From Segetibacter sp. 3557_3 (GTDB lineage Bacteria; Bacteroidota; Bacteroidia; Chitinophagales; Chitinophagaceae): a stretch of 64,000 bases of DNA. Below are positions 1 to 64,000 of the stretch, in pieces. Where the stretch lies: assembly GCF_004354985.1 (NCBI RefSeq), contig NZ_SMSK01000008.1, positions 62,001-126,000 of the forward strand, given 5' to 3'. The position numbers and the translations under genes were made by a program. The notes beneath the pieces were generated by a model. That model saw only the letters and a list, made by a program, of their open reading frames with translations. It had not been told where the DNA came from and did not search any database. Each line of letters opens with the position of its first letter. Within the stretch, counting starts at the first letter, position 1.

Positions 1-377
1 CACTGCCAGTTTCCAAAAAGGCGTGGCTGCCTGGATCCTCTGAAGGCGCCATAGGCAACTGCGTTCTTTGCAGCCGTTGAAACTTCACCTATTTCTTTGC
101 CGCCTTCCATAATGATGTGGTTACATATAAGAGTAAATCGCCGCCTTAAAATGCAATCCTTCCTGAATAAGCCGCTACGGGCAGGCTTGCCGTGCTACCT
201 GGAAATTCATGCGATGTTTTCTTGAACATCGATTAAAACGGGTCTAATGTAGTCCAAAAAAGGTTAGCTGGTGTATTTATTAGGTGAAAGGGCTGAGGAT
301 ATGGCGCAACTCACAACAGCTTAACGGGCAGCAGGTTGCCGCACGCATGCAAGTGCAATTAAGACCGGCCGGTTTAC
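1..377. other. Intergenic, no gene seen
   Basis: This left-edge stretch has no open frame with recognisable protein sequence on either strand. It lies downstream of the minus-strand AI-2E transporter gene. I see no clear terminator hairpin, tRNA or repeat in it. It may hold the end of something outside the window, but nothing supports that. Confidence 0.5.
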
Positions 378-1547
378 TCAGTTAAGGTTGTGCTGCTCCG
401 GCTGGGGTATGATCCGTGGTTCATTGCCAGGCTCCCTTCGCTTTTTTCGCATTTCGGTATAATGGCGGTATAGCTTGCCCCGGTTGAGGTAGGTAATCTC
501 ATCACCCATCATTTTACCCCATGGTTTCATATCATCTATCCGGTCGAAGATCACTTTCAAAATTGCAATAAGTGGAATGGACAAAAACATGCCGGAAAAC
601 CCACAAAGCGCTCCCCCAACGATGACACCAATAATGGTTACAAGGGCATTGATTTTTACTTTCGAGCCCACGATTTTGGGCATAATGATGTTATTGTCGA
701 AAAACTGCACAACCGTAAGCACCACCAAAACCCAGATAATATCCGATAAGTTGTTTGATGTGGTGAGGGTAACCAGGGCGCAGAAAATTGAGGCAATCAG
801 CATACCGACATAAGGAATAAGGTTCAGGATGGCCGCCAGCAAGCCAAGAAAGAAAGCATACTTTATGCCTACGAGTAAAAAGCCGACGGTATTGATAACG
901 GTGATAATTGCCATCTCGATGCTTAACCCCAGCATATAATTGTATACAACCACCCTTGACTCTTTAATTACTTCTATCACTTTTTGTTGATGTCCATCCT
1001 GGAAGAGTTCGATCAGGAACTGGCGGATCATATCACGATAGTAAAGGATAAGGAACGAATAGATGGGAAGTAAAACAATCACCAGCAGGAACTCGGTTAC
1101 CGATAGAAAGGTTTGCCCGATCAGCCCGCCTCCGCCATTTGCTTCTTTAATTTGTTCGGTGCTTTCTTTGATGACTTCATTTTGATCTTTCTTGCTGAGG
1201 TGCATATTCTGGCTGATCCACCGTTGTGCAGTATTGGCATGATGCTGCAGCTTTCGTTCAATGGTTGGAAAATCGTCCAGGAAGCTTGCGATCTGGGTAA
1301 ACAAAAAATATACAACAATGATCAGTGCAATAAAGAATATGGTGAGCGATATTAATGTTGCCGGCACCCGGCCCAGCCCCTTTTTTTCCAGCATACGGTT
1401 GAATGGCAGCAGCAACACCGCAAGCAAGCCAGCGAAAGCGAACGGAACGATTACATCCTGGCCGATATAGACGATAAAAGAAAAGGCAATAAGACAAAAC
1501 AAAACCAGTGAAAACCGGACCAGGAAGGGTTGCTTAGAAACGTTCAT
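378..1547 (-). CDS. AI-2E family transporter (PerM/YdiK-like membrane protein)
   Basis: Predicted polytopic inner-membrane protein of 389 aa. Hydrophobic segments are clustered at about residues 10-50, 60-88, 145-170 and 205-330. The family signature is present as NLIPYVG (about 242-248) and FFDNNIIMPKIVGS (282-295), and a hydrophilic loop at about 90-145 is typical. The family includes E. coli TqsA (autoinducer-2 export) and others involved in ion efflux, so the substrate cannot be named. The C-terminal tail is basic and soluble. The gene is divergent from the DUF427-led operon, with about 190 bp between the starts, and appears monocistronic. The family assignment is firm; the substrate is unknown. 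Confidence 0.9.
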   Translation of the reverse strand: MNVSKQPFLVRFSLVLFCLIAFSFIVYIGQDVIVPFAFAGLLAVLLLPFNRMLEKKGLGRVPATLISLTIFFIALIIVVYFLFTQIASFLDDFPTIERKLQHHANTAQRWISQNMHLSKKDQNEVIKESTEQIKEANGGGGLIGQTFLSVTEFLLVIVLLPIYSFLILYYRDMIRQFLIELFQDGHQQKVIEVIKESRVVVYNYMLGLSIEMAIITVINTVGFLLVGIKYAFFLGLLAAILNLIPYVGMLIASIFCALVTLTTSNNLSDIIWVLVVLTVVQFFDNNIIMPKIVGSKVKINALVTIIGVIVGGALCGFSGMFLSIPLIAILKVIFDRIDDMKPWGKMMGDEITYLNRGKLYRHYTEMRKKRREPGNEPRIIPQPEQHNLN

Positions 1548-1741
1548 TATGGAATTTACTTATAAAATGCGGGAAACACCTGACTGATGAAGCTTAAAAA
1601 ATCAAACCAGAAAGGTTAGGATGCGCAATACCTTCTCATACAACGATATTCACGAAGGTTATATGCTAAGTTTAAAAACTAATTCCCTGTTCCGGCTGTT
1701 CTAAGCAGGTTAACTTTACAATTCATTGATAACGACCAATT

Positions 1742-2023
1742 ATGAAAGCATATTGGAACAACGAGCTGATTGCAGAAAGTAATGATACTATTGTAGTGGA
1801 GAATAACCACTATTTCCCGCCGGGTTCAGTAAAGGAGGAATTTCTGCAACCTTCCTCCACTGAGTCGCAATGCCCCTGGAAAGGAAAGGCATCTTATTAT
1901 TCGCTGGAAGTAAATGGCAGCTCGAATAAAGATGCAGCATGGTTTTACCCTGAACCAAAGCCGGCAGCGGAAAACATCAGGGGATACATTGCTTTTTGGA
2001 AAGGTGTTCGGGTCAGCCAATAA
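1742..2023 (+). CDS. DUF427 domain-containing protein
   Basis: A 93-aa cytosolic protein that fits the small DUF427 fold over its whole length. Diagnostic stretches are the N-terminal W-N-x-E-x-I-A-x-S strand, the YFPP motif, CPWKGKASYYS, and the C-terminal AWFYPEPKPAAENIRGYIAFW. The biochemical role of the family is not established. It is the first gene of a tightly packed plus-strand run: the next gene starts 6 bp after its stop, followed by an ABC transporter. That places it with redox and transport functions. The start codon is the first ATG after an A/T-rich segment resembling a -7 box (TAACTTTA at 1711-1718, one mismatch). Confidence 0.9.
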   Translation: MKAYWNNELIAESNDTIVVENNHYFPPGSVKEEFLQPSSTESQCPWKGKASYYSLEVNGSSNKDAAWFYPEPKPAAENIRGYIAFWKGVRVSQ

Positions 2024-2029
2024 GTTTAC

Positions 2030-3413
2030 ATGAAGAAATACGATGCGATAATTATCGGCTCAGGTCAGGCCGGAACACCGTTATCCAAAAAACTTGCAAA
2101 TGCAGGTTGGAACACTGCTTTAATTGAAAGTCGCTGGATTGGCGGAACCTGTATTAACGACGGGTGCACACCAACGAAAACAATGATTGCTTCTGCAAAG
2201 ATGGCCCGCCTTGCTTCCGAAAGCCACCAGCTTGGCATCAATATACCGGCCTACCAGGTAGACCTGCCGGCTATCGTCCGGCGGAAAAACGATATTGTGC
2301 AACGGTTTAGAGATGGTGCGCAAAAAGGGCTGGAGAAAACGCCAAACCTTGAAATCCTTTTTGGAAAAGCCCGGTTTACGGGCCCGAAAACCATCAACGT
2401 ATTCAGCGGCGGGGCTGAACCTATTGCCATCACTGCAGAAAAAATTTTTATTAATATTGGTACCACCACCCGTGTTCCCGACATCCAGGGCCTCGCCGAC
2501 ATTCCCTATCTGACCTCAACAACCATCCTAGATATCCCAGTTATTCCCGAACACCTTTTGATCATCGGTACGGGTTATATCGGGCTGGAATTTGGCCAGA
2601 TGTTCCTGCGATTTGGTAGCAAGGTGACGATGGTAGAAGCTTCATCCCAGCTGTTACACAAGGAAGATCGCGATGTTGCCGAGTGCCTCGAAAATATACT
2701 GGCGGCAGAGGGAATTACTTTTTACAAGAATGCCACTCCTGCAAGGTTCTCAAAAAACGATGAAGGTATTACGGCTTCAATAGCACACGGTAACGAAACC
2801 ATTGAACTCAACTGCTCCCATGTTCTTTTGGCAACCGGTAGAAGTCCGCAGACAATTGATCTCGGTGTGGAAAAGGCTGGTATAAAAGTGAATGAGAAAA
2901 AATTACATCGAAGTAAATGAATTCCTCGAAACATCGCAGCCAGGCGTTTACGCAATCGGCGATGTTAAGGGTGGGCCCGCCTTTACGCACGTTGCATACA
3001 ACGACCATGTGGTGTTGTGGAAGAATATCTTACAAGGTGGAAAGGTTTCGATTAAAAACAGGGTGGTACCTTACTGCATGTTTACCGATCCGCAACTCGG
3101 AAGGGTTGGGTTGTCCGAAACGGAAGCAAGAAAACACGGCCTGAACATAGAGGTTGCAGTATTGTCAATGGAGCACGTTGCAAGGGCAATTGAAATGGGG
3201 GATACCCGTGGCATCATGAAGGCGATTGTTGACACCGACACCAGGAAAATCCTCGGCGCTGCGATCATCGGAACGGATGGTGGCGAAATTATGTCTGTAT
3301 TGCAACTTGCTATGGCCGGGGGCATTACGGCCGACAACATTCGTGAAATGATGTTCGCACATCCCCTGTATGCCGAGTCACTGAACAACCTCTTTATGAA
3401 ATTAGATAAATAA
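2030..3413 (+). pseudogene. FAD-dependent pyridine nucleotide-disulfide oxidoreductase (mercuric reductase/RclA-like), frameshifted
   Basis: Class I flavoprotein disulfide reductase of about 461 aa if joined. The first frame (2030-2920) carries the FAD site GSGQAG (about 10-15), the redox pair GGTCINDGCTPTK (about 39-51) and the NAD(P)H site GTGYIGLEFG. The second frame (from about 2892) carries the second FAD motif VYAIGDVKGG and the dimerisation domain ending in FAHPLYAESLNNLF with the His/Glu pair. The frames meet at a run of six A (2897-2902). Removing one A restores a continuous reading ...VNEKNYIEVNEF..., as the family expects. There is no N-terminal HMA domain and no C-terminal Cys pair, so a true MerA is unlikely. 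The gene is 6 bp from both neighbours in an operon with an OpuC-type transporter. It may be a real lesion, a homopolymer error, or a slippage site. Confidence 0.85.
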
Positions 3414-3419
3414 TCAAGG

Positions 3420-4382
3420 TTGATAAAGCTAACACAGGTAAGTAAGCTGTACAACGGGAACCCGGCTGTAAACAACATTTCGTTCGAGGTCAAAGAAGGA
3501 GAAAACATGGTTTTGCTCGGTACCAGCGGCTGCGGTAAAACCACAACCCTTCGGATGATCAATCGATTGGTTGAACCTTCAGCTGGCATTATCGAAGTAA
3601 ACGGTACCAATGTCGGAGCCCAACAACGAGAGTCCCTTCGACGCGGCATTGGTTATGTTTTGCAGCATAACGGCCTTTTTCCGCATTATACCATAGCTGA
3701 GAATATTGGCCTTGTTCCTACCCTTCTCAAATGGAGTAAGAAAAAAACGCAGCAACGATCCGATGAGTTGCTTGAAAAATTACATCTGCCACCTGCGCAA
3801 TATGGAAAGTTGTACCCCGGTCAGCTCAGTGGCGGTCAGCAACAGCGGGTTGGACTCGCCCGGGCACTTGCTGCAAATCCTCCCGTTTTATTAATGGATG
3901 AACCTTTTGGTGCGCTGGATCCGGTTACCCGGACGGCCATAAAAAAAGAGTTTAGCGCGCTTGAAGAATTTCGAAAAAAAACCATAGTGCTTGTTACGCA
4001 CGACGTGCAGGAGGCCTTTGAACTTGGCGACCGCATTTGCCTGATGGATAAAGGTGAGATTGTACAAACAGGCAGCCCGGCCGAATTACTTTTTAAACCG
4101 GCAAATGCATTCGTCAGCGGTTTTTTAAACAACAACAGGTTGTCGCTCGAATTACAGGCCCTTACCCTCAACGACGTTTTTGCATTACTGCCACCAGGTC
4201 ACATGGAGGGAGAAGGGTTAAATATACAACCCGCAACAACCCTCTGGAGCAGCATGGAGCAGCTCGCTTCCCGTCACAGGGCTGATCAGATTGGTGTCGT
4301 AACCATTGGCGCGACAAAACATTTCGACATCGCACGGTTAATGGGCGCTTTTACCCTTTACAAAACCAGGCTCCATGGATGA
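3420..4382 (+). CDS. OpuC/ProV-type ABC transporter ATP-binding protein (possible EgtV)
   Basis: ATPase subunit of 320 aa of a quaternary-amine/osmolyte-type importer. Walker A is GTSGCGKTT (about 36-44), the signature is LSGGQQQRVGLARAL, Walker B is VLLMDEPFGALDP, and the H-loop is VTHD. The region after about residue 230 is a short degenerate tail rather than a clear pair of CBS domains. The only plausible start is TTG, 6 bp after the reductase stop. The stop overlaps the permease start by 8 bp (ATGGATGA), indicating translational coupling. The family normally imports glycine betaine, choline or carnitine. Because egtB and egtD follow the operon, the ergothioneine importer EgtUV is an attractive alternative, by context only. 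Confidence 0.92.
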   Translation: MIKLTQVSKLYNGNPAVNNISFEVKEGENMVLLGTSGCGKTTTLRMINRLVEPSAGIIEVNGTNVGAQQRESLRRGIGYVLQHNGLFPHYTIAENIGLVPTLLKWSKKKTQQRSDELLEKLHLPPAQYGKLYPGQLSGGQQQRVGLARALAANPPVLLMDEPFGALDPVTRTAIKKEFSALEEFRKKTIVLVTHDVQEAFELGDRICLMDKGEIVQTGSPAELLFKPANAFVSGFLNNNRLSLELQALTLNDVFALLPPGHMEGEGLNIQPATTLWSSMEQLASRHRADQIGVVTIGATKHFDIARLMGAFTLYKTRLHG

Positions 4383-5946
4383 ACCGCAAACATTGTGGCA
4401 ATTTTTTGCGCAACAATCGGGCAAAATACTCGAACAAACCTACGCGCATATCGGGCTCACTTTCGTTTCGTTATTCCTTTCGGTGCTTATCGGTGTTCCG
4501 CTGGGCATCTGGATTGCGAAGAACAAAAAATGGAGCTCCCCGGTCCTGGGTTTTGCCGGTGTTTTGCAAACCATTCCAAGCATTGCGCTGCTCGGTTTTA
4601 TGATTCCACTGCTTGGCATTGGCGCTAAACCGGCAATTGTTGCGCTGTTGTTGTATGCCCTGCTGCCGATCATACGTAACACCTATACCGGGATTATAGG
4701 GGTAAATGCTTCTATTACCGATGCGGCACGTGGCATGGGAATGAGTGGCTGGCAGGTACTTACAAAGGTGGAATTGCCACTTGCCATGCCCGTTTTGCTT
4801 GCGGGTATCAGAACGGCAACCGTGATTAACGTAGGTGTAGCCACCCTGGCGGCCTACATAGCCGCCGGCGGCCTCGGCGAGTTTATATTCGGCGGCATCG
4901 CTTTAAATAATACCCACATGATACTCGCAGGAGCCATCCCGGCGGCATTATTGGCCATCCTGTTCGACTTCCTTTTATCGCTTGCGCAACACCTCAACAT
5001 CCGGAAACTACGGGCAGCTTTGGTTTTGTTACCGATCATTTTAGTGCTGCTTTCATCGTTTTACCTCCTGCCCACGGTCCTGGGCAGCCGTATGCTTGCC
5101 GGCTTTACCCCCGAGTTCATGGGCCGCAGCGATGGCTACCTTGGACTAAAAGAAAAGTATAACCTGGATATCCGAACGGTAGTCATCAGCGATGCCGTTA
5201 TGTATAAAGCGGCCTTCGAAAAACAACTTGATGTAATCAGCGGCTACAGCACCGATGGGCGGCTGAAAGCATTCGACCTGGTTGTACTCGACGACGATAA
5301 AACTATCTTTCCGCCATATTACGCCGCCCCGGTAGTCCGGCACGAAGTTTTAGTTCAGTACCCCGAAGTCGAAAACACACTCAACCTGCTGTCGGGTAAA
5401 ATCAACGACTCGTTGATGACCGAAATGAATTACCAGGTTGACTACCTGAAACAAAGTCCCGAAAAGGTTGCGCAGGATTTCCTGGTCAGCAGGGGTCTTT
5501 ACCAGCCGCCAAGGGGTGGGAAAAAGGGCCTGATCCGGATGGGATCAAAAATATTTGGCGAACAATACATTCTTTTGCAACTCTATACAATGCTGCTGAG
5601 GGGTTACACCGAATTGGAAGTGGAAACAAAGACCGGACTCGGCGGAACGAAAATTTGCTTTGATGCCATACGAAATAACGAGATCGACCTTTACCCGGAA
5701 TATACCGGCACCGGGCTGCTGGTTTTATTGAAACCAACTAAAGCAACCCTTAACCGTATAATGTCCGATAAAGAGAAGGTATACGCTTATGTAAGCCGTG
5801 AGTTTTCCCGGCAGTACCAACTCGATTGGCTAAGACCCATTGGTTTTAATAACGCGTACGCGCTTATGATCCGTAAAGAAGATGCTGAAGCGCTGCAGAT
5901 TAGAACCATTTCCGACCTCAAGTTGTATATAGATCAACACGGCTAA
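4375..5946 (+). CDS. ABC permease fused to a circularly permuted OpuAC-type substrate-binding domain (EgtU/OpuCB-CC-like)
   Basis: A 523-aa two-part protein. Residues 1 to about 235 are a ProW/OpuCB-like permease with five to six membrane segments and the EAA-type loop around DAARGMGMSGWQVLTKVELP (about 116-135). The remainder is a ProX/OsmF-type binding domain, exported by fusion. The lobes are in swapped order. The normally C-terminal part comes first (about 242-376: GFTPEFMGRSDGY, YSTDGRLKAFDL, DDDKTIFPPY, APVVR). The normally N-terminal part follows after a short linker (about 387-523: RMGSKIFGEQ, GLGGTKICFDAI, EIDLYPEYTGTG, PIGFNNAYAL, TISDL). The protein ends exactly where the standard fold would run into GFTPEF. 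Permease/binding fusions are known in Bacillota EgtU and OpuC relatives. Substrate is unproven: osmolyte or ergothioneine. Confidence 0.93.
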   Translation: MDEPQTLWQFFAQQSGKILEQTYAHIGLTFVSLFLSVLIGVPLGIWIAKNKKWSSPVLGFAGVLQTIPSIALLGFMIPLLGIGAKPAIVALLLYALLPIIRNTYTGIIGVNASITDAARGMGMSGWQVLTKVELPLAMPVLLAGIRTATVINVGVATLAAYIAAGGLGEFIFGGIALNNTHMILAGAIPAALLAILFDFLLSLAQHLNIRKLRAALVLLPIILVLLSSFYLLPTVLGSRMLAGFTPEFMGRSDGYLGLKEKYNLDIRTVVISDAVMYKAAFEKQLDVISGYSTDGRLKAFDLVVLDDDKTIFPPYYAAPVVRHEVLVQYPEVENTLNLLSGKINDSLMTEMNYQVDYLKQSPEKVAQDFLVSRGLYQPPRGGKKGLIRMGSKIFGEQYILLQLYTMLLRGYTELEVETKTGLGGTKICFDAIRNNEIDLYPEYTGTGLLVLLKPTKATLNRIMSDKEKVYAYVSREFSRQYQLDWLRPIGFNNAYALMIRKEDAEALQIRTISDLKLYIDQHG

Positions 5947-5977
5947 AAGGGTTGGTCAGGTAAAAACGGGGATCATT

Positions 5978-6063
5978 CTTTTTTGGGCCAGGCGGCAGAG
6001 CATATCCGTGACGGCCGTTGCCCGCCCAGGTGCGCCAGTCGGACGGGCGTCGCACTCTTGTAC
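5978..6063 (-). repeat. Dispersed core repeat with REP-like hairpin, minus orientation
   Basis: Read on the minus strand, it starts GTACAAGAGTGCGACG, continues into a GC hairpin (cccgccc at 6021-6027 pairing with ggacggg at 6041-6047), and ends CC-rich before an A-run (ttttttggg on the plus strand). The same order of parts is found inside the mobile element at 46759 and alone at 22541, 39053 and 57346. No terminal inverted repeats are visible here. It fills most of the 288-bp gap between the transporter operon and egtB. Confidence 0.65.
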
Positions 6064-6234
6064 GGCTGTGCAATAAGCAGCAGGCTACCGGCTTCAAAAT
6101 ATAGCTGTTCACAAAAAACAGGAATTGGTGTAGCAGTACTAATGGCAGTTTGATCTGTGATAATGTATTCCGGCGGGTATCCCCTGGTAAGTAAATGACT
6201 ACGGCGATAGCTCCATGGTCCTTAAAACAAACAA

Positions 6235-7392
6235 ATGAGCACATCATCCCTTTTAGATAAGTATTTAGCGGTCAGACAAAGAACAGAAACCATCTGCGGG
6301 CCCCTTCAGAAAGAAGATTATGTAGTGCAGCCGGTTGTCGATGTGAGTCCTCCAAAGTGGCATATTGGTCATACCACCTGGTTCTTTGAAACCTTTTTGC
6401 TAAAAGAACATGCAATGGGTTATAAGGAGTATGACCCTAACTACAATTACGTTTTCAATAGTTATTACGAAACGGTTGGGGCTCGTGTAATTCGAACCGA
6501 CCGGGGTAATCTTAGCCGCCCGACGGTTGATGACGTTTACAAATACCGCAAGTATGTAGATGAGGCCATGGTAAAGTTTCTTAGCGATGGTTATCCTGAA
6601 ACCCTGACCGATACCATCAACCTGGGTTTGAACCACGAAGAGCAACACCAGGAATTATTATGGACGGATATCAAATATATTCTTGGGCATAACCCGCTGT
6701 TTCCGCCCTATGATGCTGCAACGAAATCCGCCGGTGGGGCTGTTGAAGCCGGTAACATGATGAGCGTAAGTGAAGGGTTATACGATATTGGTTTTGAGGG
6801 TACCGGTTTTTGTTTCGACAACGAACTGGGCAGGCACAAAGTTTACCTGCCCGGTTTTAAGATCGCTAAAGAGCTGGTCACAAACGGGGAATACCTTACG
6901 TTTATCAATGCCGGCGGGTACAGGGATTTCCGGTTTTGGCATGCAGAAGGTTGGGATTGGGTCAAATCAAATGCGGTTCAATGCCCGATGTATTGGCATC
7001 TTGTCAATGGCGGATGGCAGCACTTTACCCTAAGAGGTTTGGAACCGCTTGACGAGGCCGGTACTTTAAACCACATAAGCTTTTACGAAGCTGCCGCATT
7101 TGCTGCCTGGAAGGGCATGCGATTACCAACGGAGTTTGAGTGGGAAATCGCAGCCCCGCAGCTGAATTGGGGAACCAGGTGGGAATGGACCGAAAGCGCT
7201 TATCTTCCTTACCCGGGTTTTAGCAAAGCACCGGGGGCAATTGGCGAATACAATGGAAAATTCATGGTTAATCAAAAGGTTTTACGGGGTGCCTCCGAAG
7301 TTACCTCACCGGGGCATAGTCGCATAACCTACCGAAACTTTTTTCATCCGCAACTTCGCTGGCAATATACAGGCATAAGGCTCGCACAATAG
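6235..7392 (+). CDS. egtB: Ergothioneine biosynthesis sulfoxide synthase EgtB
   Basis: Non-haem iron enzyme of 385 aa that joins trimethylhistidine (hercynine) to a thiol (cysteine or gamma-glutamylcysteine) using oxygen. The N-terminal DinB-like half carries the expected iron ligands: His46 in HIGHTTWFFE, and His134 and His138 in NHEEQHQEL. The C-terminal formylglycine-generating-enzyme/sulfatase-modifying fold contains EFEWEIAAPQ..WEWTES and ends VLRGAS..HSRITYRNFFHP..RWQYTGIRLA. It starts at ATG. EgtD begins 7 bp after the stop, so the two are almost certainly co-transcribed. No egtA, egtC or egtE is seen nearby, as is usual outside actinobacteria. Confidence 0.95.
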   Translation: MSTSSLLDKYLAVRQRTETICGPLQKEDYVVQPVVDVSPPKWHIGHTTWFFETFLLKEHAMGYKEYDPNYNYVFNSYYETVGARVIRTDRGNLSRPTVDDVYKYRKYVDEAMVKFLSDGYPETLTDTINLGLNHEEQHQELLWTDIKYILGHNPLFPPYDAATKSAGGAVEAGNMMSVSEGLYDIGFEGTGFCFDNELGRHKVYLPGFKIAKELVTNGEYLTFINAGGYRDFRFWHAEGWDWVKSNAVQCPMYWHLVNGGWQHFTLRGLEPLDEAGTLNHISFYEAAAFAAWKGMRLPTEFEWEIAAPQLNWGTRWEWTESAYLPYPGFSKAPGAIGEYNGKFMVNQKVLRGASEVTSPGHSRITYRNFFHPQLRWQYTGIRLAQ

Positions 7393-7398
7393 CTCATT

Positions 7399-8433
7399 AT
7401 GGAACAACTCACCGCAACAAGCAAAACACTGTCTGAATGTACTCCCGAGGCAGGTAGGCTCTCCACGGGACCAGGGAAAGTCCGGCTGACAGCCGACAGT
7501 CCTTTCTTACAGTCCGTATTGAAGGGCCTTTGCTCCAAAAGCAAATTTCTTGAGTCGAAGTATTTCTACGACGAGGCAGGTGATGAATTGTTCAGGCAGA
7601 TCATGGCTTGTCCTGAGTACTATCCAACCGATTGTGAGCACGAGATTTTTAGCCGGCAAACCGCGTATCTCGCTTCAGCACTCATTCCAGACTCGGAAGA
7701 CTTTGACGTGATTGAATTAGGTGCCGGAGACGCAACCAAATCCATCTTTTTACTTTCAGAGATCCTGGGCCGGAATCAAAAGTTTACGTATTTGCCGGTC
7801 GACATTTCTTCAAACGTAATCAACAACCTACAAACGCAATTACCAGCGAGATTGCCCGGGCTCCGGGTGACAGGGCTGAACGGCGAATACTTCCAGATGC
7901 TGGCGAAAGCAACCGAACGCCCTGCAAAACGTAAGATTGTTTTATTTCTTGGTGGCAACATAGGCAACATTCCGTACGAAGAGGCCCGGCAGTTCTGCCT
8001 CAAGATGCGTGAACACCTTGCCAAAGGTGACCTCGTGCTGATTGGGTTCGATCTCAAGAAAGATCCCCGGGTTATTTTAAGTGCCTATAACGACAAAGCA
8101 GGTCTTACCCGGGATTTTAACCTTAACCTGCTTAAGCGTATCAACAGGGAACTTGGGGCAAATTTCAACCTCGACAACTTTAGTCATTATCCAACGTATG
8201 ACCCAGCCAATGGGGCTTGTAAAAGTTACCTGGTATGCAACATCAGCCAGGAAGTAAATATCGCCGGTGAAACCATCCGCTTCAGGCAGGGTGAAACGGT
8301 ATTTATGGAAATATCCCAAAAGTATACCCCTGACCAAACAGATGAACTTGCCCACCAATGTGGTTTCAGGCGATCCGCTCATTTTTATGACTCCAGGCAG
8401 TGGTTTCTTGATGCCGTTTGGGAGTGTATATAA
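7399..8433 (+). CDS. egtD: L-histidine N(alpha)-methyltransferase EgtD
   Basis: SAM-dependent methyltransferase of 344 aa that trimethylates histidine to hercynine, the first step of ergothioneine synthesis. The SAM-binding loop is VIELGAGDATKS (about 104-115). Other family landmarks are KYFYDEAGDELFRQI near the N-terminus, ILFLGGNIGN-like FLGGNIGNIPYEEA, and the C-terminal MEISQKYT..FYDSRQWFLDAVWE. Length matches the family (about 320-350). It follows egtB by 6 bp, forming a compact egtBD unit downstream of the OpuC-type transporter. Confidence 0.95.
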   Translation: MEQLTATSKTLSECTPEAGRLSTGPGKVRLTADSPFLQSVLKGLCSKSKFLESKYFYDEAGDELFRQIMACPEYYPTDCEHEIFSRQTAYLASALIPDSEDFDVIELGAGDATKSIFLLSEILGRNQKFTYLPVDISSNVINNLQTQLPARLPGLRVTGLNGEYFQMLAKATERPAKRKIVLFLGGNIGNIPYEEARQFCLKMREHLAKGDLVLIGFDLKKDPRVILSAYNDKAGLTRDFNLNLLKRINRELGANFNLDNFSHYPTYDPANGACKSYLVCNISQEVNIAGETIRFRQGETVFMEISQKYTPDQTDELAHQCGFRRSAHFYDSRQWFLDAVWECI

Positions 8434-8552
8434 GTCGTAATTCGATCCGGATAAACTCAATTTCCAACTAGCAGAACTCATGATAATTGTATAACTTTCG
8501 GAGTTACAAACCGGGTTGCGCTCATCGGCGCGGCCATCTCCAAAAGTTATTC

Positions 8553-8999
8553 ATGAAAAAAATCATTGGTATATTCTGCATTGGACTTCTATATGCCACT
8601 TCCGTAACAGCTCAGCCCGTGATAACCTTTAATCACCTTGCCATCTACGTAAACAATCTTCAGAAGAGTACGGAATTTTATAAGAATGTATTACAGCTTG
8701 AAGAGGTTCCTGAGCCCTTTAAAGATCAAAAACATGCCTGGTTTAAGATGGCAGACCGGATAACCTTGCATGTAATACAGGGAGCAGAAAAGAACGTAAA
8801 ACATTACCGCAGCGATCATTTTTGTTTTAGCGTTCCCTCGTTGCAGCCGTTTATCGAACGTTTATCCCGATACAAAATATCCTATGTAAGTGCAAGCGAC
8901 GAACCGATGAAGGTTACCACGCGGGTAGATGGGGTTCACCAGATTTACTTGCAGGATCCTGACGGTTACTGGATAGAAATGAATGATGCCCGACAATAA
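8553..8999 (+). CDS. Secreted VOC (glyoxalase/dioxygenase) family protein
   Basis: Single VOC-fold protein of 148 aa with an N-terminal signal peptide (MKKIIGIFCIGLLYATSVTA, cleavage likely after about residue 20). The mature part has the glyoxalase pattern: FNHLAIYVNNLQKSTEFYKNVL, HAWFKM, DHFCFSV, and a closing IYLQDPDGYWIEM with metal-ligand-like Glu. I chose the ATG at 8553 because it starts a clean signal peptide; an upstream in-frame start would add a polar, unlikely leader. The periplasmic substrate is unknown. It lies about 120 bp after egtD and may be an independent gene. Confidence 0.85.
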   Translation: MKKIIGIFCIGLLYATSVTAQPVITFNHLAIYVNNLQKSTEFYKNVLQLEEVPEPFKDQKHAWFKMADRITLHVIQGAEKNVKHYRSDHFCFSVPSLQPFIERLSRYKISYVSASDEPMKVTTRVDGVHQIYLQDPDGYWIEMNDARQ

Positions 9000-9223
9000 G
9001 ATGAGCTTATATTCTACTTAGTCACTCGCCAAAATGTAAGCTCTGTTACACTGGCCCTTAACAGGCTAAGACGCGAAATCAAAATTTTTCGGCCAGGCTT
9101 ACAGGTATCGTTTACCGCCTGTTCAGGCGTTACCAAAACTGCAAAAAAGCAGGTTACTTCCATGTTTTGTTGTTGCACTTAAGCGTATGCTTGTTTCCTT
9201 AGCAATCCTTAAAAAACAACCCC

Positions 9224-11818
9224 ATGCAACAACTTTTTCGTTGCTTTTGCTCAATGGCAAGCCCCCTGTTATTCTACCTGGTTGCGTCGCATCCTGCAAT
9301 TTGCAAAGCTCAACAAACCACCATATTGGAAGTTGCCAAGGATTCGTCGTATGCTATCGTGGTAGCAGGCAAACAATACCGCAAAACCGCCTTTCACGAT
9401 TTCTTCTGGGGCTCGCATTATCGAAAAGAATGGTCCACGCCGGTCAAGGTTAACGCTGTCTACCTCGATACGCTTGCAGGCGGACTGCAGCCCATTCTAA
9501 AAGGAGGCGGCAGGCAAACACGAACGCTGCGGCTTGAAGACAAGAACGGTAAACAGTATGTGCTTCGCTCAATCGACAAAACTTTTGGGCGCGCATTACC
9601 CGAAATTTTTCGCGGCACTTTTTCGGAAAACGTGATTAACGACCAGGTATCTATTGCTCATCCTTACGCTTCGCTGGCTGTGCCGTTCCTTGCCGATGCG
9701 GCCGGTATCTTTCATACAAACCCCCGGATTGTTTTTGTACCCGCACAAAAAGGCCTAGGCGAGTACAATGATGAGTTTAAGAACCAATTATACCTGTTTG
9801 AAGAACGCCCTGCAGGTAACCAGGCTGATGCAATAAATTTCGGCAACTCAGAAGACATTAGTGGAACGGAAAAAGTACTTGACAAAATTTTCGAAGAAAA
9901 TGATCACCATGTCGATCAGAAAGCATTTATCCGCGCGCGGCTATTTGATATGTTTGTAAGTGATTGGGGACGGCATGAGGACCAGTGGCGTTGGGCCGTA
10001 TTCAAAGAAAACGGGAACAAGGTATACCGGCCAATCCCGCGCGACCGCGACCAGGTTTTTACAAAGTTTGATGGCCTTTTTGTAAACATGGGTACCCGCC
10101 GCGAGCAGCTTGGTTATCTTCAGTCCTTTGGTTACCGGATTAAAGATGTCAAGCGGTATAACTTCCAGGCACGTCACCTCGACCGATTGATGGCCAATGA
10201 GTCCGGAAAAGAAGTCTGGCTATCCGTTGCAAGAGAATTAAAGCAGGCACTTACCGATGAAATCATCGAAAAAGCTGTAAAGCAACTACCTCCCGAAATA
10301 TACCCGATTTCGGGAAAGGTCATCGAGGCGAAACTTAAATCCCGAAGAAATAGCCTTGTAGACTTTGCAACCGAATATTACCGGTTACTTGCAAAGGGTG
10401 TTGATGTAGTGGGCACCCACCAGCGCGAAGTTTTTGAGGTTGCTGCGGTTAACCCGAAAGAACTTTCTGTAAAGGTGTACGACCAGGACAGCTCAGGAAA
10501 CAGGAAGGCTCAACCGTATTATGCGCGACGGATTTACTCGCACGAAACCAAAGAAGTACGCATATATGGTCTTAACGGGAAAGACAAATACGTCGTTACC
10601 GGTAATCCTGGCGATGCTATCAAGATAAGGCTCATCGGCGGGCCGAAAAAAGACAGCTTCAATATCAGCACTGCACCACAGGCTGATAAGATAAAGATCT
10701 ACGACAATCATGATAATGGGTTTGCAACGGCAAAAGGGGCTAAACTATACTTATCTACAAACCCGGATATACATGCTTATGATTACCATTCCTTTCGTTA
10801 CGATTCAAGATGGTTGAAACCAGGAATTAGTTATACCAACGAGGATCGATTGTATGTTGGGTTGTTTTACCACCTCCAGAAGCAAAAATGGCGAAAGTCG
10901 CCATTTGGGTACCAACACGACTTGCACCTTAACTATTCTATCACGCAACTGGGGTTTAGGGCGCTTTATATCGGACAGTTCACGCAAGCTGTCGGTAAAT
11001 GGAACCTCGGGATTATGCTCGACGCCGATGAGGTTAGGGACGCGCATTTCCCCGGGGTTGGTAATAACACCAGGATAAAAAGTGACGACCGTAATTACTA
11101 TCGTATGCGCACGAGGGAGTATTATGGCGGACTTAGCCTGGACCAGACATTTTCGGTTAATCACACGGTGACCCTGACGGGATATTACCAGTTCGTAAAA
11201 GTATTGCACAACAAAGACAAGTTTATCGAGGTAAACCGGCCGGCAGGTTTTTTTGATGCAGATCATTATGCCGGTGGTAAGGTCTCGTATGAATTTTTGA
11301 AGCTGGACAACAATTTGTTTCCAAGCAGGGGTATTAGCTTCCAGAGCTCAGGTGAATTCATCCAAAACCTTAAAGAACCCGAAAAGACCGTAACCCGGGT
11401 ATCCGGTGAATTTGGTTTTTACGTGCCGCTGGCGCATTCCCTGACGCTTGCCGTTAAAACAGGTGCTGCTACACTTTCCGGCACCCCGGAATTCTACCAA
11501 TTGAACCGTCTTGGTGGCGGGGCCACACTCAGGGGCTTTCTTCGCTGGCGTTTTTACGGCAAAACTGCTGTTTACAATCAAAACGAACTACAGTACAATT
11601 TCGCTGTTAAATCTTTTTTATTCAATGGCAAAATGGGTGTTGTCGCCCTACTTGACAATGGACGGGTGTGGCAACCAGGGGACCCCTCCGATAAATGGCA
11701 TGTAGGGTATGGAGGAGGGATAATGCTGGCGCCATTCAACAAAATAAGTGTTACAGGCACAATCGCGTTTTCAAAAGAGGACCAACGGCTGAACGTGAGG
11801 TTAGGAAGACTTCTGTAA
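9224..11818 (+). CDS. BamA/TamA-type outer-membrane barrel protein with N-terminal kinase-like region
   Basis: 864-aa protein with a signal peptide (cut near residue 28). The C-terminal third (from about 560) is an outer-membrane beta-barrel of the Omp85/surface-antigen type, with alternating aromatic strands, the LGGGATLRGF segment and terminal LNVRLGRLL. The N-terminal half is not a set of POTRA repeats. It contains GGGRQTRTLRL..YVLRSIDK (about 94-119), LFDMFVSDWGRHEDQWRW (about 240-257) and PIPRDRDQVF (about 270-279). These resemble the Lys, catalytic Asp and metal Asp segments of CotH/HipA/Fam20-like kinases. The barrel assignment is firm; the kinase reading is my inference. The gene stands alone between about 220-bp and 300-bp gaps. 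Confidence 0.85.
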   Translation: MQQLFRCFCSMASPLLFYLVASHPAICKAQQTTILEVAKDSSYAIVVAGKQYRKTAFHDFFWGSHYRKEWSTPVKVNAVYLDTLAGGLQPILKGGGRQTRTLRLEDKNGKQYVLRSIDKTFGRALPEIFRGTFSENVINDQVSIAHPYASLAVPFLADAAGIFHTNPRIVFVPAQKGLGEYNDEFKNQLYLFEERPAGNQADAINFGNSEDISGTEKVLDKIFEENDHHVDQKAFIRARLFDMFVSDWGRHEDQWRWAVFKENGNKVYRPIPRDRDQVFTKFDGLFVNMGTRREQLGYLQSFGYRIKDVKRYNFQARHLDRLMANESGKEVWLSVARELKQALTDEIIEKAVKQLPPEIYPISGKVIEAKLKSRRNSLVDFATEYYRLLAKGVDVVGTHQREVFEVAAVNPKELSVKVYDQDSSGNRKAQPYYARRIYSHETKEVRIYGLNGKDKYVVTGNPGDAIKIRLIGGPKKDSFNISTAPQADKIKIYDNHDNGFATAKGAKLYLSTNPDIHAYDYHSFRYDSRWLKPGISYTNEDRLYVGLFYHLQKQKWRKSPFGYQHDLHLNYSITQLGFRALYIGQFTQAVGKWNLGIMLDADEVRDAHFPGVGNNTRIKSDDRNYYRMRTREYYGGLSLDQTFSVNHTVTLTGYYQFVKVLHNKDKFIEVNRPAGFFDADHYAGGKVSYEFLKLDNNLFPSRGISFQSSGEFIQNLKEPEKTVTRVSGEFGFYVPLAHSLTLAVKTGAATLSGTPEFYQLNRLGGGATLRGFLRWRFYGKTAVYNQNELQYNFAVKSFLFNGKMGVVALLDNGRVWQPGDPSDKWHVGYGGGIMLAPFNKISVTGTIAFSKEDQRLNVRLGRLL

Positions 11819-12125
11819 TGCGTAGGTCCGGTTTTTGCCGTCGGTCTCACGATTGCAACGATGAATTCAGATTTTTCTCGCCAGGTTTGCCGGGTGGAGC
11901 AGGTTAACGCAGATTCAATTTGCACCCTGTCGTGGCCGGTAATACAATTACGAAGGCTTTTTTGCTTGGCAGCAATATTGCCCACTGGTGATGAATAGTT
12001 TGAGGGACAGTTTACACAACCGGTACGCTTAAGCACCGTAACAAATGCGGGAATTGGAACGATGCGTAATTTGCCTAATCTATAAAAAGTAACTATCATG
12101 CGCCGATTTTCTACAATTTACATTT
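11819..12125. other. Intergenic, nothing recognised
   Basis: A stretch of about 307 bp between the barrel protein and the acyltransferase. A long minus-strand open frame crosses it but mostly overlaps the barrel gene and reads as composition-driven sequence. I see no terminator, RNA or repeat. Confidence 0.4.
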
Positions 12126-13349
12126 ATGACTGAAGTTAAGGTCAGGAAATTCAATTATTCACTGGAAGGCCTAAGGGGAATTTGCGCTTTAACGGTGGCG
12201 CTGGCACACGTGCAAACCGGCATGATCCTTTTTCCTACGATCAACCAAATCCTGGAGTACAGTCATTTTGCACACCTTGCTGTACTGATCTTTTTTATGC
12301 TTTCGGGGTATGTTATAGGTGTGAATTATCCCGGTGATCACCTCAACAAAAAAGACTACCTGGTAAAAAGGATCTTCCGGATTTATCCTATCTACCTGTT
12401 GGTCATTCTTTTTTGCTTCAGCTTCGAGCCGGACCTGAACTTGTCAAAGATCCTCGGTGCGATCTTTCTATTGCAAGGCTGGACAGATCGACTGGTAACC
12501 AACGTTGTGCTATGGTCCATCCATTACGAGATCATCTTCTATATACTGTTCATATTTATCGGCAAAACCAAAAAAAACATAGCGATACAGGCTGCCGTGT
12601 GCCTGGCTCTTGGTATGGCAGTTTGGGTGTTTAAAGCTGTTCCCCCCATTTTCGGCGGTTATTTTTGTGGGTTTGCTTTTTGGCTAACCGGACTTTATAT
12701 TTCTAAACTTAACCCAACCCCAAATACCAACTCGAAAAGCGCACTTCTTTGCCTTTTTTTCCTGGCAATGGTATACAACCACCTTGCACCGGGCGGAGTT
12801 GTCTTAAATGCAATCGGGCTTAAGAATAACAACATTGACATGGTATCTGCTGCAGATATCATCAACATGATCCCGTGTTTTCTGATCATCGTAGAAGCAG
12901 GAAATATTGCAATTAACCGCAAGTTGCTGCTGGCTCTATATGCTGCGGCACTCGCATTCCCAGCCATGATCATCGGCTTCTTATTCTTTACCGGCAGAAT
13001 ACACGAGAATTTTCGCTGGGAGCTTTCAGGTGTCCTGCTCGCCCTTGCTGCTGTTTTGTTTTTCGTAAAACAGCGATACGATATGCTGAGAAATATCGCT
13101 TGGCTTGGTGGCATTTCCTATTCGATTTACATCATCCATTGGCCGATAGGGTATCTTATGGGCGAAATCTTCCGCCCCCGGGAGCCTTGGGAAAAAGCAC
13201 TATATTTTATCCTGTGGCTGACCTTAGTCCTGGTCTTTTCATGGTTACTTGAAAAGAAATTCCAGCGCTACCTGAAAGAAAAGTTTTTCCCCCATAAAGC
13301 TACAGCTGCTGCAATCCCGGTGGTTACCGATAATCGCGTGAAGGCTTAA
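12126..13349 (+). CDS. Acyltransferase family 3 (OafA/YrhL-like) membrane protein
   Basis: Integral membrane O-acyltransferase of 407 aa with about ten hydrophobic segments. It opens with the family motif YSLEGLRGICALTVALAHVQTG, with the catalytic-type His in that segment, followed by the conserved FFMLSGYVIG and R-x-x-R-I-Y-P region (KRIFRIYPIYLL). Later landmarks are WSIHYEIIFYI and the terminal SYSIYIIHWPIGYL. The family transfers acyl groups to sugars of surface polysaccharides or antibiotics; the acceptor is not predictable here. No glycan gene cluster is adjacent, so it looks like an isolated modifying enzyme. Confidence 0.92.
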   Translation: MTEVKVRKFNYSLEGLRGICALTVALAHVQTGMILFPTINQILEYSHFAHLAVLIFFMLSGYVIGVNYPGDHLNKKDYLVKRIFRIYPIYLLVILFCFSFEPDLNLSKILGAIFLLQGWTDRLVTNVVLWSIHYEIIFYILFIFIGKTKKNIAIQAAVCLALGMAVWVFKAVPPIFGGYFCGFAFWLTGLYISKLNPTPNTNSKSALLCLFFLAMVYNHLAPGGVVLNAIGLKNNNIDMVSAADIINMIPCFLIIVEAGNIAINRKLLLALYAAALAFPAMIIGFLFFTGRIHENFRWELSGVLLALAAVLFFVKQRYDMLRNIAWLGGISYSIYIIHWPIGYLMGEIFRPREPWEKALYFILWLTLVLVFSWLLEKKFQRYLKEKFFPHKATAAAIPVVTDNRVKA

Positions 13350-14061
13350 CCTGGAATTTTCGAGAATAGATAATCTAGAGAGTGGCGAACTGTCGTCATC
13401 TTTTTTCTGTTGTTCTTGAACTTCGCTCTAAAAAACCCGCTTTTGTAAGCGACTTGCAACGCTGCTGGTTGTAAGCGGACCCGTGTTTATCGGCACCTGA
13501 TAAAGCATGGTTAAAAGGATTTAACAGCCGGATCAGGCTGAAGCGGCTCATCGAACCACACGGATTTTGTCTGGCGCTCCGGCTTTGACCTAGAATATTT
13601 TGTCCAACCTCCTCCCGCCATAGGCTGCTATATACCGATCTTATTTGACTATCAGTACACCTGTTCCGGGTTTTTGATTATTTTCCCTCCTGCCAGTACG
13701 TTCCGTTATTGGATCTTGTGCCGTCCCTATTGTAACACCGCCTACTATCGTTTATCCACACCGAATAACAACGCTTACTCGTTGCATATCGGCGCTGGCG
13801 CAAATAATAAGAAGGGGTAGTGTTCCGGATATAAAGGTTCCAGATTAGTGCTGCATTGTTTTGCAGATATCAGCCTTGTTCAATCAATAGCGTTGACCTG
13901 GGATGCCTATAGCTGAAGAGATGCACCGTTACGTGTTTTACCCGGTAGAACCCGGATAATGGTCTCCTGTTAAATGCGTTCCTGGTAATACTTTTAAAGT
14001 CATCCATACCGTTTTAGGAACCATAGAAAGCATTTCAGTTTACCACCGATAACCATTATTG
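13350..14061. other. Long intergenic region without a convincing gene
   Basis: About 710 bp with many stops in all frames. A minus-strand stretch ending at the stop at 13641-13643 reads for about 35 codons (TIVGGVTIGTAQDP...) but has a stop immediately upstream and no start, so at best it is a gene remnant. No tRNA, terminator or mobile-element end was found. Confidence 0.4.
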
Positions 14062-17000
14062 ATGAGTTCGTATTTACGTCCCTGGCCTTTGTTCATTTTG
14101 TCTCTCCTAACGCTACTTGTATGCTCGCTCACGCAGGCGGTTGCACAAACAGGTCACCCCACGAGCGACGACGAATTTGTTGGCCCGTTTGCAAGCTGGA
14201 TCAATGTTAAAACCCAATTCGGTGCAGCCGGTGACGGCGTTGCGGATGATACCGAAGAACTGCAGGCTGCGTTCGATGCTGTTGGCAATGCCGACAGTAA
14301 AGCCAGTGTGGTATACCTGCCCCCGGGAACATACCGCATCTCGGCAAAATTGGCGATGAACTACAAAATGAATGTAAGTGTAATCGGCGCCGATCCGGCA
14401 AATACAACCATCAAGTGGGCAGGCGCATCGGGCGGGACAATGATGTTCATTAGTGGCACGGCTTACTCACGATTTAACCGCATTACCTGGGACGGCAGCG
14501 CCTTAGCCAGTATCGCAATAGACCAATCCTACAACGGTTCACAAGGTTATTTCGATACCGGTAACGAATATGCCGATGACATTATTAAAGACGTAGCGAC
14601 AGGTATCCGGGGAGGCTTTCTTGGACACGGCTTTGCAGAAACGGCAATCATGCGCTGCCGTTTTATCAGGAACACCTCCGCAGGAATAAGCCTCGGAAAC
14701 TTCAATGCGCTGGATGCCTGGGTTTGGAGTTCCGTATTCCAGGATTGTAATATTGGGATTACAAACATTTTTGGTGCAGGTAACTTCCAGGTGTACAACA
14801 GTGTTTTCAAAAACTCCACTACCAGTGACATTTCCATTGACAACACCGGCCTGTTTGCCTTCCGTGATAACACTTCAATAAACTCCCGGGCATTTATTAC
14901 GACCACCTTAAAACGGTACCCTGCCCTGATTACCATACAGGGGAACAAAATACTTGACCCCGTGTTGACCGCCGCCATAAACATTCGTAATCATGGCCCG
15001 GTTGCCCTGTTTGATAATGTAATCAGGTCGCGTGCGGGGGCTACCGGCTCAGTGGTTATCGTTGCCAGCGACCCGAGCAGTGAACTCTTTTGTATGGGAA
15101 ACACCTATACCGTTACCAACGCCGTACAGTCCAGCAGCCGCAAAATACTGTTTGATAAACCGGTTGTACCAAGAGAGTCGTTGTTGAACCTAATCGAACC
15201 AGTGCTACCGGGTACTCAACCATCTTTAAACCGGCAGGTGTTTGAAGTTCCCGCAGGTGCAAATGCAGCGATGATACAGGAAGTGATCAACCAGGCAGCA
15301 TTGGTAAGCGGAAAAAGGCCGGTAGTTCACTTTGCGCATGGGAATTACCAGGTAGCTAAAACGCTGGTTGTTCCTGCAGGCTCCGATATGCAGCTAACGG
15401 GTGACGGGCATGGCGACTTCAGGCCAACCTGGCTTACCTGGACAGGCTCCTCTCCTGCCCCGGTAATTGACATAATGGGCCCCTCTAAAGTTACCGTACG
15501 TGACCTGTCGGTAAATGGCAACAACCTGGCTGTTAATATCAGGATCAATAATGTCGACCAGGTAGGCTCACGCTTTTTCATGCACCAGGTAGAGCTTCAC
15601 CTCAATAAGTCTAACCTGCTTGTAAATGGCCTTGATCATACGCTTGTGCTTGCACAAAACTCGCGGTATTCGCAGAGCACGGCCAAATCACTTAGTGTTG
15701 TTGGTGGTCCGATCAGCGCAGCCGGAAACCCACACGCAGGACGTACCGTACTTTATGCGGGGCTTGGATTTGATAACCAACTTACTTACGAGGTTTTGAA
15801 CGGGGCAAACCTTCTGACAAGGGATGTTTGGTATGAAAGCTGGATGAATACCACCTACCTGAAGTTAACGGGTGCGGGTACTTTCGTATCGGAAGGTTGT
15901 CGTCTTGCATCTCCTTCCGGAACTGCCGTACCCATTATGAATGTAAAAGACTTCTCAGGCAAGGCAACCTTTATGAATCTTCACCTGGACGACCGGATTG
16001 CGATCAGTGGAAATGGCGGCAACTCATCGATACTTGGCCTTGGCGTATTGTCGAAAGGCAGTACTTATGTGGAGAATACCACATCTCCAGCGGCGGACGT
16101 CCGCCTGCTGAACGGCCGGATTGTGCAGGATCCAAACACCGTCTTCCCAAGATCGGGTAGCAGGGCTGCGACAAACTCAGGCATTGCAGACTCGACATTC
16201 ATCGCTGGTATGCTCCAGGATACCCGTACGCTGCATGCCGAAATTTTAACCGCATTGCCAGGTAATGTTTCAGATGTACGGTTCTACCGGGTTTGGTGCT
16301 CCGGCGCAGAACAGGGTGTTGAAATCAATGCAGCAGCAAATCCCGTTTATGATGATGCAGCGTTACTTACCAGTCTCAGGTTAAATGAGGCGTCTTTAAG
16401 CCCCCTGTTTCAGCAAAACAGGTTCGAATATTCTGCGACAGTCGGTCAACATGTAAACAGTGTAACCTTAGTTGCTGGCTCCGGCAATAATAATGCAATC
16501 ATTACCATCAACGATGTGGTAACGGCAAATGGGGCAGCTTCAGCACCGATATCTTTAGCTCCCGGGCTTACTCCTGTAGTGGTGAAGGTTAGCGTAGGCG
16601 ATGTACAAAATACCTATATCATTAACATCACCCGTGCATCGGGCATTTCATTGGCAGCAAAAGTATTTTTACAAGGTGCTTACAACCTTAGTACCGGCAG
16701 GATGAACAATGGGCTGAATACGTTGGGCATTTTACAATCAAAAGCCCCGGCTCAACCATACCAACTCTCTCCATTTAATTACGCAGGTGCCGAGTCTGTC
16801 CCAACCGACTTCTTCTACCAGCACACTTCGATCGTCGACTGGTTACTGGTGGAACTTAGGGATCAAAACGCACCAGCCACGGTAGTTGCAAGCAGGGCGG
16901 TATTCTTACACCAGGATGGTACAATCACCGATACCAATGGGGTATCTTCCAACGTTGTTTTTCCGGGTGTTTCGCCCGGCTCGTACTACGTAACGATAAA

Positions 17001-17388
17001 ACACCGGAACCACCTCTCCGTCAGATCGGCAACCCCGGTTGATTTCGGACAGGGACAAGGAAGTATCGACTTTAGTTTGTTGGGTAGCTGTTTCCAGAAT
17101 CAACCATATTCATCCAATGTAAAATGGGGAAGTGTTTATTGTATGAGGGCGGGAAATGCAAATGCGAACACAAATGTCAGGTTCACCGGGCCGGCAAATG
17201 ACCAGGACCAGATCCAGAATAATGCGTTGGGTGGTTCACTGTCGTTGGTACTTACAAATCATTATGCCCGCGAGGACCTGAATCTCGATGGAAGCGTTAA
17301 ATCAAACGGTCCGGTTAATGACCAAAGTTTTCTGCTCAACATCATCATGGGGGGTTTTATCGGTACGATGTATATTGAACAACTATAG
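14062..17388 (+). CDS. Secreted right-handed beta-helix (pectate-lyase/GH55-like) protein with cadherin-like and dockerin-like C-terminal modules
   Basis: 1108-aa exported protein. A signal peptide (FILSLLTLLVCSLTQAVA) precedes a first beta-helix that begins with the polysaccharide-lyase N-terminal motif TQFGAAGDGVADDTEELQAAFD and YLPPGTYRIS. A second helix block starts near residue 395 (AMIQEVINQAA..FAHGNYQV). A cadherin-like beta-sandwich follows at about 770-855 (LTSLRLNEASLSPLF..YSATV..YIINITRA). The last ~250 residues are a Bacteroidota module with DWLLVELRD, SNVVFPGVSPGSYYVTIKHRNHL, and DLNLDGSVKSNGPVNDQSFLL, an EF-hand/dockerin-like calcium loop. The exact lyase or hydrolase activity is unresolved. 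I use the ATG at 14062, since the TTG just before it is unlikely. Confidence 0.85.
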   Translation: MSSYLRPWPLFILSLLTLLVCSLTQAVAQTGHPTSDDEFVGPFASWINVKTQFGAAGDGVADDTEELQAAFDAVGNADSKASVVYLPPGTYRISAKLAMNYKMNVSVIGADPANTTIKWAGASGGTMMFISGTAYSRFNRITWDGSALASIAIDQSYNGSQGYFDTGNEYADDIIKDVATGIRGGFLGHGFAETAIMRCRFIRNTSAGISLGNFNALDAWVWSSVFQDCNIGITNIFGAGNFQVYNSVFKNSTTSDISIDNTGLFAFRDNTSINSRAFITTTLKRYPALITIQGNKILDPVLTAAINIRNHGPVALFDNVIRSRAGATGSVVIVASDPSSELFCMGNTYTVTNAVQSSSRKILFDKPVVPRESLLNLIEPVLPGTQPSLNRQVFEVPAGANAAMIQEVINQAALVSGKRPVVHFAHGNYQVAKTLVVPAGSDMQLTGDGHGDFRPTWLTWTGSSPAPVIDIMGPSKVTVRDLSVNGNNLAVNIRINNVDQVGSRFFMHQVELHLNKSNLLVNGLDHTLVLAQNSRYSQSTAKSLSVVGGPISAAGNPHAGRTVLYAGLGFDNQLTYEVLNGANLLTRDVWYESWMNTTYLKLTGAGTFVSEGCRLASPSGTAVPIMNVKDFSGKATFMNLHLDDRIAISGNGGNSSILGLGVLSKGSTYVENTTSPAADVRLLNGRIVQDPNTVFPRSGSRAATNSGIADSTFIAGMLQDTRTLHAEILTALPGNVSDVRFYRVWCSGAEQGVEINAAANPVYDDAALLTSLRLNEASLSPLFQQNRFEYSATVGQHVNSVTLVAGSGNNNAIITINDVVTANGAASAPISLAPGLTPVVVKVSVGDVQNTYIINITRASGISLAAKVFLQGAYNLSTGRMNNGLNTLGILQSKAPAQPYQLSPFNYAGAESVPTDFFYQHTSIVDWLLVELRDQNAPATVVASRAVFLHQDGTITDTNGVSSNVVFPGVSPGSYYVTIKHRNHLSVRSATPVDFGQGQGSIDFSLLGSCFQNQPYSSNVKWGSVYCMRAGNANANTNVRFTGPANDQDQIQNNALGGSLSLVLTNHYAREDLNLDGSVKSNGPVNDQSFLLNIIMGGFIGTMYIEQL

Positions 17389-17542
17389 CTTTCCATAACT
17401 CCCCGTTTAGTGCAGCAACTTCGTAGGCGGGAAAACTAATTGAACTCACGGTTGCCCCCCAAATCAACCAGGTCGGCCAGGTATTACCCTTGTACGGTTT
17501 TTTCTAAGGCAGAAACAAGAAGATTTACGACCTAACGAGGCC

Positions 17543-18172
17543 TCATTGATTATGGATTTTGCCGTACCGGTAACGTTCTCCCGTTAGAAGCGGATGTTTG
17601 CCTTGCAGGTCGCCGTTGTTCATTTGTAAGCGAAAACGGGAAAAGAAAACCTCGGCAATCCAGGGTTCAAACGCAAAGGTAAACTGGTTATGTGTTGATT
17701 TCGGAAGCGTAAACGGCGAGATCTTTTCGGGTGTTAACTCAAACAAAAGATCAATGGTGGAAACAACCTTTGGTAACCTGATGGTACCGGTTCGGTCAGC
17801 CTTAATTATAGTATCGCCTTTGGTGGTTTTTACCCGTGCGTAAAAGAAATTATTAAACACGGGGTTCTTGTCTTTAAGCCGCAGCACCATTCCCTTAACC
17901 GGCGCCATGCTGCTGCCAACCATTTTGAAGTCTTTGCCCGGGTAGGGTTCTCCTGTAAGAACAACTTCGTTTTGCTCTAGTCTCCATTTCCCCTTACCAT
18001 ACCGGTCCAAAGCACCATATGAGTAAAAAAACTCAAAGGTGGAGTCCGGATTTAATTGAAATACGGAAGCTGTTTCCTGTACTCCTTCCAGCGAATAAAC
18101 ACCATGCAGTGAATCCCGTTGTGCCAGGGTAGCCGTTGATATAAGGAAAAACACCAGGAACAGATACTTCAT
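17543..18172 (-). CDS. Secreted hypothetical protein, lipocalin-like strand pattern
   Basis: 209-aa protein with a clear signal peptide (MKYLFLVFFLISTATLAQ). The first half reads HGVYSLEG..SVFQLNPDSTFEFFYSYGALDRYGKGKWRLEQNEVVLTG, a pattern common in small beta-barrel or lipocalin-like proteins of Bacteroidota. The rest has no recognised motif. I do not recognise a family with a known function. It is convergent with the beta-helix gene (154 bp between stops) and divergent from the membrane protein at 18517. Confidence 0.7.
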   Translation of the reverse strand: MKYLFLVFFLISTATLAQRDSLHGVYSLEGVQETASVFQLNPDSTFEFFYSYGALDRYGKGKWRLEQNEVVLTGEPYPGKDFKMVGSSMAPVKGMVLRLKDKNPVFNNFFYARVKTTKGDTIIKADRTGTIRLPKVVSTIDLLFELTPEKISPFTLPKSTHNQFTFAFEPWIAEVFFSRFRLQMNNGDLQGKHPLLTGERYRYGKIHNQ

Positions 18173-18516
18173 TACAAACAGCTTTACGTATGCTTAAATA
18201 CAAACAAGCCTCCGTTAATGTACTTACAATGCGTTAATCTTCAAAGCATCGGGAGTGCTTTATGAAGGAAGCAGAGCTGTGAAAAATCTTCGCCTAACAC
18301 GTATTGAGTATCCTGACTCGAATGGGCGGGTTCTTTTACCACTTCATTGCGGCAGTTTTGCACGGGTATTCGGTTAACCCGTAGTTGTGGAAATACAGAA
18401 AAGAATTTTTCTGTAGCCGATCACTACCCTGCTACAGACAATATCATTTATTTGATAAAATTTTTTATTTTACCAGTGATGCATGGCAGCATCTCCTTTT
18501 TAAAATAATAAACAAT
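18173..18516. other. Divergent intergenic region
   Basis: About 340 bp between the divergent genes at 17543 and 18517. The right end is A/T-rich (tgataaaattttttatttt around 18454), suitable for a promoter, but I cannot fit a clean TAnnTTTG box. An open frame extends the right-hand gene back to 18385, but that leader is polar and atypical. Confidence 0.4.
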
Positions 18517-19746
18517 ATGTCTTTAACCCTGTCTCCGGGTGCTGAGTACGTGAAGCAGAAGCGTTCGTATCGAACGCTAACTACCGTATTTGGTATTCCA
18601 TTATACGTATATGCTGTATCACTTGCGTCGCTCTTTACCATTGTTGGTATTCTTTGGGACATCAGCTGGCATACTACTATTGGAAGGGACCAGTTTTTAT
18701 CACCACCTCACTTGCTGATTTATCTGGGGGCAATATTCGGTGGACTATTTTCCGGAATTCAAGTTCTGGTGAATACTTTTTCAGCTCCTCCGGTAGTAAA
18801 GCAGGGACTGGTAAAAATCTGGGGGTTTTTCTACAGTTCGCTCGGTGCACTTTTTTGCATATGGGGCGCAATAGCTATGCTCACTTCTGCGCCTTTCGAC
18901 GATTGGTGGCACAATACCTACGGACTAGACGTAGTGATTCTTTCGCCACCGCATGTGCTGCTTGGTTTAGGCATGCTGTTTATGCAGTTCGGCGCCTGTG
19001 TGAGTATTTCGAAATACCTGAATTTACACCAAAGACCTAGTATTTCGGGGGGGTCGTTTTTCGATGAGCGGAGAGACCTGATTCTAAAACTTTTATTTGT
19101 AGTTGCGGCCTCCAGCCTTTTAGCAATGGTTTGCACACTATTAAACGAATACCTGGACACGCGTAATCAACGCACAGCCCTCTTCTACCAGGTTGCTACT
19201 ATAGCAGTATTGCTTTTCGTACCGGCATTTGGGCGAAGCTTGAGAATAAAATGGGGCATGACCGCTGTTGCACTTGGTTATATGGTGATTATGGCCGGTT
19301 GTAACTTGGTCCTGCAGCTGTTTCCGGCGGTTCCGAAGTTAGGTCCGATATTAAATCCCGTCACCCACTTTCAGCCGTTCCAGTTTCCCCTGGTATTGGT
19401 TGTCCCTGCCGTGTTAATGGACCTCGTTATGCACCATTTCAAAGGCGGTGACTGGGGCAAAGCAGTTTTGATAAGCCTGGCATTTGTTGCCGCACTACTC
19501 GCCATACAATACCCGTTCAGTGGGTTTTTGTTGGAATCTCCCCTTGCGAGAAATTGGTTTTTTGGTTCTGAAGCGTGGTACTACGGGTTGGACCCCAATT
19601 GGGCGTACAGGTATAAATTTCTGCCGGAAGAGCTACAGCCCGTAGGCGTGGTGCTCAAAGGGGTAGCGATTGCTTTCGTAATTGGAATTCTGGTAAGCCG
19701 GCTAAGTCTCCGTTGGGGAAAGTGGCTTCAAAGTATACAGCGCTAA
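18517..19746 (+). CDS. Uncharacterised polytopic membrane protein with duplicated D-x3-H / SPPH motif
   Basis: 409 aa with about ten hydrophobic segments. Two internal repeats are visible: WDISWHTTIGRDQFLSPPHL (about 47-66) and FDDWWHNTYGLDVVILSPPH (about 127-146). Each sits at the edge of a membrane helix and ends in SPPH followed by a Gly-rich helix. Further His residues lie at VTHF (about 284) and MHH (about 305-307). Such paired Asp/His sets suggest a metal site in the membrane, but no known oxidase signature fits. The ATG at 18517 gives a sensible N-terminus. The next gene starts 52 bp downstream and is also His/Met-rich, so the two probably form one system. Function unknown. Confidence 0.75.
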   Translation: MSLTLSPGAEYVKQKRSYRTLTTVFGIPLYVYAVSLASLFTIVGILWDISWHTTIGRDQFLSPPHLLIYLGAIFGGLFSGIQVLVNTFSAPPVVKQGLVKIWGFFYSSLGALFCIWGAIAMLTSAPFDDWWHNTYGLDVVILSPPHVLLGLGMLFMQFGACVSISKYLNLHQRPSISGGSFFDERRDLILKLLFVVAASSLLAMVCTLLNEYLDTRNQRTALFYQVATIAVLLFVPAFGRSLRIKWGMTAVALGYMVIMAGCNLVLQLFPAVPKLGPILNPVTHFQPFQFPLVLVVPAVLMDLVMHHFKGGDWGKAVLISLAFVAALLAIQYPFSGFLLESPLARNWFFGSEAWYYGLDPNWAYRYKFLPEELQPVGVVLKGVAIAFVIGILVSRLSLRWGKWLQSIQR

Positions 19747-19798
19747 CAGCAGCAAACCGTTCACAAAACACTAATTATTCCAGACGCCCTACCCTTTT

Positions 19799-21424
19799 AT
19801 GAAAATAATTCTGACGATCTTATTAGTCGTGCTGACGCAAAACGGTTTTGCTCATGTTGGCAGCCCTGAAGTGGTAATGGAGGGAACTGCAGGACCATAT
19901 AAACTATTGGTCAGCGTTATGCCACCTGACGTGATCCCCGGAGTGGCCAAAGTAAAGGTCTACCTGCAAAGCCCGGTAAATAAGATAACGCTTCGGGCCG
20001 TGTATTTCAGATCCGGTGATGAGGGCGCACCCGAGCCTGACCCGATGACGGCTGTAGAAGGTGCAACCGGTCAGTATACGGGTGAAACCTGGCTGATGAA
20101 TGGCGGATCGTCAAGCGTCCAGATCAACCTGAGTGGCCGCGAGGGAAGCGGTGAATTGATTGTTCCGGTTGTGGCCATCTCAACCGCCAAAAAGGAGATG
20201 CCTGCCGCAACAGGCTGGACCCTGGCCGGGCTTGGATTACTGCTGTTTGTACTTATGGTAACCATTATTGGCGCGAGTGTCAGCGATGCACTCGCTAAAT
20301 CCGGGGAACAAATCAATGCCCGACGCAGGCGGATCAGGGTTGTGGGATTTATTGTTTCAGCACTATTGACTTCTCTTGTGGTTTATGGCGGAAATGCATG
20401 GTGGCAAAGCTGGGCAAGAAATTACCAGCGCTATATGTTCAAGCCAACACAAGCAAAATCGACCGTTGTGCAGCAGGATGGGATCGCAGAGTTAAGGTTT
20501 GGGCTGGATACCACTTCACAACGCAAAACATCTTTCTCCTTTGTTGTTCCTGATCATGGAAAAATGATGCACATGTTCATCATGCGTATCCCCGCAATGG
20601 ACGCGTTTGCACACCTGCATCCCGAACGAACTGATAGCGCTAATTACCGGACCATTTTACCTGCCTTGCCTCCAGGAAAATACCTGGCTTTTGCTGATCT
20701 GGTTTTTCAGAGTGGCTTTACCGAAACAGTTAAGGATACCTTCGAAATTACCAGCCAGCTTACAGACACGATTCATCAACTTGACAGGGACGACGCCTAT
20801 GCCTTTGCCCTACCGGCAGACGTGGTTGACAACCCTCAACTTACCAACCAGGAAAGTACTATAATCTGCGGAAAACCCGGTACCGGAGCAAGGTTGAAAG
20901 ATGGATCCGTTATGGTGTGGGAAGACATGACGACCGCGCCTTTACAAAGCGGGAAGTTGTACACGATGAAATTTTCGGTGACAGCTGCAGATGGAAAACC
21001 GGCTAAACTTGATCCGTACCTGGGAATGAGCGGGCATGCTGCGGTGGTGCGTAACGACGGAAATGTATATGTGCACCTGCACCCGGTAGGTACATTTTCA
21101 ATGGCTGCAGAACAAAACCTGTCGAAAAGGATTGCAGAACCAAAAGGGGTTTACGAATACCCCAATGCCAAAGCTTTTAGGGACAGCATCGACCGCTATG
21201 TCCGTTACTTGTCAACCTTAAGCGACACTGCCCGGGATCGGATGCTTATGAGCGGAATGGATATGCCGGCGGGTACTACCGAAAACGGGATGGGTACGAT
21301 GCAGCACGACAACGTGGTGTCGTTTCCGTATGCTTTTCCTGCTGCCGGGCAATACCGGGTGTGGGTACAGGTTAAGATAAACGGCCGTGTACTTACTGGT
21401 GCTTTTGATAAAACGGTAAACTAA
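19799..21424 (+). CDS. Membrane-anchored His/Met-rich exported protein (CopC/YtkA-like domains)
   Basis: 541 aa. A signal peptide is followed directly by AHVGSPEVVMEGTAGPY, giving a mature N-terminus that starts with His after cleavage, as in CopC and copper-binding LPMO-like proteins. A beta-rich domain follows, then two transmembrane helices (about 140-165 and 180-200). A large extracytoplasmic region carries MMHMFIMRIPAMDAFAHLHPER, LPPGKYLAFADLVFQSGFTETV, and later YLGMSGHAAVVRN..YVHLHPVGTFSM and a Met/Gly-rich MSGMDMPAGTTENGMGTM tract. These His-x-His and Met clusters suit copper. Probably co-transcribed with the upstream SPPH membrane protein. A perfect 9-bp hairpin follows the stop. No function is established. 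Confidence 0.75.
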   Translation: MKIILTILLVVLTQNGFAHVGSPEVVMEGTAGPYKLLVSVMPPDVIPGVAKVKVYLQSPVNKITLRAVYFRSGDEGAPEPDPMTAVEGATGQYTGETWLMNGGSSSVQINLSGREGSGELIVPVVAISTAKKEMPAATGWTLAGLGLLLFVLMVTIIGASVSDALAKSGEQINARRRRIRVVGFIVSALLTSLVVYGGNAWWQSWARNYQRYMFKPTQAKSTVVQQDGIAELRFGLDTTSQRKTSFSFVVPDHGKMMHMFIMRIPAMDAFAHLHPERTDSANYRTILPALPPGKYLAFADLVFQSGFTETVKDTFEITSQLTDTIHQLDRDDAYAFALPADVVDNPQLTNQESTIICGKPGTGARLKDGSVMVWEDMTTAPLQSGKLYTMKFSVTAADGKPAKLDPYLGMSGHAAVVRNDGNVYVHLHPVGTFSMAAEQNLSKRIAEPKGVYEYPNAKAFRDSIDRYVRYLSTLSDTARDRMLMSGMDMPAGTTENGMGTMQHDNVVSFPYAFPAAGQYRVWVQVKINGRVLTGAFDKTVN

Positions 21425-21425
21425 A

Positions 21426-21451
21426 GCGGTACCAACCGTGGCTGGTACCGC
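21426..21451 (+). terminator. Hairpin after the His/Met-rich gene
   Basis: Perfect 9-bp stem gcggtacca / tggtaccgc with an 8-nt loop, starting two bases after the stop codon at 21422-21424. No T-run follows, so it is a weak intrinsic terminator candidate or an mRNA 3'-end stabiliser between convergent genes. Confidence 0.45.
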
Positions 21452-21497
21452 ATTAAGACTTATCCGGGAAAGGGGAAGAACTTGGTTTTGCCTTTTT

Positions 21498-21764
21498 TTA
21501 TTGCTGGGTACTTTCGATCTTTCTTTGCTCTTTATCTATGCTTCTGAGCTTTTTATTCCGCCGGTGTTCCTGTCTTTTAAGTCGTCTTTCCTGTTTGTTG
21601 ATTTTGCGTTCCCGGCGTTCAATCTTTTTGTCGAGGCGCTTGGTGTCTTTCGCATCGCTTTCGATCCGCTTTTCAGATTTTCTCAGTTGTGCACTGTCGA
21701 CCTGGGAGAAGCCGGTGATTGAAATAAAGAGCGTTATCAAAAGGAAAAATAGTTGCTTTTTCAT
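21498..21764 (-). CDS. Small secreted charged coiled-coil protein
   Basis: 88 aa: a signal peptide (MKKQLFFLLITLFISITGFSQ) followed by about 65 residues that are almost entirely Lys, Arg, Glu, Asp and Gln in a heptad-like pattern (KSEKRIESDAKD..KKIERRERKINKQERR). This predicts a long periplasmic helix or coiled coil with a strong positive charge. I do not recognise a family. Similar short signal-peptide/charged-helix proteins are common in Chitinophagaceae. The intact signal peptide argues that it is a real gene. It converges on the His/Met-rich gene. Confidence 0.65.
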   Translation of the reverse strand: MKKQLFFLLITLFISITGFSQVDSAQLRKSEKRIESDAKDTKRLDKKIERRERKINKQERRLKRQEHRRNKKLRSIDKEQRKIESTQQ

Positions 21765-21837
21765 AAAAGGGGTTTGTAGAATGAGGATTGTAGTACTGGT
21801 ATAAGTATTGAAATTAACATGCCATGGGGGGCTCTTT

Positions 21838-22520
21838 AGCGGATTGCGGGATTGGGGTTAGGTATTAAGGTATTGGGTATCGAGGTATTGGGAGAGCCGG
21901 TTCGCGGATTACGAATTGGCGGATTACGAATTGGCGAATTGCGGCTAAGGTATTGGGTATTGAGGTATTTGGTATTAGGAGAGCCGATTCACGGATTGCG
22001 GATTGGCGAATTGCGTATTAGGTAACCGCAAAGGGCGGGAAGCGGAGGTGGGCGCAGAGGAGTCTTTGGGTAATTAATCTATAAATGTTAAGCGCTTCCT
22101 TAATATCTCTTCAAGCCGTGTGATCCGTGTGCCATTGCGTGTCGTTAGTGTGCATCTTTGGTGACCAGCTGTTGTACAAGGATGAGGCGATGGTTGCGAC
22201 GCTCCGTTCAAATCCGGATTTTCATGGCAACAGGGTTCCGGATGTAGGTATTGGAGCCCATTGGCGGATTACGAATTAGCGAATTGCGTATTGGGAACCG
22301 CAGAGGTGCGGAGAAGCAGAGGTTGGCGCAGAGAATTCGGAGAGCCGATTGAGGCTTGGGTATTGAGGTATTTGGTATTGGTAGAGCCGATTCACGGATT
22401 GCGGATTGGCGAATTGCGTATTGGGAACCGCAGAGAAGCGGAGAAGTTGAGGTTTCGCAGAGGAGTCTCTGGGTAAACCGCAGAGCAGCTGATTTTGAAT
22501 TTTGAATTTTGAATTTTCTA
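21838..22520. repeat. Block of degenerate ~118-bp direct repeats
   Basis: Gene-free block built from an imperfect unit: ...tattgaggtatttggtatt, agagccgattcacggattg, cggattggcgaattgcgtat, then gggaaccgcagag and ggagtctctgggtaa. Best copies are at about 21957-22074 and 22359-22476, with partial copies at about 21860-21956 and 22260-22336. Shorter subrepeats (ggattgcggattggcgaatt; ggtattgggtattgaggtat) repeat inside the unit. Spurious open frames in the block are explained by the repeat. It lies between the coiled-coil gene and uvrB. Confidence 0.8.
22494..22516. repeat. Heptanucleotide tandem repeat
   Basis: Three consecutive copies of a 7-bp unit (ttttgaa) form a short slippery tract at the end of the 118-bp repeat block. 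It lies about 250 bp upstream of uvrB, so it is unlikely to be part of that promoter. Confidence 0.7.
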
Positions 22521-22540
22521 CGCTGAATAGCATTGTTGCA

Positions 22541-22628
22541 GTAAAAGGGAGTGACACCTGTCCGAACAAGGTTCATCCGGGCGGGCAACGATGTTCAACC
22601 CTGACTCTTCCGCTGGTTCCCAAAGAAG
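22541..22628 (+). repeat. Dispersed core repeat with REP-like hairpin
   Basis: Plus-orientation copy beginning gggagtgacacctgtccgaa. The hairpin is at 22557-22585 (cctgtccgaac pairing with gttc..cgggcggg), followed by caacgatg. It then ends in ggttcccaaagaag, matching the core found in the mobile element at 46759 and at 5978, 39053 and 57346. No inverted terminal repeats flank it. Confidence 0.65.
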
Positions 22629-22762
22629 AAAATATGTTCCCGGGTAAGCATGTCTTGTAGGCAATGGACTGCTTTGGTTTGTGAATCTTTATTTCTGTCA
22701 TAAATCCGGAAATCCGGCAGTTTGCCGCAAGTGCTAAACCCCTACATTCAGTAATTTGCAGT

Positions 22763-24796
22763 ATGTCGATGTTTAATATTCACTCACCTTACCAACCCGC
22801 CGGGGATCAGCCCTCGGCTATTCAACAATTAACCGATGGGCTGAACCAGGGTGAAAGGTACCAAACCCTCCTCGGGGTTACGGGAAGCGGTAAAACATTT
22901 ACCATGGCCAACGTTATTCAAAACGTGCAACGGCCGACCCTTGTGCTTACCCATAATAAAACCCTGGTTGCTCAATTATATGGCGAGTTCAAGCAGTTTT
23001 TTCCCGACAATGCGGTTGGTTACTTCGTAAGCTACTACGACTATTACCAGCCGGAAGCTTATATGCCGGTAAGCGACACCTACATTGAAAAGGACCAGAG
23101 TATCAACGAAGAACTGGACAAACTGCGCTTACAAGCTACATCGCAGCTGCTAACGGGACGCAGGGACATTATTGTTGTAGCCAGCGTTAGTTGTATTTAT
23201 GGTATCGGTAACCCAAAAGAATTTGCAAACGGTATCGTAAGAATTAAAAAAGGGGAGACCATTTCCAGGCAAGGGTTTTTACACTCACTGGTAAATAGCC
23301 TGTACAATCGCAGCCAGACAGAATTTTCGCGTGGTACCTTCCGGGTGAAGGGTGACACCGTTGACATTAACCTGCCCTATGTTGATTTCGGCTACCGCAT
23401 TACTTTCTTCGGCGACGAAATTGAAACAATCGAGACGCTTGATCTCCAGAGTAGTAAACGGATTAGCACAGTAGACGATGCCGCAATTTTTCCGGCTAAC
23501 CTTTACCTGGCACCAAAAGATATGATGCAACAGGTCTTGTACGAGATACAGGATGAGATGCAGGCACAGGTAGAATATTTTAAAGCGACCAACAAATACA
23601 TTGAGGCGCAACGCCTCAGCGAGCGGGTTAATTACGACCTAGAGATGATCCGGGAACTTGGGTTTTGTAACGGCATTGAAAACTACTCCCGATTTTTTGA
23701 CCGGCGTGAACCCGGCACCCGGCCCTTCTGCTTACTGGATTACTTTCCAAAAGACTTCTTGTGCATTGTTGATGAAAGCCACCAAACCATACCCCAGGTT
23801 GCGGGCATGTATGGAGGTGACCGAAGCCGGAAGCTTACCCTGGTTGAATTTGGCTTCCGGTTGCCCAGTGCGCTGGATAACCGCCCATTAAACTTTAATG
23901 AATTTGAGTCGTTACTGGACCAAACCGTGTTTGTAAGCGCCACACCCGGGGACTACGAACTCGAAAAAACCGGCGGTTTTGTAATTGAACAGATTGCAAG
24001 ACCAACAGGTTTGCTTGATCCACCGATCGAAGTAAGACCCAGTGTTAACCAGATTGACGACCTGCTCGATGAAATTGACAAACGCGTAACCAAAGGCGAC
24101 CGGGTACTGGTGACCACCCTAACCAAAAGGATGGCCGAAGAAATGGATAAATACCTGGCGCGGATCAACATCAAAAGTAAGTACATACACAGCGAGGTAC
24201 AAACACTTGATCGTATTGAAATACTTCGGCAGTTGCGCCTGGGTGAAATAGACGTGCTGGTGGGTGTTAACCTCTTGCGTGAGGGACTTGACCTCCCCGA
24301 AGTTTCGCTGGTCGCCATTCTTGATGCCGACAAAGAAGGCTTTCTCCGCAATGAACGATCACTTACCCAAACCGCCGGCCGGGCTGCACGAAACGTTGAC
24401 GGACTCGTAATTTTTTACGCTGATACAATGACAGAAAGTATGCAGCGGACGATTGATGAAACCAATCGCCGTCGTGAAAAGCAGATTGCCTATAACCTGG
24501 AACATGGGATTACCCCTCAAACCATCCGGAAAACGGTTGAGCAAATCATGAAGCAAACGTCTGTACTGGATATTAAGGGCAGTGACGACAATGTAGAGTA
24601 TTCACTAATCGACGATAAACCCCTCGTTGCAGCTGAACAGCAGCAGGAGTACAAGACCATTCCGCAAATGGAAAAAGCGATTACACAGGTGAAAAAACAA
24701 ATGGAGAAAGCTGCGCGTGACCTGGACTTTATGGAAGCTGCCAGGCTGCGGGACCAAATGTTTAAGATGCAAAAAGAACTTGAAGCGGTGAAATAG
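22763..24796 (+). CDS. uvrB: UvrABC system protein B
   Basis: Excinuclease subunit of 677 aa, the damage-verification helicase of nucleotide excision repair that works with UvrA and UvrC. Walker A is GVTGSGKTFTMANV (about 39-52). The beta-hairpin region YYDYYQPEAYMP is present, as are the DEXX-box-like DESH, the helicase motif TLTKRMAEEMDKYL, and GVNLLREGLDLPEVSLVAILDADKEGFLR. The C-terminal UVR domain (QMEKAARDLDFMEAARLRDQM, about 640-660) that contacts UvrC is intact. Full family length. It appears monocistronic after a long non-coding region. Confidence 0.98.
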   Translation: MSMFNIHSPYQPAGDQPSAIQQLTDGLNQGERYQTLLGVTGSGKTFTMANVIQNVQRPTLVLTHNKTLVAQLYGEFKQFFPDNAVGYFVSYYDYYQPEAYMPVSDTYIEKDQSINEELDKLRLQATSQLLTGRRDIIVVASVSCIYGIGNPKEFANGIVRIKKGETISRQGFLHSLVNSLYNRSQTEFSRGTFRVKGDTVDINLPYVDFGYRITFFGDEIETIETLDLQSSKRISTVDDAAIFPANLYLAPKDMMQQVLYEIQDEMQAQVEYFKATNKYIEAQRLSERVNYDLEMIRELGFCNGIENYSRFFDRREPGTRPFCLLDYFPKDFLCIVDESHQTIPQVAGMYGGDRSRKLTLVEFGFRLPSALDNRPLNFNEFESLLDQTVFVSATPGDYELEKTGGFVIEQIARPTGLLDPPIEVRPSVNQIDDLLDEIDKRVTKGDRVLVTTLTKRMAEEMDKYLARINIKSKYIHSEVQTLDRIEILRQLRLGEIDVLVGVNLLREGLDLPEVSLVAILDADKEGFLRNERSLTQTAGRAARNVDGLVIFYADTMTESMQRTIDETNRRREKQIAYNLEHGITPQTIRKTVEQIMKQTSVLDIKGSDDNVEYSLIDDKPLVAAEQQQEYKTIPQMEKAITQVKKQMEKAARDLDFMEAARLRDQMFKMQKELEAVK

Positions 24797-24895
24797 TTGC
24801 ACGCATTCATAACTAAATAAAAAGCCTAAAATTATACCCGTATCCTGCTGGAGCGGTATTTCCACCTATCTTGCAGCCCTCAAAATTTTGACATT

Positions 24896-25483
24896 ATGGA
24901 GTATGGGAAAATCATTGCAATCAGCGGGATGGCGGGTTTATTCGAGCTGGTTGGAAGTAAAAAAGACGGTGCAATCGTTCGCTCTTTAGAAGACAAATCA
25001 ACCAAATTTGTTTCTTCGCGTATACATAATTTTTCTCACCTGGAAAGCATAGAAGTTTACACGACTGGTGAAAATGTTAACCTTGTAGATGTGCTGCAGG
25101 CTATTAAACAGTCCGGTGAAGCTACACCATCGGAGAAGGACAATGCCGCCATCAAAGCATTCTTCGAAAAAGTATATCCCGAACTGGATTTTGAAAGGGT
25201 ATATGCCAGCGACATGAAGAAAATGGTAAAATGGTATACTATACTTTCCGCCAATGATGTTGAATTTAAGTTGACCCAGCAGTCTGAGGAAGCCGAAGAC
25301 GATGCAGCAGAAGATGTTGACGTAACTGATCAGCCGCTTGAAGCTGTTGAGGCATCCACCACGGAAGGTGCTGCTGAAACCGTTTCTGAAGACTCGGAGT
25401 TGGTTGAAGCAGCAGAAACAACTGAAGAGCCTGGTTCTGCAAAGAAAAAGGCGCCGAAAAAGAAGAAATCAGAAGAAGAATAA
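24896..25483 (+). CDS. DUF5606 domain-containing protein
   Basis: 195-aa cytosolic protein. The first ~140 residues match the Bacteroidota-specific DUF5606 domain: YGKIIAISGMAGLFELVG, FVSSRIHNFSHLESIEVYT, LVDVLQAIK, and MKKMVKWYTIL. The rest is a low-complexity acidic tail (Glu, Ala, Asp, Thr) ending in a Lys-rich patch (KKKAPKKKK), suggesting nucleic-acid or partner binding through a disordered tail. The domain's function is unknown. It lies 99 bp after uvrB and 83 bp before the M3 peptidase, so it may share transcripts with either. Confidence 0.9.
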   Translation: MEYGKIIAISGMAGLFELVGSKKDGAIVRSLEDKSTKFVSSRIHNFSHLESIEVYTTGENVNLVDVLQAIKQSGEATPSEKDNAAIKAFFEKVYPELDFERVYASDMKKMVKWYTILSANDVEFKLTQQSEEAEDDAAEDVDVTDQPLEAVEASTTEGAAETVSEDSELVEAAETTEEPGSAKKKAPKKKKSEEE

Positions 25484-25566
25484 CTTATTGCATCCTTCAG
25501 GTCCGGTAATCGAGATCGAACCCGCTGGTTCGGCTTGGTTCCCGGACTTTTTAAATTGTACCCCTT

Positions 25567-27285
25567 ATGACGCTAAACGCAGACATACAGAAGCTACCAC
25601 GTCACTTTGTACCAGCTGACTTTAAATTAACCAACTGGGAAGCTGTTGAGCCGTTTTTTAAACAACTGGTTGACCGGCCAATTAATTCTGCCGGCGACCT
25701 GGAGAAATGGTTGAGGGATATGAGTGAATTGGAGGCCGTGGTAAGCGAAGATGCTTGTTGGCGCCAAATCAAAATGACTTGTGATACTACCGATAAGTCG
25801 CTGGAAGAGTCGTTCAACTTTTTCTGCATGGAGATCCAGCCAAAATTGCAACCCTATGCGGACCTGCTGAACCGTAAGCTGGTTTCCAACCCTTACACCA
25901 AAGAACTCAACCAAAACCAGTATTTTACCTACCTGCGAAGCGTTAAAAAAAGTATTGACCTGTACCGCGAAGAAAATATTCCGCTACAGGCAGAACTGAG
26001 TGTAATGCAACAACAGTTCGGGGTGATTTCGGCTAAGATGACGATCGAGGTAAATGGACAGGAATATACACTGCAGCAAGCGGCTAAATTCCTGGAGAGC
26101 CACGACCGCAACTTACGGGAGGAAGTGTACCGCAAGATCAATGAAAGAAGGGCGTTGGATAAAGATGCCCTAAATGATTTATACACCCAACTCATCCAAA
26201 AGCGTCACCAGGTTGCTTTAAATGCCGGTTTTGCAAACTACCGCGATTATAAGTTTGCCGAAATGGGCCGGTTTGACTATACCAAAGAGGATTGTTTCAA
26301 GTTTCACGAAGCCGTAAAGCTTCATGTTTTGCCGTTGGTTGAAAAGATCAACCTGAAGAAAAAAGCCAAACTTGGCGTTGATGTGTTAAGGCCATGGGAT
26401 ACCGAAGCAGAGCCTGAAGGAGTTGAGCCGCTAAACCCCTTTAAAACCGGGGAAGAGCTAACCGAAAAAACCATCCAATGCTTTGAGCAACTTAACCCGT
26501 TTTTTGCAGACTGCCTGCGGAAGATGAAGGCAATTGGTCACCTGGACCTGGAGAGCCGTAAAGGAAAAGCCCCGGGAGGTTACAATTGCCCGCTCGCGGA
26601 AAGTGGTGCCCCCTTTATTTTTATGAATGCGGCTGGCCAGATGCACGATGTAACCACCATGGTTCACGAAGGCGGTCATGCCATCCATTCTTTTCTCGCG
26701 CACCCCCTCGAACTCAGCGCCTTTAAAGAATACCCAATGGAGATTGCCGAGGTTGCGAGCATGGCCATGGAACTTTTCAGCATGGACTACTGGCAGGTGT
26801 TCTTCGACAAGCCGGAAGATCTGCAACGCGCCAGGGAGCACCAGCTGGAGCGTACCATCAGCATCTTTCCATGGATCGCTACGATCGATAAGTTCCAGCA
26901 TTGGGTTTACGAAAATCCAACCCATTCTTTAGAAGAGCGGACAGCTAAATGGACAGCAATACTGGAAGAGTTTTCGACCCATACCGTTGACTTTATTGGT
27001 CTGGAAGAATACCGGAAAATTGGCTGGCAAAGACAGCTTCACCTGTTTGAGGTACCTTTTTATTACATCGAATACGGGATTGCTCAATTAGGTGCGATCG
27101 GGATGTGGATGCAATTCAAACAAAGCAAAGAACAGGCGTTGAACAATTATATGCAGGCACTTAGTCTGGGCGGAACAAAAACGCTTCCCGCGCTTTATGA
27201 AGCAGCCGGACTGAAGTTTGATCTTTCACCAGGCCATATAGAAACGTTGATGAAGTTTGTAAATTGGGAGATGGAGAAGCTGTGA
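25567..27285 (+). CDS. M3 family oligoendopeptidase (PepF-like)
   Basis: Zinc metallopeptidase of 572 aa that cleaves short peptides in the cytosol. The zinc motif is HEGGHAIHSF (about 374-383), with the third ligand Glu in the downstream helix EIAEVASMAMELFSMD. The N-terminal helical lid carries the typical SVKKSIDLYREEN and QIQKRHQVALNAGFANYRDY-like segments. Length matches the M3 oligoendopeptidase F group. No signal peptide. The stop is followed by a repeat-rich non-coding region. Confidence 0.95.
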   Translation: MTLNADIQKLPRHFVPADFKLTNWEAVEPFFKQLVDRPINSAGDLEKWLRDMSELEAVVSEDACWRQIKMTCDTTDKSLEESFNFFCMEIQPKLQPYADLLNRKLVSNPYTKELNQNQYFTYLRSVKKSIDLYREENIPLQAELSVMQQQFGVISAKMTIEVNGQEYTLQQAAKFLESHDRNLREEVYRKINERRALDKDALNDLYTQLIQKRHQVALNAGFANYRDYKFAEMGRFDYTKEDCFKFHEAVKLHVLPLVEKINLKKKAKLGVDVLRPWDTEAEPEGVEPLNPFKTGEELTEKTIQCFEQLNPFFADCLRKMKAIGHLDLESRKGKAPGGYNCPLAESGAPFIFMNAAGQMHDVTTMVHEGGHAIHSFLAHPLELSAFKEYPMEIAEVASMAMELFSMDYWQVFFDKPEDLQRAREHQLERTISIFPWIATIDKFQHWVYENPTHSLEERTAKWTAILEEFSTHTVDFIGLEEYRKIGWQRQLHLFEVPFYYIEYGIAQLGAIGMWMQFKQSKEQALNNYMQALSLGGTKTLPALYEAAGLKFDLSPGHIETLMKFVNWEMEKL

Positions 27286-27302
27286 GTGAGTTGAGAGTGA
27301 AG

Positions 27303-27372
27303 AGTGTAGAATTATGAGTGTAGAGTTATGGGTGTAGAGTTATGGGTGTAGAGTTATGAGTGATGAGATATG
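27303..27372. repeat. 14-bp tandem repeat (five units)
   Basis: Four near-identical units of agtgtagagttatg at 27303-27358, followed by a degenerate fifth (agtgatgagatatg) to 27372. It starts about 18 bp after the M3 peptidase stop codon. Confidence 0.85.
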
Positions 27373-27475
27373 GGAGATGAGACGTAATGATTGTTCGGTT
27401 CAGGTTGGTTGTTATTACGAGGCTGATCAACTGTGTTGTCATCGCGAGGCAACGAGGGATCTCTTGTTAACGATG

Positions 27476-27628
27476 AACTATGATCCAATGTCGTTTCCTT
27501 AAGCACCAGATAAAAAAAGCCGAACAGAATAGCTGCAAGTACAAGTGAGTGACACAACGATGCTCAATAGTTTTCCGAACGCCGGCTCCCAAAAAAAGTT
27601 CTTAAGTCAACGACATTGAACTATGATC
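27476..27628. mobile_element. MITE copy A (133 bp) with 10-bp target duplication
   Basis: The element occupies 27486-27618. Its ends are CAATGTCGTTTCCTTAAG on the left and the inverse of CAATGTCGTTGACTTAAG on the right (16 of 18 identical). It is flanked by perfect direct repeats aactatgatc at 27476-27485 and 27619-27628. It carries no coding capacity. It is the same length as copy B at 43751, and both share the internal segment gtacaag..gtg.gac.c.aacgatg. It sits in a convergent gap and should be neutral for its neighbours. Confidence 0.88.
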
Positions 27629-27667
27629 TGTGAATGATGGGTCTCAAGTTTGCGAATGGCGTCTTCA

Positions 27668-27782
27668 CTTGTCAACTTCTCCACAAATCAACTTCTCCAT
27701 AAATCAACTTCTCAACCTATCAACTTGTCAACTTCTCAACTGATCAACCTATCAACTTCTCAACCTATCAACTCATCAACCC
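27668..27782. repeat. Tandem array of tcaact-type units
   Basis: About fourteen imperfect 8-bp half units (tcaacttc, tcaaccta, aaatcaac variants), arranged mostly as a 16-bp period tcaacttctcaaccta. The array ends inside the last codons of the DUF1989 gene, whose stop is at 27776-27778. Confidence 0.85.
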
Positions 27783-28360
27783 TCCAAGATCTCCCACCCT
27801 ATCGGCTTGTAGGAGAAATTGTTGCTCATCCCGGCTGAACAGGCGGTCATACCAACGACCAGGTCCATCTCGGCCGTGATTATTAGGTAGTCACCGGCTT
27901 TACTTTTAGGCGGCAGCACAGCCAATTTACCCGTAGCCCCATCTACCGGAACATTCATAAAAACATTAAAACATGTTGGTATGTTATCCGGCCCTATTCC
28001 AAATGGCTCCAACGCTTCGCACAGGTTACCAAAACATCCGCGATGCGGCACCTTGTCTCCATAAGTGATCCTGAACATTTCCGCACTACAGGGCGCCAGC
28101 AAAAAGTCATGGGTACCAACGGTATCTTCGGTTATCGAGAACATCACATTGCTCCGGTTAGAATAGAAGCGATGTCCCTTGCTGAGGTAAATGGTTTCTG
28201 TATAATCCAGGGTTCGACCTGCCGACAAATATTCGCTTGTGTCATCGCAATTGTAGCAGATAAGGTCTGAAACCTGTTGCCCTTCGATATCGGTAATTTT
28301 TAAGGATGCGCCTTTTTTTAATTCAAAGGCTACACCACTTCTCGGGGTTATGATGTTCAT
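27776..28360 (-). CDS. DUF1989 / urea carboxylase-associated family protein
   Basis: 194-aa cytosolic protein of the DUF1989 cupin-like family. Key segments are GQQVSDLICYN, SAGRTLDYTETIYLSKGHRFYSNRSNVMFSI, a Cys-rich CFGNLCEAL region, CFNVFMNVPV, and the closing GDYLIITAEMDLVVGMTACSAG. Relatives include the carboxyguanidine deiminase subunits of guanidine degradation (formerly urea carboxylase-associated proteins); others are unassigned. It is the second gene of a minus-strand pair and overlaps the YqcI/YcgG stop by 4 bp (ATGA at 28357-28360). Its 3' end runs into a tandem repeat array, but the conserved domain is complete. Confidence 0.88.
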   Translation of the reverse strand: MNIITPRSGVAFELKKGASLKITDIEGQQVSDLICYNCDDTSEYLSAGRTLDYTETIYLSKGHRFYSNRSNVMFSITEDTVGTHDFLLAPCSAEMFRITYGDKVPHRGCFGNLCEALEPFGIGPDNIPTCFNVFMNVPVDGATGKLAVLPPKSKAGDYLIITAEMDLVVGMTACSAGMSNNFSYKPIGWEILEG

Positions 28361-29040
28361 TTCTTATGCTTGATGTGTAAGGGACACTGCCAGGACTGGT
28401 CGTATACTTTGCCACTGTATTGGTAGATCTCCGAAGCTTCGCCAAAATCGCGCAACATCGGGTTTACTGTTCCGGAAACTGCAATATCCCGTTTCCGAAC
28501 CGTAGCTTTCATTGCTTCATATTTGCCGGCAGCGCGCAAGTCGCCAAACTGAGCATGCGGGTTAAACACCATTGTGGGATATTCAAACTGCCTGCTCAGC
28601 CTGCTGCTGTTGGGATGCAAACCGATAATAAAAAAGGCCTCCTCTTTAAGGCTGAAACTAAAGTCGACCTGGTCGGGGGCCGCTGCTACCCTCTTGTCAT
28701 ACGGGTATTTATAAGCATCCAGGTCAGATAGTGCCTGCAGCCGGTGCCAGAGTTGTGTTTCAAATTGTACTTCTGAACAATTGCCGGGTGCAGAGAATAT
28801 GATGCTCGCGCTATGGTAAAGCTGGTCAGAACTCCGGTAGGAGTCAATAAAATCATATAAGAATTCAAGTATGGCCGCGTCATCTTTAGGACAAGCCATA
28901 TGCCCGGCTACGAAACAGTGAATTTGTTCACGGCTCAACGCTGCTTTTGCTGCTACACAGGGAAAAGTCTTTTCCGCAATCAATTGACGGTATAAAGCAA
29001 CAATCTCCCCTTCATCCGGGCTAATAACTGGTGTGTTCAT
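28357..29040 (-). CDS. YqcI/YcgG family protein, GntA-like haem-dependent hydroxylase
   Basis: 227 aa of the YqcI/YcgG family. Landmarks are FPCVAAKAALSREQIHCFVAGHMACPKDD near the N-terminus, FYDFIDSYR-type helix, FETQLWHRLQAL, and the block FSLKEEAFFIIGLHPNSSRLSRQF..PTMVFNPHAQFGDLR. It ends in RDFGEASEIYQYSGKVYDQSWQCPL. Characterised relatives are haem enzymes that N-hydroxylate guanidino groups (GntA in guanitoxin, DcsA in D-cycloserine synthesis). The His in GLHPNSSR and the Cys in FPCVAA are conserved-looking. It is translationally coupled to the DUF1989 gene, which strengthens a link to guanidine/arginine chemistry. Substrate unknown. Confidence 0.85.
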   Translation of the reverse strand: MNTPVISPDEGEIVALYRQLIAEKTFPCVAAKAALSREQIHCFVAGHMACPKDDAAILEFLYDFIDSYRSSDQLYHSASIIFSAPGNCSEVQFETQLWHRLQALSDLDAYKYPYDKRVAAAPDQVDFSFSLKEEAFFIIGLHPNSSRLSRQFEYPTMVFNPHAQFGDLRAAGKYEAMKATVRKRDIAVSGTVNPMLRDFGEASEIYQYSGKVYDQSWQCPLHIKHKK

Positions 29041-29124
29041 GGGTTCATAAATTTAAAAAGCATGCCGTTGTGCACACACCTAATTGCAACCGATGAAAAC
29101 CGTTCAAAGTATGATTAATTATAT

Positions 29125-30240
29125 CTATGTTTCAAGAAGCTTGTCCAGCTGTTTTAACCGCGAAAAGTGCTTTCGGGCGGCGCGTAAAAACAACAAACCC
29201 TGGCGATAGGTCCATGTTGGATGGCCATTTGCATGATTAAACCTTGAAATCCGGTAAAGCACCTTCCAATGAAAAAGCACGATTTTATAGGCTTTTAGGA
29301 GCGAATTGCCATTGCCATAGATGTGGTGAGGTTCTGCCCCACAGCCGTTATACTCGAGAATGCTATACTCACGTCCACGCTTCAGGGCTTCAATTGAGGC
29401 ACAACGGATGTCGTAGCGTCCATAATAAAATGTGCCCGTTTCAAGGCTGAGTTTATCAAATAGGGCCGTTAAAGGTTCATCAATCTCGTGCGCTAAACTT
29501 ACGAGTTTGCCTCCCCTGCTCAGGTTTAAAGCATAACTCAGGCAATACCGTTCTCCCTTTTTCAAAATCTCGCCTAGCTTTTCCCGGTGTTTAACCTTCA
29601 TTTCGTCAAGCCGGAATGTAACTCGTTCATACCTTTCGAGAAGTTGCAACAAGGTCGATCTGCCATCCCCTATTACCTCCAAAAACTCTTTTTTCAGAAA
29701 ACCGGTAATTGTCCCTGTTTGTTCCCATGGGTAGCGGAAATAAAACACGCTTACTTCAAGCGGAAAATTGACCATTTCCTGAACTATGTACAGGGAGGGC
29801 ATCAACTCATGATAACGTTTAAATTGGTCGTCGTTATGGATTTGCCTGAACATCAAACCCATCATGCCTACGTCTGGTTTAACAGCAAACGGGTACTCGA
29901 AACCAGCGGCCTTAACCCGCTCCAAAACCAGGGTAAATAATTCGTCATGCTGAACATAGATGCTCCGTGGATATGTACCCTCGGGTAGTTGTGCATACAT
30001 CTCTCTTTTGCCTTCACCCTCGAAGCCGCCGAATGTAATTGAAGGATTTGAAGGGGTGAAAAACCATAAGGATCGCGCACGCAAACAATACCAGAACCAA
30101 AAAGGTGAAAGCGGGATGTACTTGGCAAGGTAAGGCCAGTTCTCCCAGTACCGGAGCTTAGTATAGATGTTCTTTAATTGCAATGACAGAAGCACTAATT
30201 GATTTACAGCAGATAAACACAAAAACCAACAAGTTTGCAC
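29125..30240 (-). CDS. ATP-grasp-like protein (D-Ala-D-Ala ligase-type), unassigned
   Basis: 371 aa. The middle and C-terminal parts look like an ATP-grasp ligase: FAVKPDVGMMGLMFR with an ATP-binding-type Lys (about 118), LYIVQEMVNFPLEVSVFYFRYP, VIGDGRSTLLQLL, YYGRYDIRCASIEALKRG, and the acidic metal site YSILEYNGCGAEPHHIYG. The first ~60 residues are aromatic-rich (ENWPYLAKYIPLSPFWFWYCLRAR-type) and suggest membrane association. I chose the long start, but the first 20 residues could be leader; an alternative start nearer the YWENWPYLAKY segment is possible. Substrates are unknown. Confidence 0.7.
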   Translation of the reverse strand: MQTCWFLCLSAVNQLVLLSLQLKNIYTKLRYWENWPYLAKYIPLSPFWFWYCLRARSLWFFTPSNPSITFGGFEGEGKREMYAQLPEGTYPRSIYVQHDELFTLVLERVKAAGFEYPFAVKPDVGMMGLMFRQIHNDDQFKRYHELMPSLYIVQEMVNFPLEVSVFYFRYPWEQTGTITGFLKKEFLEVIGDGRSTLLQLLERYERVTFRLDEMKVKHREKLGEILKKGERYCLSYALNLSRGGKLVSLAHEIDEPLTALFDKLSLETGTFYYGRYDIRCASIEALKRGREYSILEYNGCGAEPHHIYGNGNSLLKAYKIVLFHWKVLYRISRFNHANGHPTWTYRQGLLFLRAARKHFSRLKQLDKLLET

Positions 30241-30504
30241 GAAAAAGGTTGTGGGAGAACCAAATGGTTCGCCGTGGTATCTTGCCGGACACTCCTTTAC
30301 AGCAATAGAGACAGGAAAATGTATGGTTCGGGGGCGTAAATTAAACGGCGCAGGTTAAGTGCTAACGCGCCGGAACTCCTCGATTGAGAGGTCTATTTTC
30401 AGCCTGATGTTGCAACCACCCAACGCACTATCTTTATCAGCGTTAACGGCACGGTTATGTGCACCGCACATACTGTTGCTAAATACCATCAATAGCAAAC
30501 CAAT

Positions 30505-30816
30505 ATGACAGAAGTACAATTTGAAAATTACCCCGACGGTAAGGCCCTGTTTTTTATCGAAGAAGCAAATAACAAGATCGCCGAAATGGAAGTTGCTGTT
30601 AAAAGTAATGAGTTAATTGCCTACCATACCGAGGTCGATCCGGCCTACGAAGACCAGGGGCTTGCAAAAAAGCTGCTGGGGGTAATGGTTGAACATGCAC
30701 GTGAACACAACCTTAAAGTTGTACCCCTTTGCCGGTTTGTACTTATTCAGTTTAAGCGAAACCCGGCAGAATATGCCGATCTGTGGCAGGAGGAAAAATC
30801 CGGGTACGAAGGTTAA
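30505..30816 (+). CDS. Small GNAT-type N-acetyltransferase (YjdJ-like)
   Basis: 103 aa, the short GNAT variant. It has the strands FENYPDGKALFFIE and KIAEMEVAVKSNELIAYHTEVDPAYEDQGLAKKLL, the latter containing the acetyl-CoA loop, and ends in the family motif VVPLCRFVLIQFKRNPAEYADLW. The group acetylates small amines or protein N-termini; no substrate is known here. It stands alone with a 264-bp upstream gap and converges on the Fur-family gene. Confidence 0.9.
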   Translation: MTEVQFENYPDGKALFFIEEANNKIAEMEVAVKSNELIAYHTEVDPAYEDQGLAKKLLGVMVEHAREHNLKVVPLCRFVLIQFKRNPAEYADLWQEEKSGYEG

Positions 30817-30886
30817 CGATAGCTTAGTCCCGCTCCTTAGCCCACTTGAGTTCGATGAATGGATGATCAACCATGGGGCAACCAGG

Positions 30887-31306
30887 TTACTTTACACAGT
30901 TCCTGCATTTGCCGTTGACCACCACTTCTATCTGGTTGGGTACAAAACCTTTGGGAAGTTTGACTTCTGGAACCGTGATTGCTTCGAGGCAATACGTGGT
31001 TTCACACTTATCGCAAATAAAGTGAACGTGGTTGTCGTGATGATGGCCTTCTGTGCATTCATCCTTACACAGCGCATACCGAATCGAGTTATCGGCTGAT
31101 GGAATGGTGTGCAAAATTCCTTTCTCAACAAAGGTTTGCAAAGTGCGGTAAATAGTTACCCGGTCAAACTTCTCTCCCGTTTTAAGTTCGATATCATGAT
31201 GCGCCAGGGCTCCCGGGTTATCCTGGAAAAGTTCCAGGATCTTCTTCCGGCTCTCCGTAACGCTGAGCTGGTTCTTTTTGAGAATATCCATTATCCTGGC
31301 TTGCAT
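30887..31306 (-). CDS. Fur/Zur/PerR family transcriptional regulator
   Basis: 139-aa metal-responsive repressor. A winged helix-turn-helix N-terminal domain (LSVTESRKKILELFQ..GALAHHDIELKTGEKFDRVTIYRTLQTFVEKGILH) is followed by a His-rich sensing loop (EGHHHDNHVHFICDKCETTYCL) and a C-terminal CRNCVK. The two Cys-x2-Cys pairs form the structural zinc site. The regulated metal cannot be fixed; Zur or PerR are both possible. It is downstream of the SCO gene on the same strand (35 bp), and MerC is divergent, which suggests a metal-homeostasis group. Confidence 0.93.
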   Translation of the reverse strand: MQARIMDILKKNQLSVTESRKKILELFQDNPGALAHHDIELKTGEKFDRVTIYRTLQTFVEKGILHTIPSADNSIRYALCKDECTEGHHHDNHVHFICDKCETTYCLEAITVPEVKLPKGFVPNQIEVVVNGKCRNCVK

Positions 31307-31341
31307 GTCGTTGAATTGTGGATGATTAATTAATGCGTTTG

Positions 31342-31971
31342 TTACAGTGCAGCCGTCAGCTTTTTCTCCTGAAGAAGGTCCTTTATGTCTTTGCTTAGCT
31401 TTTTCATTTCTTCCTTCTTCAAACCATCGTAAGCCCCGCCCCTCACCTGGCCATTTTTGTCGACCAACGCAAAAAACTGGGTATGAATAAATTGATCCTC
31501 CAGTTTGTCAACGCTATTTTTCGGATCGTCGAGTAAGTAGCTTCCACGAGCGGCAGTGTACAACTTGTTTTTGTCCCCGGTCAGGAAAATCCATTTACTG
31601 GTATTCACTTTCAGGCTATCGGCATAATATTTCAGCCTTGGTACGCTGTCTGTATCGGGCTGTACGGTGTGGGCAAGAATAAGAAAGTCAGGCTCGTCCT
31701 TAAACTCCTCATAAATCGTCTTCATGCTGGTGTTCATTCGCGGACATATACCCTTGCACGTTGTGAAAAAGTACTCCACAACCGTTACTTTCCCGGCAAT
31801 GTCTTTTTCCGTAACGGTCTGGTTATCCTGGTTGGTAAATGCGAATGGTTTTACATAATTGATTACAGGGATCTTCCTCCTCCAGTTGTCGGTTCCCCTG
31901 AACACAAAAAAGAAGAATGCCCCGGTCAGCACAATGAAAAATAATCCATATCCTACAAGCTTCTTGTTCAT
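31342..31971 (-). CDS. SCO1/SenC family copper chaperone-like protein
   Basis: 209 aa with an N-terminal membrane anchor (about 7-25) and a thioredoxin-like domain outside the membrane. Copper-binding motif CKGIC is in EYFFTTCKGICPRMNTSM (about 73), and the distal His is in FIHTQFFALVDKNGQVRG. Role: copper insertion into CuA of cytochrome oxidase or thiol redox control. A -7 like box TAAATTTG lies on the minus strand at 31988-31995. Likely co-transcribed with the Fur-type gene downstream. Confidence 0.93.
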   Translation of the reverse strand: MNKKLVGYGLFFIVLTGAFFFFVFRGTDNWRRKIPVINYVKPFAFTNQDNQTVTEKDIAGKVTVVEYFFTTCKGICPRMNTSMKTIYEEFKDEPDFLILAHTVQPDTDSVPRLKYYADSLKVNTSKWIFLTGDKNKLYTAARGSYLLDDPKNSVDKLEDQFIHTQFFALVDKNGQVRGGAYDGLKKEEMKKLSKDIKDLLQEKKLTAAL

Positions 31972-31987
31972 ATAATCTTTTGTTGTA

Positions 31988-31995
31988 CAAATTTA
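31988..31995 (-). promoter_or_regulatory. -7 box of the SCO gene
   Basis: TAAATTTG on the minus strand matches the Bacteroidota -7 consensus TAnnTTTG exactly, ending 16 bp before the SCO ATG. No good TTTG is visible 19 bp further upstream. Confidence 0.5.
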
Positions 31996-32043
31996 CACCC
32001 TGCGGGTGGTAAAATCATGACCGCACCCTACCCTAACAAACAT

Positions 32044-32074
32044 TTTGCAACTTTGTTGCATTGATTTAGCTTTG
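32044..32074 (+). promoter_or_regulatory. Consensus Bacteroidota promoter of the MerC gene
   Basis: TTTG at 32044-32047, a 19-bp spacer, then TAGCTTTG at 32067-32074: an exact fit to TTTG-N19-TAnnTTTG. Transcription should begin near 32080, only a few bases before the ATG at 32083, so the mRNA would be leaderless or nearly so. Confidence 0.75.
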
Positions 32075-32082
32075 CCAACTTG

Positions 32083-32475
32083 ATGAAATCAAAATTAAAC
32101 CTGGACGCGCTTGGTATAGCAACCTCCCTGGCCTGTGCTATACACTGTGCCCTCTTACCGTTGTTTATTACAAGCCTGCCAATATTTGGGGTGGAATTGA
32201 TTGAGAATCCTGCTTTTGAAGCAGCAATGATCACTCTCGCATTCTGCATAGGAACCTGGTCGTTATACCATGGTTACAGAAAGCACCACCATAGTATTAT
32301 TCCGATGGTTATCTTTTCCATCGGCTTCCTCTTCCTGATACTGAAGATATTTTTTATTGAATATGAACTCTGGCTATTGCTTCCGGCGGTAACCGGCATC
32401 ATTACGGCCCATGTCATCAACTACAAGGCCTGCCGGGTGCACAATCACGCCCACGCCGACGACTGCGACCATTAG
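32083..32475 (+). CDS. MerC domain-containing membrane protein
   Basis: 130 aa with four hydrophobic segments. The MerC signature is in the first helix: ALGIATSLACAIHCALLPLFITSLP, whose Cys..Cys pair would bind a metal ion. A cytosolic HHH cluster (YRKHHHS) and a His/Asp/Cys-rich tail (CRVHNHAHADDCDH) add further ligands. The family was named for mercury uptake, but chromosomal Bacteroidota members lack mer operons and are linked to zinc or other metals. It is divergent from SCO/Fur and preceded by an exact consensus promoter. Confidence 0.9.
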   Translation: MKSKLNLDALGIATSLACAIHCALLPLFITSLPIFGVELIENPAFEAAMITLAFCIGTWSLYHGYRKHHHSIIPMVIFSIGFLFLILKIFFIEYELWLLLPAVTGIITAHVINYKACRVHNHAHADDCDH

Positions 32476-32717
32476 CCTGGTTTGTACATCCGAAACAGTT
32501 CCGGCACGATCCAATAAAAGCTTTAGAGAAATGTTGGGCATTCAACCAATGTTCCCGATCAGCGACATTTGCGGCTATCCGTTACTACTCCGCCACATGG
32601 CCATGCACAAGCCCTCAGCGGGGTAGCCACTTCTATCCGCCTGCCCGTCAACAGTATAACTTCTTCCGGCACCCCGGAAAACAGCTTATACCTGGAACAA
32701 CCGATCCTGCACTAAAA

Positions 32718-34232
32718 CTAATTGATGGTGTAGCTTATACTTCCGTCTTTCTCATCTTTCAATGCAATGCCAAGTACAAGCAATTGTTTTCTGATTGCGT
32801 CTGATGTAACAAAATCTTTCTTCGATTTAGCTGTTTTTCTTAACTCGATCAGCACCTGCAATACGCCTTCAAGCTTTGTATTATCCGCCTGCTCACTTTG
32901 CAATCCGAGGATATCTTCCACATAAACTTTCATCTGCGTTTGAAGCAGTGACATGTTTTCTTTGGTCAATGCACCGGGATGGATATGCTTGTCGCGTATC
33001 GAATTAATTACGGGTACCAGCTCAAATATATTGGCCAACACTTTCGCCGTATTAAAGTCGTCGTTCATAAACTCGTCGAAACCACCCAGTAATCGAACTA
33101 CCTTGCTATTCAGTTCCGGGTCAACCTGGTCTTCACTAAAAGCAAACGCATCCACCTGGAACTTCTGTAACGACTCATAACTTTCCCATAAACGGCGAAA
33201 ACCCTTTTCAGCAGCTTTTAAAGCCTCATTCCCAAAATCGAGCGTACTGCTGTAATGGGTTTGAAGAATGAAAAACCGGATCGTCATCGGGCTATATGCC
33301 TGTTCGAGAATGGGATTATTGCCGCTAAAGAGCTCACTTAACTTAATGGTATTGTTGTAGCTCTTTCCCATCTTTTTGCCATTGATGGTAATCATATTAT
33401 TGTGTAACCAATAACGTACTGGGGTTTTGTTGTTGCAAACGGTGCTTTGCGCAATTTCACATTCATGATGTGGAAACATCAGGTCCATGCCACCGCCATG
33501 AATGTCAAATTCATCCCCGAGGTATTTGGCACTCATGGCCGAACATTCAATATGCCAACCCGGGAACCCGTCGCCCCATGGACTCTTCCACCGCATAATG
33601 TGCTCCGGGGGCGCATTTTTCCAAAGGGCAAAATCCGGCTTGTTGCGTTTTTCTTCCTGGTTGTCCAGGTCGCGCGTGCTGTCTACCTGCTCTTCAAGAA
33701 CCCTTCCGCTCAACATTCCATAGGGTAGCCCTTTTGCGGAAAAGTCACTGTTATATTTTTCTACGTCGAAATAAACACTACCATTTACAACATAGGCGTA
33801 GCCATCGCGGATGATCTTTTCGATCATACCAATCTGCTCAACAATGTGCCCGGTAGCAGTAGGTTCAATACTGGGTTCAAGATTGTTAAACCGCTTCATG
33901 GCGTCGTGAAACCGGTTGGTATACTTCTGCACCAGTTCCATGGGTTCAAGCTTTTCCACCACTGCTTTCTTGCTGATCTTGTCTTCTGCTTCCCTGCCCT
34001 CTTCCTCAAAGTGGCCTGCATCAGTAATGTTGCGTACATACCTCACCTTATAACCGAGGTAGGTAAGGTATCGGAAAATCACATCGAAGGTGATGTAAGG
34101 TCTGGCATGTCCAAGATGGCTTTCACCACTTACGGTTGGTCCGCATACGTACATGCCTACGTGGCCGGGCGTAAGGGGTGTGAATACTTCTTTTTTCCGG
34201 GTTAACGAATTGTAAACGGATAATTGCGACAT
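32718..34232 (-). CDS. cysS: Cysteinyl-tRNA synthetase
   Basis: Class I aminoacyl-tRNA synthetase of 504 aa. The HIGH-type motif is in YVCGPTVSGESHLGHARPYITFD. The zinc site is built from that Cys, CSAMS (WHIECSAMSAKYLG) and HH-E in FPHHECEIAQ. The signature KMSKS appears as KMGKS (GKKMGKSYNN). The DALR-type anticodon domain and C-terminal KDFVTSDAIRKQLLVLGIALKD are complete. I chose the ATG at 34232 because the following SQLSVYNSLTRKKEVF is the normal family start; an upstream in-frame ATG gives an atypical leader. Confidence 0.97.
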   Translation of the reverse strand: MSQLSVYNSLTRKKEVFTPLTPGHVGMYVCGPTVSGESHLGHARPYITFDVIFRYLTYLGYKVRYVRNITDAGHFEEEGREAEDKISKKAVVEKLEPMELVQKYTNRFHDAMKRFNNLEPSIEPTATGHIVEQIGMIEKIIRDGYAYVVNGSVYFDVEKYNSDFSAKGLPYGMLSGRVLEEQVDSTRDLDNQEEKRNKPDFALWKNAPPEHIMRWKSPWGDGFPGWHIECSAMSAKYLGDEFDIHGGGMDLMFPHHECEIAQSTVCNNKTPVRYWLHNNMITINGKKMGKSYNNTIKLSELFSGNNPILEQAYSPMTIRFFILQTHYSSTLDFGNEALKAAEKGFRRLWESYESLQKFQVDAFAFSEDQVDPELNSKVVRLLGGFDEFMNDDFNTAKVLANIFELVPVINSIRDKHIHPGALTKENMSLLQTQMKVYVEDILGLQSEQADNTKLEGVLQVLIELRKTAKSKKDFVTSDAIRKQLLVLGIALKDEKDGSISYTIN

Positions 34233-34387
34233 ATGATAAAGTAAGGAGTTGTAGAGAATAGAAACGCAAATGGCCTGAAACTTTTCAGCTAAAGGCAACA
34301 ACAACCGGCAGTGTGGCAGGAAACAAACTCCATGTTAAAAGACGTTAGGCGCCGAAGGTAATAAATTGTTACAAATGCATGATGGTG

Positions 34388-35494
34388 CTATTTTAAAGCA
34401 ACATCCGTGATCAGCATCAGGTGATCACTTAAGGCTTCATCAACCATATCGAACTGTAGAATATCAAAACGGGGTTCAACCATGATGTAATCTATGCGAA
34501 GGGTAGGAGCCACATCGATAAAGGTTCTCCCGATGCCCATTGAGGTCGCCAGGAAAGCATCCTGCCAGTTGGATCGTATCTGCGCGTAAGTATAACTGTT
34601 GGGTACATCGTTGAAATCGCCGCATAAAACAGCAGGGTAGGGCACCTTCTCTAATACGGAACGCACAATACGCGCCTGTTCGCTCCTTTTCGTAAAGGCA
34701 AGCCGCATCTTCTGAAACAAACTTTTGGATGCTTGCAAACTTTGGTTCTCTGTGTTTTTAATTTGTTCCATCCCTTCGTAGTCCCGCTTGTTAAACTTGA
34801 ATGATTGCAGGTGTGTGGTAAGTACGCGTATGGTTCCGTGCGGTCCTTTGATGTCAGCGAATATAAGGCTCTCGTTGTAGGGTCCCGGGTATTCAATCCT
34901 GCCTGAGTCGATAATCGGGTGTTTCGAAAAAATCACGCTTCCCGATTGGTAGTTATTAGTTCGTCTTTTGAAGTCTTTGGAGAAATAATGATGGGGGTAC
35001 TTGCTGGAAAAAAGTGCAAAGTTGTCCTGCACATTCGAATGGTTAAACTCCTGCAGGCACACCACGTCGGGATTTTTCCGCATAATGGCCTCGGCAATTG
35101 AAAGCCTGTCGATGCGCTTCTTATCGGCTTTGTTGCTAAGACCTTCAAAGCTCCTGATGTTCCAGTCAACTATTCTTATGGCGGAGGTATCCTTGCGGTC
35201 TTTAAACATCGTACCCGGCTTTACCCCGAATAAAACCTGCAACTGTTTAAATCCTATCAAAAGGGTTAGAATAGGAATAAGTGAATACTTGAAGTTTACT
35301 ACCCACCAAAAGAACATACTGAAGATGAGCAAGATAACAAGGTAAGGAAATGCAAGGCCAAGAAAACCCATAAACCACCAAACCGATGGATCCAGGTAAG
35401 GTGCAAGGCAGGCCAACAGGAAAACAAGTGCAAGAATGCTGTTCAGAGTAATGAAAACTGTTTTTGTAAATCTTCTTAACGTCCGGACTGCCAT
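34388..35494 (-). CDS. Endonuclease/exonuclease/phosphatase family protein with N-terminal membrane segments
   Basis: 368 aa. Two to three hydrophobic helices in the first ~85 residues are followed by an EEP catalytic domain: VDWNIRSFEG (Asn), VVCLQEFNHS (metal Glu), TTHLQSF, LCGDFNDVPNSYTY (Asp/Asn), IDYIMVEP and SDHLML (catalytic His). All catalytic positions appear intact. Family members cleave nucleic acids or phosphoinositide-like esters, so the substrate is not predictable. The membrane anchor places the domain at the cell surface or in the cytosol. It is a common gene in Bacteroidota. Confidence 0.92.
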   Translation of the reverse strand: MAVRTLRRFTKTVFITLNSILALVFLLACLAPYLDPSVWWFMGFLGLAFPYLVILLIFSMFFWWVVNFKYSLIPILTLLIGFKQLQVLFGVKPGTMFKDRKDTSAIRIVDWNIRSFEGLSNKADKKRIDRLSIAEAIMRKNPDVVCLQEFNHSNVQDNFALFSSKYPHHYFSKDFKRRTNNYQSGSVIFSKHPIIDSGRIEYPGPYNESLIFADIKGPHGTIRVLTTHLQSFKFNKRDYEGMEQIKNTENQSLQASKSLFQKMRLAFTKRSEQARIVRSVLEKVPYPAVLCGDFNDVPNSYTYAQIRSNWQDAFLATSMGIGRTFIDVAPTLRIDYIMVEPRFDILQFDMVDEALSDHLMLITDVALK

Positions 35495-35736
35495 GTTGTA
35501 AATATAATTTTTTACCTCAGAAAAGACCCGTTAAAACGTTCAGGTTTAAACAACTGCGCAACCGATCCACCAGCCGGAAATGCAGATTTCGATTGCAAAC
35601 AGGCTGTTTAAGTATACGAAAGGGATAAATGTCGGTGACTATGCAAGAGAAAGTATACCGTTACCGCCCGGTAAGCAATTATGGGCAGCCCGTCCAGAGG
35701 TTACCGGAAATTTGGATGCGGTTAACTCAACCGCAA

Positions 35737-36660
35737 TTACAACTCTTCGCGGCTGGCTTTTTTCAAAAAGTCCTTTTCCTCATCCGTAAGGTGGTTGTAA
35801 CCTTTCTGGTTTATTTTGTCCAACAGCTCATCTATACGTTGCTGGGTTACATGTGGGGTTTTTACAAATGGGCGTTGTTGAGCGTTATAGTACAGGGTAG
35901 GCTTCTCCGGCTTCTTTTGGTACTTTTTAGCTGGATTAAACAGGTTGTCCGTCCATGAAACAAGATTAACCATCCACTCGCTCCAGTCGTGGCCCTGGCG
36001 TAACTGCCAAACAAATACATAGCCCATTACACCGGCGGCTACTTCAGCAATGGCGTAGCCAGGATTTGAAAAACCAACGGTTGCAAAGTTGATGAGTACA
36101 AATATGAGGGTGAGGATCCAAAGCGGAATACCGCCATTGATCAGGGGGAAGATCTTATACCTGGGCGCAAACGTCGTAGTTGCAATGGCAACGGCCATAA
36201 TTGCCGGGCCAGCACCTGCAAGAGGTTGAATAGTCGGTGCCGCTGCCTTAAGTGCCGGGATAACGTTCACGGCGAGTAGAAAACACAGGCCACCAGCCAA
36301 CCCGCCATAGAGATAAACAGGTATAAGCTTCTTATTACCAACCAGATCCTGGAAAAGATAACCATAACACCATAACCAAAGCATACTGGTTATCAGCGAC
36401 CATAGGCGGTACTCACTAAACATGTAAGTCAGAATGGTCCAGGGCCTTGCTACAAACGTGGGCGTTTCAGCTGATATGGCAAAGTAGGGAACGATGTTGC
36501 TTACAAAGCCGGTGATGTTGCCACCATCAAGAAAATGGAGAATTTTGAAAAAGGTAATAATTGTAAAAGCAATTGCATTGATTGCTAAAAGAAGAACAAG
36601 TGCATTACCATCCTGCCCCAGCAACATCTTGCGCCTGCTATTTTGTTCCAGCACACTCAT
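35737..36660 (-). CDS. Catalytically dead rhomboid-like membrane protein
   Basis: 307 aa with about six membrane helices in rhomboid order, then a soluble C-terminal tail (about 225-307) with the DELLDKINQKGYNHLTDEEKDFLKKAS motif common in Bacteroidota rhomboids. The catalytic GxSG is replaced by GAGP (about 149-152), with Gly at the Ser position. The catalytic His of the last core helix is replaced by Glu (AIAEVAAG, about residue 206). The His/Asn pair of helix 2 is also missing. It is therefore a pseudo-protease like iRhoms or derlins, perhaps a partner of the active rhomboid whose gene ends 34 bp upstream. Confidence 0.82.
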   Translation of the reverse strand: MSVLEQNSRRKMLLGQDGNALVLLLAINAIAFTIITFFKILHFLDGGNITGFVSNIVPYFAISAETPTFVARPWTILTYMFSEYRLWSLITSMLWLWCYGYLFQDLVGNKKLIPVYLYGGLAGGLCFLLAVNVIPALKAAAPTIQPLAGAGPAIMAVAIATTTFAPRYKIFPLINGGIPLWILTLIFVLINFATVGFSNPGYAIAEVAAGVMGYVFVWQLRQGHDWSEWMVNLVSWTDNLFNPAKKYQKKPEKPTLYYNAQQRPFVKTPHVTQQRIDELLDKINQKGYNHLTDEEKDFLKKASREEL

Positions 36661-36694
36661 ACAATTAACTTTACAATGTTATAAACGATTTACG

Positions 36695-37522
36695 TTAATA
36701 ATACCTCGGGCGATTTCTCTTCCAGGTTAAAACGAGCAGAAATCCAACTATAGCACCGCCAATATGTGCCCACCGGGCAATTCCATCGCCCCGGTCTTGT
36801 AAGGCCATAATAAGCTCTATACTAAAATATGCAATTCCCAGCCATTTTGCTTTAACCGGGAAAAGAAAATAAAGATAAATTCTGGCATCCGGGAAAACGT
36901 ACGCGAAACCGGCCAATATGCCAAAAACCGCCCCGCTTGCACCTACGGTAGGACGACTGATGGCCTGGTAGGCACGTTCCTGTACCGCTGAAAATGCACT
37001 TGTGAGATAAGTTGGATTGTCGGGGAATTTGCCGGCTGTGTTTACTTTGTCGGCAACCTCTTCTGTCACTAATCCACGTAGCCCGCTCTCACCCGTGGTA
37101 AAGGCGTAAAGGTTTTCAAACGTGAGGTGGGTGCGCAGGTAATCGAGCTGGGCAATAAAATCCTTTGAGCCGTACCACAAAAAAAACAGGTGAAGTAAAG
37201 CAGCGCCTATTCCACACAAAAAATAAAAGGTAAGAAAACGGCGAGGTCCCCATTCATTTTCAAGGGGGGCCCCAAACATCCACAATCCTATCATATTGAA
37301 TAGAATGTGCATCCAATCGGCATGCATAAACATATGGGTAATGATCTGCCACGGTTTAAACAGTGGCGATTGAACATTATGTAAGGCAAGTAGATCCTGC
37401 ATTGCTGAGGGATTGAAGTTGCCCACGGTAATCTTCGCCAAAAAGAAAAGAACATTTATAATAACCAGGTTTTTTACTACCAGGGGAAGCACCTCGAAGC
37501 GCGAGGGTCTGAATTGCATCAT
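36695..37522 (-). CDS. Rhomboid family intramembrane serine protease
   Basis: 275 aa with six or more membrane helices. The active site is intact: Ser in VGASGAVFGILAG (about residue 196) and His in WAHIGGAIVGF (about 253). The oxyanion/His-Asn region is present as HADWMHILFNMIGLWMFG (H67, H72, N76). A long insertion (about 115-190) between helices is typical of this Bacteroidota group. Cleaves single-span membrane proteins; substrates unknown. I chose the ATG at 37522 (two adjacent ATGs there) over an upstream start. The downstream gene encodes a dead paralogue, so the two are probably one operon. Confidence 0.93.
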   Translation of the reverse strand: MMQFRPSRFEVLPLVVKNLVIINVLFFLAKITVGNFNPSAMQDLLALHNVQSPLFKPWQIITHMFMHADWMHILFNMIGLWMFGAPLENEWGPRRFLTFYFLCGIGAALLHLFFLWYGSKDFIAQLDYLRTHLTFENLYAFTTGESGLRGLVTEEVADKVNTAGKFPDNPTYLTSAFSAVQERAYQAISRPTVGASGAVFGILAGFAYVFPDARIYLYFLFPVKAKWLGIAYFSIELIMALQDRGDGIARWAHIGGAIVGFLLVLTWKRNRPRYY

Positions 37523-37563
37523 AAAATTGGATTCGTTCAATAACAAAAGTAAGTTGCCAAAAG

Positions 37564-38964
37564 TTAGCGCCGTTTTAATTGTACCACGTTCTCTATATGC
37601 AGGGTATGCGGAAACATGTCTACCGGTTGTACCCTGGTAACAACATATTTTTCATCAAGCAGGGCCAGGTCGCGCGCCTGGGTAGCAGGATTACAGCTGA
37701 CATAAACAATGGTCGGGGCTTCAATTTCAAGCAGCTTATTTACCAGTTTTTCGTGCATTCCTGCGCGTGGGGGATCCGTAATTACGACATCTGGCCGGCC
37801 ATGTTCGTAGAAAAAATTGTCGTTACAAATATCAACCACGTCACCCGTTACAAATACCGCATCCGAAAGGTTGTTAATGGTTGCGTTTTCGCGGGCGTCC
37901 CTGATGGCCTCATCGATCATCTCTACCCCGATAATCTTTTTTGCTTTGCTGCTCACGAAAATGCCGATGCTCCCGGTTCCGCAGTATAGGTCGTACACGG
38001 TTTGGCTGCCATCAAGTTCGGCAAAATCACGTGCAACCCGGTAAAGTGCTTCGCCCTGTCGGGTATTGGTTTGAAAAAATGACTTTGGCGATATTTTAAA
38101 ACGATAGCTTTCGAGTTGCTCAATAATGTATCCTTTCCCGGTATATACAACAGGCTCCAGGTCGAATATGCTATCGTTTTTCTTTGGATTAAAGGTGTAT
38201 AGGAGGGTAGTGATTTGCGGAAAACGTTGAACAAGGTGGTTGAGCAAGGCCTCGATTTTCTTTTTGTCGTTGCTACCTACAACGATGTTCACCATGATTT
38301 CACCCGTAGTTGCCATTCTTACCTGCATAGTGCGTAGAAATCCATGATGCGCCTTAATGTCGTAATAGCTTAACTGCTGGTCCCTGGCATAGTCGTGAAC
38401 AGCAAGCCTTAGATCATTAGTGGGCTCTGGCTGTAGATGACATTTGATGATTTGCACGACTTTGTCGAAAAGCCCCCGGGCGTGAAACCCGGCAACGTTT
38501 TCTTCGGAGGAAACATTTGGGTTGTGCAGTTCCTCCGGGAGTAAAAAGCGCTTTGGCGAAAACGTGTACTCCATTTTATTGCGATAGTACCGTGTTTCAG
38601 TCGCCCCCAATATGGGTAAAATAGGAGGGAGCGCAACTTTCCCGATGCGGGTTAGGTTATCCGCAACCTGTTGTTGTTTATATTCCAGCTGCTTTTCATA
38701 AGGTAGCATTTGCCACTGACAGCCGCCACATACGCCAAAGTGTTGGCAAAACGGAGTAACCCGCTGATCTGAATACGCGTGAAAGTGCACCGCAACACCT
38801 TCTGCCCAGTCTTTTTTATTTTTTCGCAGGAAAACGTCTACCACATCGCCTGGTATAGTGTTCTCAACAAAGATCACCTTACCATCCACCCGCGCTAGAG
38901 ACTTACCTTCTGCCGCGTAATTTTCGAGCCGCACATTTTGTAGTACCACCTTTTTACCTCTCAT
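37564..38964 (-). CDS. rlmD: 23S rRNA (uracil-5-)-methyltransferase RlmD
   Basis: 466 aa. An N-terminal TRAM domain (VVLQNVRLENYAAEGKSLARVDGKVIFVENTIPGDVV) precedes the iron-sulfur cluster motif FCQHFGVCGGCQWQ with a later Cys in KCHL. The SAM-binding domain has YDLYCGTGSIGIFV, IGVEMIDEAI, ITDPPRAGM and the catalytic YVSCNPATQARDL. It makes 5-methyluridine at a 23S rRNA position (U1939 in E. coli; RumA type), but a related RlmCD role is possible. The ATG at 38964 starts the TRAM domain; a longer open frame upstream overlaps a dispersed repeat. Confidence 0.93.
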   Translation of the reverse strand: MRGKKVVLQNVRLENYAAEGKSLARVDGKVIFVENTIPGDVVDVFLRKNKKDWAEGVAVHFHAYSDQRVTPFCQHFGVCGGCQWQMLPYEKQLEYKQQQVADNLTRIGKVALPPILPILGATETRYYRNKMEYTFSPKRFLLPEELHNPNVSSEENVAGFHARGLFDKVVQIIKCHLQPEPTNDLRLAVHDYARDQQLSYYDIKAHHGFLRTMQVRMATTGEIMVNIVVGSNDKKKIEALLNHLVQRFPQITTLLYTFNPKKNDSIFDLEPVVYTGKGYIIEQLESYRFKISPKSFFQTNTRQGEALYRVARDFAELDGSQTVYDLYCGTGSIGIFVSSKAKKIIGVEMIDEAIRDARENATINNLSDAVFVTGDVVDICNDNFFYEHGRPDVVITDPPRAGMHEKLVNKLLEIEAPTIVYVSCNPATQARDLALLDEKYVVTRVQPVDMFPHTLHIENVVQLKRR

Positions 38965-38969
38965 GGCCA

Positions 38970-38977
38970 CAAAAGTA
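38970..38977 (-). promoter_or_regulatory. -7 box of rlmD, nearly leaderless
   Basis: TACTTTTG on the minus strand is an exact TAnnTTTG match and ends only 5 bp before the rlmD ATG, implying a start of transcription at or next to the start codon. The -33 region is only T-rich. Confidence 0.5.
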
Positions 38978-39052
38978 AACGCAACCAACAAGCTATAGAA
39001 AAGATTTAACCTTATGATTAGGGGCGGATGATCCACAAAGGTTTGCAATTGA

Positions 39053-39098
39053 ACGGAGCATCGCCCGTCCGAACGGTTCCAGCCGGGCGGGCAACGAT
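39053..39098 (+). repeat. Dispersed core repeat, hairpin part
   Basis: Hairpin cccgtccgaac..gccgggcggg at 39064-39091 followed by caacgatg, the same as in the copies at 22541 and 46829. Only the hairpin half of the core is recognisable. It lies between the divergent rlmD and thioredoxin-family genes. Confidence 0.6.
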
Positions 39099-39208
39099 GT
39101 ATCATCATGGTACAACTGCCGGTAACATAATCCTGATGCTTGAATCAGCGTTATTAAGGTAGGGGAGGGCTAATATTAATGACTGTATTAACATTTTTAA
39201 AAAACCGT

Positions 39209-39238
39209 TTTGACCTTTTAAGAATATTTTTACTCTTG
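39209..39238 (+). promoter_or_regulatory. Promoter of the thioredoxin-family gene
   Basis: TTTG at 39209-39212, 18-bp spacer, TACTCTTG at 39231-39238 (one mismatch to TAnnTTTG). The start ATG is at 39256, giving a short leader. Confidence 0.5.
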
Positions 39239-39255
39239 TTCGAAATATTGTTTCT

Positions 39256-40740
39256 ATGAGAATACTTGTACTTGCAACGCTTTGTGTGTTTGTTGTTGGA
39301 ACCACCTCTGCTCAAAATAAGGTTGCAACCAAAGCAAAACCTGCTGCTACCCAGGCGACCGGGTATAATATTCCCATTACCCTAACCCCGCTGAAGGACT
39401 GCTGGGTATACCTGGGCTGCCATTTCGGACAATATAAGAATCTTGCAGACTCCGCATACCTCGACAAAAACAGCCAGGGTGTTTTTAAAGGTAAAACCAG
39501 GCTGCCAGGAGGTATTTATTTTGTAGTATCCCCCAGGAAAGTGTTGCTGTTTGAGCTGCTCATGGACAATGAACAACGATTCAGCATAAAGGCCGATACC
39601 CTTAAACCGGAAGTTGTTACGATCACCGGGTCGCAGGAAAATCAACTGTTCCAGGAATATACACGTTACCTCGGAGAAAAGGCACCCCAGCTAAATGCGC
39701 TGCAACGGCAACTAAGCGCGGCAACAACCGAACGGGATTCCACCCTGATTAAAACTGAACTTGCCCAGGGCAACAAAGAACTGCAGTCGTACCGGGAAGA
39801 CTTGTTGAAAAAACACCCTAAGTCGATGCTTGCAAGTTTCTTTCACACGATGAAACGGCCGGAGATCCCCGCAATTCCAAAGCTGGCAAATGGTTCAGCC
39901 GACTCGGCGTACCCGTACCGGTTTGTAAAAGAGCATTGGTGGGATGGTGTGTCGTTCGATGATGAACGGCTGGTTCGGACGCCATTTTTTGAACCGAAAC
40001 TGGAGGAGTACTATAAATATTATGTACCCCAGGATGCCGACTCTATAATTCCTGAAGTAAACTACATGCTGTTGGTAAGCCGGAACAGTAAGGAAATGTT
40101 TAAATACCTGTTGGGCAAATTCACCGATAAATACATTAACCCTGAATATATGGGTCAGGAAAAAGTTTTCCTGTACCTGTTCGACAAATATTATACTAAA
40201 GGTGATACCGCATGGTTGAGTCAAAAACAACGGCAGTACATTTTCGACCGGGCATACAGCCTTATGGCCAACCAGCTCGGGGAACCTGCTGCCGACCTGG
40301 CCATGCTTGATACGAGCGGTAAAAGTGTTACCCTGTATGGTGTGAAGGCACCTTTTACTTTTGTAAGTTTTTGGGATCCAAACTGCGGGCATTGTAAGGA
40401 AACTATCCCCAGGGTAGACTCAATTTACCGGGCCAGGTGGAAAGGGCTCGGTGTAAAGTTGATTGGAGTAAACGTCGACGAAGCGGCCAATGAAGCCTGG
40501 AAAAAATTCATAGCAGAAAACAAGCTTACCGAGTGGCAACACATTTACCAGCCAAAACAACTGCGCGACGAAGAGTCGAAAAAGGGGCTGCCCAACTTCA
40601 GGCAATTGTATGACGTTTTCAAAACCCCGACATTATATTTGTTGGACGATCAAAAACGGATCATAGGCAAAATGCTTACTATAGAACAGTTTGACGACGT
40701 TCTGCAGGCTAAATTGAAGGCCCGGAAATCAACCCCCTAG
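39256..40740 (+). CDS. TlpA-like thioredoxin family protein with DUF4369/DUF5106-type N-terminal domain
   Basis: 494-aa periplasmic protein with a signal peptide (ILVLATLCVFVVGTTSA). The N-terminal domain (about 35-130) resembles DUF4369, a helical DUF5106-like middle region follows, and the C-terminal thioredoxin domain carries FVSFWDPNCGHCKETIPRVDSIY with the CGHC active site (about 376-379) and cis-Pro segment FKTPTLYLLDD. Function: thiol-disulfide exchange in the periplasm; exact target unknown. The parvulin gene starts 16 bp downstream, so oxidative folding and prolyl isomerisation are likely encoded together. Confidence 0.92.
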   Translation: MRILVLATLCVFVVGTTSAQNKVATKAKPAATQATGYNIPITLTPLKDCWVYLGCHFGQYKNLADSAYLDKNSQGVFKGKTRLPGGIYFVVSPRKVLLFELLMDNEQRFSIKADTLKPEVVTITGSQENQLFQEYTRYLGEKAPQLNALQRQLSAATTERDSTLIKTELAQGNKELQSYREDLLKKHPKSMLASFFHTMKRPEIPAIPKLANGSADSAYPYRFVKEHWWDGVSFDDERLVRTPFFEPKLEEYYKYYVPQDADSIIPEVNYMLLVSRNSKEMFKYLLGKFTDKYINPEYMGQEKVFLYLFDKYYTKGDTAWLSQKQRQYIFDRAYSLMANQLGEPAADLAMLDTSGKSVTLYGVKAPFTFVSFWDPNCGHCKETIPRVDSIYRARWKGLGVKLIGVNVDEAANEAWKKFIAENKLTEWQHIYQPKQLRDEESKKGLPNFRQLYDVFKTPTLYLLDDQKRIIGKMLTIEQFDDVLQAKLKARKSTP

Positions 40741-40756
40741 TTCAACTTAAAAGACG

Positions 40757-42688
40757 ATGATAAAGAAATTTGCGCTTTCCGGTTTACTGGGAATGTGTAT
40801 CGTTGCTACCAACGCGCAACCGATTTTTAGTTATGGAAAGAACACGGTGACCAAAGAAGAATTTGTAAAAGCATTCAACAAAAACCCAACCCCATCAGAT
40901 AACCGGAAGCAATCGCTAAAGGAATACCTGGACCTGTACATCAACTTCAAATTAAAAGTACAAGCCGCCTACGACGCTAAACTGCAGCAAGATCCCACCC
41001 AGAAATACGAACTCGACAATTTTAAAAAGCAGGTTGCGGAAAACATCATCAACGAAGAGGCGAATATAATGGACCTGTCGCGTGAGGCCTTTAATCGCAG
41101 CCTGAAAGACATTCACCTGGCGCAGGTATTTATTGAGTTAAACGAAAAAGAAGACAGTACCGAAGCTTTTAGGAAAATCCGGTTGGCTTATGAGCAACTG
41201 AAAGCAGGTAAGGAGTTTTCGACCATCGCACAGGAGTATTCAAACGACCCTTTTACCATTCAAACATCCGGCGATCTCGGGTTCATTACGGCATTTACCT
41301 TGCCTTACGATTTTGAAAACGTTGCCTACAGTCTTAAGCCTGGCAGCTTTTCAGCACCTTTCAAAAGCAAACTTGGCTATCACATTTTCAAAAACCTCGA
41401 AGAGCGGAAAGGATTGGGGAGAAGACAGGTAGCACAAATCCTGGTGTCGTACCCACCCGGTTCGGGTGAAGCAGAAAAGTCGATTGCGCGCCGGAAAGCA
41501 GACTCGGTCTACAATCTTCTACATCAAGACTCCAGTCGTTTTTCCAGCCTGGTACACGAAGTAAGTGCAGACGTTTCAACGGTAAATAACGACGGTCAAC
41601 TTGCTGAGTTTGGCGTAGGCCAATTTAGTCAACCTTTTGAACAGGCTGCCTTTGCATTATCTAAACCCGGGGAAGTGTCAAAGCCATTCGAAACAAACTA
41701 TGGGTTTCATATATTGAAGCTCATCGCAATCAAACCTGTGGGTAACAGTTTCGATGAGCCGGAGACTGCAGCAACTTTCAGGGATAGAACCCTGCAGGAC
41801 GACAGGTTAAACCAATCCCGGAAAGCACTCGTGGCAAAAAGGCTTGCGCTCATCAGGTACAAACCTGCAGCCTATGATGCAAAGCAACTTTGGTCATTTA
41901 CGGATAGCAGCGCTTCCGGTAAAAACATCACATCATTCAAAAACCTGAATGAGAAAACGGTTCTGTTCTCTTTTGCGAAACAGCAGATTACGGTTGGCGA
42001 CTGGCTGAAGTTTGCCCGCGCAGTTCGAACTGCGCAAACTGAACTTGGGAAACTGGATTATCCCGCATTAATGAAGGAGTATGTAGCAATTACCGGGGGT
42101 GAGTATTATAGAAACCACCTGGAAGACTATAACCCGGCGTTTAAACAGCAGGTAGAGGAGTTTATGGAGGCCAACCTGTTGTTCGGTATTATGGACAAAA
42201 ACGTTTGGGCAAGGGCCAATGTTGATACCGCGGGCATGTTATCCCATTACAATTCGCATAAGCAAAAGTACCAGTGGTCGGAGAGTGCAGATGCGTTAAT
42301 TGTTTCCTGCGATGCGGAAGATGTTTACCAGCAAGTTTCAAAACGGTTAAAGGATAGTGTTGCCAACTGGCGGATGATTACTGGATCATATGGTAACCTG
42401 GTAACTGCCGATAGTGGCCGTTATGAACTGGGCCAGCTTCCTGTTGTCGATCGCACAAATTTTTCGGAAGGACTTTTAACTGCACCAGTAAAAAACGAAA
42501 GCGACAATTCTACCAGTTTCAATTACATCTTCAAGCTTTACCCTGGCAAGCAACAACGGTCGTTCGACGATGCGCGTGGAATGGTGATCAGCGACTATCA
42601 GCAGGTTCTGGAGGAAAAATGGCTGGCGCAGCTGAAGAAAAAGTACCCGGTTAAGATTAACCAGGCGGTTTTTAACACCCTGAAATAA
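40757..42688 (+). CDS. Periplasmic parvulin-type peptidylprolyl isomerase (SurA-like)
   Basis: 643 aa with a signal peptide (LSGLLGMCIVATNA). A SurA-type N-terminal helical region (VTKEEFVKAFNKNP..SLKEYLDLYINFKLKVQAAYD) is followed by two PpiC/parvulin domains at about 110-215 (IHLAQVFIELNE..EFSTIAQEYSND..GDLGFITAF..FKSKLGYHIFK) and 220-320 (RQVAQILVSYP..DGQLAEFGVGQFSQPFEQAAFAL..ETNYGFHILKL). The rest is an uncharacterised C-terminal region. It probably helps outer-membrane protein folding. It follows the thioredoxin gene by 16 bp and ends at a strong terminator. Confidence 0.93.
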   Translation: MIKKFALSGLLGMCIVATNAQPIFSYGKNTVTKEEFVKAFNKNPTPSDNRKQSLKEYLDLYINFKLKVQAAYDAKLQQDPTQKYELDNFKKQVAENIINEEANIMDLSREAFNRSLKDIHLAQVFIELNEKEDSTEAFRKIRLAYEQLKAGKEFSTIAQEYSNDPFTIQTSGDLGFITAFTLPYDFENVAYSLKPGSFSAPFKSKLGYHIFKNLEERKGLGRRQVAQILVSYPPGSGEAEKSIARRKADSVYNLLHQDSSRFSSLVHEVSADVSTVNNDGQLAEFGVGQFSQPFEQAAFALSKPGEVSKPFETNYGFHILKLIAIKPVGNSFDEPETAATFRDRTLQDDRLNQSRKALVAKRLALIRYKPAAYDAKQLWSFTDSSASGKNITSFKNLNEKTVLFSFAKQQITVGDWLKFARAVRTAQTELGKLDYPALMKEYVAITGGEYYRNHLEDYNPAFKQQVEEFMEANLLFGIMDKNVWARANVDTAGMLSHYNSHKQKYQWSESADALIVSCDAEDVYQQVSKRLKDSVANWRMITGSYGNLVTADSGRYELGQLPVVDRTNFSEGLLTAPVKNESDNSTSFNYIFKLYPGKQQRSFDDARGMVISDYQQVLEEKWLAQLKKKYPVKINQAVFNTLK

Positions 42689-42703
42689 CCTAACACGGCA
42701 TAG

Positions 42704-42738
42704 AAAAGGCCAAACCTTTGCGGTTTGGCCTTTTTATT
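42704..42738. terminator. Strong bidirectional intrinsic terminator
   Basis: Perfect 13-bp stem aaaaggccaaacc (42704-42716) / ggtttggcctttt (42722-42734), 5-nt loop, with T-runs on both outer sides. It lies between the parvulin gene and convergent metF and can serve both. Confidence 0.92.
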
Positions 42739-42767
42739 TTGAGCTTTAAAGATCAGCGAAACAGGAA

Positions 42768-43721
42768 CTATACAAGTTCCTTAACCACGTTCCAGATCAC
42801 CTTTGGCTTGCCCAGGGTATAGTAGTGGAGTACGGGAACACCAAATTCCCTAAGCTCTTTACTTTGTTGCAATAGCCACTCCGCGCCAACAATCTCGCAT
42901 TCGGCATCTGTTTTACACTTCATAATGCTATTCGAAAGATCCGTAGGAATGTCGACATGGAACAAACGCGGCAGAACCGACAATTGTTTTTTAGTAGTGA
43001 GGGGTTTAAGGCCGGGAATGATCGGCACATTAATCCCAATGGCACGGCAGTCGTTTACAAACTGGAAGAACTTTTTATTGTCGAAAAACATTTGTGTCAT
43101 AATATAACATGCCCCGGCTTCCACTTTGTCTTTCAGGCGCTGAAGGTCAATCTCGAGATTTGGAGCCTCAAAGTGTTTTTCCGGATAGCCCGCTACCCCA
43201 ATACAAAACTTGGTTTTACCACCATTCAGGATGTCCTCGTCGAGGTAGATACCATTATTAAGGTTCGAAACCTGTTTCAGCAGGTCGATTGCATATCGGT
43301 GCCCGTCGGGTTCAGGCTCAAAAGCGGTTTCATTTTTGGGTGCATCGCCCCTTAACACGAGTACATTGTCAACATCAAGAAAGTTCAGGTCGATCAGGGC
43401 GTCTTCGGTTTCCCGTTTACTAAAGCCTCCGCAGATAAAATGGGGAACAGCATCAATCTGGTAGTGGTTCATGATGGCCGCACATATGCCTACGGTTCCC
43501 GGTCTTTTTCTTACTTCTACTTTGTCAAAGGTGCCATCTTGCTTTTTTTTAAACATCGTTTCACTTCGGTGATAAGTCACGTTTATCCAGGAAGGCTTAA
43601 ATTCCATCAGTGGATCGAGGTGATCGTAGATGGAGTTTATGCTTTTTCCCTTCAAAGGTGGCAACACTTCAAAAGAGATCAGGGTGTCTTTTCCCTGGTT
43701 TATGTGATCAATAACTGTCAT
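42768..43721 (-). CDS. metF: 5,10-methylenetetrahydrofolate reductase
   Basis: 317-aa flavoprotein TIM barrel that makes 5-methyltetrahydrofolate for methionine synthesis. Motifs: SFEVLPPLKG (catalytic Glu region), WINVTYHRSE, HFICGGFSKRETEDALIDL, NVLVLRGDAP, FCIGVAGYPEKH, KDKVEAGACYIMTQMFFDN and PIIPGLKPLT. All expected blocks are present and length is normal. A -7 box TATGTTTG lies on the minus strand at 43740-43747, and a mobile element is inserted directly upstream of it. Confidence 0.97.
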   Translation of the reverse strand: MTVIDHINQGKDTLISFEVLPPLKGKSINSIYDHLDPLMEFKPSWINVTYHRSETMFKKKQDGTFDKVEVRKRPGTVGICAAIMNHYQIDAVPHFICGGFSKRETEDALIDLNFLDVDNVLVLRGDAPKNETAFEPEPDGHRYAIDLLKQVSNLNNGIYLDEDILNGGKTKFCIGVAGYPEKHFEAPNLEIDLQRLKDKVEAGACYIMTQMFFDNKKFFQFVNDCRAIGINVPIIPGLKPLTTKKQLSVLPRLFHVDIPTDLSNSIMKCKTDAECEIVGAEWLLQQSKELREFGVPVLHYYTLGKPKVIWNVVKELV

Positions 43722-43739
43722 TATATATTATCTGTTCTG

Positions 43740-43747
43740 CAAACATA
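43740..43747 (-). promoter_or_regulatory. -7 box of metF, overlapped by a target duplication
   Basis: TATGTTTG (minus strand) matches TAnnTTTG exactly, 18 bp before the ATG. The 10-bp target duplication of mobile element copy B (43741-43750) overlaps it, so the original upstream sequence has been displaced by 143 bp. No TTTG at the right spacing is visible now. Confidence 0.55.
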
Positions 43748-43893
43748 AATCAATGTCGTTTAGTTAAGCCGATTATGTAATTTGTTTGCCCAGCTACTTC
43801 CAATGGTACAAGAGTGCGACGCAACGATGTCCTATAGAATTCCGTGGCCGGGTCCATAAAAATTGCTTAAGTAAATGGCATTGAAACATAAAT
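43741..43893. mobile_element. MITE copy B (133 bp) with 10-bp target duplication
   Basis: Element at 43751-43883. Left end CAATGTCGTTTAGTTAAG, right end the inverse of CAATGCCATTTACTTAAG (15 of 18 identical). Perfect direct repeats aaacataaat flank it at 43741-43750 and 43884-43893. Same length as copy A. The internal segment gtacaagagtgcgacgcaac (43807-43826) also occurs, inverted, near 57387. Located in the metF upstream region. Confidence 0.9.
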
Positions 43894-44026
43894 CAACAAT
43901 CCATATAAAAGTACCACGGCTGCCGCAGGGTAGAGCAGCGACCTGGCCCAACGCAAGGGTAGCTCCTCTTATGTGCCAGGCAGCTCAACAAACTGTTAAG
44001 AGCTGTACTTTCATAGGCTATATACT

Positions 44027-44034
44027 TATTTTTG
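44027..44034 (+). promoter_or_regulatory. -7 box of lptB
   Basis: TATTTTTG is an exact TAnnTTTG match 16 bp before the TTG start at 44051. No clear -33 TTTG is visible at 19 bp spacing. Confidence 0.5.
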
Positions 44035-44050
44035 TTTCAAACTGTACCGT

Positions 44051-44890
44051 TTGAGCCTGAATATACATACCGATCACCTGATTAAGAGCTATAAGAACCG
44101 CACGGTTGTTGATGATGTTTCTGTAAACGTCAGGCAAGGTGAGATCGTAGGTTTATTAGGTCCGAATGGTGCAGGAAAAACAACCACCTTTTATATGGTT
44201 GTGGGTTTGATTAAACCAGATAAGGGAGCGGTTTTCCTGAACGACCTGGATATTACCCGGTTACCCATGTATAAACGGGCCCAAATGGGTATTGGCTATT
44301 TACCCCAGGAAGCGAGTGTGTTCAGGAAGCTTTCTGTTGAGGATAATATTAAAGCCGTTCTTGAAATGACCCGGTTGTCGCGAAAAGAACAAAAGGCAAA
44401 ACTTGAGGCCTTACTTGATGAATTTAACCTTCACCATGTAAGAAGAAACAATGGCGACAGCCTGAGCGGTGGTGAAAGGCGACGTACCGAGATTGCGCGT
44501 GCGCTGGCTGTAGACCCAAAGTTTATACTGCTTGATGAACCTTTTGCCGGTGTTGACCCCATTGCCGTTGAAGATATTCAAACGGTGGTTGCCCGGCTTA
44601 AATACCGAAATATTGGAATACTCATTACCGACCACAACGTAAACGAAACACTGTCCATCTGCGATCGCGCTTACCTCCTGATTGAAGGAAAAATCTTTAA
44701 AACCGGTACAGCCGAACAACTTGCACAGGATGAACAGGTACGTCGCTTGTACCTGGGAACAAATTTTGAATTAAAAAGGAAAGACTGGATTATTGAAATG
44801 GGCCGTAACAACGCGCAACCAGGTTATGTTAGCACCGTTAGCCATGTGAATACCAACGATCCCGAAACAACATCGTCGAATACACTGTGA
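44051..44890 (+). CDS. lptB: LPS export ABC transporter ATP-binding protein LptB
   Basis: 279-aa ATPase that powers lipopolysaccharide extraction with LptFG. Walker [14 protein letters not shown] (about 36-48), signature [19 protein letters not shown], Walker [21 protein letters not shown] and H-loop [10 protein letters not shown] match LptB closely. The start must be TTG, since no ATG lies near the conserved N-terminus. The last ~35 residues (after [12 protein letters not shown]) extend beyond the usual LptB length and look disordered. The gene is not next to lptC or lptA here, which is common in Bacteroidota. Confidence 0.95.
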
Positions 44891-44966
44891 CAAGCCAACG
44901 TTTACGCTAAGGCAGCCACCTGGCCCATTTATTCACAAAACTGGTTTTTACCTATTATTGCACCAT

Positions 44967-46472
44967 ATGAAAATTTTCAGTCCTGCGATTTCCCGGCTTG
45001 CCAGATTAAGGTTGTGGCATATCGAACACTGGATTAATCATCCGCTGGAAGCACAACGAGAAGTGCTTCAGCATCTTGTTACCTCTGCGCAATACACCGA
45101 GTTTGGCCGGAAATATGGCTTTGATAAATTATTCACCGTGTCTGCTTTCAAAGAGGCGGTGCCCATTAGTGAATACGACGACCTAAAGCCCTATATCGAG
45201 CGGATCATGAATGGCGAGCAAAACCTCTTGTGGAACACACAGGTTAGCTGGTTTGCAAAAAGCAGCGGAACAACCAGCGACAAAAGCAAGTTTATACCTA
45301 TTACCGATGAAAGTCTGCAGGAAACCCATTTCCAGGGCGCAAAGGATGTGCTTACCCTTTATTACAATTTCAATCCGGATAGTGATCTGCTGACCGGGAA
45401 GGGTCTGGTTATCGGCGGAAGCCACCAGGTAAACCGGCTTAATGATGACTCGCAATACGGGGATCTAAGCGCCGTGCTCATGCAGAACACACCATTTTGG
45501 GGACATTGGCTGCGAACCCCGGAGCTATCCATCGCTCTGCTTGATGAATGGGAAACAAAAATAGAAAGACTAGCCGAGTCGACCATTCCCGAAAATGTTA
45601 CCAGCATTAGCGGTGTTCCAACGTGGACGCTTGTGTTAATCAAACGGATTCTTGAAATCACCGGGAAGCAAAACTTAAAAGAGGTCTGGCCAAACCTGGA
45701 ACTATACATTCATGGCGGGGTATCATTTACACCGTACCGCGAACAGTTTGATAAACTTATAGGGGCGCCTATTCATTATATCGATCTTTATAATGCAAGC
45801 GAAGGTTTTTTTGCAGCTATGAATAACCCCAATGAAGAAGGTATGTTGCTTTTTCTTCAACATGGGGTTTTTTACGAGTTTATGCCGGTGGAAGAATACG
45901 GCAAAGCTTCACCAGAAACAGTTGGGCTCGACAAGGTTGAACTAAATAAGAACTACGCAATTGTTATCAGCACAAATGGTGGTTTGTGGCGGTATCTTGT
46001 TGGCGATACCGTAAAGTTTACTTCCCGTTTTCCGTTTAAAATAAAGGTTACCGGCAGGGTAAAACACTTCATCAACGCCTTCGGCGAAGAGGTGATTGTA
46101 GATAATTCTGACCGCGCAATAGCGGTGGCCTGCGAAAAAACCGGCGCTGTTGTAAATGATTATACCGCTGCACCGATTTACTTTAGCGACTATGGGAATG
46201 GCAGCCACGAGTGGCTGATAGAATTCGAGAATGAGCCATCCGACCTTGGCCTGTTTACATATGAGCTCGACAGTGCGCTTAAAAGCGTGAACAGCGATTA
46301 CGAGGCGAAAAGGCATAAAGATATCGCCTTAAGGATGCCGGTGGTTAGAAACCTCCGAAAGGGGGTTTTCCAGGAATGGCTGCGCAGCAAAGGCAAGCTT
46401 GGTGGTCAACACAAAGTACCGCGGCTGAGCAATGACCGCAGTTATCTCGAAGAAATTACGGAACTGATGTAG
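44967..46472 (+). CDS. GH3 auxin-responsive promoter-family protein (acyl-adenylate enzyme fold)
   Basis: 501 aa. The GH3 fold is an ANL-superfamily acyl-AMP ligase. Motifs: ATP loop SWFAKSSGTTSDKSKFIPIT (about 93-112), substrate region VISGVPTWTLVLIKRI-like SGVPTW, YNASEGFFA (adenylate-binding), GLWRYLVGDTVKF and GRVKHFINAFGEEV. Plant members join amino acids to jasmonate or auxin; bacterial members are widespread in Bacteroidota and largely uncharacterised. I use the ATG at 44967 rather than the TTG three codons earlier. It follows lptB by 76 bp but may be separately expressed. Confidence 0.92.
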   Translation: MKIFSPAISRLARLRLWHIEHWINHPLEAQREVLQHLVTSAQYTEFGRKYGFDKLFTVSAFKEAVPISEYDDLKPYIERIMNGEQNLLWNTQVSWFAKSSGTTSDKSKFIPITDESLQETHFQGAKDVLTLYYNFNPDSDLLTGKGLVIGGSHQVNRLNDDSQYGDLSAVLMQNTPFWGHWLRTPELSIALLDEWETKIERLAESTIPENVTSISGVPTWTLVLIKRILEITGKQNLKEVWPNLELYIHGGVSFTPYREQFDKLIGAPIHYIDLYNASEGFFAAMNNPNEEGMLLFLQHGVFYEFMPVEEYGKASPETVGLDKVELNKNYAIVISTNGGLWRYLVGDTVKFTSRFPFKIKVTGRVKHFINAFGEEVIVDNSDRAIAVACEKTGAVVNDYTAAPIYFSDYGNGSHEWLIEFENEPSDLGLFTYELDSALKSVNSDYEAKRHKDIALRMPVVRNLRKGVFQEWLRSKGKLGGQHKVPRLSNDRSYLEEITELM

Positions 46473-46739
46473 GGTTTACAAAAAGCCTCCATAAAAAGCA
46501 CCTTCTACAGTCTTACGCCCACATGTCCCTTATCGGATAGGCGTGTGTACGATCTGCAACTCCTTATGCCGGTCCAAATGACCCCTGGTCGCGCAGTGTT
46601 CCCTCTGTACCTTAACTTTTTACCGCAGCCTTCTTATTACCGAAGGACCAACAAAGCCCTAAACTCAGCAAAAGGGATAAATCAACGATAAACCTTTTTA
46701 ATATGCTGTTGATTACGATTACTTTGCCCCCGAATACTA

Positions 46740-46747
46740 TATTTTTG
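46740..46747 (+). promoter_or_regulatory. -7 box upstream of fabG, now separated by a MITE
   Basis: TATTTTTG is an exact TAnnTTTG match. The mobile element's target duplication begins one base after it, so transcription from here would run through the element. Before insertion the box would have been about 27 bp from the fabG ATG. Confidence 0.55.
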
Positions 46748-46748
46748 A

Positions 46749-46932
46749 GATCCTAATCCAATGTCGTTTACTTAAGCTTGTTGTTGGAAAATTCGGTGAA
46801 TAAAGATATTCAGTACAAGCGAGTGACACCCGTCCGAACAGAGTTCATCCGGGCGGGCAATGACGGCAAAATGGAATTCCGGTAGCCGGTCACCACAAAA
46901 AGCTCTTAAATAAACGACATCGGATCCTAATC
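46749..46932. mobile_element. MITE copy C (164 bp, long form) with 10-bp target duplication
   Basis: Element at 46759-46922. Left end CAATGTCGTTTACTTAAG, right end inverse of CGATGTCGTTTATTTAAG (16 of 18). Perfect duplications gatcctaatc at 46749-46758 and 46923-46932. It is about 31 bp longer than copies A and B because it carries a GC hairpin (46829-46857: cccgtccgaac / gttcatccgggcggg) where the others have only a short join. No coding potential. Confidence 0.9.
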
Positions 46933-46947
46933 TTTAAAACTGACCTC

Positions 46948-47703
46948 ATGAAATTGCTCGAAGGAAAAGTAGCGATCGTTACAGGTGCAGCCCGCGGCAT
47001 TGGTGCTGCCATTGCTGAACGTCTTGCGGCCCATGGTGCCCATGTTGCTTTTACGTATGTAAGCGAAGGTAGTGCCGACAAAGCCAAAGCAGTTGAAGAA
47101 AGGATTACCGCTCTGGGGGTTAAAGGAAAGGCATACCGCAGTAATGCGGCGATTATAGGTGAGTGCGAGTCCTTTGTAAATGACGTGCTTAAGGAATTCG
47201 GCAGTATAGATATTTGCGTTAATAATGCCGGCATTAGTAAAGACAACCTGTTGTTGCGCATGACACCCGAGCAATGGGACGAGGTGATGCAGGTGAACCT
47301 GAAGAGTGTGTTTAATATGACCAAGCAGGTTATAAAGCCGATGATGAAAGCCAGGAAAGGCAGCATAATTAATATGAGTTCCATTATCGGTCTCAGGGGG
47401 AACGCCGGTCAAAGCAGCTATGCCGCTTCAAAGGCGGGAATTATCGGTTTTACAAAATCCGTAGCACTGGAACTTGGCAGCAGGAACATCCGATGCAATG
47501 CCATAGCACCCGGCTTTATCGAAACCGACATGACCCAATACTTAAAAGAGGGTGATGCTTCGAAAAATTTTCTTGAAAAAATACCACTTGGCAGGTTTGG
47601 CAAAGCTGAAGAAATTGCTGACTCAACATTATTCCTTGCCAGCGATTTAAGTAGCTATGTCACCGGGCAGGTGATAAGTGTTTGTGGAGGACTGAATACA
47701 TAA
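46948..47703 (+). CDS. fabG: 3-oxoacyl-ACP reductase
   Basis: 251-aa short-chain dehydrogenase of fatty-acid elongation. NADP site TGAARGIGAAIAERL (about 11-25), NNAGISKDNLLLRM (about 90-103), catalytic Ser in INMSSIIGLRG, and Tyr/Lys in SSYAASKAGIIGFTKS. The C-terminal IETDMT..RFGKAEEIADSTLFLASDLSSYVTGQVISVCGG is textbook FabG. The leader contains mobile element copy C. No acpP or fabF is adjacent. Confidence 0.95.
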   Translation: MKLLEGKVAIVTGAARGIGAAIAERLAAHGAHVAFTYVSEGSADKAKAVEERITALGVKGKAYRSNAAIIGECESFVNDVLKEFGSIDICVNNAGISKDNLLLRMTPEQWDEVMQVNLKSVFNMTKQVIKPMMKARKGSIINMSSIIGLRGNAGQSSYAASKAGIIGFTKSVALELGSRNIRCNAIAPGFIETDMTQYLKEGDASKNFLEKIPLGRFGKAEEIADSTLFLASDLSSYVTGQVISVCGGLNT

Positions 47704-47814
47704 TTTTCTATTGTGGTCGTTATGACAAGATTAAGCTTTAAGGCTATCTGTCATTTATTTGTTAAACGGTTGAGTCGCTTGGTCAGAACATTTTCTGCCG
47801 TTATATTTGCGTAC

Positions 47815-48111
47815 ATGCCACGGCCTAAAATCATATCGATTGTTTTAGCAATGCTGATGTTGATTCAGATTGTGCCTGTGCAAAAGATTGGTAAGGCGCT
47901 CAGCCAAAATCAATGGACAGAAGAAATCCCCCACGGTAATGAGACACACGCTGAAGATGGCCATTTTGTAAAGGCTATGCTTTTTTCACCGTTTGTTTCG
48001 CATACCTCTAACAAGGAATGTTCTAAGGCTTTGATCTATATTCATATTTCGGAGCAAATACCATCCAATCACTCCACGGATGTGGTATCTCCACCACCCG
48101 ACCGTTGTTAA
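47815..48111 (+). CDS. Small hypothetical protein with one N-terminal hydrophobic helix
   Basis: 98 aa starting at ATG 47815. One hydrophobic segment (ISIVLAMLMLIQIVPVQKIG) is followed by LSQNQWTEEIPHGNETHAEDG and a polar region with an IYIHISEQI strand. I recognise the QNQWTEE..PHG pattern as recurring in small Bacteroidota membrane proteins of unknown role, but no function is known. Upstream in-frame codons to 47713 exist but lack typical signal features. It sits between fabG and the SulP transporter, 280 bp before the latter. Confidence 0.55.
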   Translation: MPRPKIISIVLAMLMLIQIVPVQKIGKALSQNQWTEEIPHGNETHAEDGHFVKAMLFSPFVSHTSNKECSKALIYIHISEQIPSNHSTDVVSPPPDRC

Positions 48112-48391
48112 TTCCTGGAACTAATCCCGGCTTCCCGCGTTTTTATAGCTGTTGTTTTAGCCTGGGTTTAGTGGCCGTTGCCAATGTTCCCGGTAATTCC
48201 TGCTCTACTGTTTGATCGTTTTTTGCATCAAGCGGCCCGCGTTATTCATCGCGCAAATTTCAAAATTTACAGATCTACAGCTTTGTTTCCCGCATTATTG
48301 TGCGTCTTACAGTCTCAATGATCAAATACTGCTTTGTATAAGCATCATCTTACCCTGATCTTGTACTGTATCCTTTTAAAAAATAAGAAGA

Positions 48392-49951
48392 ATGAAAAAA
48401 TACTTACAGAACGCCGGCGCTGATCTTCCTGCATCGATTGTTGTGTTTTTGGTGGCTTTGCCATTGTGTTTAGGTATTGCATTAGGTTCAGGTGCACCAC
48501 TATTTTCCGGCATTATCGCCGGTATGGTCGGCGGCATTGTAATAGGCTGCTTAAGTGGCTCTCAATTAAGCGTGAGTGGTCCGGCGGCAGGCTTAACAGC
48601 CATTGTAGTTGCTGCAATCACAAAATTGCAGGTGTATGAAGCTTTTTTGCTTGCAGTGGTATTAGCCGGTATCATACAGTTGATTCTTGGCTTTCTAAAG
48701 GCCGGTATCATCGGCGACTACGTTCCAAATTCCGTGATAAAGGGAATGTTGGCCGCCATCGGCATAATCCTGATATTGAAACAACTTCCGCACTTTTTTG
48801 GCTACGACAAAAACTATGTTGGTGATGAATCATTTGTTCAGGGTAACGATGAAAATACCTTTACGGGTATATTTCACTCGCTCAATGCAATTACACCAGG
48901 TGCCCTGATTATCGCGTTGGTATCATTGATCATTCTGATTGCATGGGAAACAAAGTTTTTTAAATCCAAAAGGATACTGTCACTTGTTCCCGGACCGCTG
49001 GTCGTAGTTCTGGCAGGCGTGTTTATAAATATTCTTTTTGCCGGCAGTGCGCCAAATCTTGCCCTCGAGCAAAAACACCTTGTTACCCTACCGATTGCTG
49101 AAAATGCAGGCATGTTTATTTCGTTTTTTACATTTCCCGATTTTTCGCACATCACCAACCCCCAGGTTTGGATAAGCGGCCTCACTATCGCAATCGTTGC
49201 AAGCCTTGAAACTTTACTCGGTATTGAAGCTGTAGACAAACTGGATCCACTCAAAAGGGTAACTCCAACAAACCGTGAGTTGAAAGCCCAAGGCGTGGGC
49301 AATTTTGTATCGGGCCTAATCGGAGGCTTACCATTGACCTCGGTGGTGGTACGTAGCTCCGCTAACGTAATGGCCGGTGCCAAAACAAAGGTTTCTACCA
49401 TCACCCATGGAACGTTACTACTCGTTTCAGTATACTTTATCCCTACGGTACTAAACCTAATCCCCCTGTCGGCCCTTGCTGCTATCCTGATCTTTACCGG
49501 TTACAAACTTGCAAAAGTTGGTTTGTTCAAGGATTTTTATAAGAAAGGCTGGGATCAGTTTACACCGTTCGTGGTTACTGTATTGGCTATCCTGTTAACC
49601 GACTTGTTGGTGGGAATTGTAATTGGTATCCTGGTAGGCTTGTTCTTTATGGTCCGCAGCAACTTTAAATCTTCTGTGCTTGTTGTAAACGACGACAACA
49701 GGTACCTTGTTCGCCTTCGTAAGGATGTTTCCTTCTTAAATAAACCGATCATCAAACGTAAACTTGAAGAAGTTCCGGAAAATTCATACATCCTCATCGA
49801 TGCTACCCGCGCAGATTTTATCGATAAAGACGTCATCGAAGAAATCAATAATTTTCTCAAACACGCCCACCTGAAGAACATAACCGTGGAGATTAAAAAG
49901 AGCATGAATAAAACGATGCACCTCCTGGTTAACGAACCTGTAAACGTTTAA
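48392..49951 (+). CDS. SulP family anion transporter (probable bicarbonate uptake)
   Basis: 519 aa with about ten to twelve membrane helices. The SulP motif region is ADLPASIVVFLVALPLCLGIALGSGAPLFSGIIAGMVGGIVIG near the N-terminus, with later GLPLTSVVVRSSANVMAGAKTK (anion-site helix) and a C-terminal STAS-like domain (YILIDATRADFIDKDVIEEINNFL). Two beta carbonic anhydrases follow at 4 bp and 113 bp, so bicarbonate transport is the likely role. Sulfate transport is possible from the family alone. Confidence 0.92.
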   Translation: MKKYLQNAGADLPASIVVFLVALPLCLGIALGSGAPLFSGIIAGMVGGIVIGCLSGSQLSVSGPAAGLTAIVVAAITKLQVYEAFLLAVVLAGIIQLILGFLKAGIIGDYVPNSVIKGMLAAIGIILILKQLPHFFGYDKNYVGDESFVQGNDENTFTGIFHSLNAITPGALIIALVSLIILIAWETKFFKSKRILSLVPGPLVVVLAGVFINILFAGSAPNLALEQKHLVTLPIAENAGMFISFFTFPDFSHITNPQVWISGLTIAIVASLETLLGIEAVDKLDPLKRVTPTNRELKAQGVGNFVSGLIGGLPLTSVVVRSSANVMAGAKTKVSTITHGTLLLVSVYFIPTVLNLIPLSALAAILIFTGYKLAKVGLFKDFYKKGWDQFTPFVVTVLAILLTDLLVGIVIGILVGLFFMVRSNFKSSVLVVNDDNRYLVRLRKDVSFLNKPIIKRKLEEVPENSYILIDATRADFIDKDVIEEINNFLKHAHLKNITVEIKKSMNKTMHLLVNEPVNV

Positions 49952-49955
49952 GGTT

Positions 49956-50594
49956 ATGACCTCTTACGACAAATTGCTGCTCGAAAACAAGGCCTGGGCA
50001 AAAGAAATGAAGAAAGCGGATCCTGAGTTCTTTTCCAGGTTAGAACATATTCAAACACCTGAATTTCTTTGGATCGGTTGCAGCGACAGTAGGGTTCCGG
50101 CTAACCAGATCACCAACACTTACCCCGGGGAAATATTTGTTCACCGGAACATAGCTAACCTTGTTGTAAACACAGACGTAAACATGCTTAGTGTTTTACA
50201 TTATGCAGTTGATGTGCTCAAAGTTAAACACGTGATTGTGTGCGGCCATTATGGTTGTGGTGGTATCAAAGCTGCGCTCACCACCAACGACTACAAGCAG
50301 GTGTTGAATATGTGGCTTCGAAATATCAAAGACGTTTATCGGATACACCGCGACGAACTTGAGCAACTACCGGAAGGTGACCCAAGGTTAAACAAGCTTG
50401 TCGAACTTACGGTACAGGAGCAGGTGATTAACCTTTCCAAAACTTCGATCGTGCAGAAGGCATGGGCGGAAGAAAACAGGCCGCACCTGCATGGATGGGT
50501 TTATAATCTTGCTGACGGATTGATCAATCCGGTTTTCGACATGGTAGCTGGATCAAAGGTGGATCCCGCTTTCGCTTACAGTAACTTTCACTAG
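49956..50594 (+). CDS. Beta carbonic anhydrase (first copy)
   Basis: 212 aa. Zinc ligands are Cys in WIGCSDSRVPANQ (with the Asp-Arg dyad), His and Cys in VCGHYGCGGIKAAL. It converts CO2 and water to bicarbonate. It begins 4 bp after the SulP stop, so translation is coupled. No signal peptide; cytosolic. About 55-60% similar by eye to the second copy at 50708, consistent with tandem duplication. Confidence 0.95.
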   Translation: MTSYDKLLLENKAWAKEMKKADPEFFSRLEHIQTPEFLWIGCSDSRVPANQITNTYPGEIFVHRNIANLVVNTDVNMLSVLHYAVDVLKVKHVIVCGHYGCGGIKAALTTNDYKQVLNMWLRNIKDVYRIHRDELEQLPEGDPRLNKLVELTVQEQVINLSKTSIVQKAWAEENRPHLHGWVYNLADGLINPVFDMVAGSKVDPAFAYSNFH

Positions 50595-50707
50595 AACAGG
50601 TTATCACATAAGTATAGGCTGCTTAATGATGAATGAAACCAGGTCGTTTACCTGTTTTTAGGTCATCTCATTTCAAAACATTTCTTAAAGCGTTAAAACA
50701 AATTAGA

Positions 50708-51373
50708 ATGGAAAATTCTTATCTGAAACTTATTGAAGGAAACAAATTATATGCTGAAAGAAAACTTTCAGAAAATCCTGAATACTTCAATAACCTGTCT
50801 AAAGGGCAAAAGCCGGACTACCTGTGGATCGGATGTAGTGACAGCCGGGTTCCGGCGAATGAGATTACAAATACCGAGAGTGGCGAAATATTCGTGCACC
50901 GCAACATTGCCAATATGGTGGTGCATACCGATACAAACTTGTTAAGCGTGTTGGAGTATGCCGTAAAATACCTGAAAGTAAAACACATCATGGTCGTGGG
51001 TCACTACGGATGTGGTGGGGTAATTACGTCGATGACAAACACCTATCATGGATACGTGGATAATTGGCTTCGGAACATTAAAGACGTGTACCACCAGAAC
51101 AGCGCAGAACTCGATGCGATAGCGGACCACACGGAAAGGGCAAACCGCTTAACTGAACTCAATGTAATCGAACAGGTGAGAAATCTTGCAAAAACTACTA
51201 TTGTTCAGCGTGCATGGGCCGAAAGAGAACTGCACCTGCATGGCTGGGTTTATGGTATGAATTCGGGTATTATCAAGGACCTTGCTGTCATTCACAATAC
51301 CAGCGAAAACATCGACCCGATTTATCGTTATACCGAGATTACTCCCTTGTCTTCCGACATCGTAAGTAAGTAG
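50708..51373 (+). CDS. Beta carbonic anhydrase (second copy)
   Basis: 221 aa, a paralogue of the preceding gene. Zinc ligands in WIGCSDSRVPANEIT and VGHYGCGGVITSM; Asp-Arg dyad present. I chose the ATG at 50708 (ENSYLKLIEGNKLYAERK) because the first copy starts equivalently; upstream residues are an atypical leader. A strong hairpin follows the stop. The pair with SulP suggests bicarbonate supply for carboxylation reactions. Confidence 0.94.
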   Translation: MENSYLKLIEGNKLYAERKLSENPEYFNNLSKGQKPDYLWIGCSDSRVPANEITNTESGEIFVHRNIANMVVHTDTNLLSVLEYAVKYLKVKHIMVVGHYGCGGVITSMTNTYHGYVDNWLRNIKDVYHQNSAELDAIADHTERANRLTELNVIEQVRNLAKTTIVQRAWAERELHLHGWVYGMNSGIIKDLAVIHNTSENIDPIYRYTEITPLSSDIVSK

Positions 51374-51392
51374 ACCAGGATATATGTTGGAG

Positions 51393-51428
51393 GGGCTTTC
51401 TTCGAAACTATCGAAGGAAGCCCTTTTC
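51393..51428 (+). terminator. Intrinsic terminator after the carbonic anhydrase operon
   Basis: 13-bp stem gggctttcttcga / tcgaaggaagccc (one G-U pair), 5-nt loop, followed by a short T-run (cccttttcg). It starts about 20 bp after the stop codon of the second carbonic anhydrase. Confidence 0.88.
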
Positions 51429-51615
51429 GATTCTATTATTTTTTGGTGTTAGTATACGCAGCGGCCCCGTGGTACTTTTCTGTCGTGGCGTGACCCTTTG
51501 GTCGGGCTTTCCGCTACTACTCCGCTACAAGTCCACGCTGCAATCCCTTCCGCACGACCTGAAACGATAACACGCATCCAATCGGGTTAAACCCCGCTGG
51601 AAACAGTTTTAATAT

Positions 51616-52263
51616 TCAGGGCTTCTTTCTTTTTTGAAGATAGGCATGCCACAGCATATAAGCGGCAACCGAACGGTAAGGCCGCCATTGCTCGGCAGTC
51701 TGTAGTATCTCATCCTTACCCGCGTGTTTCCCTAAGTGTTTTACTGCTCTTGTACTTGTAACCAGGGCAACGTCGCCGATGGGAAACAGATCGCAACGAT
51801 GTAACGACATCATCAGGAAGACGTCTACCGTCCAGTCTCCGATACCCTTAAGGTTTTTTAGTGTTTTCCGGATATCTACATCTGGCATACACAGCAAATC
51901 GTCGATTACTAAGTCCCCCGTAACAATGGCTTCGGCTACTCCCCGCGCATAACCCGCCTTTTGCCGGCTGAAATAACAGGCTCTCAGGTCTTCAGGCGAA
52001 AGTTCCAGCAATCGTTCAGGGGTAAATTCAGGAATAAGGTCTTCCAGCTTATTCAGGGCAGCCTTTGCTGAGGCCAGCGAAACCTGCTGTTCCAGGATAA
52101 AGTGAATAATTGTTTTGAAGCTGGGTGCACGGCTCCATAATGGCGGGTAACCATATAACCCGGTTATCGCGCACAATTCCGGGTCTATCCCCGCGAGCTG
52201 ATCACAAATCCCGTGAAAATCTTGCTTAAAACTCACCGGAAGAAACTTTTCTGAGATATTCAT
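51616..52263 (-). CDS. DNA-3-methyladenine glycosylase II-type (AlkA-like) enzyme
   Basis: 215 aa, HhH-GPD superfamily base-excision repair glycosylase. The helix-hairpin-helix LKNLKGIGDWTVDVFLMMSL (about 132-151) is followed by the catalytic Asp in LFPIGDVAL. The N-terminal part (IIHFILEQQVSLASAKAALNKLE) matches the AlkA wing helix with the QxxS motif. It removes alkylated purines. The short form lacks the extra N-terminal domain of E. coli AlkA. It stands alone, minus strand. Confidence 0.9.
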   Translation of the reverse strand: MNISEKFLPVSFKQDFHGICDQLAGIDPELCAITGLYGYPPLWSRAPSFKTIIHFILEQQVSLASAKAALNKLEDLIPEFTPERLLELSPEDLRACYFSRQKAGYARGVAEAIVTGDLVIDDLLCMPDVDIRKTLKNLKGIGDWTVDVFLMMSLHRCDLFPIGDVALVTSTRAVKHLGKHAGKDEILQTAEQWRPYRSVAAYMLWHAYLQKRKKP

Positions 52264-52532
52264 AACCTTGGCGGCTAAACGGTTAATAACAACAAAACCC
52301 GCGTGTCTAAAAAGTTTAGGATGTATCCCATGTTTAGGGCGAATTCTTATTGCGCTTCTGCCTGGTTACATTACAACTTTGCGGGCTAAACACTTAGTAC
52401 CCCGGTAACTAAGTGTAATTCCCCGGCATACAACAGGCACATACCTCTAAAAATCCGGCTTCGGTCAAATTTCGCTTTCCGAACGCAGTTGTTGGCATAG
52501 TAATTTGTCTATATGATATACAACTACACTTC

Positions 52533-54980
52533 TTGAACAAATATCTTAAAAACACACTTAAGGGTTTTGGTTTTCTGGTGGGCTTTCTTTTGGTGTTGTA
52601 TATAATCGTTTATGTGTATGTGACTACCAACAAGAAGTCAATAGTCAGTCAAATTACCACGGAAATCGGCAAAAGGATTGAAGGCGATGTCTCCATTCGG
52701 GATGTCGACTTAAGCTTTTTCACGAGTTTTCCCAGTGTGTCGGTGGTACTTCGCGATATATCTGTAAAAGACACCTTGTTTCAGCAACATCAACACACCT
52801 TTTTCCAGGCAGCACAGGTATTTGTGCGTGTTGGCTTTTGGAAGCTCATAAAAAAAGAGTCGGCACTTACGGGTATCCAGATTCGTAAAGGGAGTTTATA
52901 TCTTTTTACCGACAGTACCGGCTATAGCAACAGTTACCTGCTAAAGCAAAAAGCCCAGGCTAAAAAACCTGCATCGGTTTCACAAAACAGTGAACTTCGC
53001 GATGTAAGTCTCAACGACTTCGTTGTTACAATCGACGACCTGGAAAAACAAAAGCTAATCGACTTCACGGTTCAGTCACTCAAAGCGGATATCAAAGATG
53101 AGGGTTCGGTTTTGTCGATGGATGTAAACAACAACATCTTCGTACGCAGCCTTGCATTTTATTTGCCGCGCGGAAGCTTCATCAAAGAAAAATCGTTCGA
53201 GGGCAACTATGCGCTTCGTTACAACAAAGACTTGAAACAACTTCAGTTCGACAGCATCGATGTGCGTATTGCGAAACATCCCTTTAATCTTACAGGCAGG
53301 TTTGATCTATCGCCCATCGAAGGGCGAAAGCCCGAAATGCTATTGCGTGTTCACACCCGCGACATTGGCTACAATTTCGCACGTACCCTGGTTACACAAA
53401 AAATTTCTAAAGCCCTTTCCATAGTAGAGGCAAGTAACAAGCTCAGTGTATCTGTTTCGGTTCAGGGTCCGTTAAAAGGAGAGCCACTAATACATGCATC
53501 CTGGCTAACCAAAAACAACGACATTAAAAGCCCCCTTATCGAATTCAACGACTGTTCTTTTGCAGGAAGTTATACAAACGAAGTAGTTGCCGGCTTGCCC
53601 AGGAAAGATCCGAATTCTCGAATTGAAATCCGCAAGTTCACAGGTAAGTGGCAGGGTCTGCCAATTACATCCGAAAACATTCTTATCAATGATTTGTACA
53701 AGCCCTTATTGACCTGTGATCTCAAATCAAAGTTTCCACTCACAACGCTTAATGGCCTTTTAAACAGCGCTTCAATCACGCTTAATTCCGGGCAGGCAGA
53801 AGCCGACTTAAAGTATAAGGGTCCTCTGCAAAGAAACACGACAAATAACTCTTTTGTCAATGGAGTGATCAACATCCGCAATGGTTTAATCAACTATAAC
53901 CCTCGCGGCATCCCACTTCAGAATGTTAATGGCAAGATTGTATTTCGCAACTCGGATGTCTTTGTGCAAAACCTCCAATGCGAGGTCTTAAATAATAGTA
54001 TCATCATGGAGGGAACAGCCCGAAACGTGCTAACCCTCGTCAACACTCAGGTTAATAAAGTGGTGCTTGACTGGAGTGTTTATTCGCCCTCCTTAAATCT
54101 TGCTGCCTTTACGTCGTTGCTCAAAAAACGGCAGAACGTTGTAGCCAAAAAAGGCATTGGCAACCAAATTGAAAGCGCCGCACGAAAGCTGGATGAAGTA
54201 CTTGAAAAGGGAAGCATAGATGTTAGTCTTCGTGCCGATAAGCTCATCTACAAAAAGTTCCAGGCAACAAACGTTACGGGGTTGATCAACATGTTGCAGG
54301 ACAGCTGGATTCTACAAAAGATCAGCCTCAACCATGCCGGTGGTCAAATGGAAATAACTGGCTCATTAAAAGACAAAAACGTTAACTATCACGATGCAAA
54401 AGCGCGCATATCCCTCACAAATATGGACGTGAGTAGGGTCTTTGGCGCCTTCGACAATTTCGGCCAGGATGGTATTACAAGTGAAAGCCTGCGGGGGCAG
54501 CTAACCTCCGAGGTAAACCTCTATGTTGGTCTTGACGACAATGGCAACGTATACCCATCAACAATCGACGGCCTCGTGGTTTTTTCATTAAAGAACGGTG
54601 CGCTTCTAAATTATGAACCCGTTAAAAAGCTCCAGAATTTTCTCTTTAAAAATCGCGATTTTGATAACATACAATTCGCCGAATTGAAAGACACGCTTGA
54701 GATCAAAAACCAGGAGGTTAAAATCAAACGTATGGAGATCCAATCCAGCGTACTATCAATGTTTGTGGAAGGGGTCTACAGCATGAAGAAAACTACCGAT
54801 CTCTCCATCCAGATCCCCCTAAGCAACCTCAAAAAAAGGGACAAAGATTATACTCCTGAGAATGTGGGCACGGACAAGAAAGGCGGCACCAGCGTTTATA
54901 TCCGCGGAACACCGGGCCCTGATGGAAACATCAAATTCCGCTACGATCTCTTTAAAAAGTTCCGCGATAATGAGGATTAA
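52533..54980 (+). CDS. AsmA-like family protein
   Basis: 815 aa. One N-terminal transmembrane helix (LKGFGFLVGFLLVLYIIVYVYV) is followed by a long beta-rich periplasmic body. AsmA features: IGKRIEGDVSIRDVDLSFFTSFPSVSVVLRDISV at the start and a C-terminal AsmA_2-like region (LSLKNGALLNYEPVKKLQNFLF..DFDNIQFAELKDTLEI). The C-terminus is FRYDLFKKFRDNED. AsmA-like proteins bridge the periplasm and affect lipid transport between membranes. The start is TTG, read as the best choice; no ATG lies at the conserved position. Confidence 0.88.
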   Translation: MNKYLKNTLKGFGFLVGFLLVLYIIVYVYVTTNKKSIVSQITTEIGKRIEGDVSIRDVDLSFFTSFPSVSVVLRDISVKDTLFQQHQHTFFQAAQVFVRVGFWKLIKKESALTGIQIRKGSLYLFTDSTGYSNSYLLKQKAQAKKPASVSQNSELRDVSLNDFVVTIDDLEKQKLIDFTVQSLKADIKDEGSVLSMDVNNNIFVRSLAFYLPRGSFIKEKSFEGNYALRYNKDLKQLQFDSIDVRIAKHPFNLTGRFDLSPIEGRKPEMLLRVHTRDIGYNFARTLVTQKISKALSIVEASNKLSVSVSVQGPLKGEPLIHASWLTKNNDIKSPLIEFNDCSFAGSYTNEVVAGLPRKDPNSRIEIRKFTGKWQGLPITSENILINDLYKPLLTCDLKSKFPLTTLNGLLNSASITLNSGQAEADLKYKGPLQRNTTNNSFVNGVINIRNGLINYNPRGIPLQNVNGKIVFRNSDVFVQNLQCEVLNNSIIMEGTARNVLTLVNTQVNKVVLDWSVYSPSLNLAAFTSLLKKRQNVVAKKGIGNQIESAARKLDEVLEKGSIDVSLRADKLIYKKFQATNVTGLINMLQDSWILQKISLNHAGGQMEITGSLKDKNVNYHDAKARISLTNMDVSRVFGAFDNFGQDGITSESLRGQLTSEVNLYVGLDDNGNVYPSTIDGLVVFSLKNGALLNYEPVKKLQNFLFKNRDFDNIQFAELKDTLEIKNQEVKIKRMEIQSSVLSMFVEGVYSMKKTTDLSIQIPLSNLKKRDKDYTPENVGTDKKGGTSVYIRGTPGPDGNIKFRYDLFKKFRDNED

Positions 54981-55143
54981 CACGAGTCGTGTAAGCCTGC
55001 AAAATCTCTTTTTCATACTATCTAATCCTTCCGCACAGCGGCCCAAAGTTCTCATAACAATCCCCTGCATGGTAATACATCATCGTATTATTTCCAGACA
55101 CGATTTTACTAACAATTGTTAGTTTTGTTCAATAAAGGTGCTT

Positions 55144-57189
55144 ATGCAAAAACTGGAAAATTTTGTTCTGGATAAATGGGTTACAGGCGATGGCGACGGC
55201 CAGTTATTGGTAAACGCCGTTACTGCCAGCCCGGTTGCAATTGCAACAGCCGACGGGCTTGACTTCGAAGCCATGCTCAACTTTGCGCGTACAGTCGGAA
55301 ACCCTGCGCTCCGCAAATTGACCTTCCACGAGCGGGGTCGAATGTTACGGGCGCTTGCATTATATCTATCCGATCGCAAAGAACAGTTTTACAACATCAG
55401 CTATCAAACCGGTGCCACAAGATCAGATAGTTGGATCGATATAGAAGGAGGTATAGGAAACCTGTTTGCCAACGCTTCACTCCGCAGGAAATTTCCAAAT
55501 GAAACCTTTTGTCTCGACGGTGAGAGCCACAAACTCAGCAAAACAGGAGGGTTCGTGGGTCAACACATCCTGGTACCAAAAGAGGGCGTCGCAATCCACA
55601 TCAATGCTTTTAATTTCCCGGTGTGGGGCATGCTTGAAAAAATTGCGGTCAACTTGCTGGCAGGGGTACCGGCCATTGTTAAACCTGCTTCACTCACCTG
55701 TTATCTTACCCAGGCCGTAGTAAAAGAGATCCATCGGTCAGGTATACTGCCGGCAGGGGCACTTCAACTCATTTGCGGCAGCACCGGCAACTTATTAGAT
55801 CTTGTTTGTTCCCAGGATGTGATCACATTTACCGGCTCCGCCGTTACCGGCCAAAAGTTGAAATCGCGCCAGAGAATTCTCGAGGAAAATGTTCCGTTTA
55901 ACATGGAGGCGGATAGCCTCAATTGTATTGTGCTGGGTACTGATGTGGAACCCGGTATGCCCGAATGGGACCTGTTTATAAAAGAAGTCAGACGGGAGAT
56001 GACGGCGAAAGCAGGGCAAAAGTGTACTGCTATCCGGAGAATATTTGTACCGGTTAACAAACTCGAAGATGTGCAGATTGCTATCGGTGCTGCACTTCAA
56101 AAAACAGTCATTGGTAATCCCGCCAATGAACAGGTTAAAATGGGAGCCCTGGCCGGCAAAGGGCAGGTTGAAGAGGTTAGAAACCATGTAAAAGAATTGC
56201 TCCGTTCGTCCTCACTTGTTTATGGGAGCCTGGATCATGCCGACCTTGTCGATGCCGACTATAATGTTGGCGCATTCCTGTCGCCCATGCTTTTAATGAA
56301 TACTAATCCTTTCTCAGCAGAGGACGTTCATACCATTGAAGCATTCGGACCGGTCAGTACCCTTATGCCATATTCAACCATCGGCGATGCGGTTGAGTTA
56401 GCAAAAAAAGGCAAAGGTTCCCTGGTTTGTTCTGTAGTCACTGCCGATCCAAAGATTGCATCAACCTTTGTTTTACAGGCAGCCACCCATCATGGTCGCA
56501 TACTCGTGCTCGATAACGAATGCGCAAAAGAGCATACCGGTTTTGGTAGTCCACTTCCACTCCTCGTTCATGGCGGACCTGGCCGGGCCGGGGGAGGCGA
56601 AGAGATGGGCGGCATCCGCGGTGTAAAACATTATATGCAACGGGTTGCCATACAGGGATCACCTACAATGATCTCTGCAATCACAAACGTTTACCAGGCC
56701 GGTGCAAAACAAGTTCAGGAGGAAAAACATCCATTTAAAAAGTACTTCGAAGAATTGAAAGTAGGCGACACGCTGGTGACAGCAAAGCGAACAATCACCG
56801 AAGCCGACATATCAAACTTTGCCAATCTTAGCTGGGACCACTTCTATGCACATACCGACCATACTTCCCTTCAAGGTACACTCTTCGAAAAACCGGTTGC
56901 ACATGGCTACTTCATACTAAGTGCAGCTGCCGGTTTATTTGTAAATGCAGAAAAAGGACCGGTATTACTGAATTATGGAATAGATGAACTGCGATTTACA
57001 AAACCTGTGTATGCAGGTACTACCATCGGTGTCAGGTTAACGGTAAAGGAAAAGATTGATAAGGATAAACGCGACGAAAGCGAGATCGGAAAGGGGATCG
57101 TTAAATGGTTCGTCGATGTTTATGATCAGGACAACGAGCAGGTAGCGGTAGCCACCATTTTAACCATGGTCAAGAAAAGGGAAGGCTGA
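55144..57189 (+). CDS. paaZ: Bifunctional oxepin-CoA hydrolase / aldehyde dehydrogenase PaaZ
   Basis: 681 aa, the ring-opening enzyme of the phenylacetyl-CoA pathway. Aldehyde dehydrogenase domain (about 1-520): substrate region HINAFNFPVWGMLEK, FTGSAVTG (NAD site), NMEADSLNC (catalytic Glu) and GQKCTAIRRIFV (catalytic Cys). C-terminal MaoC-type hydratase domain (about 540-680): FANLSWDHFYAHTD with the Asp/His pair, and GYFILSAAAGLFV. The ATG at 55144 is preferred over a GTG two codons earlier. The other paa ring-hydroxylation genes are absent here. Confidence 0.94.
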   Translation: MQKLENFVLDKWVTGDGDGQLLVNAVTASPVAIATADGLDFEAMLNFARTVGNPALRKLTFHERGRMLRALALYLSDRKEQFYNISYQTGATRSDSWIDIEGGIGNLFANASLRRKFPNETFCLDGESHKLSKTGGFVGQHILVPKEGVAIHINAFNFPVWGMLEKIAVNLLAGVPAIVKPASLTCYLTQAVVKEIHRSGILPAGALQLICGSTGNLLDLVCSQDVITFTGSAVTGQKLKSRQRILEENVPFNMEADSLNCIVLGTDVEPGMPEWDLFIKEVRREMTAKAGQKCTAIRRIFVPVNKLEDVQIAIGAALQKTVIGNPANEQVKMGALAGKGQVEEVRNHVKELLRSSSLVYGSLDHADLVDADYNVGAFLSPMLLMNTNPFSAEDVHTIEAFGPVSTLMPYSTIGDAVELAKKGKGSLVCSVVTADPKIASTFVLQAATHHGRILVLDNECAKEHTGFGSPLPLLVHGGPGRAGGGEEMGGIRGVKHYMQRVAIQGSPTMISAITNVYQAGAKQVQEEKHPFKKYFEELKVGDTLVTAKRTITEADISNFANLSWDHFYAHTDHTSLQGTLFEKPVAHGYFILSAAAGLFVNAEKGPVLLNYGIDELRFTKPVYAGTTIGVRLTVKEKIDKDKRDESEIGKGIVKWFVDVYDQDNEQVAVATILTMVKKREG

Positions 57190-57520
57190 CCGAAATACGC
57201 AAGTTTAAAATGAATGCTGCAGAATAATGTCTTGATTTACCGGTTGCGAAAATTACCTGTTGCAAGTCATCTCGTATTCGTTTAAATTCACTACCTGATC
57301 AACCATGTTGCGGGAGTTAGTAATCGGTAGTTGCTCAATTACGGTCTTTTTTTTTGGGCCCGGCGGTGATGATTTAGATCAACATCGTTGCGTCGCACTC
57401 TTGTACTCAATGTTCAATATTCAGCTTACTAAGCAACTGCGTTGGTAAACAGAATTGCATGAGATCCGTCTTTCCGGAAAATCGGGCCACCTGATCTTTA
57501 TTACACCAAACAAATGCTAT
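57190..57520. other. Intergenic region with a dispersed core repeat
   Basis: About 330 bp between paaZ and the enoyl-CoA hydratase gene. It contains the minus-orientation core repeat at 57346-57406 and no other recognised feature. Confidence 0.55.
57346..57406 (-). repeat. Dispersed core repeat, short form without hairpin
   Basis: On the minus strand it reads gtacaagagtgcgacgcaac then gatg, identical over 24 bases to the interior of mobile element copy B, and ends in ccgggcccaaaaaaaaag. No terminal inverted repeats or target duplication can be seen. Confidence 0.65.
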
Positions 57521-58300
57521 ATGATTACCGAAATCAAAGAAGGCTATGTAAAAACGGAAACCGAACATGGTATTTGCACCATTGAGTTTCATCATCCACA
57601 GGGAAATTCTCTGCCCGCCAAATTGCTCGAAAACCTTGCACAAACAATCCATAGTGAGGGATTAAATAGTCATACAAAAGTGATTGTATTACGGTCAACC
57701 GGCGATACTACTTTTTGTTCCGGTGCTTCGTTCCAGGAGCTTGCTGCTATCACTAACGAGCAGGAAGGCTTTCAGTTTTTTCTTGGATTTAGCAAGGTCA
57801 TAAATGCAATGCGTAAAACACCCCAGTTTGTTATTGCAAGAATACATGGTAAGTGCGTTGGTGGAGGAGTGGGTATTGCAGCAGCGGCTGATTATGCCAT
57901 TGCAAAGGAAGGAGCAGACGTTAAGCTTAGCGAGCTATCGATTGGCATCGGCCCTTTTGTAGTAGGTCCGGCTGTTGAACGTAAACTTGGTCTTTCAGCA
58001 TTCACCCAGCTCAGTATCGATTCAGCCATGTGGCGCACCGCCGATTGGGCAAGAAGGAAGGGACTTTATGCCGAACTACACGCAGAAACTACTGGTATGG
58101 ACGACTCGATTGAACGATTGTCCGACTCGCTGGCCCATAGTAGCCCCGCAGCAACAAAAGAGCTAAAAAGAATTTTTTGGAAAGGCACAGAACACTGGGA
58201 TGATATGCTTAGCGAGCGGGCAGCAATCAGCGGCAAATTGATACTTAGCGATCACAGCAAAAATGCCATCGAAAAGTTCAGGTTGAAAATAAAAGAATAG
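57521..58300 (+). CDS. Enoyl-CoA hydratase/isomerase family protein
   Basis: 259-aa crotonase-fold protein. Motifs: TIEFHHPQGNSLPAKLLENL, STGDTTFCSGASFQEL (oxyanion region) and ARIHGKCVGGGVGIAAAADYAIA. The usual first catalytic Glu after the GGG is replaced (GGGVGI), and the later one is kept in VKLSELSIGI. This argues against a plain hydratase and is more like an isomerase such as PaaG, though not decisive. I chose the ATG at 57521. It follows paaZ by 331 bp, so it may be part of the same catabolic set. Confidence 0.88.
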   Translation: MITEIKEGYVKTETEHGICTIEFHHPQGNSLPAKLLENLAQTIHSEGLNSHTKVIVLRSTGDTTFCSGASFQELAAITNEQEGFQFFLGFSKVINAMRKTPQFVIARIHGKCVGGGVGIAAAADYAIAKEGADVKLSELSIGIGPFVVGPAVERKLGLSAFTQLSIDSAMWRTADWARRKGLYAELHAETTGMDDSIERLSDSLAHSSPAATKELKRIFWKGTEHWDDMLSERAAISGKLILSDHSKNAIEKFRLKIKE

Positions 58301-58729
58301 TCGGGGATTGTGCTTTAGTACCGTTTTTTATAGCCGAAGTTCAACCATATGTTTATAGTTGTATTCACCGTCGCTCACCTGTGGCGGAAAGTAACAGGCG
58401 AGCCCCGATCAATTCTCGGCCTCAGACCCAACCGGGTGTCACCAATAACAGGTTGCGGGTAGGCCAATATACGACCCCACCAATCGAAGATGTCCACAAT
58501 ATGCCGGCAATACCGCCCATCCGGCTCAGGCAACCGGTTAAAGTACACTGACCCATTTTCAAGGGCATAATGCCGTTTGCTGAGAGAGCACTTTCAGCGA
58601 AAATCCGCAGCAGTGTTGATATCAAAGTGGTCCTCCACTTGCATTGGTTAGGTTTTACTATCTTTTCATGCCTGCGATAACCTAAACTACCTTTCGTAAA
58701 GAATCGTTTAATTGTGCAAAAATTACAGC
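58301..58729. other. Intergenic region with a possible gene remnant
   Basis: About 430 bp. Minus-strand reading between about 58385 and 58590 gives a run of about 70 codons (LENGSVYFNRLPEPDGRYC..VDIFDWWGRILAYPQPV...) with no start codon, bounded by stops. This may be a decayed gene end or chance. No repeat, hairpin or RNA was seen. Confidence 0.4.
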
Positions 58730-59545
58730 ATGCGATCCCTTTTGTTTTTTATGCTTTGTATGGTTTTGCTTGTAGCTGGCTGTAGTCATCATCCATATCA
58801 CGAAACCAATCTTCACTATAAAAGACAGGCAAAGGAACTTAGTAAACAATTGAGGCAAAAACCTGGTCTTTTTGCAGCAACAAACAAGGTTCCTACGCAA
58901 TGGGTGGGCACAACCAACTTCAACCTTCGTAAGCCAAACTATGTCATTATCCATCACACTGCCCAAAATAGTTGTGAGCAAACATTAAAAACCTTTACGC
59001 TGGTACGTACCCAGGTTAGTGCACATTATGTAATTTGTAAGGATGGTATGGTGCATCATATGCTTAACGATTACCTGCGCGCATGGCATGGAGGTTCGGC
59101 ACGTTGGGGTTCACTAACCGATATAAATTCTTCATCCATCGGTATTGAAATCGACAACAACGGTTTTGAAACGTTTACTGAACCGCAGATCAACAGCTTA
59201 CTGGTATTATTGGATACTTTAAAGTTTAAGTATGCAATACCCGTAAACAATTTCATCGGCCATGCTGATATTGCGCCTACCCGTAAAAACGATCCGAATG
59301 TCACGTTCCCGTGGAGAATGCTTTCAGAACGTGGGTTCGGACTTTGGTACAGCGATACCACTAACCTTTTTGTTCCCGAAAATTTTAATGCTATACTGGG
59401 GTTGAAAATTGTAGGCTACGATGTACGTGATAGCTCGGCAGCAAAGCTTGCTTTTAAGCGACACTTCCTACAGGATACCACAAGATCATGGAATGAAGCT
59501 GATCAAAAGATCCTGTACGATATCATGCGAAAGAGTATACTTTAG
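58730..59545 (+). CDS. N-acetylmuramoyl-L-alanine amidase, lipoprotein (AmiD-like)
   Basis: 271 aa with a lipoprotein signal: MRSLLFFMLCMVLLVAGC, lipobox Cys18. The amidase_2 domain has zinc ligands in YVIIHHTAQNSCEQTL (first His), FIGHADIAPTRKNDPNV (second His and Asp), and the GxxHYVI-like AHYVICKDG strand. It cleaves the peptide stem from peptidoglycan in the periplasm, anchored to a membrane. I chose the ATG at 58730; an upstream TTG would spoil the signal. A PAP2 gene follows after 87 bp. Confidence 0.93.
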   Translation: MRSLLFFMLCMVLLVAGCSHHPYHETNLHYKRQAKELSKQLRQKPGLFAATNKVPTQWVGTTNFNLRKPNYVIIHHTAQNSCEQTLKTFTLVRTQVSAHYVICKDGMVHHMLNDYLRAWHGGSARWGSLTDINSSSIGIEIDNNGFETFTEPQINSLLVLLDTLKFKYAIPVNNFIGHADIAPTRKNDPNVTFPWRMLSERGFGLWYSDTTNLFVPENFNAILGLKIVGYDVRDSSAAKLAFKRHFLQDTTRSWNEADQKILYDIMRKSIL

Positions 59546-59632
59546 GTCAAAATACTGGCACCAATTTTTGTGTATTCTGGTTTTGGCTATATGCCTCTGT
59601 CCCGCAACTGACACAAAAAATAAACTGATTAA

Positions 59633-60373
59633 ATGATAAAAAGGGTAAGACAGGGCATTAAGAAATTTTGGGCAACGGTTACCCTGGTGTCTGTTGAATT
59701 GCTCGTTACCCTTATTGCTTTTTTCGGTGCAATGCTGGTTTTTGTTTTTTTAATCAGGATGGTTTTTTTTCAAAACCGCGAAGAGTTTGACCAGCGGGCC
59801 TTCCGGTTTATGAACTCGATTGTAAGCTATAGGAGTACAGAGATAATGGAATTCTTTTCTCTGCTTGGTACCCACTATTTTCTAATTCCCGCTAATCTAA
59901 TACTCGTTTTCTATTTTGCCTTCATACGTAAACATCGATGGTATTCCATTAGGGTACCTGTTATTGCACTAAGCAGCATGTGTATGATGTTTCTGCTGAA
60001 ACTTTTTTTTAAGCGGGAGCGTCCCTTAATGCCATTGCTCGAAGCAGCCAGGGGAATGAGTTTTCCGAGTGGCCATGCAACCATGAGTTGTTCATTTTAT
60101 GGCTTGCTGATCTACATGATTTATCGGAGTGAAACCATTCACCGTACAGTTAAAATAATTAGTATAACGGTGCTTAGCTTATTAATTGTTTGTGTGGGTG
60201 CAAGCAGGGTATACCTGCGTGTACACTATGCAAGTGATGTGATTGCAGGATTTTGCCTCGGCCTGATGTGGCTGATGTTATCTATCTGGATACTTAAGAA
60301 GATTGAAGTTTTCAGCAGCCGGAAGGTAAAAGTTATTCCTAGCGCTGAAACGGTTCCTACCGGTTTGAAGTAA
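59633..60373 (+). CDS. PAP2 family phosphatase
   Basis: 246-aa integral membrane phosphatase with six helices. All three signature motifs are present: KLFFKRERP (motif 1), MSFPSGHATMS (motif 2, catalytic His) and SRVYLRVHYASDVIAG (motif 3). It dephosphorylates lipid phosphates such as undecaprenyl pyrophosphate or phosphatidic/phosphatidylglycerol phosphate. With the adjacent amidase it suggests a cell-wall precursor function. The N-terminal segment is basic and cytosolic. Confidence 0.94.
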   Translation: MIKRVRQGIKKFWATVTLVSVELLVTLIAFFGAMLVFVFLIRMVFFQNREEFDQRAFRFMNSIVSYRSTEIMEFFSLLGTHYFLIPANLILVFYFAFIRKHRWYSIRVPVIALSSMCMMFLLKLFFKRERPLMPLLEAARGMSFPSGHATMSCSFYGLLIYMIYRSETIHRTVKIISITVLSLLIVCVGASRVYLRVHYASDVIAGFCLGLMWLMLSIWILKKIEVFSSRKVKVIPSAETVPTGLK

Positions 60374-60458
60374 GCCTGGCCACCCGTAGTTAAAAGTAAA
60401 GGTCCCGTTCTACGATGTTTTATTATCTCCTGTAGGTGCGGAAATAATTTCCCACCCA

Positions 60459-61016
60459 TTAATCATTGATGTCTTCAAGGATATCCTCTTTGTCAGCACC
60501 GAGGCTATAATAATTGTTTTCTTCGTCTTCCTCGCCCAACGCTTCATTGTTGTCGTCCATCTCTGTGCCGGGTAAATCAAGATCGTCGGCCATTATGTCT
60601 TTCAGACTATCTGTTGCGGTAAGTTCTTCCTCCATATTACGGCCAATAGTGCCGTCTGTAGCTTCCAATATTAAAAGATCATCTTCGGTTACATCCGCCT
60701 CTGTTCCGGCCACTATACCAATTTCATCGTCTTCTTCGGTAGCTGCTGCATCTTCGCCGGAATTGGGACGTTGTGTTTCGTCCCGTTCAATAAAACGAAT
60801 TTTGTTTGTTGACCTTGTGATATTTTCCACGTCAACGTCTACCCGTTCGGTATTGTTCTCTGGATTTAGAATGTCGTCTTTAGCAGGATAGTGGGGGTAA
60901 CCGGGAAAATCCTGGTCGATCTTTTCATCGTTTGACTCGGGCACTTCTTCAGGCTTATTAATAGGGTCTGGTTGCTCTTCTTTGTCGGTTTCCGGTGTCC
61001 TTTTTTCTTTGCTCAT
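60459..61016 (-). CDS. Highly acidic hypothetical protein
   Basis: 185 aa, dominated by Asp, Glu, Asn, Thr and Pro with few hydrophobic residues, so mostly disordered. Recognisable patches are FPGYPHYPAKDDILNP and TRSTNKIRFIERDE, and the tail NNYYSLGADKEDILEDIND. I do not recognise a function; similar acidic proteins in Bacteroidota are unannotated. I chose the ATG at 61016; a longer frame would add a Cys-rich leader (CTPCTCGCGTGF) that looks spurious but could be tested. Convergent with the PAP2 gene. Confidence 0.6.
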   Translation of the reverse strand: MSKEKRTPETDKEEQPDPINKPEEVPESNDEKIDQDFPGYPHYPAKDDILNPENNTERVDVDVENITRSTNKIRFIERDETQRPNSGEDAAATEEDDEIGIVAGTEADVTEDDLLILEATDGTIGRNMEEELTATDSLKDIMADDLDLPGTEMDDNNEALGEEDEENNYYSLGADKEDILEDIND

Positions 61017-61294
61017 GATCTGGTTTTTGTTTAGTTCTAAAAATCCTGTGCCGCAACCGCAAGTACAAGGTGTACATGAATCTTGAAGCATAGTAATTGC
61101 TTTTACCCATCTGGATAGCACTTTGTTTATCATACTACTTCGGAAGCCATGTTTGAACCTTTTGAACTAAAATTTGCTCAAAACAGGATGTTTGTCAGCA
61201 CGTAGCAGTATTGTATGCGTGGCATGTTTTTATTACGAAAACCTTCATCCGATAAACAATTCAGTCATCTTCAAAAGAAAACTCCAGCATAAAT

Positions 61295-62296
61295 ATGAAA
61301 GCAGTACAGAATGAGCGCATTCCCCGGAACATGTTTAGCGTTGCTCCCGGCATATGGGGCATGAAAGACGTATTTGTAAACTTTTATATGATCCAGGATG
61401 AAGAGTCCGCTGATTGGGTCCTGGTCGATACCGGTTTAAAGTGGTCTGCGGGAAAGATAAAGAAGATGGCCGATTACCTTTTTGGATCCGATAATCGTCC
61501 TTCAGCGATCATCTTAACCCACGGCCATTTTGATCACGTTGGTTCTCTGGCACGGCTTGCCGAGGAATGGGACGTGCCGGTTTATGCACATTTTTTAGAA
61601 ATACCTTATCTAACGGGCAAGTCGTCTTATCCACCGCCCGATCCAACTGTGGGCGGAGGCATGATGGCCTGGATGTCTTGGGTTTATCCAAATGGACCGA
61701 TTGATGTTTGGAACAGGATAAATGTGCTACCAGCCGACGGCACAATACCTGTGTTGCAACAATGGAGCTATATTCATACACCAGGGCACTCTCCCGGCCA
61801 TATTAGTTTGTTCAGGCAGTCAGACAAGGTTATCATTGCGGGAGACGCATTCGTAACCACAAACCAGGAGTCGGCATTTTCTGTGATGACACAGAAGAAA
61901 ACGATACAGGGGCCCCCAAAGTATTTTACCTACGATTGGCAAAGTGCAAAAAGCTCAGTTCTTGAACTTTCCGCATTAAACCCGAAAGTTGCAGCCACCG
62001 GCCATGGTAAGCCTATGCACGGGGTAGAACTTCGCGACGCCCTGCTTTCCTTGTCGCAACACTTTGATGAGCGTGCAGTACCCGAACAAGGCCGTTATAT
62101 TGACGAACCAGCGATAACAGACCCGAACGGTGTGGTGTACCTGCCTGAAGATAGGTTCGACAGGAATGCGCTTGCCCTGAAAGTAGTGGCAGTTACAACC
62201 GTGTTTGTGCTTGCGCTAATATTTTCAGACAAAAAGAAAAAGAAAAAAAAGAATCAATTAAATAAGAACCTGTTGGATATCGAGTACAATTTCTAA
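61295..62296 (+). CDS. MBL-fold metallohydrolase with C-terminal anchor
   Basis: 333 aa. Metallo-beta-lactamase core: THGHFDHVGSLA (HxHxDH, about 75-80), HTPGHSPGHISL, GDAFVTT and ATGHGKPMHG. The first half resembles glyoxalase II-like hydrolases; the substrate is unknown. After about residue 290 there is a hydrophobic helix (LALKVVAVTTVFVLALIF) and a Lys-rich stretch (KKKKKKKN), so it is probably tail-anchored. The poly-A tract coding the Lys run is prone to slippage. A perfect terminator hairpin follows the stop. Confidence 0.9.
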   Translation: MKAVQNERIPRNMFSVAPGIWGMKDVFVNFYMIQDEESADWVLVDTGLKWSAGKIKKMADYLFGSDNRPSAIILTHGHFDHVGSLARLAEEWDVPVYAHFLEIPYLTGKSSYPPPDPTVGGGMMAWMSWVYPNGPIDVWNRINVLPADGTIPVLQQWSYIHTPGHSPGHISLFRQSDKVIIAGDAFVTTNQESAFSVMTQKKTIQGPPKYFTYDWQSAKSSVLELSALNPKVAATGHGKPMHGVELRDALLSLSQHFDERAVPEQGRYIDEPAITDPNGVVYLPEDRFDRNALALKVVAVTTVFVLALIFSDKKKKKKKNQLNKNLLDIEYNF

Positions 62297-62314
62297 GCAG
62301 GGTCTTTTCTTATA

Positions 62315-62350
62315 GAAAATGCCGGTTCAGTTCGAACCGGCATTTTCGTT
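62315..62350. terminator. Strong bidirectional terminator
   Basis: Perfect 14-bp stem gaaaatgccggttc / gaaccggcattttc (62315-62328 and 62334-62347) with a 5-nt loop and A/T flanks. It lies between the MBL hydrolase and the convergent nadA. Confidence 0.9.
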
Positions 62351-62393
62351 TATAATCGCGTAACTAAAGCTGCGGCTTTCCGCTGAATTCAAG

Positions 62394-63401
62394 CTAGCCG
62401 ATGAGTCCGGCCGCTTTGCTGATTTCGAGCATCCGGTCGATAGGCTTTTTTGCCGCAAGCCTGAGTTGCTCATCCATGAGTATCTCCGGGGTTTCGTATT
62501 CCATACACAGGTAAAGCTTCTCCAACGTGTTTAACTTCATATAAGGGCAATCGTTACATGCACACGAATTCGTTGGAGGCGCGGGTATAAAGGTCTTTTT
62601 TGGAGAATTTTTTTGCATTTGATGCAGTATCCCGGTTTCGGTAGCTACAATAAACTCATTGCCCGGATCTGTGGTAGCAAATCGGAGTAACTGGGTAGTG
62701 CTACCAATATAGTCTGCAACCCGTAAAACCGCCTCCTCGCATTCAGGATGAGCAATCACTTTAGCATAAGGGTGTCTAACCTTGAGTTTGGTAATCTTTT
62801 CGAGGCTAAAAATTTCGTGAACCATACAAGCCCCGTTCCACAGCAACATTTCCCGACCTGTTTTCTTCTGCAGGTACCCGCCGAGGTTTTTATCCGGAGC
62901 AAAAATGATTTTCTGTTCTGGCGGAAGACTCTCGATGATCTTCTCCGCATTGCTGCTGGTGCATATGATGTCACTAAGCGCCTTGATGTCGGCAGTGCAA
63001 TTTATATAGCTTATGACCAAATGGTCCGGGTGCTTCTCTTTGAAGGCCTTAAAGAGCTCCGCAGGTGCACTGTCGGCCAACGAGCAGCCGGCCTTAAGGT
63101 CTGGTAATACAACTTTCCGGGTCGGGTTCAGGATTTTAGCGGTTTCTGCCATGAAGTGAACACCCGCAAAAACAATCATATCTGCTTCGGTGCTCTGGGC
63201 CTTTTGAGCGAGTCCCAGACTATCTCCTATAAAATCTGCAACATCCTGAATATCGGGCTCCTGGTAAAAGTGCGCAAGCACTATAGCATTCTTTTCTTTT
63301 TTAAGGCGTTCAATTTCAGCAAACAGGTCAATGTTAACGTCGATATCAATATCGAGAAAACCTTTGTGACCTACACTTTGTTTTGCTTCAACTATGTTCA
63401 T
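62394..63401 (-). CDS. nadA: Quinolinate synthase
   Basis: 335 aa. Condenses iminoaspartate with dihydroxyacetone phosphate in NAD synthesis and carries a 4Fe-4S cluster. Conserved segments: [51 protein letters not shown] (cluster Cys), [46 protein letters not shown] and [20 protein letters not shown] (cluster Cys pair). Length is family-typical. No nadB or nadC is seen, so the rest of the pathway lies elsewhere. Upstream lies a long A/T-rich non-coding region. Confidence 0.96.
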
Positions 63402-63974
63402 AATTATGGTAGTATTATATATAGTTTAATCTTTTTTATAAAATAGCTACTACTATTAGTGGTGTGAATAGCGGGATAACTTTTTACCAGGTTATTTGCA
63501 AATTTAGCTAAAGCTGGTTTATTCACTGTTGTTAACACCCAATCCACAGTGTACTTTATAATATCATTGAGGATTTGCCTTGCTTACTAACATTGGTGGA
63601 TTACCGGTGGACTGTAAAAAGAGATCAGGATTGGGATACTTTAAACCTGTTAATAAGGTTTTAGCAAATTGGGTTTTACTAAGGCAATCACCAGCAACCC
63701 GGTATGACATGGCAAGTTAAACCCCAATTTCCCCCGTTTTTGCCATGAGAAAAGGATGGTTATACACACAAATCAGTTGTTTTAAACAAGCAGGTGGGGA
63801 GAGATTTTTTTCTATTGTTATGCCTGATTTCCTTAGCCTTGAAATTTATGGTGGAAATGATCGTGCCAACGTCCAGAAACTTTAGGCCTGTACCGCGTTT
63901 CAGGCGTTATCCACATATGTTGAAACATATATTCCCCTATTTTTGCCATCCACTTTTAAAAGTTATATAACGAT
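63402..63974. other. A/T-rich region with DnaA-box-like sites, candidate oriC
   Basis: 573 bp between divergent nadA and a ppiD-like gene. Matches to TTATnCACA: ttatacaca at 63760-63768 and ttatccaca at 63907-63915 (exact). Near matches with one mismatch: tgtgaatag (63463) and ttattcact (63519). Weaker ones are caatccaca (63539) and ggtggatta (63594). A/T-rich tracts lie at 63410-63445 and 63553-63572. This could also be a simple divergent promoter region. Without strand-skew data it stays a candidate. Confidence 0.4.
63938..63945 (+). promoter_or_regulatory. -7 box of the ppiD-like gene
   Basis: TATTTTTG matches TAnnTTTG exactly, about 30 bp before the ATG at 63975. No well-spaced -33 TTTG is seen. 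Confidence 0.45.
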
Positions 63975-64000
63975 ATGTCGGTTATTCAACAGATCCGCGA
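63975..64000 (+). CDS. PpiD/SurA-like peptidylprolyl isomerase, N-terminal start only
   Basis: Only eight full codons are inside the window (MSVIQQIR, then cut). This N-terminus matches the common start of PpiD-like periplasmic chaperones in Bacteroidota, which continue with a basic stretch and a membrane helix. The rest lies outside, so the call is tentative. Confidence 0.45.

Follow-up and report, generated by a model that had tools for sequence, protein, structure and literature searches.

In EgtU (EgtUBC) of Streptococcus pneumoniae, which imports ergothioneine and does not make it, a permease and an OpuAC-type substrate-binding domain share one chain and are served by a separate ATPase (PMC9732360, available text; PDB 7txl, 9egi). 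The chain runs from the permease to the N-terminal half of the binding domain (N-half) and on to its C-terminal half (C-half), an order abbreviated here as P-N-C. OpuA of Lactococcus lactis (PDB 7ahh, 3l6g) likewise has a permease with a C-terminal binding domain, which follows the order of Escherichia coli ProX and is not permuted. OpuAC of Bacillus subtilis (PDB 2b4l, 2b4m), a glycine betaine binder with a Trp-prism pocket, is described as a lipid-tethered separate protein, and the words "permut", "swap" and "dislocation" are absent from the available text of that description (PMC2861598). Its lobe connectivity is permuted. A further natural circular permutant is TpMglB-2 of Treponema pallidum (Cluster Bc), whose authors considered, in the part of the paper available, that the topology is possibly an adaptation to membrane anchoring (PMC4990184); it is, however, a Cluster B sugar binder and thus of another domain class. 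In the open-access literature we found no paper treating a circularly permuted ABC substrate-binding domain together with OpuAC, and none on an ergothioneine transporter with egtB/egtD in Bacteroidetes.

The locus described here lies in the window, the whole stretch of 64,000 nucleotides of Segetibacter sp. 3557_3 that was analysed (Table 1). Its fusion protein resembles EgtU in uniting permease and binding domain on a single chain beside a separate ATPase, whereas the order of its segments is permease, C-half, N-half (P-C-N). It matches B. subtilis OpuAC in lobe connectivity and seam region, and L. lactis OpuA in the fold of the permease. Bacteroidota also possess fusions of the same three segments in the order N-half, C-half, permease (N-C-P; loci L130-L160), in which the halves stand in canonical order, the binding domain is N-terminal (31/31) and the sequences occupy a separate tree branch.

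Table 1. Features of the transporter locus and of two related loci. Positions are those of the window unless a locus is named.
Feature	Position	Strand	Basis or remark
DUF427 protein, 93 aa	1742..2023	+	PF04248, 8.7e-34
FAD-dependent disulfide oxidoreductase	2030..3413	+	two frames, with the split near 2900
ABC ATPase of the transporter	3420..4382	+	8-base overlap with the fusion
Permease / permuted substrate-binding domain fusion, 523 aa, permease - C-half - N-half	4375..5946	+	frame, PDB alignment, motifs, model
Permease core, residues 1-206, BPD_transp_1	4375..4992	+	alignment with permeases of OpuA and MetI
Extra hydrophobic helix, residues 209-230	4999..5064	+	model helix 209-230; hydropathy 2.62 at 214-232
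C-terminal half of binding domain, residues 239-376, first	5089..5502	+	aligns to EgtUC 138-275
New linker, about residues 373-384	5491..5526	+	modelled coil; variable, gapped in the alignment of relatives
N-terminal half of binding domain, residues 385-523, last	5527..5943	+	385-517 aligns to EgtUC 7-134
EgtB, ergothioneine biosynthesis	6235..7392	+	TIGR03440, 531.9 bits, cut-off 360
EgtD, histidine N-alpha-methyltransferase	7399..8433	+	PF10017, 6.4e-97; TIGR03438, 285.0 bits, just below cut-off 290.9
DUF427 protein behind EgtD, locus L166	13344-13841	-	genome without full EgtB
DUF427 protein behind EgtD, locus L169	5297-5785	+	genome without full EgtB

Order of the binding-domain halves and the anchored lobe

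A first-pass annotation of the sequence had described the binding-domain blocks as standing in swapped order within one open frame, and both statements hold. The frame runs uninterrupted from ATG to stop, so that no frameshift artefact is involved, and the ten motifs listed in that annotation were found where it had placed them; among them, the front block has GFTPEF at residue 243, YSTDG at 291, FPPY at 312 and APVVR at 318, and the rear block GSKIFGEQ at 390, GLGGT at 421, YPEYTGTG at 440, FNNAYAL at 491 and TISDL at 511. Pfam places BPD_transp_1 at residues 40-213, and the OpuAC family (PF04069) is reached in two stretches with 178.6 bits against a cut-off of 21.2, the better stretch (residues 242-370) corresponding to profile positions 117-255 of 257. 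The best sequence match in the PDB is EgtUC (9egi, 8.3e-52): residues 239-376 of the fusion correspond to positions 138-275 of its chain (i-E 3.4e-31) and residues 385-517 to positions 7-134 (i-E 1.3e-17). The two matches thus run in reverse of the EgtUC chain, which identifies the halves as swapped. Moreover, residues 387-523 match positions 5-136 of the 283 of the NCBIfam OsmF profile; the OsmF equivalog NF049931 itself is not reached (115.9 bits, cut-off 400). Aligned separately to the family, the N-half to OsmF and both halves to EgtUC, the blocks are therefore not in the normal order. The protein terminates behind the TISDL helix (TISDL-KLYIDQHG, then stop), exactly at the seam where a canonical chain would go on into GFTPEF.

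The predicted structure (mean pLDDT 83.7, pTM 0.68) leads to the same topology, as it is matched end to end and in sequence order by the permuted OpuAC. The canonical chains of EgtUC and ProX are not among the 50 structural matches listed for the model, which does not indicate a different fold since a sequential aligner performs poorly on permuted pairs. In the model, the old C-terminal helix (362-372) passes through a short coil into the old N-terminal strand (385-390), in agreement with the earlier proposal that a new linker joins the old termini.

The same order recurs in relatives. It was found in 34/34 loci composed of the window copy and 33 relatives (L001-L034, of which L010 is cut by a contig end), in 80/80 loci with Bacteroidota titles and in 25/25 refetched loci, and this identity of motif order rules out chance and bears out the reading as a true circular permutation, also in other Bacteroidota, where the annotation had proposed to look for it. 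The loci were chosen as the best whole-protein matches, a choice that favours the permuted order; the set of 80 comprises the best 80 of at least 585 contig stretches encoding a relative, all Bacteroidota by title, and overlaps in part with the set of 25, so that their 105 loci are not independent genomes. Twenty aligned permuted relatives range from 76% down to 48% identity to the window protein, and a class sample (20 of 395 genomes) added five near-full-length matches as candidates for this order. One relative, L020 (genome G135), has a single in-frame TAA, which may mark a copy in decay or an error.

Among the 140 three-segment ORFs of L044-L186, 105 are P-C-N, 31 N-C-P and 4 P-N-C. The N-C-P order is that of 31/31 fetched relatives of this second type, from the phylum sample of 395 genomes, at least 31 of which carry it, and P-N-C that of 4/4 ORFs from Enterococcus faecium, Ligilactobacillus salivarius, Fusobacterium vincentii and Qipengyuania citrea. 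In the plasmid collection, 7/739 records cover at least 80% of the query at 1e-15 and 0/150 do so at 1e-30; the six records parsed gave four fused ORFs in P-N-C order and two free-standing N-C binding proteins. In E. faecium and L. salivarius (L124, L125) an NAD(P)/FAD oxidoreductase gene follows the P-N-C fusion and its ATPase, echoing by position only the oxidoreductase of the Bacteroidota cluster.

The permutation also bears on which lobe is held at the membrane. In S. pneumoniae EgtUC, lobe D1 is formed by residues 233-331 and 445-506 and lobe D2 by 341-432 (PMC9732360, available text). Residues E375, R379 and D381 of this protein are positions 146, 150 and 152 of the 9egi chain, an offset of 229 that places the permutation cut at about 363/367, inside D2. 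Accordingly, the window protein has a continuous D1 (about 317-485) and a D2 composed of both chain ends (about 239-304 and 495-523), which makes D2 the membrane-anchored lobe. The extra helix would bring the chain back to the periplasm, and about ten residues separate it from the first D2 strand, LAGFTPEF. The suggestion that one lobe is fixed to the membrane differently is thus upheld at the level of sequence, where D2 appears to be tethered instead of the D1 of the usual fusion, and such a tether may alter docking or closure. Taken together, the observation is confirmed, and its first reading as a permease-fused, circularly permuted importer of the OpuC/EgtU type in Bacteroidota is supported as correct.

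Ergothioneine genes, binding pocket and substrate

In the set of 80 loci, the transporter is accompanied by the ATPase in 77, EgtB in 76 and EgtD in 75. The FAD oxidoreductase occurs in 58, and the next commonest cluster of neighbours of at least 120 aa in 17/80. The DUF427 gene, too short for this clustering, is present in 32/80 of these loci, in 10/25 other permuted loci and in 1/31 N-C-P loci. EgtB and EgtD are both missing from L062, L080, L100 and L103, and EgtD only from L078. L062, L078 and L080 are stretches cut by contig ends; in L100 and L103 the genes are truly missing from the side covered, as L100 is full-length and L103 has 5.6 kb downstream. The pair lies downstream as EgtB-EgtD in some groups and upstream as EgtD-EgtB in Chryseobacterium, and because gene order varies in this way the linkage is not mere synteny. 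The frame split of the oxidoreductase in the window falls at an A-rich run and may be a sequencing error or a real loss; the three homologues compared from related loci are single frames.

The association extends to whole genomes. An EgtD match was found in 136 of the 395 genomes of the phylum sample (106 over the cut-off, 8 weak with E above 1e-15), namely in 22/22 genomes with the permuted transporter against 114/373 others (Fisher 2e-11 with genomes treated as independent; by genus 12/12, 1.2e-5). EgtD lies within about 10 kb of the transporter in 16/22 permuted genomes and farther away or elsewhere in 6/22. Of the N-C-P genomes (at least 31), 30 of the 31 listed match EgtD, 6 of 31 close by. 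For either type of fused transporter, EgtD is thus present in 52/53 genomes of the sample, and up to 84 of the 136 EgtD-matching genomes showed no fused transporter. EgtB exceeds its cut-off in 20/22 permuted genomes. In the other two, G416 (L166, no EgtB) and G136 (L169, a weak match), EgtD, DUF427, ATPase and permuted fusion still stand together; perhaps hercynine is the end product there, or another enzyme inserts the sulfur.

Pocket positions were mapped from the available text of PMC9732360 onto 106 sequences, the 105 P-C-N ORFs and the window protein. The latter carries the clamp and cage residues K392, T446, R251, N493, Y495, Y291, Y315 and Y443; K392, T425, Y443, T446, N493, Y495, E247, R251, D253 and Y315 are identical in 106/106, and Y291 is Tyr in 96/106 and Ser in 10/106. 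The cage and carboxylate residues are common to EgtU: all seven of its set (K242, T296, N339, Y341, R379, Y419, Y443) are present in the window protein and in 106/106 sequences, save Y419 in 96/106. In contrast to the Trp prism of B. subtilis OpuAC, Tyr and Asn but no Trp occupy the cage positions taken from EgtUC. EgtU differs, however, at G244, F293 and Y337, which are replaced by F394 (102 F and 4 Q of 106), Y443 (106/106) and F491 (106/106). In the part of PMC9732360 available, G244 and the Y-to-F switch are said to contribute to the affinity of EgtU for ergothioneine, the buried waters would be disturbed by a Phe at the G244 position, and the F/Y/F state is that of the glycine-betaine binder AfProX. 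F/Y/F is also found in 29/29 N-C-P fusions. In our own reading of the alignment, 8dp6, which we take to be the ergothioneine-binding domain of Helicobacter pylori, has Ser at the G244 position followed by Tyr and Phe, and the last two EgtU markers may therefore be dispensable for ergothioneine. With cage and clamp kept and the EgtU markers not, the pocket predicts a betaine ligand and not specifically ergothioneine.

This pocket speaks for a general glycine betaine/choline importer, serving osmoprotection or the supply of methyl groups and having a permuted domain and a loose link to egtB-egtD, for example through methyl donors or a stress response. F394, Y443 and F491 match AfProX and not EgtU (PMC9732360, available text), and the best NCBIfam match of the ATPase is the ProV subfamily (betaine/proline/choline), at 295.7 bits below the cut-off of 326.6. 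Yet EgtD accompanies both transporter types almost throughout, and no CBS domain was found among the Pfam matches of the ATPase, whereas the osmosensing OpuA ATPase has a CBS pair (PMC2861598, available text). We consider this explanation rather unlikely, though it is the strongest competitor. Context is weighed above pocket because the fused transporters go with EgtD in nearly every genome, while many EgtD genomes do without them.

The most likely role of the permuted importer is hence in ergothioneine metabolism, from which its putative substrate comes, and we put at about 0.6 the probability that the fusion is a subunit of a betaine-type ABC importer with a naturally circularly permuted domain and a substrate of that metabolism. 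The ligand on which the binding domain would close is a trimethylammonium carboxylate, gripped by the cage of Tyr and Asn and the clamp of Lys, Thr and Arg, and the loaded domain would dock on a permease dimer to be emptied by the adjoining ATPase. Judging by gene context, the substrate may be ergothioneine, hercynine or another betaine of ergothioneine metabolism, and these bacteria would then make the compound and also take it up or recapture it. A more specific proposal, tentative and somewhat short of even odds, is that ergothioneine-making Bacteroidota keep a dedicated ergothioneine/hercynine importer with egtB-egtD, often also with the oxidoreductase and DUF427, with a permuted domain, the opposite lobe anchored and a pocket unlike that of EgtU, by which producers recapture or share the thiol.

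Descent of the permutation

The binding-domain tree was built from 66 chosen rows, covering a sixteenth of the titled loci, with the halves set in canonical order. One branch (89/95) sets the 31 permuted rows apart together and another (99/97) the 29 N-C-P rows, and the permuted clade sits among canonical relatives, OpuAC being outside the tree. A permease-only tree (73 rows) requires two changes for the permuted group, since long-branch rows fall among the permuted ones. As far as these alignments go, a single origin of the permuted Bacteroidota domains is supported, though not proven. It may have been one event in the OpuC/EgtU branch, in which a permease-N-C fusion underwent domain duplication followed by partial loss. 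A tandem-domain intermediate, with the N-half or the C-half doubled within a frame, was seen in 0/140 three-segment ORFs. Derivation by rotating an N-C-permease fusion was rejected by logic, as no rotation of N-C-P gives P-C-N.

The identical topology and corresponding seam region could also mean that the permuted order is old and common to B. subtilis OpuAC by descent. Over the structural alignment, however, identity to OpuAC is only 15-16%, against 35.6% (N-half) and 43.0% (C-half) to the canonical E. faecium protein, and the position of the permuted clade among canonical relatives, in a tree without OpuAC, points the same way. A separate event is therefore favoured, and common descent with OpuAC appears improbable. 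Finally, an artefact of assembly or frame, or a gene in decay, for which the split oxidoreductase next door and the in-frame TAA of G135 might speak, has a negligible probability given the single open frame, unbroken matches to most of its product at 48-77% identity in many genomes and conserved pocket residues; frameshift, stop and misassembly were rejected on the same order in 80/80 and 25/25 loci.

What was known is the permuted OpuAC of Bacillus; what is new is a permease-fused permuted form across many Bacteroidota, usually beside ergothioneine genes. With the tether moved from D1 to D2 and the modelled fold kept, these proteins offer a natural test of the role of the anchored lobe in docking and closure. 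That betaine-binding proteins are permuted both in Bacillus OpuAC and in these fusions suggests a permissive cut site, useful to designers of sensors. Moreover, the pocket has specificity residues different from those of EgtU and is open to comparison, and the tight link to egtB-egtD suggests that producers of ergothioneine run a dedicated uptake system too.
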